From NCBI GenBank assembly GCA_947172415.1, contig OX359194.1, positions 8,642,401 to 8,706,400 of the forward strand: DNA of 64,000 nucleotides, in the 5' to 3' direction. The position numbers and the translations under genes are program-made. Origin of the DNA: Chondrosia reniformis (lineage: Eukaryota > Porifera > Demospongiae > Chondrillida > Chondrillidae). The notes beneath the pieces were generated by a model. The model had not been told where the DNA came from. It saw only the letters and a list, made by a program, of their open reading frames with translations, and searched no databases. Of this stretch, positions 1 through 64,000 are shown one piece after another (the stretch's first letter is position 1; the number at the start of each line of letters is the position of its first letter).

Positions 1-189
1 GTACCAGATTCAATACACACTCACTCGGTACCAGATTCAATACACACTCACTCGGTACCAGATTCAATACACACTCACTCGGTACCAGATTCAATACACA
101 CTCACTCGGTACCAGATTCAATACACACTCACTCGGTACCAGATTCAATACACACTCACTTGGTACCAGATTCAATACACACTCACTTG
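1..189. repeat. 27-bp minisatellite, 7 copies
   Basis: Seven near-identical 27-bp units run from the left edge of the window; the last two differ by one base. On the minus strand each unit contains GTACC(A/G)A followed by GTGAGT, a strong 5' splice-site consensus, and the array starts at the apparent donor of the last SPATA6 exon seen here. It probably continues beyond the window. Confidence 0.95.
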
Positions 190-2306
190 GTACTGCGACG
201 TGCTTCATAAGACTTGTCCAGATCGTCCCTCTCGGCAGCCATTGAAGCTCTACAGATAACATCAACCACAACATTTTTACTGCAAATACTTGTACTAACC
301 AGCCCACTCACCTCAACCTCTCAATGTCACCGCTGATCTCACTGCTACCCAAACTATCCGCATGCTACACAGAGGAATGGATGGGTATTATGCAATCACA
401 TCACCATGGCTACACGCAGACGTACCCTGCATTCACAGCACTCATCCATCAGGAGGCTAATGCGCTCCCTCAACGCAAGAGAGGGGTTGGTGGAGTGGTT
501 CCTAATATTGCCTTGATCTCCTTGGAGATCTGACAGATCCAAAACATCTTCACAAGTGTCCTCCTCTGACGGGGCAGTATATGTATTCGTTGTTTGAGGC
601 CTCAAAATGGCTGGCGAAGGTTGCAGGTGCTTGTGAGACATGGATACTGGGCCAGGTTGCCTTGGAGATTTCACTCTAGACGTCATGTGATTAGGTGATT
701 GCAACAAGTAGTCGTCATAAATTTGTGAAAACTTTTTTCTATTCTGTGTCCATGAGCTGACAGGAGCATCTGGTTGAGGAGCTCTGGTGGAACTGGAGGG
801 TAGCGGCTTTGATCTTGACAAGGGAAAATCCCTCTTTGAAATGAGATTCTGGTCAACCCTTCTCACTACAAAAGGAGGTTTTTCACCGTTGAGAAGGTCC
901 TCCATTTTGGTGGAGGCAGTTGTGGTTGTGGTTTCCTTATCACAGCCAACCATACCAGCTGACTTCCTTGGGCAGCATTTATAGCAGTGAGGCCCAGGAT
1001 CACCTTTGTTGGGGCAGTAGAGTGTCCCCTTTGGCCTCAAACTGACTTTGGTTGCACTAGAGGAAGGCTGGGGATTGCGTTTCTTTCCACTCTTTGCAGA
1101 ACTGGGAGTGTGTACAGGCACGGGAATGACAGTAGCTAGACCATCCTGACTCGAGTCAGACAACCCGTCTGGTTTGAGCATGCTCCTTAAGGGAGGAGAA
1201 TTGACAGATGCCACCTCAGGGGGTGGGCCTTGGGATGCCTTCACATTACTAGTCCTCACCCCCAGGGGGTGGTGGGGGTTTGTCTTGCTGCCCTTATTGG
1301 AGCCAAATGATGATTCAGAAGTGTTGCCATCCTCCGAGTGATGAACATCCTCCCAAAGAGTGTCCACTGGCGAGTGTATGAGAACCTCCTTCACAGAGAC
1401 CATCGTGGTAAAGAGGAGCTCAGGGGGAGACTACACAATTCAAACTCAATGCAGCTAGGACAGTTAATGAGTACATGTACGTATGTATATACCTGATATT
1501 TCCGAGATTTATTCATGATTATCGATCTGAATACTGAGAAATCAGTTTTGATTCCCAATTGCTGGTCAGGAAACAGGAAATGATGTGACCCTCCTTCAAA
1601 TCGTGCTATTATCTTTCCCCCTACATCCACACACAGAGTGAAGCATTTGATAATGAAATTCATAGCTACTGAGTACGTACCTTGTAAATCACTTGAAACC
1701 TGAATGAGTTCAATCTTGACATGTTCTCCTACAGAAAGACAGTGAGAAAGTCAAACAATGTTCATGTCCCAGCAGGATCTCCGCAGATACCTCGGAGCAC
1801 TTCTTGCAGCTGAGATGGATTGCTACAGTTGGTAAACACCTGCGCACAATGAACACACACGTGACACGCGTAAAGACACACTTCTCAAAGAGCTAAACAG
1901 ACTCTTTCAAAAGTTGCAGTTTGGTCCAATTTGACGGGAAAGTCAGCAGCCTTGGGTTCAGAGTACTTCAGGTTGCCAAGGAGACAGATTCGCAAGAACA
2001 CGGGGCCACCAGAGAGGCGCAAGGGAACTTCATTTGCGTCGCACCACACGAGCTGCACAGACGAATCAAGCAACGCATTTGGCGGGGAAGGTCACATACT
2101 TCACATACGTATATATACTTTACGACTAGCATGCACAATACATGTACATAAAGCGAAACTTGTGGATCAAAACAACTTTATAAAGTATTTGAAGAAACGA
2201 GCCTTTGTAAGATATTATCGAGTAGAGGGCGAACTGGAGCGAGTAGTTAGAGGCTAACCTTTTTCAATCGCAGGTCTACAACGCATTTCAAACCTTTTTG
2301 CTTCAT
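183..2306 (-). CDS. SPATA6: SPATA6-like protein, spliced, 3' end may run off the window
   Basis: Resembles SPATA6, which is needed to build the sperm head-tail coupling (connecting piece) and has an N-terminal C2-like domain. Exons read in phase on the minus strand at 2306-2259, 2052-1903, 1839-1791, 1728-1681, 1620-1493, 1430-426, 364-312 and 249 downwards. The N-terminal ~140 residues hold family signatures: VVDLRLKK at the start, GPVFLRICLLGNL, KIELIQ, and HHFLFPDQQ followed by SPPELLFTT. The rest is low-complexity Ser/Pro-rich with a Cys cluster (YCPNKGDPGPHCYKCC). The summed length of about 510 residues is close to the vertebrate protein (~490). Exon 8 either reads into a TGA at 185-183 or, more likely, splices at the GTGAGT just before it, in which case the gene continues left of the window. 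The start ATG at 2306 lies 241 bp from the divergent NEK8 start. The family call rests on N-terminal similarity; the middle is unalignable by eye. Confidence 0.82.
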
Positions 2307-2547
2307 AGCGAGACCTTTGTTGGACGGCGAACTGGCGGCTGCAAGTATCGATGCGACTCTTTCTCTCTGGGCTGTGTGAGATTTAATCCAAAAGTATTTC
2401 TGTTTGGAGCATACGCGAAAATGAAGGAAAATCCTATTTAAATGTTTATTCGTTAGGTGGCTGCGATGAATTTCTATTAGACACCTTCGCATGAGAAAAA
2501 ATGGCGTACCTCTGGAATTTAAAAAATTTTAATCGCAGACATAAATA
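2307..2547. promoter_or_regulatory. shared 5' region of divergent SPATA6 and NEK8
   Basis: The two start codons face away from each other with 241 bp between them, so both promoters and 5' UTRs must lie here. No TATA box or other recognisable motif stands out. Inferred from gene orientation only. Confidence 0.5.
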
Positions 2548-5500
2548 ATGGAGAAATACGAGAAGATCAAAGTTATTGGACAGGGAGCGTTTGGGTTGGT
2601 TGTCAGTGCAGTGTCGGTCGGAATAGCCAGATCTGTATATAGAAGGCGTGCTAGTGTGTGTAGATCTGTTAGCGAGATTTGTACTGGCATCACTGTGATA
2701 TAATGGAGAGTGATAAAGTATTCTCTTGTTTCCAGGAAGGTGTACCTGGTAAGAAGCAAAGTGGACAACTCATTGGTTGTCATCAAACAGATCCCCATCC
2801 AAGAGATGGCTCGTGAAGAGAGACAGGCAGCTCTGAACGAAGTGGATATTCTAAAGAAACTTCAGCACCCAAACATCATTGCATATCATGAGAGCTTTTT
2901 AGCCGAATCTTCTCTAATGATAGTAATGGAGTATGCCCCAGGTGAGATTGTGAGGGGGGAAGCCACTGGTGAGTTTTTTACTTTTAAAGTCCTTTCGTAG
3001 GAGGGACTCTATTTGAGTATATTCAGCAGAGAAATGGAAGGCTGATGGACGAGGAACACATTCTCCAGATATTTGCACAGATTCTCATATCTCTGCAGCA
3101 CATCCACGCATTGAACATAATGCACAGGGACTTGAAGACACAAAATATTATGCTTACTAGAAAGCGGAATGTCATAAAGGTTGGAGATTTTGGCATCTCA
3201 AAGGTGCTCTCCAGTAAAATGACATCTGCAAAAACAGTATGTCCAGTGCACATGTTTCAGTGAAGCTGATGTGAGGATATTTGGTCATCTGTCTGTCCTT
3301 CTTTAGATTGTGGGAACGCCATGCTACATTTCACCTGAAATTTGTGAGGGAAAGCAGTATCCTTGCGCAACCCCTGAACAACAACTTGTATTAGTGTAGC
3401 ATACAAGTTGTGTATATACCTTATTGATATTTGTTAGGTTTTCTTAACCCGTATTAGTTATAATACAAAGTCAGACATCTGGGCATCCGGCTGCCTTCTC
3501 TATGAACTAGCAACACTGAAAAAAGCTTTTGAGGCTCTCGTAAGTTTGTGAATTTGACCCCTCTTTACTCCAATCTCTCCCCCTCCCTCTCCCCCTCCCT
3601 CTCCCCCTCCTGCTCCCTCTCTACTCTCCCCCTCCCCCTCCCCCTCCTGCTCCCTCTCTACTCTCCCTCTCCCCCTCCCCTTCCCCCTCCCCCTCCTGCT
3701 CCCTCTCTATCTCCCTCTCCCCCTCCCCTTCCCCCTCCCCATCCTGCTCCCTCTCTATCTCCCTCTCCCCCTCCCCTTCCCCCTCCCCATCCTGCTCCCT
3801 CTCCCTCACCCTCTCTACTCTCCCTCTCCCCCTCCCCTTCCCCCTCCCCATCCTGCTCCCTCTCTATCTCCCTCTCCCCCTCCCCTTCCCCCTCCTGCTC
3901 CCTCTCCCTCACCCTCTCTACTCTCCCCCTCCCTCTCCCCCTCCCTCTCCCCCTCCCTCTCCCTCTCTCACCCCCATAGACACTGCCAGCTCTTGTAATG
4001 AAGATAATGCAGGGCAACTTTGATCCAATTGACAGGCGATACAGCCAGGTAAGTACCAGTAAATGTTAGCTAATGGAGTGTGACCGGAAGGTGTTCTGTG
4101 TGCTAGAGCTTGTCCACTCTGATCAACAAGATGCTGAGCATCAAACCCAACGCCAGACCAGATGTCGAACAGATCATGGCCGAGCCACTTCTTGCCAATG
4201 TCATTGTCAACCTGTACACTGACATAGGTCGTCTGCCCTTCAGTCGATCCAGACAATCCTCCATGGGGAACAGCGGTGGGAAGAGGCGCTCCATTAAGAC
4301 CCCCCAGGGCCGCCAGAGGTCCTTCTTTGAGGACTACTGGGCTGAGGATGAGGAGGTTTGTGCCATTCGCTCTCCTGAGGTGCTCATGAGCTGTCTTGTT
4401 CTCCTTCCTAGACACTTTTGCAGGGTCCCGTACCCATTGCCCATATTTGGGGCTCAGGAATAGCCTTTCCAATGGTGCTGCCTCCAGTAGCCAATGCAAA
4501 GATAACTAGTGTTGCTGTTGGCAGGACAAGGCGGCTTGGACTGACAGAGGATGGTAAAGTGGTCTCCTGGGATGTGAGTTTTATGTGATCTAAGGGGGAT
4601 GAGGTCATTATCTGCTTGTGTTCGCTTGTGTACCTGTTACAGCCCTCATCTGGAGTGTTTGGTACGACAACCTTCTCCACACTTGGCACTATGCGTAAGA
4701 CGAGGAGCAGTGAACCGCCCACCTTTGGTGTCCTGACAATTGATGCTCTGTCTAGTTGGGTTGTAAAGAAGGTTTGCTGTGGAGATGTCTTTACTGCTTG
4801 TCTCACTGGTTTGTGTCTGCGACATCTGTACCACTACAAGTAATCAGTTGCTTAATGTCCTGTCTCCATGTAGAACGCCATATTGTGATGACAATGGGCA
4901 GTGGCAGCAATGGCTGCCTTGGACACGGTGACTATGAGGACCATGTTCAGGTTTGTCAGATGACATCACACTGACTGGCCTTACAATTCCTACCTCCCCC
5001 TCTCCCCCTCCCCCCTCCCTCTCCCCCTCCCCCTCCCCCTCCCCCTCCCCCTCTCCCTCCACCTCTCCCCCTCCCCCTCTCCCCCTCCAGCCCAAAATGG
5101 TGGAGACCCTTCTCGGATATGACACACTGGACATAGCCTGTGGAGCGCATCATATGGCCGCCCTCATGTCAGAGGGACCTCTATTTATCTGGGGGAAGGG
5201 GGACAGTGGTAAGTGTACAGCACTCATGTATGCTACCATAAAGGAAACGGTTGTGGTTGTAAACCATTGATTGTATACCAATGGTTAATGTATCATTTGT
5301 AGGTCAACTGGGATTACAGACAACTGCAATGCACAATAAGCCTCAGTCTGTAGCAAGGCTACCGGAAGGCTTTAAAATCACTTCACTGTTCTGTGGTCCT
5401 GATTCAACTGCTGTGCTCAGTGACACAGGACAGTTGCTGGTGTGTGGCAGTAACAGGTCAGCTGACAATCACATGACATCTCATTTATACATAACCCTTT

Positions 5501-6405
5501 AACTACAGACCATACCTCTCACATGAGATCTCTGAATGACTGAGTGTCTTGGTGTATCTAGATGTGGGAAGCTTGGGATTAGGAAGACTGTTACAGTGAG
5601 CTCGGATGAGTTGAGCAGAGAAAGTCGGTCTCCTTTGGCCATTGGCAGTCCTCCCCCTCCTCCTCAGGTTGACAAGTCTCCATCACCTCTCCCCATCACT
5701 GCCAAACCTAAGTCCGTAGCACAGCTGCTGTCTTCAAGGAGAATGAGCTCTGCCATAGTGTCTTCCCTACTGTCAAGCAGTCCTCAGCTTGAGCTACCGG
5801 GAGACAAGAGACAGGATCAGATAACTGTCTCCAGCAGTGAATCAGTTTTGATCTTTACTGAGGTGGTCAGCCTGCCTCTGGAGACAGCAGACAAAGTGAC
5901 AACACTGGCCCTGGGACCGACACATTCTGTGTTTGCTACATGTGAGGCATGTGTAAGGTCTCAGACAAGTTTATGTGTAAAATGTTTCTATTTCCTGAAG
6001 CTCGAGGCAGATGCATCACTTGTGGTTCCAACACATTTGGTCAGCTAGGATATTCTGCTGAAGGAGGTGGAGAACCACGAAAGGTTGATACCATTGAGCA
6101 TGAGAATGTCAAGTTGGTTGCCTGTGGAGACGCCTTTACTGTAGTCACAACTGCAGGTACATGCGTACACCTTGTGCACATGTGCTGGTGGATCCACATA
6201 GGTCTCTACTGCACTGTCCCCCTCACATGCAGATGGGCTGGTGTACAACTGGGGAAAGAGCCAGAGGGGGCGGCTGGGCAGAGAAGTGGAGGGAGATGGA
6301 AGATCCTTTGAGCCCCAGGAAATTATATTTGAAGGATCTCAGAAAGTGCAGTCATTATCAAGCTGTCATGGCGTGACCTTACTGTTAACTAGGAGAACTA
6401 GTTAA
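2548..6405 (+). CDS. NEK8: NEK8 ciliary kinase (NIMA-related kinase + RCC1 repeats)
   Basis: A Ser/Thr kinase of the NIMA family joined to RCC1 repeats, the architecture of NEK8/NEK9; NEK8 acts at the proximal (inversin) segment of cilia. The start [16 protein letters not shown] matches the NEK8 N-terminus. Kinase motifs in order: VVIKQIP (ATP lysine), [17 protein letters not shown] catalytic loop, VGDFGISK (DFG), [10 protein letters not shown] and SDIWASG. From about 4430 the C-terminal half has RCC1-type blades: [43 protein letters not shown] and VACGDAFTV. The stop is at 6403-6405. The first exon is only 47 bp (2548-2594), splicing to 2736. Many short introns; two (3541-3979 and 4952-5090) hold long C/T tracts just before their acceptors. 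NEK9 is excluded by the missing long C-terminal extension and by closer kinase similarity to NEK8. Confidence 0.9.
3563..3974. repeat. long (C,T) tract in a NEK8 intron
   Basis: About 410 bp of almost pure pyrimidine on the plus strand (CCCCTCCCT-type units interrupted by CTGCTCCCTCTCTA variants), ending a few bases before the 3' splice site CCCCCATAG at about 3979. It behaves as an expanded polypyrimidine tract. It produces long spurious frames on both strands that are not genes. Confidence 0.95.
4996..5090. repeat. second C/T tract in NEK8, at a 3' splice site
   Basis: About 95 bp of CCCCTC-type repeats running directly into the acceptor CTCCAG before the exon encoding [10 protein letters not shown]. 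Same composition as the tract at 3563-3974 and the same placement at a splice acceptor. Confidence 0.92.
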
Positions 6406-6565
6406 TATTTAAATGTGTTTACGTTAGCTTATATTAAATATAAGCTTGTGGCCGTGTATACAGAAAGAAAGGGAGATTCCCGGTTTAATTTTGAGAGGCG
6501 GAGTCCGTACAAAGTATACTTTTAGAGAATATAGCAGGCTGCACGTTTGATCCCTGCGTTGATCA

Positions 6566-9500
6566 ATGGAGAAAGAAGATATAAGGAAGAAAACGAAAGC
6601 CATTTTAAGGGCAGTTCTTCTGTCGGCGCCCAGAGGAGTGTTGGCACGTAATCTTCAGAAGGAATACTCAAATTTAACTGGTAAATATATCGACTATCGT
6701 TCCTTGGGCTATCCGTCTTTGGACAGTTTCCTTTCCAGCGTGCCTGATGTCATTAGGAGCGGGTTCTCCCCAACCGGTGAACCGGCCTTCTTTGCCGTAT
6801 CAGACGAGTCGACTGCCCACATCGCCAAACTAGTGGCCAAACAGAAGAAGCCGAAGGTCCGAGCGGGACCCAATCGCCCTCCTGTGCTGCCAAAGCAGAA
6901 ACAAACCAAGTTCTTTGCTAGCAGGTCGCCCTCCAGCACTTTCAGTAGCTCTATAGCTAGTAACCGCAAGGTCGTCAGACCCCCCCTGAAACCCGCACCA
7001 GTTCTAAGGAATCCCAGTACAGCTAGCAGGACTATATACTCTGCCAAAGGACACGGGAAATGTGACGTAGACCTCTCCAAGTCCAGACCAGTTGTGATCA
7101 AAGGGTTCTCCGAGCAGATAACCATGGATTCGAGGACACTGGTAAGTGGTACTGGGACAACTGCTCTCAATGTCTCTGTAGCAATAGGTTGGAACTTCAC
7201 TGTCTTTGTTCGAAAGGTTCGTATGACTGGCTATGTAGCAGCAAGACCTCAGCTGAAGTCCAGGATAATTAGCGGCGGAAGGCAACAAAAATTTGGCAAT
7301 ATTATTCTGAAGGATGCACTGCCAAAGGGGTATTCTGTTCTGTGTCTCTTTGTGGGACCTCAGTGGGACGTGGTTAGCACATTGCACAATCTATCCGCAA
7401 ATCATTTTATTTGATTAACTACTTGTTTGGTCTCGCAGGAGAGGAACACAGATTTCATGGCCTTGCTGAATGAAGGAGATTGTATAGTAATATTTGGATA
7501 CCCAGAGACTATTAATACTCCAAAGTATATATATAAAAAGAGTCTTGCTCTCAAAGTAGTTGCCTTTGAATCCTATACTAGTAACAGGGTAGTGGAGGGG
7601 AAACCCCCTCCTATGAAGCATGTCACTTCTCCAGTTGCTGGTGGAGTTAAAAGTTCTAGTTCTTCAGAGGACATTGAAGTGTTACTATCAGAAAGACGCA
7701 ATTCTACCTTAAAGTCTTTGTCTCAAGAAAATATTTCAGAAGAAGACATTAGGAAACTTGAGAATGAAGTTTTAGAGGTACCAGCTGACCTATATACAGT
7801 ACTGTACTAGAGGTACCAGCTGACCTACGTATATACAGTAATGTACTAGAGGTACCAGCTGACCTACGTATATACAGTAATGTACTAGAGGTACCAGCTG
7901 ACCTACGTATATACAGTACTGTACTAGAGGTACCAGCTGACCTACGTATATACACTAATGTACTAGAGGTACCAGCTGACCTACGTATATACAGTAATGT
8001 ACTAGAGGTACCAGCTGACCTACGTATATACAGTACTGTACTAGAGGTACCAGCTGAACTACGTATATACAGTAATGTACTGATGCTTCATGTACCGCAG
8101 GTGATTAAGGATGCCGAGGGAGGTATGTGGTGGAAACAAGTGGCCAAACTGTACAAGGAGAAGTACAAGAAGGATATACCAGACAATGCTCAGGCAATCT
8201 GTGCTCAAACTAGTTCAATTGAAGTGGACGAGTTAGTGTTTCAGCACTCACAGCTAATATGTAGTGATAACTAATATGTCCTCCAAACAGTACTCTAACA
8301 GGATCCAGGAATCCCAGGGTCACAGTGGCATTGAAGAGATCTCCTAAGAAAGAAGTGTCATATTGCGATCATCTTCCAGAGATGAAAGCATATGATGAAT
8401 GGTGAGGTTACCCTATGATAGTGACCTTATTCAGGCTGTCCTTACCTTATTGGGTACCCATCCCTGTGATAGTGACCTTATTCAGGCTGTCCTTACCTTA
8501 TTGGGTACCCATCCCTGTGATAGTGACCTTATTCAGGCTGTCCTTACCTTATTGGGTACCCATCCCTATGATAGTGACCTTATTCAGGCTGTCCTTACCT
8601 TATTGGGTACCCATCCCTGTGATAGTGACCTTATTCAGGCTGTCCTTACCTTATTGGGTACCCATCCCTATGATAGTGACCTTATTCAGGCTGTCCTTAC
8701 CTTATTGGGTACCCATCCCTGTGATAGTGACCTTATTCAGGCTGTCCTTACCTTATTGGGTACCCATCCCTGTGATAGTGACCTTATTCAGACTGTCCTT
8801 ACCTTATTGGGTACCCATCCCTGTGATAGTGACCTTATTCAGACTTTGTCCTACAGTGATACCTACAGTGTGATAGTGACTCATGTGGAAAGCCCCGCCT
8901 CCTTCTATGGCCATCAATTGGATCTGAACAGTGACTGTCGAAGGCTGGTGGAGGAGATGACACAATATTATACGGTTTGTCTCATTTGATGTCGTGACTA
9001 ATTGTTTCAAGAAACTCTTCTAAATGTTCTCGGCTCTTGAGAATATCTTGAGATTATTGCAAATTTCTCCTCCTCCAAATGTAGGGGCGGTTCTGCCCTC
9101 CCCCAGCGACCTCCCCACAGATGGGGTCCATTTATGCCTGTCAGTTCGCAGCTGATGGCCTCTGGTATAGGGTTAAATTGACCCGAGCAGAGGAGCCATG
9201 TTACCGTGTATTCTATGTTGACTATGGCAACGAGGAGGTTGTGGAAAGATCAAATCTGCGTCCTTTGAAGACTGACTTTTCCAAACTACCACCTTTGGCC
9301 ATAAAGTTGTCCATCTCAGAGACCCAAATGGGCTGTGAGGGGGAGACTTGGAGCAAGACAGCCATTCAGTACTTTACAGATAAAGTGTTTGATCATGAAG
9401 TGAAAGTTGTGTTTTCTGGCGAGAAAGGTAATGTATCAGCTGCCTACTGTAACCTTGAGCTTACAAATCAGTTGTTCTTGTGTCACCCCAGTGAATGATC

Positions 9501-12500
9501 AGTGTCATAGGGTATTTGTGGTGGACTATCAACTGGTACAGAGCATGTTGGAAGAGAAGATAGCAAAGCTGCCACCAGACAGTAAGTCTCCAAGTCACAT
9601 GATACCTCGCCTGAGCTCCACAGCTCTCTTTAATGACAACAGGAGTAGTGTCTCTGCCAAAGGACGACCTGTTCAGCTGTGACATCTCAATGATCTACAG
9701 TCCCGTGTGCTTCTACGTCCAAACCAGAGAGGCCTATGTGAGTCCGCTAAAGGCTGTGTTTGTGCTGCTACTGATTGGCCACCACTGTAGGCTCGACTTG
9801 CAGAATTGGAGGAGAGAATGAAGGAGCACTTCACAGCTAACAAGGAAGGTTAGTACATATTGACTGTCTACAAATGCACTATGAATGTACCACAAGTGTA
9901 CTACTAGTAACTACCCATCAAATGGTACCAATCGAGTGTCTATTGATGTATTGACTCGCATCTACTTGTGTGTCAGGTGAGTGAATGTGATTGCTGTCCG
10001 TGTGTGTAGTTCCCATCACAAAGCCCTTCATCAACATGTTGGCAGTTACAGCAGATCAATCAACTCCAGAAACGCGTTATCACAGGGTGAAGATAACAGA
10101 TGTTTTGCAAGACGGCTACGTAGCCATTCAATATGTTGATTACGGAAATGAAGAAGAGATTGAGCAGAAGAGTGTCTCTTTCCTGCCGCCTCAGTTCCAT
10201 AAACTTCCCTTCCAAGCTGTCAAGTGTAGTCTAAGAGGAATGTCAGACTTTCTAGTCTTGGAAATGGACAAGGTCTTTGAGTACTTCTTTGAATATCAGG
10301 AGAAGGAAGGACTACTTGCAAAGGTTATTGAGAGGTGAGTCACACTACCCTATGTACAGTGAGAGGTCAAAGGTCAGGCCTCACGAGCTATTCAGGAATA
10401 TGTTTACGCAGCTTTCCCAGTCATGATGTACTTGAAGTTTTGGATAAAGAGGCTCTTGAAAAGGGTTCCATCAACAAACAGCTCATGTCCCTGGGTACTC
10501 CGATATCTCTTCTGGTCCCAAAGCTGCCTCCAGTAAGTGCTATACTCTATAGCTATGTTGTGTTTACTCAATTGCTTGTTTACTCACGTGCTTCAGCCAG
10601 GAGGAAAGGCTTCTGTCAACTTGACTGATGTGAGCTTGGAGGGCGTGGTGTCGCTACAGGTTCACGGTCCCAACCTGCAGAGCCTGGAAGAGCTGATGAA
10701 CCTCATTAATGCAAAGCTTGGACAGGTAACTGGGCTATGAGGCTAGTAGCCCCGGGCTCTTAAGTCTTCTTTCTGTACCTGTCCTCTCAAATGTCTTCTT
10801 CATGCACAACAGAAGGTGACAGCTTCTGATTACATGGGCAAGGTGACAGAGGGAGTCCTGTGCTGTGCCAAGCAAGAGGATCAGCAGTGGTACCGAGTGA
10901 AAGTGGTCAAGGTCTGTCAATGTGTGTGTGTCTTATATATTGCACGTATATTGTACGTATGTTTTGTACGTGTATATTGTACATATATTGTACATATGCT
11001 TCTGCTTGTTAGGTTCTGTCTGGTGATGTTTTGGAAGTCGAGTTTATAGACTCGGGACAGAAGGCAGAATTAAACAAGAGGAACCTCAGAAAGCCTCTAT
11101 CTTCTCCACTTTTTACTTTGCCAGCTCAAGCACTCAAGTGTACTATAGACAAGCTACCTCCACAAGGGGTAAACCCTTTAATTAGAGTAGCTCAGAACAC
11201 TGTATGTAGCTATAGTTCTTTTTACTAGGGAGCATGGAGTGAAGCTGCTGTTTCACAAGTGTTCCAAACAGTAGAGGGAACAGCAATAAGTATCGAGGCA
11301 TGTAACAAGCAACCTTCATTACAATTGTATTATAGTAACTTTAATAACAAATGTAGGACAGTGTATTTATAATTTTAGCTTTATATGTTACCACATGTAG
11401 GTAGTGAGGGTTTCTGGTAGTGAGCTGCCAGTGGTAAAACTACTTTATGAATTAGATGGAGCTGAGAATGACATTTCATCCGTTCTCCTAAGGAAGCCAC
11501 AGCAATTTGGGTGAGTGTAGTACCACATGGGCTGGTGTTGTCATGAAGAGTGCTTTTCTGAACTGCAGACTGGAGCCTGTTCAGGACACCTCTTCGCCTG
11601 ACCCAGATGGAGCAGGATCTGAGGCTTTTGATGAGTTTACCTTTGCCATTGAGGAAGAGGAAGAGGAAGTGGGAGAATCAAAGGACCAGCACAGCTCAGG
11701 AGATGGACTGAGTTCTCACACCAGGACCACTGGTTCAAACAAGATCAGTTCACCATCCACTCTACAGCTGACAGCTCTTGCTCAGTGTGTCGATAAGGTC
11801 CTACCACTGAGCCTCCAACCGTATCTGCCCGTACCAGTGAGCCTCAGCTATGTAGAATCACCGAGCAACTTCTGGGTAAGAGACAACTGTAGAGTGTCTC
11901 AGTGAGACGTATTCTCTTTGATCGTATTGTTGCATATGTGTACAGATAACACCTCCAAAGCAGCTGCAGGTGTACAAAGTGTTTCATGAAGCGCTGGACA
12001 GTTACTGTAGTGAACAGGCTAAGAATGCTCCAAATCCTAAAGAGAATTGTATATTTGCAATTGAAGTTAGCTCCAACCACTGGGAGAGAGCCTCCTTCCA
12101 AAGAAACAACGTATGCAAATCTCTTATATAGCCCCCTGTGTAACCATAGTAACCTCCAAGGATCATTTCTATATGTTTAGTCCAATATAGTGCAGCAGCA
12201 TTGGAAGGATACTGCATATTGTCTATTGACACAGGTTTGCTTGATTGATGCTGGCAATTCGGTCAAACACGGTAATCAAAAGTGTCTTGAGTTACCCGAA
12301 CTGCTTTCTTCAGTGCCACCTCTAGCTGTGAAATCCTCCCTTTTAGGTAAAGGACTTTTTATCATTCAAAGGATGTTTGAATATTATTGTTGCTATACAT
12401 TTTAATGATTAAACTTTATTTATTGTAGGTGCACCTAGGAAGACCTCTAGCAAGGTCAATGCTCAGTTTTCTTTGATGGAAGGTCAACTTCTGTTTGCAG

Positions 12501-12610
12501 TTCCAGTTGGAGAACTCCTAACATCGCAAGAGAAGACGGTGATAGTGGAGCTGATAAGCACAAAAAGACCAAATGAAGACATTTTAGTTTCACAATCACT
12601 CTCTTTCTGA
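6566..12610 (+). CDS. TDRD7: TDRD7 (LOTUS + multiple Tudor domains)
   Basis: A germ-granule scaffold; TDRD7 proteins bind symmetric dimethyl-arginine through Tudor domains and RNA/helicase partners through LOTUS (OST-HTH) domains, acting in piRNA and mRNA control. The N-terminal LOTUS (residues ~6-90, with LGYPSLDSFLSSVPDV and AHIAKLVAKQ) closely matches vertebrate TDRD7. A second LOTUS-like piece is encoded at about 8101-8200 (GGMWWKQVAKLYKEKY). Tudor cores follow: FYVDYGNEEVVE (~9210), QYVDYGNEEEIE (~10130), EVEFIDSGQKAEL (~11030), and a C-terminal Tudor-type segment from ~11830 (SYVESPSNFW, CLIDAGNSVKHG). The stop is at 12608-12610. Two introns hold minisatellites (39 bp and 51 bp units). 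TDRD5 was considered, but it has a single Tudor. Exact exon borders in the middle of the gene are uncertain. Confidence 0.88.
7776..8080. repeat. 39-bp minisatellite in a TDRD7 intron, ~7.5 copies
   Basis: Units of 39 bp built around TACTAGAGGTACCAGCTGAC. The first unit begins in the exon end TTTTAGAG and its donor GTACCA; every later unit repeats TAGAG|GTACCA. The downstream exon resumes after CCGCAG at about 8100 with VIKDAEGG. Confidence 0.95.
8411..8850. repeat. 51-bp minisatellite in a TDRD7 intron, ~8.5 copies
   Basis: Exact or near-exact 51-bp units. Because 51 is a multiple of three and the unit lacks stops in two frames, it gives long open frames that are artefacts. The array sits between the donor at ~8400 (GAATG|GTGAGG) and the acceptor at ~8870, and each unit contains TGTGATAGTGAC or a one-base variant, the same 12 bases that open the next exon. 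Confidence 0.93.
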
Positions 12611-12812
12611 TCCTGGCTATTTCGGGTCTATTTACTCATTTGTTATATGTCACCTCTCTAAGTTCATTCAACTTAACAATTTCAAAGTGATTTTATTTGA
12701 TGTAAGAAACATTGTATGATGTACAGGTATTTGATAATGTTAAACAGCCTACCCTTAGTTATTGCAAGTTTGAGCTAAACATGTTTTACTTTGAAAGACT
12801 TATGGCACAATA
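12611..12812. other. 3' flank of TDRD7, no gene seen
   Basis: About 200 bp of AT-rich sequence after the TDRD7 stop with no open frame or RNA gene. It presumably holds the TDRD7 3' UTR before satellite monomers begin. Confidence 0.5.
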
Positions 12813-13003
12813 CATTTGCCCTATCTCTGTCCATACATTAATTTTGTAGACCAGAATTTAATGTACATTGAGCACTGTAACTTTATCAGAGGTAAAGATA
12901 TGAAGCTAATACTTTCTGTGATCTTTCACAGTCATCTATAGAACATGTCCAATGGGTTTTTGAAATTTTGATATCTACTCAAATTTGCTCTATCTCTCAC
13001 CAT

Positions 13004-13329
13004 GCAAGTGACACCCAAAGCTCAACTCGGCAGAGCGTTACCACCGATCCCGGCCTCTGAGCGTCGTGGATGGTAGCGTTCGGTATGGTCCAATTTTTTT
13101 CTTTTGGAGTTTCTTTAGCAGTCGATTGGCGATTTTTCACTTTAGCGACATCCATATATTATAATATGGACAGATACTACTTCAAAACAATCAAGTATTA
13201 CAGAGTGAATATCCATGTGCATTAAAATCTTTAAAAGCGTTCTCGTCATTCAAATATACATATAAAAGTAACGTATTTTCAATATTCCCTTCTCTAGGTC
13301 GGCCATTTATATTATTACGAAACTCCCGT
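13004..13329 (+). repeat. truncated first copy of the satellite-embedded element
   Basis: Only the right half of the element is present, starting at GCAAGTGACACCC directly after a monomer. The break lies 2 bp beyond the position where full copies carry a perfect 20-bp inverted repeat. The rest matches the full copies base for base over long runs. Confidence 0.9.
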
Positions 13330-16283
13330 ACATTAAATTTCTATACAAGAATCTAATGTACATTTAGTGCTGTAACTCTGTCAATTGGAAAGATGTGGAG
13401 CTGAAACTTGTTGTCAGCATTCACAGACATCCTTAAAGCATATCCAAAGAGTTTTACAAATTTTGATGTTCACTCATATTTGCCCTATCTCTCACCATAC
13501 ATTAAATTTGTATACAAGAATCTAATGTACATTTAGTGCAATAACTCTGTCAATTGGAAAGATGTGAAGCTTAAACTTGTTGTCAGCATTCACAGACATA
13601 CATAAAGCATATCCAAAGAGTTTTACAAATTTTGATGTTCACTCATATTTGCCCTATCTCTCACCATACGTACATTAAATTTGTATGCAAGAATCTATTG
13701 TACATTTAGTTCAATAACTCTGTCAATTGGAAAGATGTGAAGCTGAAACTTGTTGTCAGCATTCACAGACATACATAAAGCATATCCAAAGAGTTTTACA
13801 AATTTTGATGTTCACTCATATTTGCCCTATCTCTCACCATACATTAAATTTGAATACCAGAATTTAATGTACATTGAGGGCTGTCACTTTATCAAATGGA
13901 GAGATATGAAGCTAAATCTTTGTGTCAGCATTCACAGGCATCTATAGAACATGTCCAATGGGTTTTTGAAATTTTGATGAAACTTAAAATTTGCCCTATC
14001 TCTCACCATACATTAAATTTGTATACCAGAATTTAATGTACATTGAGGGCTGTCACTTTATCAAATGGGGAGATATGAAGCTAAATCTTTGTATCAGCAT
14101 TCACAGACATCTATAGAACATGTCCAATGGGTTTTTGAAATTTTGATGAAACTTAAAATTTGCTCTATCTCTCACCATACATTAAATTTGTATACCAGAA
14201 TTTAATGTACATTGAGGGCTGTCACTCTATCAAATGGAGAGATATGAAGCTAAATCTTTGTATCAGCATTCACAGACATCTATAGAACATGTCCAATGGG
14301 TTTTTGAAATTTTGATGAAACTTAAAATTTGCCATATCTCTCACAATACATTAAATTTGCATACCACAATTTAATGTACATTGAGGGCTGTCACTCTATC
14401 AAATGGAGAGATATGAAGCTTAATCTTTGTATCAGCATTCACAGACATCTATAGAACATGTCCAATGGGTTTTTGAAATTTTGATGAAACTTAAAATTTG
14501 CTCTATCTCTCACCATACATTAAATTTGTATACCAGAATTTAATGTACATTGAGGGCTGTCACTCTATCAAATGGAGAGATATGAAGCTAAATCTTTGTA
14601 TCAGCATTCACAGACATCTATAGAACATGTCCAATGGGTTTTTGAAATTTTGATGAAACTTAAAATTTGCCCTATCTCTCACCATATATTAAATTTGTAT
14701 ACCAGAATTTAATGTACATTGAGGGCTGTCACTCTATCAAATGGAGAGATATGAAGCTAAATCTTTGTATCAGCATTCACAGACATCTATAGAACATGTC
14801 CAATGGGTTTTTGAAATTTTGATGAAACTTAAAATTTGCTCTATCTCTCACCATACATTAAATTTGTATACCAGAATTTAATGTACATTGAGGGCTGTCA
14901 CTCTATCAAATGGAGAGATATGAAGCTAAATCTTTGTATCAGCATTCACAGACATCTATAGAACATGTCCAATGGGTTTTTGAAATTTTGATGAAACTTA
15001 AAATTTGCCCTATCTCTCACCATACATTAAATTTGTATACCAGAATTTAATGTACATTGTGGGCTGTCACTCTATCAAATGGAGAGATATGAAACTAAAT
15101 CTTTGTATCAGCATTCACAGACATCTATAGAACATGTCCAATGGGTTTTTGAAATTTTGATGAAACTTAAAATTTGCCCTATCTCTCACCATACATTAAA
15201 TTAGTATACCAGAATTTAATGTACATTGAGGGCTGTCACTTTATCAAATGGAGAGATATGAAGCTAAATCTTTGTATCAGCATTTACAGACATCTATAGA
15301 ACATGTCCAATGGGTTTTTGAAATTTTGATGAAACTTAAAATTTGCCCTATCTCTCACCATACATTAAATTTGTATACCAGAATTTAATGTACATTGTGG
15401 GCTGTCACTCTATCAAATGGAGAGATATGAAACTAAATCTTTGTATCAGCATTCACAGACATCTATAGAACATGTCCAATGGGTTTTTGAAATTTTGATG
15501 AAACTTAAAATTTGCCCTATCTCTCACCATACATTAAATTTGTATACCAGAATTTAATGTACATTGAGGGCTGTCACTTTATCAAATGGAGAGATATGAA
15601 GCTAAATCTTTGTATCAGCATTTACAGACATCTATAGAACATGTCCAATGGGTTTTTGAAATTTTGATGAAACTTAAAATTTGCACTATCTCTCACCATA
15701 CATTAAATTTGTATAGCATAATCTAATGTACATTTAGTGCTGTAACTCTGTCAATTGGAAAGATGTGAAGCTGAAACTTGCTGTCAGCATTCACAGACAT
15801 CCATAAAACATATCCAAAGAGTTTTGCAAATTTTGATGTTCACTCATATTTGCCCTATATCTCACCATACTTTAAATTTGTATACAAGAATCTAATCTAC
15901 ATTTAGTGCCGTAACTCTGTCAAATGGAGAGATATGAAGCTAAATCTTTGTATCAGCATTTACAGACATCTATAGAACATGTCCAATGGGTTTTTGAAAT
16001 TTTGATGAAACTTAAAATTTGCCCTATCTCTCACCATACATTAAATTTGTATAGCATAATCTAATGTACATTTAGTGCTGTAACTCTGTCAATTGGAAAG
16101 ATGTGAAGCTGAAACTTGCTGTCAGCATTCACAGACATCCATAAAACATATCCAAAGAGTTTTGCAAATTTTGATGTTCACTCATATTTGCCCTATATCT
16201 CACCATACTTTAAATTTGTATACAAGAATCTAATCTACATTTAGTGCCGTAACTCTGTCAATTGGAAAGATATGAAGCTGAAA

Positions 16284-17008
16284 CCTCTTGGCTGTATGCA
16301 CATATAGCTATACAGTATATCCTGCTAGTTTTGTAAAATTTCAAAAAAGGATACCCGAGTTACTGCAGATCGAAAAATACCCTATTCTAAAGTATTGAAG
16401 ATTCGCCAACCACAAGCGTTTTCATAGGCAATTACTTTATTTAAATAGAAGATAAAACCTTATAATAGTAGGCCTACCTGGACACATCTCTATGGTGGTT
16501 GCGGTTCCCATAGAGGTTGGTAGCGCTTAGACTCTGAAGCTGTCTCCTAATCGGTTGGTGCCATAGAGACGTGCTCACCAATAATCCGGATTTCGGGGGG
16601 GTTCCACGTAATGTGGGATTGGCATCTGATATCTTAGGATTCATATGAGTCGGCCATATCGAGAAGAACTGGTTCTTCTCACGCAAGTGACACCCAAAGC
16701 TCAACTCGGCAGAGCGTTACCACCGATCCCGGCCTCTGAGCGTCGTGGATGGTAGCGTTCGGTATGGTCCAATTTTTTTCTTTTGGAGTTTCTTTAGCAG
16801 TCGATTGGCGATTTTTCACTTTAGCGACATCCATATATTATAATATGGACAGATACTACTTCAAAACAATCAAGTATTACAGAGTGAATATCCATGTGCA
16901 TTAAAATCTTTAAAAGCGTTCTCGTCATTCAAATATACATATAAAAGTAACGTATTTTCAATATTCCCTTCTCTAGGTCGGCCATTTATATTATTACGAA
17001 ACTCCCGT
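16284..17008 (+). repeat. full forward copy 1 of the ~725-bp satellite-embedded element
   Basis: Non-monomer sequence between two B-type monomers. Parts in order: an AT-rich left arm (16284-16470), a GC-richer core of ~305 bp (about 16470-16777) holding the palindrome GTAGGCCTAC, a CTCTATGG/CCATAGAG stem and a perfect 20-nt inverted repeat at 16661-16680, a T7 run, then an AT-rich right arm ending at ...ACTCCCGT before ACATTAAATTT. No recognised protein or RNA family. Confidence 0.85.
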
Positions 17009-19286
17009 ACATTAAATTTCTATACAAGAATCTAATGTACATTTAGTGCTGTAACTCTGTCAATTGGAAAGATGTGGAGCTGAAACTTGTTGTCAGCATT
17101 CACAGACATCCTTAAAGCATATCCAAAGAGTTTTACAAATTTTGATGTTCACTCATATTTGCCCTATCTCTCACCATACATTAAATTTGTATACAAGAAT
17201 CTAATGTACATTTAGTGCAATAACTCTGTCAATTGGAAAGATGTGAAGCTTAAACTTGTTGTCAGCATTCACAGACATACATAAAGCATATCCAAAGAGT
17301 TTTACAAATTTTGATGTTCACTCATATTTGCCCTATCTCTCACCATACGTACATTAAATTTGTATGCAAGAATCTATTGTACATTTAGTTCAATAACTCT
17401 GTCAATTGGAAAGATGTGAAGCTGAAACTTGTTGTCAGCATTCACAGACATACATAAAGCATATCCAAAGAGTTTTACAAATTTTGATGTTCACTCATAT
17501 TTGCCCTATCTCTCACCATACATTAAATTTGAATACCAGAATTTAATGTACATTGAGGGCTGTCACTTTATCAAATGGAGAGATATGAAGCTAAATCTTT
17601 GTATCAGCATTCACAGGCATCTATAGAACATGTCCAATGGGTTTTTGAAATTTTGATGAAACTTAAAATTTGCCCTATCTCTCACCATACATTAAATTTG
17701 TATACCAGAATTTAATGTACATTGAGGGCTGTCACTTTATCAAATGGGGAGATATGAAGCTAAATCTTTGTATCAGCATTCACAGACATCTATAGAACAT
17801 GTCCAATGGGTTTTTGAAATTTTGATGAAACTTAAAATTTGCTCTATCTCTCACCATACATTAAATTTGTATACCAGAATTTAATGTACATTGAGGGCTG
17901 TCACTCTATCAAATGGAGAGATATGAAGCTAAATCTTTGTATCAGCATTCACAGACATCTATAGAACATGTCCAATGGGTTTTTGAAATTTTGATGAAAC
18001 TTAAAATTTGCCATATCTCTCACAATACATTAAATTTGCATACCACAATTTAATGTACATTGAGGGCTGTCACTCTATCAAATGGAGAGATATGAAGCTT
18101 AATCTTTGTATCAGCATTCACAGACATCTATAGAACATGTCCAATGGGTTTTTGAAATTTTGATGAAACTTAAAATTTGCCCTATCTCTCACCATACATT
18201 AAATTTGTATACCAGAATTTAATGTACATTGAGGGCTGTCACTTTATCAAATGGAGAGATATGAAGCTAAATCTTTGTATTAGCATTCACAGACATCTAT
18301 AGAACATGTCCAATGGGTTTTTGAAATTTTGATGAAACTTAAAATTTGCCCTATCTCTCACCATATATTAAATTTGTATACCAGAATTTAATGTACATTG
18401 AGGGCTGTCACTCTATCAAATGGAGAGATATGAAGCTAAATCTTTGTATCAGCATTCACAGACATCTATAGAACATGTCCAATGGGTTTTTGAAATTTTG
18501 ATGAAACTTAAAATTTGCCCTATCTCTCACCATACATTAAATTTGTATACCAGAATTTAATGTACATTGAGGGCTGTCACTCTATCAAATGGAGAGATAT
18601 GAAGCTAAATCTTTGTATCAGCATTCACAGACATCTATAGAACATGTCCAATGGGTTTTTGAAATTTTGATGAAACTTAAAATTTGCCCTATCTCTCACC
18701 ATACATTAAATTTGTATACCAGAATTTAATGTACATTGTGGGCTGTCACTCTATCAAATGGAGAGATATGAAACTAAATCTTTGTATCAGCATTCACAGA
18801 CATCTATAGAACATGTCCAATGGGTTTTTGAAATTTTGATGAAACTTAAAATTTGCCCTATCTCTCACCATACTTTAAATTTGTATACAAGAATTTAATG
18901 TACATTGAGGGCTGTCACTTTATCAAATGGAGAGATATGAAGCTAAATCTTTGTATCAGCATTTACAGACATCTATAGAACATGTCCAATGGGTTTTTGA
19001 AATTTTGATGAAACTTAAAATTTGCCCTATCTCTCACCATACATTAAATTTGTATAGCATAATCTAATGTACATTTAGTGCTGTAACTCTGTCAATTGGA
19101 AAGATGTGAAGCTGAAACTTGCTGTCAGCATTCACAGACATCCATAAAACATATCCAAAGAGTTTTGCAAATTTTGATGTTCACTCATATTTGCCCTATA
19201 TCTCACCATACTTTAAATTTGTATACAAGAATCTAATCTACATTTAGTGCCGTAACTCTGTCAATTGGAAAGATATGAAGCTGAAA

Positions 19287-20011
19287 CCTCTTGGCTGTAT
19301 GCACATATAGCTATACAGTATATCCTGCTAGTTTTGTAAAATTTCAAAAAAGGATACCCGAGTTACTGCAGATCGAAAAATACCCTATTCTAAAGTATTG
19401 AAGATTCGCCAACCACAAGCGTTTTCATAGGCAATTACTTTATTTAAATAGAAGATAAAACCTTATAATAGTAGGCCTACCTGGACACATCTCTATGGTG
19501 GTTGCGGTTCCCATAGAGGTTGGTAGCGCTTAGACTCTGAAGCTGTCTCCTAATCGGTTGGTGCCATAGAGACGTGCTCACCAATAATCCGGATTTCGGG
19601 GGGGTTCCACGTAATGTGGGATTGGCATCTGATATCTTAGGATTCATATGAGTCGGCCATATCGAGAAGAACTGGTTCTTCTCACGCAAGTGACACCCAA
19701 AGCTCAACTCGGCAGAGCGTTACCACCGATCCCGGCCTCTGAGCGTCGTGGATGGTAGCGTTCGGTATGGTCCAATTTTTTTCTTTTGGAGTTTCTTTAG
19801 CAGTCGATTGGCGATTTTTCACTTTAGCGACATCCATATATTATAATATGGACAGATACTACTTCAAAACAATCAAGTATTACAGAGTGAATATCCATGT
19901 GCATTAAAATCTTTAAAAGCGTTCTCGTCATTCAAATATACATATAAAAGTAACGTATTTTCAATATTCCCTTCTCTAGGTCGGCCATTTATATTATTAC
20001 GAAACTCCCGT
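19287..20011 (+). repeat. full forward copy 2 of the satellite-embedded element
   Basis: Sequence matching copy 1, offset by exactly 3003 bp, with the same neighbouring monomer phases on both sides. Confidence 0.85.
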
Positions 20012-21106
20012 ACATTAAATTTCTATACAAGAATCTAATGTACATTTAGTGCTGTAACTCTGTCAATTGGAAAGATGTGGAGCTGAAACTTGTTGTCAGC
20101 ATTCACAGACATCCTTAAAGCATATCCAAAGAGTTTTACAAATTTTGATGTTCACTCATATTTGCCCTATCTCTCACCATACGTACATTAAATTTGTATG
20201 CAAGAATCTATTGTACATTTAGTTCAATAACTCTGTCAATTGGAAAGATGTGAAGCTTAAACTTGTTGTCAGCATTCACAGACATACATAAAGCATATCC
20301 AAAGAGTTTTGCAAATTTTGATGTTCACTCATATTTGCCCTATATCTCACCATACTTTAAATTTGTATACAAGAATCTAATCTACATTTAGTGCCGTAAC
20401 TCTGTCAAATGGAGAGATATGAAGCTAAATCTTTGTATCAGCATTTACAGACATCTATAGAACATGTCCAATGGGTTTTTGAAATTTTGATGAAACTTAA
20501 AATTTGCCCTATCTCTCACCATACATTAAATTTGTATAGCATAATCTAATGTACATTTAGTGCTGTAACTCTGTCAAATGGAAAGATGTGAAGCTGAAAC
20601 TTGCTGTCAGCATTCACAGACATCCATAAAACATATCCAAAGAGTTTTGCAAATTTTGATGTTCACTCATATTTGCCCTATATCTCACCATACTTTAAAT
20701 TTGTATACAAGAATCTAATCTACATTTAGTGCCGTAACTCTGTCAAATGGAGAGATATGAAGCTAAATCTTTGTATCAGCATTTACAGACATCTATAGAA
20801 CATGTCCAATGGGTTTTTGAAATTTTGATGAAACTTAAAATTTGCCCTATCTCTCACCATACATTAAATTTGTATAGCATAATCTAATGTACATTTAGTG
20901 CTGTAACTCTGTCAATTGGAAAGATGTGAAGCTGAAACTTGCTGTCAGCATTCACAGACATCCATAAAACATATCCAAAGAGTTTTGCAAATTTTGATGT
21001 TCACTCATATTTGCCCTATATCTCACCATACTTTAAATTTGTATACAAGAATCTAATCTACATTTAGTGCCGTAACTCTGTCAATTGGAAAGATATGAAG
21101 CTGAAA

Positions 21107-21831
21107 CCTCTTGGCTGTATGCACATATAGCTATACAGTATATCCTGCTAGTTTTGTAAAATTTCAAAAAAGGATACCCGAGTTACTGCAGATCGAAAAA
21201 TACCCTATTCTAAAGTATTGAAGATTCGCCAACCACAAGCGTTTTCATAGGCAATTACTTTATTTAAATAGAAGATAAAACCTTATAATAGTAGGCCTAC
21301 CTGGACACATCTCTATGGTGGTTGCGGTTCCCATAGAGGTTGGTAGCGCTTAGACTCTGAAGCTGTCTCCTAATCGGTTGGTGCCATAGAGACGTGCTCA
21401 CCAATAATCCGGATTTCGGGGGGGTTCCACGTAATGTGGGATTGGCATCTGATATCTTAGGATTCATATGAGTCGGCCATATCGAGAAGAACTGGTTCTT
21501 CTCACGCAAGTGACACCCAAAGCTCAACTCGGCAGAGCGTTACCACCGATCCCGGCCTCTGAGCGTCGTGGATGGTAGCGTTCGGTATGGTCCAATTTTT
21601 TTCTTTTGGAGTTTCTTTAGCAGTCGATTGGCGATTTTTCACTTTAGCGACATCCATATATTATAATATGGACAGATACTACTTCAAAACAATCAAGTAT
21701 TACAGAGTGAATATCCATGTGCATTAAAATCTTTAAAAGCGTTCTCGTCATTCAAATATACATATAAAAGTAACGTATTTTCAATATTCCCTTCTCTAGG
21801 TCGGCCATTTATATTATTACGAAACTCCCGT
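21107..21831 (+). repeat. full forward copy 3 of the satellite-embedded element
   Basis: Offset 1820 bp from copy 2; same internal landmarks and same junctions with the 169-bp monomers. Confidence 0.85.
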
Positions 21832-22588
21832 ACATTAAATTTCTATACAAGAATCTAATGTACATTTAGTGCTGTAACTCTGTCAATTGGAAAGATGTGG
21901 AGCTGAAACTTGTTGTCAGCATTCACAGACATCCTTAAAGCATATCCAAAGAGTTTTACAAATTTTGATGTTCACTCATATTTGCCCTATCTCTCACCAT
22001 ACGTACATTAAATTTGTATGCAAGAATCTATTGTACATTTAGTTCAATAACTCTGTCAATTGGAAAGATGTGAAGCTTAAACTTGTTGTCAGCATTCACA
22101 GACATACATAAAGCATATCCAAAGAGTTTTGCAAATTTTGATGTTCACTCATATTTGCCCTATATCTCACCATACTTTAAATTTGTATACAAGAATCTAA
22201 TCTACATTTAGTGCCGTAACTCTGTCAAATGGAGAGATATGAAGCTAAATCTTTGTATCAGCATTTACAGACATCTATAGAACATGTCCAATGGGTTTTT
22301 GAAATTTTGATGAAACTTAAAATTTGCCCTATCTCTCACCATACATTAAATTTGTATAGCATAATCTAATGTACATTTAGTGCTGTAACTCTGTCAAATG
22401 GAAAGATGTGAAGCTGAAACTTGCTGTCAGCATTCACAGACATCCATAAAACATATCCAAAGAGTTTTGCAAATTTTGATGTTCACTCATATTTGCCCTA
22501 TATCTCACCATACTTTAAATTTGTATACAAGAATCTAATCTACATTTAGTGCCGTAACTCTGTCAATTGGAAAGATATGAAGCTGAAA

Positions 22589-23313
22589 CCTCTTGGCTGT
22601 ATGCACATATAGCTATACAGTATATCCTGCTAGTTTTGTAAAATTTCAAAAAAGGATACCCGAGTTACTGCAGATCGAAAAATACCCTATTCTAAAGTAT
22701 TGAAGATTCGCCAACCACAAGCGTTTTCATAGGCAATTACTTTATTTAAATAGAAGATAAAACCTTATAATAGTAGGCCTACCTGGACACATCTCTATGG
22801 TGGTTGCGGTTCCCATAGAGGTTGGTAGCGCTTAGACTCTGAAGCTGTCTCCTAATCGGTTGGTGCCATAGAGACGTGCTCACCAATAATCCGGATTTCG
22901 GGGGGGTTCCACGTAATGTGGGATTGGCATCTGATATCTTAGGATTCATATGAGTCGGCCATATCGAGAAGAACTGGTTCTTCTCACGCAAGTGACACCC
23001 AAAGCTCAACTCGGCAGAGCGTTACCACCGATCCCGGCCTCTGAGCGTCGTGGATGGTAGCGTTCGGTATGGTCCAATTTTTTTCTTTTGGAGTTTCTTT
23101 AGCAGTCGATTGGCGATTTTTCACTTTAGCGACATCCATATATTATAATATGGACAGATACTACTTCAAAACAATCAAGTATTACAGAGTGAATATCCAT
23201 GTGCATTAAAATCTTTAAAAGCGTTCTCGTCATTCAAATATACATATAAAAGTAACGTATTTTCAATATTCCCTTCTCTAGGTCGGCCATTTATATTATT
23301 ACGAAACTCCCGT
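22589..23313 (+). repeat. full forward copy 4 of the satellite-embedded element
   Basis: Offset 1482 bp from copy 3; same landmarks and junctions. The following monomers differ slightly in order from those after copies 1-3. Confidence 0.85.
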
Positions 23314-24849
23314 ACATTAAATTTCTATACAAGAATCTAATGTACATTTAGTGCTGTAACTCTGTCAATTGGAAAGATGTGGAGCTGAAACTTGGTGTTA
23401 GCATTCACAGACATACATAAAGCATATCCAAAGAGTTTTACAAATTTTGATGTTCACTCATATTTGCCCTATCTCTCACATTACGTACATTAAATTTGTA
23501 TGCAAGAATCTATTGTACATTTAGTTCAATAACTCTGTCAATTGGAAAGATGTGAAGCTTAAACTTGTTGTCAGCATTCACAGACATACATAAAGCATAT
23601 CCAAAGAGTTTTACAAATTTTGATGTTCACTCATATTTGCCCTATCTCTCACCATACGTACATTAAATTTGTATGCAAGAATCTATTGTACATTTAGTTC
23701 AATAACTCTGTCAATTGGAAAGATGTGAAGCTTAAACTTGTTGTCAGCATTCACAGACATACATAAAGCATATCCAAAGAGTTTTACAAATTTTGATGTT
23801 CACTCATATTTGCCCTATCTCTCACCATACATTAAATTTGAATACCAGAATTTAATGTACATTGAGGGCTGTCACTTTATCAAATGGAGAGATATGAAGC
23901 TACATCTTTGTGTCAGCATTCACAGGCATCTATAGAACATGTCCAATGGGTTTTTGAAATTTTGATGAAACTTAAAATTTGCCCTATCTCTCACCATACA
24001 TTAAATTTGTATACCAGAATTTAATGTACATTGAGGGCTGTCACTTTATCAAATGGAGAGATATGAAACTAAATCTTTGTGTCAGCATTCACAGACATCT
24101 ATAGAACATGTCCAATGGGTTTTTGAAATTTTGATGAAACTTAAAATTTGCCCTATCTCTCACCATACATTAAATTTGTATACCAGAATTTAATGTACAT
24201 TGAGGGCTGTCACTTTATCAAATGGAGAGATATGAAACTAAATCTTTGTATCAGCATTCACAGACATCTATAGAACATGTCCAATGGGTTTTTGAAATTT
24301 TGATGAAACTTAAAATTTGCTCTATCTCTCACCATACATTAAATTTGTATACCAGAATTTAATGTACATTGTGGGCTGTCACTGTATCAAATGGAGAGAT
24401 ATGAAGCTAAATCTTTGTATCAGCATTCACAGACATCTATAGAACATGTCCAATGGGTTTTTGAAATTTTGATGAAACTTAAAATTTGCCCTATCTCTCA
24501 CCATACATTAAATTTGTATACCAGAATTTAATGTACATTGAGGGCTGTCACTCTATCAAATGGAGAGATATGAAGCTAAATCTTTGTATCAGCATTCACA
24601 GACATCTATAGAACATGTCCAATGGGTTTTTGAAATTTTGATGAAACTTAAAATTTGCCCTATCTCTCACCATACATTAACTGTCTATTGCAGTTATTTA
24701 AAGTACATTAAGTGCTGTTACTCTTCCAAATGAAGAGATTTGAGTCTGAAACTCTATCTCAGTATTCACAGAGATGTATGAAAGGTTTTTATAGGGTTTT
24801 GCAAATTTTGATATCTACTCAAATTTGCCCTATATCTCACCATACATTA

Positions 24850-25890
24850 GCTAACCCTAATTGCGTAATACTATAAATGGCCGACCTTGAGTAGGTATAT
24901 ATAAGAGTGAAATACGGTACTTCATATATTTCTGAAAATTAGAACTCTTTGAAAGATTTCTTATACACATGGATATGCACTGTGTAGTACTTGATTGTTG
25001 TTGAAGCAGTATTTATCCACATATATAATATGGATGTCGTTAAAGTGAAATTTTGCCGATCGACGGCCAACGAAACTCCAAAGAAAAAAAGTTGGACCAT
25101 ACCGAACGCTACCATCCACGACGCTCAGAGGCCGGGATCGGTGGTAACGCTCTGCCGAGTTGAGCTTTGGGTGTCACTTGCGTGAGAAGAACCAGTTCTT
25201 CTCGATATGGCCGACTCATATGAATCCTTAAAGATATCAGATGCCAATCCCACATTACGTGGAACCCCCCCGAAATCCGGATTATTGGTGAGCACGTCTC
25301 TATGGCACCAACCGATTAGGAGACAGCTTCAGAGTCTAAGCGCTACCAACCTCTATGGGAACCGCAACCACCATAGAGATGTGTCCAGGTAGGCCTACTT
25401 TATAAGGTTTTGCGCTTCTATTTAAACAAGAAAATTTCAAAAGGAAACGATTGTGGTTGGCGCTATTCCATACTTAAGAATAGGGAAAAATGTAGTCAAA
25501 TTATATCGAGTTAATTCGGGATAAGTGCATCGTTCCAAGCCATTTTAAAGGCATATGCAGTATTCGTGGTTCATCTAGAAACTGTGAAAAATGGATAGAA
25601 TCCTGTAAGTGTCTTGATTGACGGAGGAGAAGTACTTTTCTGGTCCCACGTAGAAACGATTTTAGCGAGAGGTGTTCCGATATGAACGTAAACTAGTATA
25701 ACCAGCCACACTCAATCTCAATTGCTGTAATAGTATAATGGCTACCTGCCTCTATATAAAGACCTTCTGATAGCTGCGTTCTGGACTGTTTCTGCGTGTT
25801 TCTAGTTGCCCCATTCATGTCAAATCATTTTAACTTGGTATGCCGATAATTTCCATAATAGTATCGCACGATATAAATGCTACACCATTA
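24850..25890 (-). repeat. inverted, older copy of the satellite-embedded element
   Basis: Reverse-complement of the element. Its arms differ from the forward copies at about one base in five (for example 24995-25090), but the ~305-bp core at 25094-25400 differs only by a 2-bp insertion near 25230. It is flanked on both sides by C-type monomers and interrupts one at ACATTA, the same monomer position that borders the forward copies. From about 25530 to 25890 it carries extra sequence absent from the forward copies. A 51-codon frame starting MDVVKVK lies at 25030-25185; its equivalent in the forward copies is also open. No protein family recognised. Confidence 0.75.
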
Positions 25891-26640
25891 AAGGTCGTAT
25901 AGCAGTAATTTAAAGTACATTAAGTGCTGTAACTCTTCCAAATGAAGAGATATGAATCTGAAACTCTATGTCAGTGTTCACAGAGATGTATGAGAGATTT
26001 TCAATGAGTTTTGCAAATTTTGATATCTACTCAAATTTGCTCTATCTCTCACCATACATTAACTTCGTATAGCAGTAATTTAAAGTACATTGAGGGCTGT
26101 CACTTTATCAAATGGAGAGATATGAAGCTAAATCTTTGTGTCAGCATTCACAGACATCTATAGAACATGTCCAATGGGTTTTTGAAATTTTGATGAAACT
26201 TAAAATTTGCCCTATCTCTCACCATACATTAAATTTGTATACCAGAATTTAATGTACATTGAGGGCTGTCACTCTATCAAATGGAGAGATATGAAGCTAA
26301 ATCTTTGTATCAACATTCACAGACATCTATAGAACATGTCCAATGGGTTTTTGAAATTTTGATGAAACTTAAAATTTGCCCTATCTCTCACCATACATTA
26401 AATTTGTATACCAGAATTTAATGTACATTGAGGGCTGTCACTCTATCAAATGGAGAGATATGAAGCTAATACTTTTTGTCAGCTTCCAAAGACATCTATA
26501 GAGCATGGCCAAAGAGGTTTTGAAATTTTGATTGAACTTAATATTTTCCCAATCTCTCTCCATATATTAACTTCATTTATCAGAATTTAGTGTATATACA
26601 TTGAGGGTTGTAACTCTAGAGATATGAATGATGGCTTTCC

Positions 26641-27089
26641 TAGCTATGGTGACGGAAGAACCAAAGTTGCAAGCCCTCCTAATGGAGGATTTCCGTTGCC
26701 ATCCAGGTTGGGTATGCTATGTCGGTAATTGCATCCCTCCCTATCAGTGCAGCAGTCAACATTGATTTTATGGTTTAATGTGACTATGTGTATGTAGCTA
26801 GTTTTAATATTATTTTTTTAATAATATTTTTTAAAGTATATAATTCGTAATAATAATTATAAGATACATCCAAAAAAAGAAGAAAATGTTTATTGAAACA
26901 AGTTTTATAAGTCAGCCACGGGAGAGCCCCAGTCCTTTCTAGCTCCATGCATGTAAACTCTTAACTTGGTGTAAGCATTTAGACATATATGAAACATTTC
27001 CAAAGTGGTTTATAACTGCAGACCAGTGATTTTTTCTAAGAACGACGCGTTTCCCATGCAGTCGAGTACAAAGGGAACTCGATTAAAAA
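26641..27089. other. gap between satellite and COMMD9, nothing recognised
   Basis: AT-rich sequence including homopolymer-rich stretches at 26805-26880. No supported gene, RNA or repeat; the last part must hold the COMMD9 promoter. Confidence 0.5.
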
Positions 27090-28109
27090 ATGGCGTCAGA
27101 GCCATGCGCACTTGACTTGTTGTTAAAGGTATTCTAGTGAATGGATTATTGTTTAATTGTGTACAGTAGTTTAATCTCTGAAGGCATCTTCCAAAACGCA
27201 AGTGTCCGAGGTTTGTACGCAAGCCTTTCTACATAGGAATCAAGGTTAGATCGGCGCCCCTCCCTATGCATGGTTCGGTGCCTGTGTACCTTGACTCTCT
27301 GTACCTCTAGTGCCACAGAGATGCGTAGAAGGTGTGGCGGACACACTAGGGACCTCGGTAGGCGATACGAAACAGGTGAGTATATAGCAGAAAGGACGAA
27401 TATTGTCGCAATCTCTTATGCAATAAATTTGACATTGCATGCCAATCCAAGATGTTTATAGTTTTGAGGAGAGTTATCAAGAGTGTTTTATTTGAAGGAA
27501 GCACCGACGTAGCAAATGTAAAATCATTAATTCCTGGTTGGTGAATTGCGTCATAATTCTTTGAATGAATATGAAATGAAACTTTTGTCCATTATGATTA
27601 GCTTCTACAAACGGTAACCTGAAGAAGTTACTCTCAGAAATTATTGTCCAAAACGCGTGAGTACTCTCTGCAGTGTGTATAGTGGTGTTGCCTGTCACTC
27701 TGTCTATTTCTACATAGGCCGCAATGGAGGAGTTCTTTGATACAACAGCAAGGTCAGTTATGTGTAATAAATTTATTGTCCTTCTTAATGACATGTCAAT
27801 TCTGTAGCCTCGCTGCCTCAGCTGTTGGATTTTGACTGGCGTGTGGATGTGAAGACGTCATCAGATTCCCTCTCCCGAATGGCCACCCCAACTTGTTTGC
27901 TGCAAATGCAGGTGCTTAAAGGATTATGCCAAATGGTTTGAAGTGCTTTGAGACATCTCATCCTTTAGATTCAGGAGCCAGCCTCTGATTTGGGGTCCCT
28001 GCCACCAGTCAACAATGTCACTGTAGAACTCTCAAAGGAGACCTTGGATGCAATGTTGGATGGCCTCGGTGCCATCAGAGATCAGCTTGCCTCTGTGGCC
28101 AAATCATAA
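27090..28109 (+). CDS. COMMD9: COMMD9
   Basis: A COMM-domain protein, a subunit of the Commander complex that recycles membrane cargo from endosomes. Eight small exons join in phase to 194 residues (human ~198): 27090-27128, 27184-27244, 27311-27375, 27452-27536, 27602-27656, 27718-27752, 27808-27911 and 27969-28109. Diagnostic segments: LLLKASSK at the N-terminus; then the COMM domain with LPQLLDFDWRVDVKTSSDS, SRMATPTCLLQMQIQEP and VTVELSKETLDAMLDGLG, nearly identical to mammalian COMMD9. Exon 4 uses acceptor CCAAG at 27451; the nearby TTATAG would put a stop in frame. AATAAA occurs at 28166-28171. Each exon is under 145 bp, so most are missed by single-frame ORF searches. Convergent with the Tctex1 gene 103 bp downstream. 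Confidence 0.93.
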
Positions 28110-28212
28110 GACTAGATGGAATATAAGTGTGTTTATAATCACATTTAATTAACTTGATTATTTACAATAAAATGATTATTGGTCAATCAAAGTGAGTCCC
28201 TTTCAGTGTGTG

Positions 28213-28755
28213 TCACTCAAAGTACAGCACATATACCACACCCAGTGCAAACAGGCTCTGGTTGCAGTACACTCCACTTGCAAAGCTGTCAAACTGCTTG
28301 TTCCAAAGGCATCTGCTGCCAATTCGAGTGGTCTGCCTGCAGTCCTCTCCGAGGTACACTGTACACACAATTTTGTAACGCGACAGTGATAGACCCTTAA
28401 TCTTCTCTTTAATCAGGTCACAAAGTGTTAAGCTCCAGCTCTTTACTTCACTCTGAGCATAACACTTGTCCCTCAAGTATCCTTCTAGAGTGCTTTCAAT
28501 GGCCTTTTGAATCACCCCAGGGTGGAGCTGTTTGGAGGGCTGCAGCTGGTAGGTGTTCTCGAAGAGTGGTTGAGCAGTGGCCCCTCTGGACTCCGGAAGT
28601 GGAGTCTCAGTGTTCAGCAGTAAAACATCAGTTTTGCCTGAACAGAAGGCATCAAATTCTTGTTCAGTAATGACGTCACTCTTTGATTTGTCCTTCTTCT
28701 GTTTGGATCCCGAAATGTCTCGAATTCGGTTTGCGTCTTTAATAACTTGCTCCAT
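28213..28755 (-). CDS. Tctex1-type dynein light chain (DYNLT5-like)
   Basis: A single-exon gene of 180 residues. The C-terminal ~115 residues form a Tctex1 domain: NTYQLQPSKQLHP opens it, then KEKIKGLSLSRYKIVC, GSRCLWNKQFDSF and a terminal SLFALGVVYVLYFE, typical of the family's last strands. Tctex1 proteins dimerise and bind dynein intermediate chains in cytoplasmic or axonemal dynein. The N-terminal ~65 residues are charged and probably disordered. It looks closest to the TCTEX1D1/DYNLT5 group, but DYNLT2/4 relatives cannot be excluded by eye. Its start is 72 bp from the divergent COA7 start. Confidence 0.87.
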   Translation of the reverse strand: MEQVIKDANRIRDISGSKQKKDKSKSDVITEQEFDAFCSGKTDVLLLNTETPLPESRGATAQPLFENTYQLQPSKQLHPGVIQKAIESTLEGYLRDKCYAQSEVKSWSLTLCDLIKEKIKGLSLSRYKIVCTVYLGEDCRQTTRIGSRCLWNKQFDSFASGVYCNQSLFALGVVYVLYFE

Positions 28756-28827
28756 CTAGTAATTGTGTTTGGCAGCACCTCGCACCTACAGCAAGTGATA
28801 ATTATATTCATTGATAGCCATTAAGAA
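28756..28827. promoter_or_regulatory. 72-bp spacer between divergent Tctex1 and COA7 genes
   Basis: The start codons are separated by only 72 bp, so the 5' UTRs and promoters must be shared or overlap. No motif recognised; inferred from orientation. Confidence 0.45.
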
Positions 28828-29599
28828 ATGGCGTCCGGGACTGGTAGAATTAAACTTATTGAAGAGAAGCAAGCGAAGGAACAAATGAAAAGCATATTTG
28901 TAGAAGCATCTCACGCTTGTAACATTGAAGAGAATCCAGAAGGTATTCCCATCCCCATATTGTGCTACCATGGACTTAATTGGTCTATTGGTCCACAGCT
29001 TGCCATCAGCTTGGAGTGTACTACCATGCGGTCGAGAAGAAGGCTACGGAAGCGTGGAAAGTGTTTTATGATAACTGTATGAAGCGCGACTTTGCAGAGA
29101 GTTGTCTTACAGCAGGAAATGCTTTGTTAACTGGAAATGGTGAGCATTAATTAGAGACGTGTCACAAAATTAGCTGATATAGAGTTTGCAGCTCCTGTTA
29201 CTCCTAGGGTGCCCAAGAGATCACGACAAGGCATTGCAAGTGTTCAGTAAAGCTTGTGATAATGAGAATTTTGGAGCCTGTAACAATGCAGGACTTGTTC
29301 ACCAGGATAGGGGTGAAATGGAGGAAGCAATGACTGCATTTCAAAAGGCCTGTAGTGGAAAGTTCAGAAACGGTTGCTTCAACCTCAGCGTTGTACATCT
29401 GAAAGGCATAAGGGGAGTACCTGTTGACATGGAGAAGGCTCTGGAATATGCTGTGAAGAGTTGTGACTTGGGCCATGCGTGGGGCTGTGGCAATGCCAGC
29501 AGGATGTACAAGCTTGGGGATGGCGTTGAAAAGAACAGTGAACTGGCAGATGCTTTTTTAAAAAAAGCTAAAAATTTAATGATTCATACATTGACTTGA
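28828..29599 (+). CDS. COA7: COA7 (Sel1-repeat cytochrome c oxidase assembly factor)
   Basis: A Sel1-like repeat protein of the mitochondrial intermembrane space that supports complex IV assembly. Three exons (28828-28942, 28999-29139, 29208-29599) join to 215 residues (human 231). Repeats are Cys-rich and spaced ~36-40 residues: CHQLGVYYH, SCLTAGNALLTGNGCP, ACNNAGLVHQDRG, GCFNLSVVHLKG and GCGNASRMYKLGDGVEK; the last is nearly identical to vertebrate COA7. The paired cysteines fit the oxidative intermembrane-space fold. The C-terminus is slightly shorter than in vertebrates. Confidence 0.92.
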
Positions 29600-29744
29600 T
29601 GACATTTTAGCTATTAATAGAACGCAAGGTGACGTCATACTACTCAGCTGAAACGTGGCATCGTAGGACAGGCTGCTATATATATACTCATTCGTTTGTC
29701 TCGATAGCCAGTCGTCAAGGGGTGAACGTTAATCCGCGATAAGT
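29600..29744 (+). promoter_or_regulatory. VCP upstream region with a CRE-like palindrome
   Basis: The 145 bp between the COA7 stop and the VCP start contains TGACGTCA at 29630-29637, the consensus ATF/CREB site, and TATATATA near 29680. Their function is inferred. Confidence 0.4.
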
Positions 29745-33836
<4,092 letters not shown>

Positions 33837-34007
33837 CAGCTTTAACATGATAACTAACTTCTGTTTGTCTTTGGAGAAATAGTAACAACTTGATAGTTAA
33901 TCGCTCGTATAAATATATTACCAACTAAGTTGATCGGTTCTATTTATGAATAATTAGTGAACATTGATATACACAAAAGGGGATATATGTTGAATGTGAA
34001 TGAATTG
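33837..34007. other. intergenic, VCP and glycosyltransferase 3' ends
   Basis: 171 bp between two convergent stop codons; AT-rich, no gene. It holds both 3' UTRs. Confidence 0.6.
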
Positions 34008-36333
34008 TTATTCAGACCACAATCCTTTGTGGTTGGACCACATTCCTTTGTGAGAGTGGTAGTTGTGTAGCAGGCCTGGGTATTTGTGTCGAAACACTTC
34101 CAGCCCCTTGGCAACCAGTCTGTGGATGGAGAGGGACTGTCTTAGGGTTCTGCACTTGCAAAGTAATAGTTTAATATGATTGGTATATAGAAGAGTGCCT
34201 CTGTCCCGCAAGTGGGTGGCTGAATGAATGTATACTTGTGCTGTACCTGTCCATGCAGTCCCAGTCCTCTCCGCCCCATACTTCACCATATTCTTCAACA
34301 TTTTCACCTCCAATGGCCACCCAATCAGATTTGTACAGGCTCATCAGTCCGTACCCCTTCAGTTCCCACACTCCTATATAGACGCACAACAAGGCAAAGG
34401 TTAGGGAGCACACAAGCATGTCAGAAAGTGTACCTCGCATAAAACTCTTGCTAAATCCCGCTTCCAGTCTAAACACCTCAGGAGTGTAACCCATGCGACC
34501 TTGTATGGTGTGCTGCACAGATACACATACACAGGCAGTACATATACTAAACAACATCGGACACTACAAATCTTTTGAGTTGCACAGAACAAGGAAACCT
34601 TACTTTTCTGATGGACTGCAGCATACCACTCGGAATATCCAGATGCAAATCAATTGTCATTACAATTTCATTTGGATCCTACAAAGATCACAACATTTGC
34701 ATCACTGGCTGAGAAAGGCCCTTGTCGCACGACCAACTCACTATCACCCAGTCTATCCCGGCCTGGAGCCCTCTGGCTCGCTCAAAGTTTCCTTCCAAGG
34801 TCAACAGTTTATACATTTGGCTGAAGGAAACACACTTTGGTAAACACTTTTAAACAATTTACACATGAAGAGCTCACGGCTTCAACTTGCTTGCTTCCAG
34901 GATCTCCTGGATGTCCACGTCAGTGCTATGAAAGTCAACAATTACCAACACTAAATTCTCATCTCCAGTTTTCAAGTAAATCTACAAAGAGGACAAGTGT
35001 AGTTGGCCAGAAGGGGGGCGCCAGTATAACTCACGTCTTCAATGTTGTCTACAAGATATTTAATCCACGCAGCACCATTCTTCACAGCAATAACAATATT
35101 AATCCGACTCCCAGGGTTCCATTGATGGCCCTTTATTGAGCACATTTCAAAATCTGAACTCAATTCTGTCTCTTTAAGAACAAAATACTGTGATATGTAT
35201 GTTGGATTGGGTGAGGTGGTCCAGAGTATTTCCTGTAGATTGATACAGGACACAGCATCCTATGCAACCCTTGTTATGCAATTGGACAACTAACAGCATC
35301 CACAATAAGTCGCCACATTTTTAATTCATTTTCCTCAAAAGTGGCGGCATTGGGCGTGCTCTCAAGCAAACGAATCTTTAACTCACTAAAACTATCAAAA
35401 TAAGGAAACTGACTAAATAAGGAAATAGGGTCTAGTAGTACTCACGTCTTATAATTCTTCATGAGGGCATCCTTCAAAATTCCTTCAACAGCATTCACAA
35501 TCTAAGTATACAGCACAAACCAGTTTACAAACCAGTTTACACCAGTTCAGGTACTAAGTGTGGAGAAATATACCTTAGCTGGAACCAGGGGATTCCCCCC
35601 ATCATCTGCATTCACAAACAACCTCCAAGTGTGATCATCTGGGTACGTACTCGACTCAAACACCTCTAGATACCCTTCATACTTCTCAACCGTGTGCTCT
35701 CTGGCATAACTGGGATGGTATTCACATTCAGGCAGTATTTCTTTTAAAACAGTAACTACAAAAAGTCGAGCAAAGGGAAAGAAATAAGTGGAGCAAATCG
35801 AATGTAATTAGGGTTAGAGGTAGTGGGTGGGATTAGAGGTAGTGGGTGGGATTAGAGGTAGTGGGTGGGGTTAGAGGTAGTGGGTGGGATTAGAGGTAGT
35901 GGGTGGGATTAGAGGTAGTGGGTGGGGTTAGAGGTAGTGGGTGGGATTAGAGGTAGTGGGTGGGGTTAGAGGTAGTGGGTGGGATTAGAGGTAGTGGGTG
36001 GGGTTAGAGGTAGTGGGTGGGGTTAGAGGTAGTGGGTGGGGTTAGAGGTAGTGGGTGGGATTAGAGGTAGTGGGTGTGGTGGAGTTAGTGCATCACGGAG
36101 TTATTGGAATGCAAACTTACAGTCCTTCAGAACTTGATCTCCTACATAAGGTACTGACTGCATATTTACTACAACTATCGAGAGAGAGAGATTCATGCTA
36201 AATACGTAAAGCTATGTATTTGAGAGTATTGCGACTCACATGATAATAGACGAAAACGATAATAAAAAAGTACAACTAGACAAATACTAGCCAGTAGAAT
36301 GTGTTTATAATAAATTACTAAGTAGTACATCAT
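34008..36333 (-). CDS. CHGN-family glycosyltransferase (chondroitin GalNAc-transferase-like), type II membrane
   Basis: A Golgi-type II membrane protein. Exon 1 (36333 down to ~36241) encodes a short cytosolic start and one hydrophobic segment (ILLASICLVVLFYY). Later exons encode a stem (EYHPSYAREHTVEKYEGYLEVF region) and then a catalytic domain of the CHGN type: INIVIAVKNGAAWIKYLVD, LVLVIVDFHSTDVDIQEIL, EGNFERARGLQAGIDWVI, a D-rich segment IVMTIDLHLDIP in the place of the DXD, then YKSDWVAIGGEN and WGGEDWDCMDR, the usual C-terminal WGGED signature. It ends VFRHKYPGLLHNYHSH before TAA at 34008-34010. The family transfers GalNAc or GlcA to chondroitin or related glycans. CSGALNACT and single-domain CHPF-like members cannot be separated by eye. 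An intron at 35760-36110 holds a 19-bp repeat. Confidence 0.8.
35812..36080. repeat. 19-bp minisatellite in the glycosyltransferase intron, ~14 copies
   Basis: Units GTGGGTGGG(A/G)TTAGAGGTA, 19 bp, with one alternating A/G position. It lies between the exons at ~36120 and ~35760 of the minus-strand gene. G-rich on the plus strand. Confidence 0.95.
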
Positions 36334-37081
36334 TCTCTTCTGAAACAAAAGCAGAGCTCTAAAGAAAGAAAGAAAGATTGTAAATTACGTTATAAGTAAT
36401 ATCCATAAAAGTTTATTTACGCCATTTTTAGCTGAAACGTCATACTACAGTCTCTTTGGTTCCTTGCGGACTATCTGCATTGGAATTGACAGGCCAAACC
36501 ATACATCAAAACTACCACAAAATAGTCGGGGGCGTCCTTCTTACTATATACGTACATGTGATCCTGTAGTTTACGTATCCGGAGATAGAATAATCTGACG
36601 TGTCCGACCACGGTTCTTCCGGTAACCGTTCTTCCTCCTGGTACTGACGAAATGACGTCATAGCAAAATGGAGGAAGAACCGTGGTCGGGCTATATACGT
36701 CAGACTAGAGATAGAATGGAATCCCGCCTATAGAAGTGGCAATGTGTAATAACTATTTTTGTTTGCCAACTGTAATCGAGTGAATTATTGATGAGCAAGA
36801 TATCCAAATTAATGTCCTTAGGACTAACTATTATGTTGCTTGGCCCCTAGTGGTTGCTGTCCTTGCAAATATGGAGTAGGAATGACGTCATAACAATTTA
36901 TACACAATACACGCTTTATTATTATACAAATATGGTTATTAAGGTACTTTTTTTGGGAGAGTACCTAATTACAGTAACATCACAGCTTTTGGAAGTGGAT
37001 TATACCCTTTAATCCACACAAGATCGCACCAGAGAAGAATATTTATAATTCTTGGTATGAAACATTCAATGCTTCTTGAGA
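36334..37081. other. gene-free region between glycosyltransferase and TRAF
   Basis: 748 bp with no supported gene. It contains a foldback element (36582-36717) and two TGACGTCA palindromes (36653-36660, inside the element, and 36883-36890), and should hold both divergent promoters. Confidence 0.6.
36582..36717. mobile_element. short MITE-like foldback element with 10-bp target duplication
   Basis: A ~116-bp unit (36592-36707) is bordered by the direct repeat GAGATAGAAT (36582-36591 and 36708-36717). Its ends are inverted copies of TCTGACGT followed, after a spacer of unequal length, by CCGACCACGGTTCTTCC. The element has no coding capacity. A 9-11 bp target duplication is typical of Mutator-like (MULE) elements, so a MULE-derived MITE is the best guess; the family is inferred. 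Confidence 0.7.
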
Positions 37082-38981
37082 ATGGCTGTTACATTGTCGA
37101 GACGCGGCTACGATTTGTCAAAGGATCTTACGCCTGGCCTGCAGGACAGGGAAGTGTACCTGTGTTCTAAGTGTCGGCTGGTCATGAGAGATCCGGTACA
37201 GAGTCTCTGCGGGCACCGCTTCTGCGAGGGATGCATCACTGAAGTGTGGAGGTAAGCCATGATATAAGTGGGTGAGTGAGAATGAAGATTTAAATAAATT
37301 CCGCTTGTGTTTCATTAGAGAAGATAGGAGGTGTTCAGCTCATGATTGTAACGAGGAGCTTCCTTCGGATTATGAAAATGGCAAAGATGTTGTTAGTTTG
37401 ATACATTCAAATATGTAGACATTGCTAACGACACTGTTTAAACATCTCTACTCTTCCTTCCAATATATAGTACTTTTATCCGGATCATTATCTAAGAAAG
37501 AAACTTAATGGACTGACTGTTAACTGTAAGCACTCGGGCTGTACCTGGAAGGGGGCGATCACCAAGTGGGAACTTCATATTGGAGAATGTTCACTTTCAT
37601 TGCAGACGTGCTCAAGTTGTGACAAGCAAGTGTTCAAGAAAGAAGTAAGTAAACAAAATGACCTTTTCAGCTGTGATCTAGACTGAAGTCGGACCAATTT
37701 GTTTCATCTTTCTCTTTAGATGGAGGACCACGAGAGAAACTGTCCAAAAGCTTTAAGACAGTGTATCTTGTCTGGCTACGGCTGTTTGGAGCAAAAGGTA
37801 TTTTGATGGAATGATTGTACATTTCTTAAGACAATCACTAGTATGGATCATAAGGGTGAATCACTAGTATGTGAATCTCACACTAATTCAGAAACTCTTT
37901 AATACTACAGCATACACGTCTGTCACATTAGTTCCATAAAGACTCCACTAGTGAGTAACTAACGTACACTAACAAGTGAACCTGGAGAGTTGGTGTTTAC
38001 AAGTTCCATACACATTCCACTCTTACAAATGAGTTATGAATCGTGTGCTTTTGTGATACGTAGATGGAACAGAAGGAACTGCAGCGTCATTACTTGTCAG
38101 AGCAGGCCAAACACTTGAAGATAATATTGTCACTTGTTCAAGGAATTAATAAAAGTGGAAATATAAAGCTACGCCTAGAGCAACCGGAAGCCATGTTATC
38201 AATTATGTCGGCCGACTCAGGGTTCTCCTCAGTGGGGAAAAGTGTTCATGGGGATGAACAACCTGATGGTGAAGGTAGACTGCACAGTATCGACATTAAG
38301 AAATTACAATCCCAAATGAAAGCACTTGAAAAGAATGTAGAAATTATATCTACTGAGAAGAATACGCTGGAAAGCAAAGTATTAATTTTAACAAGAGAAA
38401 ATGATTCACTTTCTTTACAAGTTACTCAATTTAAGGAAAAGTTAGCTAAAACTGAAAAGACTATGGAAGATCTCACATTTCGGATGATGATGGAAGAAGC
38501 TCATAGCTTCAACGGACACATCATTTGGCGGATCCCCTCATTTGGGCAGCGCCAACAGGAAGCTAAATCAGGAAAATTTACATCTATATACAGCCTGCCC
38601 TTCTACACCAGTCGCTATGGTTACAAGATGTGTCTGCGACTGTACCCCTTTGGTGATGGTGCTGGGAGAGGGTCCCATTTGTCCCTCTTTCTGGTGATAA
38701 TGAAGGGGGAGTATGACGAGATCCTGGAGTGGCCCTTCAAACACAAGGTTACCTTCTCCCTGCTGAACCAGAAGGGGTCAAAGGACATTGTTGATGCCTT
38801 TAGAGCGGATCCCCAAAGCTCTTCCTTCAGAAAGCCTGTTTCAGACATGAACGTTGCAACAGGCTGTCCTAAGCTAGCAGCTCTCGACACGCTAGAGGAA
38901 AGAGGTTTTGTGTTAAACGATGTTATTTTCATTAGAGCTCAGATTGACTCTTTCAATGGTAGCAAGTTAGGGCCAAGGTGA
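37082..38981 (+). CDS. TRAF family adaptor/E3 ligase (RING, TRAF zinc fingers, coiled coil, MATH)
   Basis: A TNF-receptor-associated factor type protein linking receptors to NF-kB/MAPK signalling. Domains in order: RING (CSKCRLVMRDPVQSLCGHRF, CEGC, then CSAHDC), two TRAF-type zinc fingers (CKHSGCTWKGAITKWELHIGEC and CSSCDKQVFKKEMEDHERNC), a further Cys-rich stretch, a coiled coil in the long last exon (MKALEKNVEIISTEKNTLES), and a C-terminal MATH/TRAF-C domain starting FNGHIIWRIPSFGQRQQEA with FYTSRYGYKMCLRLYPFGDG and DDVIFIRAQID-like end. Start ATG at 37082; stop TGA at 38979-38981. The last exon (from ~38064) holds both coiled coil and MATH. The full set of RING plus MATH is as in TRAF2/3/5/6; which subtype it equals is not decidable by eye. 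Confidence 0.9.
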
Positions 38982-39118
38982 TCGTGTACTTCTCAAACTA
39001 ATCCTCAACCTTAAGAAAGTAATTGTAATTGAAATTTATGTCGTTTATGTAAGATATACGTATATTACACATACATGCACAATATTCTAATTTATACAAA
39101 TACATATTTCAGTTGATT

Positions 39119-41214
39119 CTAGCAAGAGAAGGACCATTTCCCATTGGGACACATGTTGTTAAAGTTGAGTAAAAGGTTCGGAGTGTTTCGTATGAGTCTT
39201 CTTGTTATATTGCCTGCATTCATCAGATCAAATGATAGCTTGCCTGAAACAGTCAGCCTTTTCAAGATTATACGTCCCACCCGATGTGCACTCAGGTTGG
39301 GGCACCTCTCTAGTAGAAGAACAGCGGCCCCAGCTACAAACGGAGCTGCCATTGAGGTGCCACTACGGGTTGTTCCACCGATATTATCTTGATTTGTGGC
39401 GCCCCAGATGCGCTCTCCTGGAGCCATCAGTTGGATGCAGCTCCCAATGTAGCTCCCCGGCCACACCTGGTCGTCCATTCGAGATGCTCCCACGGTGATT
39501 GCCTTCTTGATGTAGGCTGGCAAGTGCCAACATGCACTACCGGTCATGCCAAACCCATTGCCTGCAATGGTTACTACTGGAATGCCACTTCTGATGACCT
39601 GAAGAATGGCAGTACGTAAGCACCTATCCTGTGTCCTACGACCAAATATGGAAATATTAACAACTGCTCGTCTGGGCTTCCTTGATTGGTGGTGCTCCAG
39701 AACGCCTTCAAGTCCTTCTATCAGTAAACTCACGGTTCCTTCATTAGCGCAGGTCAAAACTCTTACGCTGAACAGTGTACAGTTTGATGCAACACCTAGT
39801 GTCTTCCCTCCAATAATGGATGACACGTGTGTTCCATGTCCGTGGCAGTCCCAACCCAGGAATGGAAAGCCTAGGCCTGTTCTCTGGTCTACGGGGTCAA
39901 ACCCTGGGTACATTGCTCTGCCTTCAAACTCAGCATGACTGTAGTTGATACCTGAATCCAGTACATAGACATCCACCCCTCTCCCTGTGAGATTACAGGA
40001 CGGACGGTACAGCTGATCTAGGGGGAGATTCAACTGGTCCAACCGATCCAGTCCCCAGTATGTATCTCCTTGGTTTGAGTAGTTCCTGACAGTGTGACCT
40101 GCCCGGACTGTCTGGTCCTCCTCCACAGTCTGGACAGCAAGGTTGGATTTAACCTAACACACATACATATATACAAAGACATGTTAACATATACATGAAC
40201 TGATGCATTAATTTATATAAGTCTGTGTAGAGGCTATGATCATCTTTATACAATTAGTCCTCCAGCCAAAACTAACTCAATTGGTCAGTGTAATAACTTT
40301 GAGTAATTTCATAAATATGTATGTTTATGTATGTACATATATGTGTATATAGTATGGACTGATCGCTGAGGTTATCAAACAAAATGCTGTGCCAACAATC
40401 ACATACTTGAACGTGTAATTACCATGCACCTGCATGGGACATCATGATATACCACCATCTATGCTACCATATAAGGTTACATGACCCCACCACCCTGGGG
40501 TAAGTATGCTGTGCAGTTAGCCTAGCTGTGATGGAGATTGTAGGGAGTCCTCAAAATAACCCACAGAGGACTAGTATGATGAAATCAGTGCATATCCAGT
40601 TGTGGTCAGTTGTTTGGTTTTCACAGTCAACAGGAGTTTATGGCGACATTGTTAATTTGGAAAAGGTGTCTAAATGCGTCGTAAGGTTTAATGTGCGGTA
40701 ATTAAATTAGCTAGAGGTGACTTTTGTTTGTGTAAGTGATAAGTAAAAATTAATTTGATTATATGCTCAAGTTATGATACTTAAGATGACACTTATAAGA
40801 TGCAGAATACTTTGAACAAATTAACTCTTTTACTGGTTTCCATTCACTTACATGGTTCGTATACTACATAAGACACTACTCGCATGCATGCATGGTATAC
40901 AAGTATACCTCCGTACTTACATGTCTCACAGCAGTGTCAGAAAGATTTGCAATGAATCCATTCAGAGTAAGCTGCAGAATTCTTCCTATTTTTGCTAGAA
41001 AAAGTGGTTCGCTGATTGACGCATCCCTGCTGCGCAGTTCCTCCAGGAGATTTTCCTTGATTCCTGGAGGCGTGTTTGCTTTCAACGCTACGATGTACGC
41101 GCGGATTTCGTGCTGCTGCGACGAGCTTCCCTGGCTGTGCGTAGTAGGAAGCGAAGGATTTGGACAACAGAACACGACAATAGCAAAGAAACGAACTTTC
41201 GGCAACACCGACAT
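39119..41214 (-). CDS. secreted subtilisin-like protease 1 (S8, proteinase K type)
   Basis: A two-exon gene: exon 1 41214-40921 (98 codons) and exon 2 40153-39119 (344 codons plus stop), 442 residues. Exon 1 has a signal peptide (MSVLPKVRFFAIVVFCC) and an inhibitor I9-type prodomain (YIVALKANTPPGIKENLLEE, LNGFIANLSDTAVRHV). Exon 2 has the S8 catalytic domain with the triad Asp (VYVLDSGIN), His (CHGHGTHVSS) and Ser (SGTSMAAPF), plus the oxyanion Asn (TIAGNGF). All key residues are present, so it should be an active secreted protease. It ends MCPNGKWSFSC, a Cys-containing tail shared with the neighbour. The intron is 767 bp and holds nothing recognisable. Confidence 0.93.
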
Positions 41215-41495
41215 ATACCCCTTATTCAAAAGAAAGCTTTGGCAAAATGGCCGATAGAGGTCTATGCGACGGAATGTATATAGTCCATCTTTATATACCA
41301 AATGCCTATTTCATGCTGCTAAATATTAACTGTAAAGTAGATTCTGTGAAGTTTCATTATTTCAAGCAAAAGTAACATAATAATCAATAATCAATGCATG
41401 CACAAATGTGATTGGTAATAAAACCTTTCTGACTATATATCACATCTATACAATTAGTGATTTGGACTAAATTGCCAAACAAAGCTTATTGCAGT

Positions 41496-42949
41496 TTAGC
41501 GTCTTGGGCATCTGAATGACCATTTCCCATTAGGGCACATGTCTGCAAAGTTGAGCAGTACATTTGGAGTTCTTGCAATCAAATTTGTCAAGTTGATATC
41601 TCCCGAGTTCGAACCATCAAATGACAATTTACCTGAAACTGTCAACTTGTTTATCAACATCTTTCCTAGCCTGTAAGGCTTTAGCCTTGGGCATCTCTCC
41701 AGCATCAATGCCACAGCACCTGTGACATATGGAGCAGCCATCGAGGTGCCAGTACGGACTGTATCAGCAAAATCACTTGCGTAGTTACTGCTAGTGATGC
41801 GATGGCCTGGTGCAAAGAGATCAACACAACTACCAATCTGTGTTCCATTCCACACTTTGTCATCACTTTGACTAGCACCAACAGTAATTGCTTTACCAAT
41901 CCGGGCAGGTGTGAATCTACATGCATCACCTATGCTGTTTGCATTCCCAGCTATTGTAACAACAGGTATATAAGCTTTCATCACTCGTAGGATTGCCAGG
42001 TGATATGCCTTGCTGTAGGTACCAAATATGGAAATATTGACCACAGCCCTTCTAGACCTGTTATGATGACGCAAAACACACTCAAGTCCATCCATGACTG
42101 TGCATATAGTTCCGTGACTGGTGGCATTGAGAACCCTCACACTATATAATATAGTGCCAGGTGCCACTCCAAATGACCTCCCACCCACCAAGCCAGCAAT
42201 GTGTGTTCCATGTCCACTTGTGTCTAAACCGAATGGGGAGGTCCCTTCAATTACTGACATTGGGTCACACTGAGGGTACCTTGCCCGGCCTTCAAACTCA
42301 TAATGACTGTAGCGGATGCCAGTGTCCAGTATATAGACACTGATCCCCTTACCAGTCAGGTTGCAAGGGGGGCGGAACCTTTGATCCAGGGGGAGGTCCT
42401 CCTGGTCCAGGCGATCCAGACCCCAGAACCTGCCAGGCCTTTCCGACGAATAGTCTCTCACTTCGCTACTTCCTGCTCCTTTGATAAAGCGGTCCTCTTC
42501 AACAAAATTCACCAAATCACTCTTTCTGACCTACGAATATAACAGACAAGGTGTGGAGTAATTTGGTACTTGCAGACTGAATAGCTTTATAGGTATGTAC
42601 ACCTATAGCTTTATGTAAGGTGGGTAATTCGGTCTATTTCCAATAGCTGTACACTGCATGACATCTATGTTGGCCAACTCACGTATTCCACAGCTTCATG
42701 CGATAGGACAGCCATGAATCCGTTTATCGTATTCTCCAATACACCTCCTATTTTTGCAGTAAAAAGACGTTCTTTCTCGTTCCTTTCTTTGAGATCGCGC
42801 AGCAGTTCCGCTTTTTCTGCATGCGTCGCCCGATCTCGCAGGGCCACTATGTATGTGTCTTCATTGCGCTCGCCGTCCTTGGCTCTGTACAGCGGCCGCT
42901 TCGCCTCAAAGAGCGCGATCAGCGAGAAGAAGTAAAGTAACTGCAGCAT
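41496..42949 (-). CDS. secreted subtilisin-like protease 2 (S8), tandem paralogue
   Basis: Exon 1 42949-42683 and exon 2 42530-41496 give 433 residues. Signal peptide MLQLLYFFSLIALFEA, I9-type prodomain (YIVALRDRATHAEKAELL, INGFMAVLSHEAVEYV), then S8 domain: Asp in VYILDTGIR, His in SGHGTHIAG, Asn in TIAGNAN, Ser in TGTSMAAPY. The start used is ATG at 42949; an upstream frame extension has no ATG. Exon 2 is exactly the same length (1035 bp) as in the neighbour, the intron falls at the same prodomain position, and both share the MCPNGKWSF tail, so the pair arose by tandem duplication. Protein identity looks moderate, so the duplication is not recent. The start is 139 bp from the divergent TASP1 start. 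Confidence 0.93.
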
Positions 42950-43088
42950 ATCACCAAACAAAGGATCTTGGAATCGACGTCACAACTCTGATTTCATCCA
43001 CAGTGTGCATAGATATACGTAATGTCGGTCATATAAGCCTATGCGTGTGGGTGATTACGTTACCGTTGAGTGAATGAACCGATCTGAA

Positions 43089-44834
43089 ATGTCGTGTATT
43101 GCAGTTCACGTGGGAGCGGGATACTTTAGTGAAGCGAATGTCGAGAAGGCGAAGGTTCTATGCCGAGATTCCTGTCAGAAGGTACGACCTGAGATATCGT
43201 CTACATCTTGTAGGCTCCGCCCTGTAATGTCACACTAACCGCGTATGCACCAGGGTCTCCAGAGCGTCGCTGATGGCGGTCACATTTCCGCTGCAGTAGC
43301 TACAGCAGTGAAGACTTTGGAGGTCAGTCGTTCATCTAACTGCTGTGGAGTGACTTGTGGTGCATATCCATTGGACAGGACTCTCCACTGACTAATGCTG
43401 GTGTTGGGTCCAGCTTGACCTTGACTGGCGGAGTGGAGTGCGATGCAAGTGTAATGGATGGCACGACACTCGGCTACGGAGCGGTTGGAGCGGTAAGTGG
43501 AGTCAGAAATCCAGTCCTTGCAGCTCTGAGCATCATGGAACAGGAAAAGAAAGGCTTGTTAACTTTGGGGCGTGTTCCTCCAATGTTAGTGCTTCTTAAG
43601 ACACTGCTCCACTGTGTGCATATGAACGAGATACTCCTTGGGTAGGTTGGTGGTTGGAGAGGGCGCTCGCAAGTGGTGCAGTGACCACGGAGTGGACCTC
43701 TGCAAGCCAGGGGATCACTTGACCAAGAAGACAAAGGCCTCATTCAGAGAACACTTGGAATCACTGAACACCTCTGTCCAGAAGGACAGATCTGAAGGAG
43801 GAGCTGTCAGCAGTCAAGTGTCTCTTGACACTGTCGGAGCAGTAGGAGTGGATGGGAAGGGGAATATGGCTGCAGCCTGCTCCAGTGGGGGGATCTCCCT
43901 AAAGTTCCCAGGAAGGGTGGGTCAGGTGGGTGTGTCTATGTAGTGCATGTACTGTCTGTATGGGTATGTTCCTCACTGACAGGCTGCTCTGTATGGGTGT
44001 GGCTGCTGGGCGGATAGCAGACCCTCCGCTGAAGGAGCAGTGGCCATCTGCAGCACAGGTAAGCAGTGGTGTGTGGTTCCTTGGGCTTCGCTGATCTGAG
44101 GGGCTGACTGTAGGAACTGGAGAGCATCTCGTTAAGACAGCCCTGGCAAGAACTGTAGGAGAGCACCTGGCTATGAGGTGGGTGTGGCATGAGTGTGAGG
44201 TGGGTGTGGTATGAGTGTGAGGTGGGTGTGGCATGAGTGTGAGGTGGGTGTGGCATGAGTGTGAGGTGGGTGTGGTATGAGTGTGAGGTGGGTGTGGTAT
44301 GAGTGTGAGGTGGGTGTGGCATGAGTGTGAGGTGGGTGTGGCATCACTGTGAGGTAGTTGGATTTAGTTTGAACTTTCCCCCTGCTAGTGAGGATGGATG
44401 TCTATCTCTGCCCCAAAGCATTAAGGATCACTTTCTATGTAAGAGTGTACTTACTAGCTATTGTGATTGTTTATATAGACTCTTTATCCCAGCCCACCCT
44501 TCGCTATCCACTTTGGCTGCCAAGTATGGAGGTGTGCTGGCTATGTTGGGACTCAAAGATGGTGAGGTGCCTGTTTAGTGTGGTCTGCCTTACCGTGTAC
44601 CCTCCTCCCTCGGCAGGTCGGGTGGAAGTTGCTTGGGCACACACAACTGAACACATGATCGTTGGTTTCTATGATGCTACACACAAAGTGGTCGTGGTAC
44701 GTCACACTTCTCATCTCCTGTCAGCATGTGCCACTTCTGTACTACTCAACTGGCAGGATCACTTCTCAAAGATGTCTGCTCCGCAGAGGCCTGGCTACGA
44801 TGTGCAATTTGGCAACATCTGCACTCGTTCATGA
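43089..44834 (+). CDS. TASP1: Taspase-1 (threonine aspartase)
   Basis: An Ntn-hydrolase of the asparaginase-2 family that self-cleaves and then cuts MLL/TFIIA-type nuclear proteins after Asp. Start MSCIAVHVGAGYFSE. Family signatures: PLTNAGVGSSLTLTGGVECDAS, DGTTLGYGAVGAV, the autocleavage site SLDTVGAVGVDGKGN with the catalytic Thr, SSGGISLKFPGRVGQ, ALYGCGCWAD, and TGTGEHLVKTALAR. The C-terminal part has VEVAWAHTTEHMIVGFYD and then, after an intron at about 44698-44758, DHFSKMSAPQRPGYD to a TGA at 44832-44834. A minisatellite occupies the intron after HLAM at 44175. The CGCW motif and long loop separate it from asparaginase-like ASRGL1 and from AGA. Confidence 0.93.
44167..44355. repeat. ~22-bp minisatellite in a TASP1 intron, ~8 copies
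   Basis: Units GTGAGGTGGGTGTGG(C/T)ATGA, about 22 bp. The exon ends CTATGAG|GTGGGT, so the array begins on the splice donor, and each unit repeats GTGAG|GTGGGT. Confidence 0.93.
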
Positions 44835-44992
44835 CATCACCAGTGTATCTGTGCATTGTTATAACGGAGCTATGCTAAAGAAACACTTGTGGTTGTATTG
44901 TACAACGTATTAGTGTCTGCGGTGCATTACATATGATTATGTTTCGCTCCTGAGGCAGAGAGTGACAGTAGTTGCGAGAGCCGCTCAGCGCC

Positions 44993-47290
44993 ATGCCTAA
45001 ATGTGGCGAATACTTTAGACGTTTTGGAATAGTATTTATTGGATGTCTAATTACAGTGGCGTCCTTTCTGCTGGGAGCGTACGGTAAGGTTTCGTGTGTG
45101 CCCATACGCGCGTCTTTGACCCTCATTCACTGCACAGGTCCAGCGCACACTGTCTCTAGTACGTACGGGATGAGTGCTTGCGTGGGAAGGAACGTTGTGA
45201 GGCGTTCCGGGGGAGAGCTTTTAGACGCCCAGTCATGTCGACAATTTGGAGAAGTTTACAGTGACATTGGTTTGGAGGACTTGGGTCGGTATTCTGTGGA
45301 GGACGTTGTTCTGATGGTCGAGTTGCCCTACCTCAACTCCAGGCTGTCCTATTCGCGATGGTTCCAATTTATGATTATCGATATCAACCTTTCCTTAAAA
45401 TCACCAAATTACATTGCCAAGTTAATAGGTACTGACAATGTAGTATGTACAAAGATGTTCATTTTATGTTATTCGTTTGATTGTCCGTGCTGTGGTAGAA
45501 TCTAATGCAAACTTCTTTGCTTTGGATGTAACTATTGCTCATCAGTTGAGATCAGAGAGGGGTTGGAGGAAACTAGTGAACGGAACTGTCATCAGATACC
45601 TTCACTGCGCACTGCAGCATTATGTACGCTACACACACTCTTGACTGACCAACTTCTCCTTCAATTCCTTTATCTGCTCTATAGGGTCACTATCACTGTG
45701 ACATGCTGCCGTTGTTTGAACTTGGCAGTTTACATCACCAAAGGTATTTGGTAAACATTAAGCTGCGTTTTATTCCTCTGAATGACTTGATGGAAGAGTT
45801 CAAGGGACTGTCACAATTGTCTGATGTCTCTCTCATGGTGAGTGACGTTGCATGGTCACTGACAGGTACAACCTGATCTGTCCCCTGCTGCAGGAGATAC
45901 ATCAGACCAAAGGCTTCACTCAGGTCTGGTGGACACTCAAGTCCGGGCTCTTTCCCATCACTGGACTCCTCCTAGCTGTGTTTATTTGGAAACTAGGTTC
46001 ACGACAGAGGACACTTCTAGAGGGAGCTCTTATCTTTTTGGGAGCTGCAGTCACTGGTTTGGGAGGTAATTAGTTAATTGAAATGAAAACATTTTCACTT
46101 TTACAATTCACACAATAGTAGTAGTTTGTGAGTAAAAATGAAGTTCAATTGAATAACAACTTGTTATTTGTACAGTTCCTGTGGAAGTGTTATCTCTGTA
46201 CTATGACTGCCCTTGGTTAATAGTCTTCAATGATGTCCGAGTTGGTCTTGTAGTGCTAGCCCTCTCTGCCTACTGGGTCATATTCATTGGAGAGCATTCT
46301 AAGGTATGTCTCCAGACACAATGGAAGCCATCTTTGTTACTAGTTATCCCCCAAAGGTGTCACCCTTGGACCATACACTGGGGAAATATTGGAAAGAACT
46401 GGCTGCAGCCTCCCTTGGGTGCATTGTACTATTTGTGTATGAATTTTGTGAGCGGTAAGGAGTCGTTGGCACAGGTGACTCATCTTCTACACGCACTCTC
46501 TCTCTCTGTGTAGAGGCATTCAAGTCGTGTATCCCTTCTTCAGTTTATGGTCAACTCCACACACTCAACTAATGGCAGTATCCTTTCACAAAATATATCT
46601 AGTTCTCAGTCTCTAAGTAGCTGTTTCAACTTAACTCTAAAATTAGAATGTGTTTCTAGCAATATCCATCACTGCAGCAGCATTGTACAGTGTGATGCTG
46701 TTAGTGAGATTGGTGTCAGTGTGGTTGAGTGTTCCTGAGAAGGAGAAAGTGCTGGAAGGTATGGCAGAGATGCCCAAAGCAGCTTATAGAGTGAGTCAGT
46801 TACTGCACACTGCAATTGTTGTACTAATGTAACTGTTATTTCAGAGGTCAATGTCGCAATTCAAGTTCCTCTTGACCATGTTGACAATAACAGCTGCAGT
46901 CACTTTATCAACTTTCATACCAACCGAGATACATGACTTTGGAATGGAGGCTTCAGCCGCAACCATGTCCATATACAGTGAGCTTGAGTACCCGATAGGT
47001 TCTATGTATGTATATACGCATGATGTACATGTGTGTAGGTGGTATACTGACAGGGAGTTACGCCCTTTGGAATGTGTATACTGTGATAGTGCTAGTGGAG
47101 CACATAATCGGGGTTCAAGGTCTGTTTCGTTTAACTTAATGTGCTAGTCGCTCACAGTAGCTACTTTGTGTGGTTGTTAGTGGAGACCAATTGCTACTAT
47201 GTTGTGCACATGTGCTCTTGTGATGCAGATAAGTCCAGATTGATTGGATATACAGCAGAAAGACTTTTAAACAAAGGCTCGCAAGAATAG
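44993..47290 (+). CDS. WLS: Wntless / Evi / GPR177 Wnt cargo receptor
   Basis: A multi-pass membrane protein that carries lipidated Wnt from Golgi to plasma membrane and is recycled by retromer. The start MPKCGEYFRRFGIVF leads into a first membrane segment (IVFIGCLITVASFLLGAY). A luminal domain follows with WFQFMIIDINLSLKSPNYIA (matching WLS SPWFQFM), GHYHCDMLPLFELGS and YLVNIKLRFIPLN. Then KGFTQVWWTLKSGLFPITGLLL opens the membrane core, with VPVEVLSLYYDCPWLIVFNDVRVGL and YWVIFIGEHSK, which mirror the WLS IPVEWFS and FWIIFCGEH segments. Later membrane helices are split over short exons at 46660-47125. The end is VQDKSRLIGYTAERLLNK-type, stop TAG at 47288-47290. Its presence points strongly to an animal. 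The convergent dystrophin-like gene stops 32 bp away. Confidence 0.92.
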
Positions 47291-47322
47291 ACACTTATGC
47301 TACATTGTCACTTACTTCAGTA

Positions 47323-50300
47323 TCAAGTATACATGATTATGTTAATATGAATACACTGAGTAGAGTGATGTGCTTTGAAGTGTTCTATTCTCCTGTGAGC
47401 TCTTGTATGTAAGTTGTGTGACAACGTGACACCTTCATTGCCGTCTTGTACATGTCCTCTTCTGCATACGTACCTGCAACTGAGAGTCGGAGAGAACCAT
47501 TTGCAGTCATTACATAGTAAGCTCTTTGTTAGTGTTCTCTTGCTAAACAGACCTTTCCTGTAGTTTGTTGGGAAAGCATTAATCATTGTCCCCACAATTT
47601 GGCGGAGGTCTTCATCAGGATTACCATAAAAGGATCTGTCAGTGGGTTCAGACATAAAGCTACTTGAAATGTTCACCCCTCGACTAACCAGTCCTGCTTA
47701 TGAGAATGAAGACAAATTTAGTTAGTAGAGAACACATGGAGTTAGGAGGTGTACAGCATGGCCTACCCTGCCCCCCTGGAATAGTCATGGAAGAGCTCCC
47801 CGTGGTTGTCTGAGGTTGTGGCTGTTGAACCTGCGTACAGTGCAAAGAAATGTATAGTATATTCATCTTACAAAACAAGAATTGCTTATAAAAGGCTCCA
47901 CCTTCTCTCTGGCTGCCCTCTCGGTGAGCTGGTCTCTGGCTGCTCTCTCGGTGAACTGGTCTCTGGCTGCCCTCTCGGTGAGCTGGTCTCTGGCTGCCCT
48001 CTCGGTGAGCTGGTCTCTGGCTGCCCTCTCGGTGAGCTGGTCTCTGGCTGCCCTCTCGGTGAGCTGGTCTCTGGCTGCCCTCTCGATGAGCTGGTCTCTG
48101 GCTGCCCTCTCGGTGAACTGGTCTCTGGCTGCCCTCTCGGTGAGCTGGTCTCTGGCTGCCCTCTCGGTGAGCTGGTCTCTGGCTGCCCTCTCGGTGAACT
48201 GGTCTCTGGCTGCCCTCTCGGTGAGCTGGTCTCTGGCTGCCCTCTCGGTGAGCTGGTCTCTGGCTGCCCTCTCAGCCAGTTGAGTTCTTGCTATTTTCAG
48301 CTGGTCTTCAAGCTGTTTGATTTGTGTATCCTTAACATCAAGGCGAGCAGACATGAAGGATTTCTGTAGTGAATAGAGTTCAGGGTCTACCCCTATCTGC
48401 TTCTCTATTGTCACTGGTTCTGTAAAAAGAGCACTTGTATTTTTGAAATCTTGCAGTTCTTGAACAAGTGCACTGTACAAAGAGAAACGCTGTTGAAATG
48501 GCTTAACAGATACACAAAGTTAACATACTCCTTTTGTGTCACAAGATCTGTAATGAATTGTCTTATTTCTGAAGTCCCTACACTAGAGGGAAGCACTCTA
48601 GAATTCTCATAAGGTGACCTTTGACCTGTAGCACACCCTGGACCGATAGTGACACCTGGAGACAAGTACTCATTATCAGGTGATTGGGAAGGTTGTCTTT
48701 GAGGGACCTCCCTGAAGATAGGCTCTGATCTAGATTGGTCAGGCTCCTGTTGAGACCTAGGGACAGGCACTGGTTGTGTTGCAAGATGTCTACTACTGTA
48801 ATCTCTTGGTTTGGGAATGGGTCCTTGGACCCCCTCTTGGTGAGGTCCGGTGGTATGCTGTCTGGAGTGGGTTGTTGGGAGTGGTACTGAGGCTGGCTGA
48901 TAGGACACATTAGCAAAGCTGACATCATTGCCCTCCACCTGCATAGGGTGTTCTGCACGTTGGTACTCCTGTAATTTGGAGGGAGTGTCTCTATAATAAA
49001 GATCTGTCATTCTAGGATGCACTTCTGCAGTCACTTGAGTGGAAGGGCTCTGCACCTCTAGTTCCTGCAACCTACAATAATAGTAAGTGAGGTCCGTGGG
49101 GCTGTGGTTGGTATGGAGGATGTATATACCTGTCGGCAAGGTGGCCTATTCTTGTGTGGGGATTTTGGAAGATCTCAGCATCACCTTCTTGATCTTGTGT
49201 CTCAGATGTCCTCTGTGGACTGAATGCAAACAACACTTCAGTTTTGTGATCATGCAAGATATGTACACATACAATGCACAAAAACGGGGAATCTCAGAAT
49301 TGGGCCTATATAATACTCAGTAGTACTTTAATATACATAATGTACCTGCTTATATACCTCTATATTAAAAGTTTCAATAATGCACCATAATGAGGAGTAC
49401 CTTTGCTGGCGAGGCTGAGCAGCATCTGTTTCTTCCTCTGGAGGACTGTCTGGATGGTCAAGGAATGTCTTCTTCATTGACTTATTACGATATTGTCTTG
49501 TCAGTTTGTTTTTGAAGACTTTGAAAAAGTCTCGGACATCATCTCCACTGGTGGTCTGAAGAGGAGGAGTCACTATGAACTAAATAAAGGTGACAGCTCA
49601 AATCACTTACCACAATGTTGTATTCCCTGAACGGATGTGTAACTTTAATATTTTTTGGCATTTTCTGTTGGAAATAGCAATTCTACAAAATAACAAAGCA
49701 TAGAGTCAAGTCATTAGAGAAAACAATTGTTGTCTTAAGAGTACTTGGCAAAGGTCAACACTGAAAGACTTCAAGCTTCGGAATCGCATTCCAATGATAG
49801 GAAATGCTTTGCATGTACTGCATTTGGCTTCATGTTTCACTAAATCGCAAGAGAACATGAGATACCAAGATGGATGGAATTACTTTCAACACGTAAACAT
49901 GGTGCTAAGAACATTTGTTGCAAATTGCAAACTGACTTGTTTCAGAGGCTGCTAGTCTGTGCAGTGTAGGAAGCCAAACTGCAAACTTTGGCTCTTCAGA
50001 CATCCAAAACACAAACTCTTCTTTGTCAATGTTCTGTCCCTTCTGCTTGTTAACCTGAACAGTTCCGGTTAACAAAGCTGAATGGAATGGCAATACAAAG
50101 GATGCACATATAGTAACATACCAACTGGTAGATACTACTGACTGCAGGCTCTATCAAAGCATCTCCAAAGGTGGCACTCTCAAACACTTGCTTTGGTATC
50201 TGCATAGAAGAGCGTCAGTTAATTAACACTAGTGTGTGTGCATTAATTGACACTTACTAAAAGCAAATCTTTGACTATATCTCTTAGCTGATCTGCAGAT

Positions 50301-51248
50301 ATCCTCTTCAAAGGATGGGCCACTTGCTCAAAAATATCTGATTACAAGAGGTGGCTCCACATGGTATTATTACATTATTTGAGATTGTACTTCACTCACA
50401 AGTATATTTTTCATGTAAACTTGCAGAACAAACAGCAGAAAGACATGTTTTAGCTCCTTTCAACATGATCAAACCAGTGCGGCCACTAAAGCACAAGAGG
50501 TAGATCATACCTTCCAGGTGGGCTGGATCTAAACACAAACCTATCCAGCAGTCCCAGGGTCCAGGAGAGGGTGATCTGAGTAGCCAGATTAGGGTCAAGT
50601 ACGTTATCCGGTCTGTCTCCTTTGGATAGTGCAAATACAGTCTGCAGCACTGCCTCCAGCTCGGCTGCTGTTATAGCAGAGCTGTTTTGGCCACTCCCTA
50701 GCCCGTGCTGCTCAAAGGATCTCTCCAGTGAATGTAGCTTCACCATATGCACTAACCAGGACAACATGACGTCATTCGCCAATAAATCTGCTAATTACAT
50801 CTCGTGTGTAATACTCACTAGCACACGTCTTTTGGATCATTCTCAGCTTTGCAGCGGTGCGATAGGTTGCATACTTGATAATATTTATATCATCTACTGG
50901 AACAACTTACATTTGGATATTGGTTCAACAAATAAGCAGTACAAGAGAGTGCTCACCAAGCATGTGGAAGGACCTACACAGCTGGGGGTGGTCCCAGTGC
51001 GTCTCTCCCGTGCGGTGACTGTGAGGTGAATGGAGCTTGTTACAGCGAATATTTTCCCAAAGAGGGTCATTTCTTACGGATTGGTAAATTGCTTACTTTA
51101 TGTAGTAGGGAATGCCACTATCAGTTTCTGAGCGCTCCCATCGACTATCCACCAGCCTCATCGGCTCGGCGCTGCTTTTTAAAGCAGACGTCCCGATTAC
51201 TTCAACGATGCTGTCACTTTCGACAAGGGCCGGACTTCCCGAAGGCAT
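47323..51248 (-). CDS. DMD: short dystrophin-like protein (WW, EF-hand, ZZ, coiled coil; no spectrin repeats)
   Basis: A dystrophin-family membrane-cytoskeleton scaffold of the dystroglycan complex, with the layout of the short dystrophin forms. The start ATG at 51248 gives a ~45-residue leader, then a WW domain (RWERSETDSGIPYYINHRTG and ETHWDHPQL, split by an intron at ~51110). EF-hand region: IKYATYRTAAKLRMIQKTC, SGRTGLIMLKGAKTCL, VWLPTLHRLAASET. ZZ zinc finger: EAKCSTCKAFPIIGMRFRSL, DLCQNCYF, then TTSGDDVRDFFKVFKNKL, the signature directly after ZZ in dystrophin, utrophin and DRP2 and missing from dystrobrevin. The rest is Pro/Ser-rich (49120-48540), then coiled coil with a 9-residue tandem repeat (47908-48282), ending near a segment DLRQIVGTMINAFP that resembles the dystrophin tail helix. 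No actin-binding CH or spectrin exons are seen; the next gene starts 119 bp upstream. Confidence 0.82.
47908..48282 (-). repeat. 27-bp coding minisatellite, 13 full copies (9-residue repeat)
   Basis: On the minus strand the unit encodes RAARDQLTE, with F or I replacing L/T in four copies. It lies inside the coiled-coil exon of the dystrophin-like gene and stays in frame throughout, with flanking coding sequence on both sides (KIARTQLAE before, RAAREK and a donor after). Confidence 0.95.
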
Positions 51249-51367
51249 TGCTAAACACTCTCGTACTGCAACGCCCCTCCGCCGAAAAGTGGGCGTCAAC
51301 TCTACTAATTTATACAGTTATTTGGCAAGTAAAATAATATACTCACAACCTATATGGCAGATAGAAG
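51249..51367. promoter_or_regulatory. shared 5' region of dystrophin-like and NHL genes
   Basis: 119 bp between divergent start codons. No motif recognised; inferred from orientation. Confidence 0.4.
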
Positions 51368-52159
51368 ATGGCTTCTCCCTGTTTTGAGAGAGATTTGGCA
51401 AGTTTGGAAGATTCGAAGGGAATGTTTCAGTTTCCATCGAAGACGGGAAATCTAGCAGGAATTACTGTATCAAGAAGTGGCAATATATTCGTCACTGACA
51501 ACCAAAACGCACGAATTTACATATTCGATTCGCAAAGAGAGTGTAAAGGGTTCTTCGGTCAGAAAGGCAAGGAAGATGATCAGCTGAACTACCCGCGCGG
51601 GCTGGCCATGACTAGAGATGGTTATCTCCTGGTAGCCAACGAATACGGTGTACTTGTGTTTGACGAATCTGGAACGTTTATTACTAAATTTGGAAAGGGC
51701 GAGCTGAAGGCAGCTTGGAACGTAGCCACGCACCCGTTCGATGGTCGCATCTATGTCACCGATCAGCACTACCACACAGTGCGCGTGTATTCTCCAGACT
51801 ACCAGCTACAGCAGGTCCTGATCAGCGAGGGACTGAGGGAGCCGACGGGAATCGCAGTCACTCGAGAGGGATTGGTGTATGTGGCCAATTTGGGAAGCAA
51901 AAATGTAAAGGTATTTACTGATGATGGTCAGTATCTGATGGAGTTTGCCAAGGGTATCCACCCGTACGATGTGATGATTCCTCCGAGTGGTAATGTGTTG
52001 GCCGCAGACATTGACCACAACAGAGTGGTCATGTACAACATGAATGGCAAGAGGCTGAAGGAGCTGGAAACGCCGTCGGGGCCATTTTCTCTTGCTGCAG
52101 ACAATAATGGAGATCTTTTAATTACCTGTTATTATGACAAATCTGTCAGAATATATTAA
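51368..52159 (+). CDS. NHL-repeat beta-propeller protein
   Basis: A single-exon gene of 263 residues made almost entirely of NHL repeats, spaced about 42 residues: GITVSRSGNIFVTDNQNARI, GLAMTRDGYLLVANEYG, NVATHPFDGRIYVTDQHYH, GIAVTREGLVYVANLGSKN, DVMIPPSGNVLAADIDHNR, SLAADNNGDLLITCYYDKS. This gives a six-bladed propeller as in TRIM-NHL proteins, but RING, B-box and coiled coil are absent, so it is not a TRIM ligase itself. The propeller probably binds protein or RNA; the partner is unknown. The lack of introns in an intron-rich neighbourhood may reflect retroposition. Confidence 0.85.
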   Translation: MASPCFERDLASLEDSKGMFQFPSKTGNLAGITVSRSGNIFVTDNQNARIYIFDSQRECKGFFGQKGKEDDQLNYPRGLAMTRDGYLLVANEYGVLVFDESGTFITKFGKGELKAAWNVATHPFDGRIYVTDQHYHTVRVYSPDYQLQQVLISEGLREPTGIAVTREGLVYVANLGSKNVKVFTDDGQYLMEFAKGIHPYDVMIPPSGNVLAADIDHNRVVMYNMNGKRLKELETPSGPFSLAADNNGDLLITCYYDKSVRIY

Positions 52160-52358
52160 CCCTTGTAAATTGGAATACTTTTCTTTTGTACATTATTTAT
52201 ACTCTTGTATTGTAATTGTATGCAACTGATCCTGGAAATACATCTTACACTTTGTAGTTGCAGTTTCACATACATTTAACTGTCTCAATGAATATCAAGG
52301 TTCTGATTTGCCTTGTCCCTTGCAGGTAGAATTGGATGGAACATGGCCGACTGGTACG
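52160..52358. other. intergenic, NHL and MTG1 3' ends
   Basis: 199 bp between convergent stop codons, AT-rich, no gene seen. Confidence 0.6.
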
Positions 52359-53842
52359 TCAACTTTTAGCATCAAGATCATCTAATACAAAGGATCCAAG
52401 TTCTCCACTTCTGTACCTCAAGATGAAGTTTTGAGCCACCCGCAAGTAGTCCCATTTACCACCTAACACATGTAGATGTACAGTGGTTGTACAGTGGTTG
52501 TACAGCGGATGTACAGTGGATGTACAGCGGATGTACAGTGGATGTAAGGTGTATGTACAGTACCTGCTAATTTAGCATTTAGTCGCTTGGCAGCAAACGT
52601 GAGGACCTCACTCGTATTATCATTAGGACAAGGTACATTATAGACCTTGAGGTACCTATATACATGTGGACAGCACTGGAGAAGCATTTGGTAGCAGGCT
52701 AGATGGCATACTTGTATAGTTTCTTTTTATTGAGTGTATAGAGAAGGTAGTCTGCAATCACATCTTCTCCAATTAGGTGGTCCTTCAGCATTCCTACATC
52801 ATTTGGACAGACTTTGTAGCTACAGCCCATGGGATTGCACACCGCTGACCTGTGAGTGCCAGTTTCAAGGCCACTTCCGGGTTGTCTACAAAAGGTTGTA
52901 TTATACCTGAGGAACACAACCAGTGAAGCAATGAATAACTATACTAATCTTTAGTCAGTTGGAGAAGCATCACCTGGAGTGTCGATGGAGTACATATGCG
53001 GATCCTCTGACACCTACAGACAAAGAGCATATTTGGCAAACGATGTCAACTGATGCAGCACTCCTTGCTTACTGTGATTGGGGTAAGCACAGACTTGGTT
53101 ACCCCTGGCAACGCACCAACAGCAGTAGCTCTGCCCCCTACATGTAGTAACAGTGTCAAGTATACATTATAAATTGGTAATGTGCATCACCTCTTCTGTA
53201 GTGAAGGTTTCGGAGGGCATTAATTAGAGAAGACTTCCCAACATTAGGCATCCCTATGACCATCAACTTTACAGTAGACTCGCTGTCCCAGCCCTTCTCC
53301 AGTAGCACCTCCTGCACTGTTGGCAGGACCTATACAGTATGACCACACCAGACTAGCTTGCAGGGCTCATCACATACATCCCTTAACCTACCCTTCTAAG
53401 TCCACTCTGGTTCTTACAGTTTAACGGAATCACATTTGAGACTCCCTTGGATTTGAATAAATGCATAATTTTTCTACAATTTCTCTTTCCAATTAAATCA
53501 ATTTTGTTGATCAAGAGAACTTTCGGCTTTCCCTGTACAATTTGAGCGAATCTCCGATTGATGCCGCTTAAAGGAATCTAGGAAATGGATTACATTGGAT
53601 CAGTCCCGAGTCTGCCAATACCAGTACCGAGTATCTAACTCTAGCGTCCTGCACTTCCAGCACGCAATCGCATTTTTGTATTTTCCTCGCCATATCTCTG
53701 AGTCCTACGAAAGGAATAGAGTCACTGCCCATCGAGCAACAGTCGGTCTGATTGGGGACGCTGCTACAAACGTACCTTTCGTCATATGGCCGGGGAACCA
53801 ATGCTGGATGGAAGAGGGATAGTCGAAGGCGGAACGCATCAT
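52359..53842 (-). CDS. MTG1: MTG1 mitochondrial ribosome-associated GTPase
   Basis: A circularly permuted GTPase (YlqF/RbgA family) that helps assemble the mitochondrial large ribosomal subunit. Exon 1 begins with two ATGs (53842, 53839) and encodes [18 protein letters not shown], with the diagnostic WFPGHM motif. Next exon: [22 protein letters not shown] (the DAR motif). G4-like segment: [10 protein letters not shown]-type at ~53500 on the reverse strand. G1: [13 protein letters not shown]-type at ~53240. Later: [24 protein letters not shown], nearly identical to animal MTG1. The last exon gives [21 protein letters not shown] and VLDDLDAKS before TGA at 52361-52359. An intron at 52460-52565 holds a short minisatellite. 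The neighbour ASNSD1, on the same strand, ends 110 bp upstream. Confidence 0.9.
52476..52562. repeat. ~11-bp minisatellite in an MTG1 intron
   Basis: About seven imperfect 11-bp units (TGTACAGTGGA / TGTACAGCGGA). On the gene strand it begins at the donor GTACTGTAC. Confidence 0.85.
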
Positions 53843-53951
53843 GCAAATGGCGAATGATAGAAAAACCACAATTGTTTCCCTATGACATTATAACCATCTC
53901 ATTGTACATTATTGCAATAAAACCAATTCATTTAAAAAATAAATATTCAAA

Positions 53952-56900
53952 TCACTTGTCAGCTAACTTATCAAGTCTTCTGCAAACATCTGATGCCTGT
54001 TCTCCAGGTAGACCTGTTACCTTGGCAACCCGTGATCCAAACTGTATGGCTTGCTTATGGGCAGCCCCAGCTGATGGGCAGTTGAGCAAGACTGCAACCT
54101 CCCTCAGGATCCTCTTCTCCCCCACGCCTCTTGGCTGGCTCAGATCAACCTGCCCAGTTCACAGGGAGACAGAGATGGTAACTACAACTTGAACCACGTC
54201 ATTGAGGTACCTTTGCATCAATTCTTAGCTGTTGTAGAAACGACACAACGTCTTCATCCAAATAAGGGAACCTTGCTTCTCTGCTGTGGTCAGCAATGCA
54301 CCTGAAACAACAACCCACAACAAGTGGAGTCACTGACAGCGTGTAAATGAGCGCTGTGTACCTATCGTCTCGTCCAAGATTACGTGATGATATTCGTTTG
54401 ATGTCAAAATCAATCTCAGCTAATAGATTAGGCCATCCACCATTTTTAAACTTCTGCCTATGTCTGGAATACCCTGCCAGTTGCTCATCCGCTCCTATAC
54501 CCACCAGCAGTGCCTGCAAGTGATACAGCATGGATAACATGTACAGCATCCTTTGGAAAGCTTCCACAAGTGGTGTGCACTAAATGAACCTTTGCTGAGG
54601 AAGTGACCATCTCCCCCGAGTGAGCCATACGGCCGGTCCCCTTTGCTGCAAACCAGAGGGCACAGCCAATGCTGTCATCCAACACAGTATAAAGAGGATG
54701 AACCAGATGAGAGAAGCTGTCTCTCCTAGCTCTGTCAACCTCTTCTGCTGTGACGTCCACAAGGATTAGGTTCCACTGCCTGGCAGGGTTGAGCTCCTTG
54801 ACACTTGACAGAGAGAGCAGGCGATCTGGAACATCATAGTCAGGTCCTTCACTGGTGACACAAGAGAGAGCTGCCTTGTATAGGGAGTAAAGGGTATACT
54901 TTACAGGACTTACAGAGCTCCAGATTCCATTCGACTTTTTACCTCTTTTCTTCTGTTTTGACCAAATGCCACATTAATCAGGTCAATAGATTCTCCTCTT
55001 GGCAGACATCTAAGAGGTACCAGATGGACAGGTGAGGGCCACTGGAGGGCAGATGGCTCACTGACTTACAGATCTGCTAGAGCAGCCATCACCACAGAAT
55101 CCACACCTCCTGAAAACAGAATGCCAAGGTTAGAGCCCGTCACTCTGCCTGCTTTGCTGCTATCTTCCTTAATTGCAGGGTTATCCACCAGTGGTAGGTT
55201 AAGGACTCTTCTTTCAATTGCTTGCTTCAGTACACTCAAAAATGTGTGAACCATTTTAGATCCCTCCAGATCTGGTGGTCCTCTGGTGGCATCACATGAC
55301 ATCACTAGCTCCTCCCCTTTCTTAGAAGGTAGAACTGTATTCAACTGGGGAAAGGCAGTCTCCAGTGATGCAATCCTGGCAGTAACCACAGAAAAGACAG
55401 GCTTCATCTCCCCCAACAATGGAAGGAAAGTCTTTTGATAAACATTTCCTATTAATTGAAACACGTGAGTCAGTTTAAGAGGTGCTGATTGATGTACCCA
55501 CCATTCTGTAACCAGGGATGGCAGGACACAACTGCAGGTCCTCCTTCAAACATATTCATTGTAGAGACACTGTAGAGGCCTAGAGCAGGTACCTCGCTCC
55601 AGTAAGACTGGTTCCTGTAAGGCTCACAGCGACAGGCAACTGAGGTTAAACACAACAAGCTGTCATCTTCTCCATTCAAGTTCCAAAGAAGGCTTCTTCT
55701 ACCAAATACATCTCTTCCAAACCACAACCGTTTTAAAGTACTCTACAACAGTGCACACATAAAGAGAAGTTTGATATTTCTAAGACCATTAATGGCAAAT
55801 CAGTAATATGGGAAAAGCGTGAACTTCCACCTTTCATATAAATTCATTATTACAGATGTAGACACTGAACCCACTGTTGCGTGCTGGACTAAACTATTTC
55901 ATAGAGACATAAAGCATGACGTAACATCCTGCATTATTGAGATGTTTGTGGTAAACCTCTCCTTTGAACTTAAGTGGTCACTTCATCATTAATTAATATA
56001 ATTTAAGGGAAGTATATCAATAGTTCCAAATTTTGTTTGATACCAAAGAAGGAAAGTATTTTTATGTTAATTGAGTTAAAATGACTTTTTAGTCTTACTT
56101 GTATCTATAACTGATGCAATATTCTTAGACCTTTAGTGAACAGAACTCACATTATAGTATATAAGAGCCCATGGGCCCTTAATGGACGAAATAATCTGAC
56201 ATATTTCTTCTGCAGTGGCACACTTTGACAAAATGTTCAACAACACAACAGTGTCATTCTCTTCCATCTTAACCTACATGGCCAATAGTGCGAGGAGGGA
56301 CTCGTGACATGACCAAATGAGGAAGACACAGCTTATCCATAGATGACCCCTCCTATTTCACAACAATAAAGTTCACATGTGGGCGGTTACTACATATGCT
56401 TTGTAAAGTGTACATATCAAGACATTCTTGACCTCTGCTTGGCCCCTAGAGAGTTTACCTCCAGAACAAACTAGCATTAGCTACACTTGGTATCTATGGA
56501 AACCCAATTACATGTCTACCTACTGGAAGCCCTGAGAACACTTCTCCATTCCACAGTAGAGCATCTCCTCGCTCGTTAACCAATGGTTGGGCAGTAATTG
56601 ATCCTCTCATATGTAGCACGTGGCCTTTCAACAGGAGGTAGCATCCTCCTACTTCTATATAGTGCTCACCCTCAGCATCAGGCCCCCTCCTCCCTAAGCC
56701 AGCCCTCACAGCATCCTACAGCAAGAGAGTGCTGTCCCTAACTGATGATCTCATGTAAAGGGAAGCCTTACAATTGATGTTCAATCACTCTATTATTCTT
56801 AAGCTGTCAGGAAGTTGTGGCTTTCATTTCAAAGTAATTTTAGATTTCTAGGAAACCCTATCCTGAATACAGAGTGATCAGTCATGCAGAATACCCTTTG

Positions 56901-57376
56901 GACATCATGTCTAGAAACTGCATATGCATTGAGTTGATGTGTACCAATTCATATATTATACATTTTTTAAACTTTTTGCTTTCTTTATAGTACTGCATGG
57001 GGCATACTCTCGCCCTAGTGTGCAATGCACATGGTGTACTTAAAAATTATATTGAATATTGAATATTATACATATATATGTATATAGAGTGGGCGGCTGC
57101 CAGTTGGCTGGGGGGGCGTGTTTGGTGTGATAAGTCACTCCCTCCCACCTGAAGCGACCGTCAACAAACTTTAAACTGTACACTTCGACACATACCGACC
57201 CTTTGCAAAGTTACGGAAATGAGTCAGACATGTACCGGAAGTGCAGCACGCTATTCGTCCTCCCAACAAACAGAGATTACTTGACACTCGTAAAACTGTA
57301 GCTGTACCTTTAACTGTTCGACACGTCCTCGCTCGTGGGCTCCCTTCTTGTAGAGACAAGCAAATATACCACACAT
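53952..57376 (-). CDS. ASNSD1: ASNSD1 (asparagine synthetase domain-containing protein)
   Basis: Similar to asparagine synthetase: an N-terminal class II glutamine amidotransferase domain and a C-terminal synthase domain; the reaction of ASNSD1 itself is not settled. Exon 1 (57376 down) encodes [12 protein letters not shown], keeping the N-terminal Cys nucleophile. Then [25 protein letters not shown] (56700-56520), [13 protein letters not shown] and KGPWALIYY (56270-56155), [17 protein letters not shown] (55727 down), the PP-loop [13 protein letters not shown] (~55110), [35 protein letters not shown] and [10 protein letters not shown]. The end is [13 protein letters not shown] and [12 protein letters not shown] before TGA at 53954-53952. 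Introns between 55740 and 57300 are the longest in this half of the window (up to ~450 bp) and show nothing else. In vertebrates the transcript also encodes the small ASDURF protein; none was found here. Confidence 0.92.
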
Positions 57377-57533
57377 GTTGTAGAGGCCTTAACCGGGAGC
57401 CATTGTGATCGACCTCTCTTTGTCAACTGCGGGGGCGGAACGCAGCTATAAAAGAGTGTCCAATCACTTACAATCAGTAAGAAATTTCAAAAACTAAATT
57501 GTATACCAAAAGATAATAATAGAGAGAGAAGAC
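57377..57533. promoter_or_regulatory. shared 5' region of ASNSD1 and HIG1 gene
   Basis: 157 bp between divergent starts, including a TATAAAAGAG stretch at about 57448 that could serve the HIG1 gene as a TATA box. Inferred from orientation and motif. Confidence 0.5.
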
Positions 57534-57918
57534 ATGTCACAGGAATACGGAATCGGCAAGCGACCTTCTCTTCTAGAAGAAGGTGAACGCAACCCCTCAT
57601 TACAAGAGAGATGGATTACAAAGACAAAGAATGATCCTTTCGTCTCCATAGGTAAGTAAATCTCTCGTTGCATGCGGTTGAATACAACCACCTAGATATG
57701 ACCTGCTCTTGTTCACGTGGTCGCTCCCTCTCTCTCTAGGTTTGGGTGGTACACTCGCGGCGCTAGCGTACGGAGTCTATGCCTACAAGAACCGCGGACC
57801 TATGAGTACGTCACGGTACCTGATGAGACTAAGGGTGATAGCCCAGGGTGCGGTCGTAGGAGCCATGATCTTAGGAGCTACTGTGTCCTCTATGAAAACT
57901 CCTTCAAAGAAAGAATGA
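57534..57918 (+). CDS. HIG1-domain mitochondrial protein
   Basis: Two exons (57534-57651 and 57740-57918) give 98 residues. After a ~30-residue leader (SLLEEGERNPSLQERWITKT) comes a HIG1 domain: NDPFVSIGLGGTLAALAYGVY as first membrane helix, a basic loop (RGPMSTSRYLMRLRVIAQG) and a second helix (AVVGAMILGATV). The Q-x3-R-like basic loop (RLRVIAQG) matches HIG1 proteins, which assist respiratory complexes III/IV in the inner membrane. It is close to HIGD1/HIGD2; the exact member is not decidable by eye. Confidence 0.9.
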
Positions 57919-58131
57919 CCGGATCCCTAACTAACTTATTTGAATGTATATACGTGCCAAGACTATTTCTTGATTTTATGTTGTAAAATGTCCTATTTTT
58001 ATGATTGTCTAAGCTATGGCTTGTGAATTTGCAATTCATTCAAGTGTTGTCGGTAAAAGAGTCACATAACTGACATCAGCCTAAAGTGTCTTATGTATTG
58101 AGTGACCTGCATGTATGTCAACAGTGGCTGG
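57919..58131. other. intergenic, HIG1 and kinesin-13 3' ends
   Basis: 213 bp between convergent stops, no gene seen. Confidence 0.6.
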
Positions 58132-61434
<3,303 letters not shown>

Positions 61435-61616
61435 ATTGTTTAAACAAAACCAGCTAAATTGACGCTGTCTTTGAGAAGAGAAGATTACGAAATCTAGCTT
61501 AATCTCCTAGTGCAGTGGTATGTATTTCAAATTTAAAATTTAAGGGCGGCAAAATAATCAATGACGTCATGGTGACTATTGCTAATTGAGGAAAGTACCC
61601 CAATAGTTACTCCATT
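61435..61616. promoter_or_regulatory. shared 5' region of KIF2 and RANBP3 with a CRE palindrome
   Basis: 182 bp between divergent starts, with TGACGTCA at 61562-61569 (ATF/CREB-type site). Its function is inferred. Confidence 0.5.
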
Positions 61617-63765
61617 ATGGCTACCATTGCCTCTGCCGGGACAAAGGTAAATTGCAAAGAGATTACGAACATTACTGGATATTCTCTCTTCTAAAATGTG
61701 TGTTAATTGAATTCTATTAGAGGGCGGCGGATGATTCTTCGCAATCGCAAAGAGAACTGAAGAAGTCGGCACCCGATTGTTCTATTGGTGCGTAGGACCG
61801 ACTGGCCTTGTCAAATGGTCACGTAATACTGTTTTTACTTTAGTAGAAGGTAGCAGTGTTAGTACGGAGGCAGGGTTCAAGCTCAGACCGTCCTTTCTGA
61901 AGGCGCCAGAAATCAAGTCTTCTCCGCCTACTTCTACTGCGGAAGCAGAGAGTGGTCGATTGGTTGACAAGAGTATCGCAATAGCTGGCTTCTCTAGCTC
62001 TCGTGGAGAGACTGCTTTCTCGTTAGGGTTCGGTGGGGTCGGCGATGAAGTTGCACTGAACAGCCGACCTGGTCAAGTTAAGTGAGACCACACAACGATA
62101 TTTCATTGACTATGGATATTAATCTTCACTCTACTTCCTGCCAGACCACTCGCATTATTCCCTGAATTTAGTGGCATACCAACCGTGAGTCCATTGCATG
62201 AAGCAGATGTTGACTTTGCCGATGTGGGTACAGGTACACTTGTTGTCATGTTTTCTGTTACATTTAAGGCTAATACTGCTCAAGGCAAAGGCACTCACAA
62301 ACAGAACGTATTTGGATCTAATTTAAAAGATAAAATTACAAAGGACAGTTTCTATAGCCCTCCCCTTATCCTCACTCCTGCTTCATCATCGGGTCCCACC
62401 CTTCCAGACTCTGAATCTCAGTGGGAGGAAAAGATTTCTCTAGTGAAGTCTTCAGATTCCATATTTGGAGCAATGCTAGCAAATAAAATTAGAGCTGGAA
62501 TGTCTGGGCCTTTTAGTGGATTGGGGGACAAAGTCACAGCAGAGGAGCAGCAGGGGGATCCCCCAAGTGGGCCAAAACTGAGTGATGAAGCAACACTGAG
62601 TGACAAGGTCGTCCGGTGCATCAGTGTGTGGTTCCGAGAGTTCACTCTAATTTTTAATCTTGTAGGATTGTCAAAATGAAGAGGGTGATATTGATGGGAG
62701 TGAAGAACTGAAGTGTGGTAAGAGTTGTGTGGTTGGTTGCACTAAATAGTTAATTAATGTTATTATCTAGTCAGACAAGATACCTTAGTGAACATCCTCT
62801 TCAATTAGTTAATCTTTTCACCCAGGAGTTGATAAAGTGTGTAACAATGAAACAGTTGCTGTCCCAAAGGTGTTTGGGCGCAGTGACTCTCCGGACCCAC
62901 TGAGCAGAGGGAACTTCCAGCACAGCACTGGGGAGGAGAATGATAAGCTCATTGTGGTTGTGAGTTGCTCAGTGATTAAGTATGTTTTGTATTTTCAGGT
63001 ATTCATTGTCTCTGCAGATGTCAGCTAAATTGTTTGTCTTCCACAAAGAGACTCAGACCTGGGTAGACAGAGGTCGTGGAATTGTGAGCTTGAATGATGT
63101 CTGCCAGTCGTCCTCTGAAGGAATCTACCAGTCACGAATTGGTAAGTGTGTACATGTTGTGTGAAGAAGTGAGTAATCCCTAGAAGATATTATGCTAACC
63201 AGTCGATGGACCAGAGAACTGATACTACATGCATGATGCTGTACTACATGCATGATACTGTACTACATGCATGTCACTAGTACTCACATATCAAATGTGT
63301 TTGTTGCGTGTGTAGTGATGCGAGCTCATGGGAGCCGACGGTTGCTGCTGAATGCTGGTATGTGGGCGGAGATGATTTGTGAGAGGGCAAGTGTAAAGAG
63401 TGTCCGCTTTACTGGGCAGGACTTGGAAGGAGAGGCAATAAAGATATACCTTCTGACTGTGAGTATAGCTATTCAATTTGTTGCAGCACTTCAAAGGCTT
63501 ATTTGCTCTGCACATTTAGGGTGATGCCAAACACATTGGTAACCTCTTTGATGCAATGGAGAAAAGACTGCTCGTTATGAAGAGGGCTCAAGAGAGAGTC
63601 AGCGATGATGAAGTTAGAATCAGTGAGGGAGAGCTGTCAAAAACAAGTCTACCTGCTTCTCCAAGTGAAATTGCATCCTTGAAGGAGGAGAATGCTGTGA
63701 AAACAGATTATAAAGTTTTAACAATGAGCTCTGAAAGCTCTGAAAGTAGCAACTCTAATACCTAA
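61617..63765 (+). CDS. RANBP3: RANBP3 (Ran-binding nuclear export cofactor)
   Basis: A cofactor of CRM1/exportin-1 nuclear export. Exon 1 (MATIASAGTKRAADD) is followed by a long Ser-rich region with scattered FG/GFG dipeptides (FSLGFGGVGDE at ~62030; VFGSNLKDKI at ~62310; VPKVFGRSD at ~62865), as in RANBP3. The C-terminal Ran-binding (PH-like) domain is KLFVFHKETQTWVDRGRG, VSLNDVCQSSSEGIYQSRI, then, after an intron, MRAHGSRRLLLNAGMWAEM and SVRFTGQDLEGEAIKIYLLT, matching RANBP3 WVERGRG and MRTQGSLRLILNTKLW. An acidic/Ser tail ends SSESSNSNT before TAA at 63763-63765. RanBP1/RanBP2-type domains were considered, but the FG-containing leader and single domain favour RANBP3. The middle exon borders are approximate. 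Confidence 0.9.
63220..63276. repeat. ~22-bp direct repeat in a RANBP3 intron, 3 copies
   Basis: Three copies of TACTACATGCATGAT(A/G)CTG-type units in the intron before the exon starting at ~63316. Short and imperfect. Confidence 0.8.
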
Positions 63766-64000
63766 TCTCCAATAGACCGTCTATGTAACACATCTCATCA
63801 GCTGTTGCCACCCAAAGCTGGCACTCACAAATCATGCATCAAATGTGTTTGCCTTTTATTTATTTCAACATGCTCATTTACTATGTATAAAAATGTACAA
63901 AATTATTTTTGATATGTTAAACAAGTGTTTCCACAGAGTCCCCTCTTAAGACAGCTCTTGATCTGCCAGATGTGGGGAACCACCTGCTGGTGGGTGTACT
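63766..64000. other. RANBP3 3' flank; possible end of a minus-strand gene
   Basis: AT-rich 3' flank to ~63910. From the right edge down to TAA at 63919-63917 the minus strand is open (26 residues, SRWFPTSGRSRAV), which could be the last exon of a convergent gene; the evidence is only an open frame. Confidence 0.2.

Follow-up and report, generated by a model that had tools for sequence, protein, structure and literature searches.

A candidate small RNA gene in a non-satellite element repeated within a 169-bp satellite block of Chondrosia reniformis

A 64,000-nucleotide stretch of Chondrosia reniformis DNA (hereafter, the window) contains a block of 169-bp satellite monomers that is interrupted by copies of a non-satellite element. 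On sequence features, we favor with modest confidence the view that this element is a gene for a small non-coding RNA of about 305 nt, that its transcription is most likely by Pol III from an external promoter, and that the satellite serves as its length-variable spacer. The central observation is a block of 306 aligned bases without a single substitution between the forward and inverted versions of the element, set within flanks that differ at 80 of 320 positions. This distribution suggests that the element, rather than the satellite, is likely the functional part.

Organization of the satellite block

The 169-bp arrays were called with Tandem Repeats Finder, which returned six (13329-16279, 17008-19282, 20011-21107, 21831-22589, 23313-24849, and 25886-26594). 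Monomers were anchored at their starts to divide the satellite region into steps. The anchored steps are mostly 169 bp, with a few of 173 or 170 bp. Larger gaps between anchors occur at the elements: each of the four forward elements accounts for 802 bp, the truncated copy 1 for 495 bp, and the inverted copy 6 for 1212 bp. The resulting features are listed below by position in the window.

12834..26594, + strand, whole satellite block: 169-bp monomers interrupted by element copies; 57 monomers were cut out and compared
13001..13328, + strand, element copy 1: 5'-truncated, 3' 328 bp only; of the candidate RNA gene, only the final ~90 nt (13004-13093) are present
13329..16279, + strand, array 1: 17 monomer steps, one of 173 bp; the last anchor is at 16206 and its monomer decays into the element
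16280..17007, + strand, element copy 2: 728 bp, identical to copies 3-5
17008..19282, + strand, array 2: 13 monomer steps
19283..20010, + strand, element copy 3: invariant block at 19470-19775
20011..21102, + strand, array 3: 6 monomer steps
21103..21830, + strand, element copy 4: invariant block at 21290-21595
21831..22584, + strand, array 4: 4 monomer steps
22585..23312, + strand, element copy 5: invariant block at 22772-23077
23313..24849, + strand, array 5: two 173-bp monomers; last monomer diverged
24850..25885, - strand, element copy 6: inverted; 24861-25485 matches the other copies at 88.8%; invariant block at 25092-25399
25886..26594, + strand, array 6: orientation as in the other arrays

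Copies 2-5 share 100% identity across their 728 bp, and a repeat of this length in four copies is far beyond chance. Apart from two short matches (E values of 0.25 and 0.88), nothing else in the window resembles the portion of copy 6 at 25486-25885. A telomere-like sequence of ten bases, CTAACCCTAA, is present at the junction at the edge of copy 6 (24851-24860). A third diverged copy, suspected by eye near 27.2 kb (GTGCCACAGAGATGCG), was rejected: its score of 37 compares with a shuffle mean of 33.3, and 72 of 300 shuffles were as good. The other best local alignments of the invariant block in the masked window (scores of 54, 49, and lower) are long and gappy, have no shuffle control, and were not counted.

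The landmark sequence GCAAGTGACACCC has exact + strand matches at 13004, 16683, 19686, 21506, and 22988, with spacings of 3679, 3003, 1820, and 1482 bp. A sequence-only reading had given these five starts and a remainder of 130 modulo 169 for every spacing; all positions are exact and the congruence holds. That list did not include a sixth landmark, which lies on the minus strand at 25169 in the inverted copy. The first landmark does not lie in a full element: the element there is truncated to its 3' 328 bp and similarity begins at 13001; since a monomer extends right up to the landmark itself, the landmark marks a broken copy.

The landmark intervals equal n x 169 bp + 806 bp, where n is 17, 13, 6, and 4. 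The 806 bp is composed of the 802-bp non-periodic block and the 4 extra bp of one 173-bp monomer per unit. The constant remainder agrees with the proposal that an element of fixed size lies between units, except that the remainder is not the element alone but includes the 4 bp of the 173-bp monomer. Because 806 equals 4 x 169 + 130, congruent spacings follow from any exchange in register. Given monomers of 169 bp and homologous exchange, the four congruent spacings are therefore one fact and not four independent ones. Autocorrelation over 10-26 kb has its peaks at 169 bp, at multiples of 169, and at the four unit spacings.

The 57 monomers can be sorted by clustering into families of 32, 19, and 4 members and two singletons, with two main families. 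The 32-member family (A) is found mostly in array interiors, and the 19-member family (B) mostly beside elements. The 4-member family consists of the monomers that immediately precede the full forward elements.

The satellite block sits between protein-coding genes, in agreement with its earlier placement in gene-dense DNA. Pfam matches were found in 8 of 10 translated stretches of the surroundings, and include Tudor (two), OST-HTH/LOTUS, Tctex-1, Sel1, AAA, NHL, and protein kinase domains. The gene content of the window is eukaryotic. No tRNA was identified in the window by ARAGORN.

Exchange between units

Exact-match blocks between neighboring units, of which only those of at least 150 bp were listed, have maximum lengths of 1824 bp at a shift of 1820, 1260 bp at a shift of 3003, 996 bp at a shift of 1482, and 920 bp at a shift of 3679. 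Identical monomers recur across different units among the 57 compared. The same B-to-A chimeric monomer is present at four places (15868, 20353, 20691, and 22173); over the 30 sites diagnostic for A versus B, it runs two A, five B, and then 23 A. Between units 1 and 2, 35 differences occur in the 2500 positions compared, and five further comparisons gave differences of 2/500, 0/1000, 0/1824, 0/400, and 0/1260. The earlier proposal of unequal exchange in register gains from the identical elements, the exact blocks of up to 1824 bp, and the shared and chimeric monomers. As judged from these patterns, exchange of this kind, with the non-monomer element carried within the unit, is well supported.

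Under this mechanism, homologous satellite would pair out of step between sister chromatids or homologues. Crossing over in register would multiply or remove whole units, each a gene plus its spacer, and the same crossing over would alter spacer length by whole monomers. Exchange would keep the forward genes identical and would leave decaying edges, represented by the truncated copy 1 on the left and by the diverged monomers around the inverted copy 6 on the right.

The 1824-bp and 1260-bp identical blocks between units are also what would be seen if the assembly had falsely repeated identical units or strung haplotypes together. We regard such an artefact as very improbable. The number of monomers differs in all four intervals, the 35 differences between units 1 and 2 indicate that they are not simple duplicates of one stretch, and simple duplication cannot have given rise to an inverted copy whose flanks have diverged.

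The invariant block and its candidate Pol III signals

The sequence-only reading is supported in seeing exchange in the satellite and overlooked the invariant block within the element. The block and the features placed around it are as follows.

16404..16415, + strand, CGCCAACCACAA, PSE-like by position: -64 to -53 from the assumed start at 16468; conserved in the inverted copy
16440..16447, + strand, TTTAAATA, TATA-like by position: -28 to -21 from the assumed start at 16468; conserved in the inverted copy
16467..16772, + strand, invariant block, candidate RNA gene: predicted transcript about 16468-16776
16773..16779, + strand, T7, candidate Pol III terminator: no other T run in the 728-bp element reaches 6

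The alignment of the forward and inverted copies contains 80 substitutions in 626 aligned positions. All lie in the flanks, with 23 of 86 positions upstream and 57 of 234 downstream. The block itself differs by one 2-nt indel at about position 16635. It coincides with an island of higher G+C content. The value for 16463-16776 is 51.0%, whereas the two flanks have 33.3% and 32.0%, and array 1 has 32.1%.

T7 follows directly on the last base of the block, 16772. In the inverted copy, the run of seven is kept (A7 on the + strand, 25084) despite changes in the neighboring bases. By sequence, this run is a candidate for the T-run terminator of a type 3 Pol III gene. At its other end, the first base of the block lies 27 bp downstream of the start of TTTAAATA and 63 bp downstream of that of CGCCAACCACAA. 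The upstream strings common to the forward and inverted copies are CCCTATTCT, CGCCAACCACAA, TTTAAATAG, and CCTTATAA. For type 3 Pol III promoters, PMC7279448 places the TATA box near -30 and the PSE at -50 to -60, close to which TTTAAATA and CGCCAACCACAA begin, at -28 and -64 from the assumed start. The promoter-like motifs were chosen after alignment, in DNA of about one-third G+C where TATA-like strings are common, and CGCCAACCACAA is called PSE-like from its position. The distance at which a distal element would lie (-210 to -240) corresponds in copies 2-5 to the final, decaying monomer of the array and in copy 6 to sequence without a match. Similarity between copies 2-5 and copy 6 is lost beyond about -90 upstream, and a distal element is not common to them. 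We infer the transcription, polymerase, strand, start site, and function of the candidate gene from these features; it would read on the + strand in copies 2-5 and on the - strand in copy 6.

Gene conversion is expected in arrays of this kind, and conversion tracts of a few hundred bases are ordinary. As the window contains only two independent versions of the element (forward and inverted), a recent conversion tract between them could also explain the identity of the block. The element would then be a passive spacer in an inert satellite higher-order repeat. This is the main rival reading, and the full homogenization of copies 2-5 over 728 bp is in line with it. A conversion tract would, however, need to stop by chance immediately before the only long T run, start just past the conserved promoter-like motifs, and coincide with the G+C-rich island. 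It must also have converted the block of copy 6 yet spared its flanks. We judge this explanation to be unlikely, while giving it appreciable weight.

A third reading is that a non-autonomous mobile element entered the satellite by insertion, in both orientations, and was later amplified with it. Copy 6 is inverted inside an array of unchanged orientation, the two monomers that flank it are 84.8% alike and lie exactly 1212 bp apart, and CATTA is present at both sides of 24850-25885. By eye, the 3' junctions of the forward and inverted copies occupy nearly the same phase of the monomer, to within several bases. The terminal inverted repeats of copy 6 that would mark a DNA transposon or MITE are nevertheless not significant, with 100 of 1000 shuffles as good, and its right-hand 400 bp (25486-25885) is absent from copies 2-5. 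Coding capacity is also lacking, as the ATG frames reach at most 56 and 61 aa in the parts tested and no stop-to-stop frame of at least 75 aa starts in copy 6. Transposition, moreover, leaves the invariant block unexplained. On balance, a mobile origin appears distinctly improbable.

A protein-coding element was rejected on the same ATG frames (longest 56 and 61 aa in the parts tested), on the shift of frame by the 2-nt indel, and on the lack of any synonymous change. Since the block contains this indel and no synonymous change, protein coding alone does not explain it. On the minus strand, a stop-to-stop frame of 80 aa crosses the block in copies 2-5 and is broken by the indel in copy 6, where the portion beyond the indel is still open. 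This frame could, formally, still encode a small peptide.

Other classes of RNA gene were compared with the candidate. With consensus sequences for the internal A and B boxes, the best + strand match was equaled in 463 of 500 shuffles for A and in 367 for B, and the best - strand match in 434 for A and in 311 for B. The boxes expected of a type 2 Pol III gene or SINE are no better here than in shuffles. The motif of 7SK RNA is a repeated GAUC in the 5' hairpin (PMC8406779); the repeated 5' GAUC is absent here, and a single GATC is located at 16725, near the 3' end.

Rfam 15 covariance models had no match at gathering scores in the whole window. At E values up to 10, no match fell inside the invariant block, and the five sub-threshold matches (1, 4, and 0 across searches) are all outside it. 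The candidate fits no Rfam family, and the searches made found no relative from which covariation could be read. Folding z values for the plus and minus strands, respectively, were -0.94 and -3.03, -2.08 and -2.25, -1.53 and -2.08, and -1.36 and -2.71. The minus strand has the more negative value in all four pairs, and folding does not settle the strand.

Exact-pattern scans with pieces of the block or satellite had 0 matches in viral contigs, and exact-pattern scans of genome contigs likewise had 0. By blastn, the 728-bp element had no phage match and one 40-bp match among plasmids (E value of 0.2). The collections searched were viral, bacterial, archaeal, or plasmid, so this silence says little about eukaryotes.

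Comparison with known repeat systems

The organization is of a known kind, namely tandem RNA genes with subrepeat spacers. Among the closest known systems is ribosomal DNA with its subrepeat-bearing intergenic spacer, along with other tandem RNA-gene arrays. In ribosomal DNA, spacer length varies by whole subrepeats. The locus described here differs in having no rRNA family match, only four full forward copies, Pol III-like signals, a 169-bp satellite as the spacer, and an inverted copy.

The rodent 4.5SH RNA genes are similar in that a lineage-restricted Pol III RNA gene lies within a longer tandem unit. PMC7279448 describes hundreds of 4.5SH copies, each in a 4-5 kb tandem repeat, and PMC3440375 and PMC10137851 describe an RNA of about 100 nt with a 7SL origin and with A and B boxes inside the gene. 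The candidate, in contrast, is about 305 nt, has no Rfam match, and has A and B box matches no better than shuffles.

Satellite higher-order repeats, such as alpha satellite and Meloidogyne satDNA, share with this block the presence of distinct monomer families in larger repeated units. For Meloidogyne, a nematode, the arrangement of distinct monomer families in larger repeats is reported in PMC3694981. Unlike those systems, the block has a variable number of monomers per unit, a non-satellite element that anchors the unit, and a location between genes. A resemblance to centromeric higher-order repeats, suggested previously, is not supported in the strict sense. The monomer number varies between units (17, 13, 6, and 4), and there is no fixed-length unit of n diverged monomers, though many monomers are identical between units.

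A more specific proposal is that the product of the block is a Pol III RNA of about 305 nt that is lineage-specific and previously undescribed. The satellite would then act as a dedicated recombination spacer that maintains and homogenizes the number of its genes. We offer this only tentatively and consider it somewhat doubtful.

Should the block be no more than a conversion tract, the locus would be an interrupted satellite of an ordinary kind. If it is an RNA gene, it would provide a structured-RNA candidate matched by no current Rfam model. The locus would then be a small, fully readable RNA-gene family caught while growing, with exchange points in the spacer, duplicates of recent origin, a broken copy at the edge, and an inverted copy of greater age within 14 kb.

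Inverted repeat at the start of two satellite monomers

The start of two 169-bp satellite monomers is covered by an imperfect inverted repeat (26218-26263 and 26387-26432). It is composed of 18-nucleotide arms with 83% complementarity and a 10-nucleotide gap. By eye, the junctions of the element, the non-satellite block between the arrays, lie in this same monomer stretch.

Junction and right edge of the satellite

A telomere-like sequence of ten bases, CTAACCCTAA, is located at 24851-24860, where array 5 meets the inverted element. To the right of array 6, the segment 26970-27015 appears by eye to be the remnant of a decayed monomer.

Minisatellites

Tandem Repeats Finder listed the following minisatellites in gene-rich DNA, all highly homogeneous (96-99% matches):
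1-193, 27-bp unit
31396-31764, 31-bp unit
35814-36076, 19-bp unit
44174-44355, 22-bp unit
47906-48273, 27-bp unit

Two others lie within open reading frames, between the stretches matching LOTUS and Tudor:
7773-8081, 39-bp unit
8411-8842, 51-bp unit

Both of these unit lengths are multiples of three, and the products predicted from the sequence would be repeats of 13 and 17 residues, respectively.
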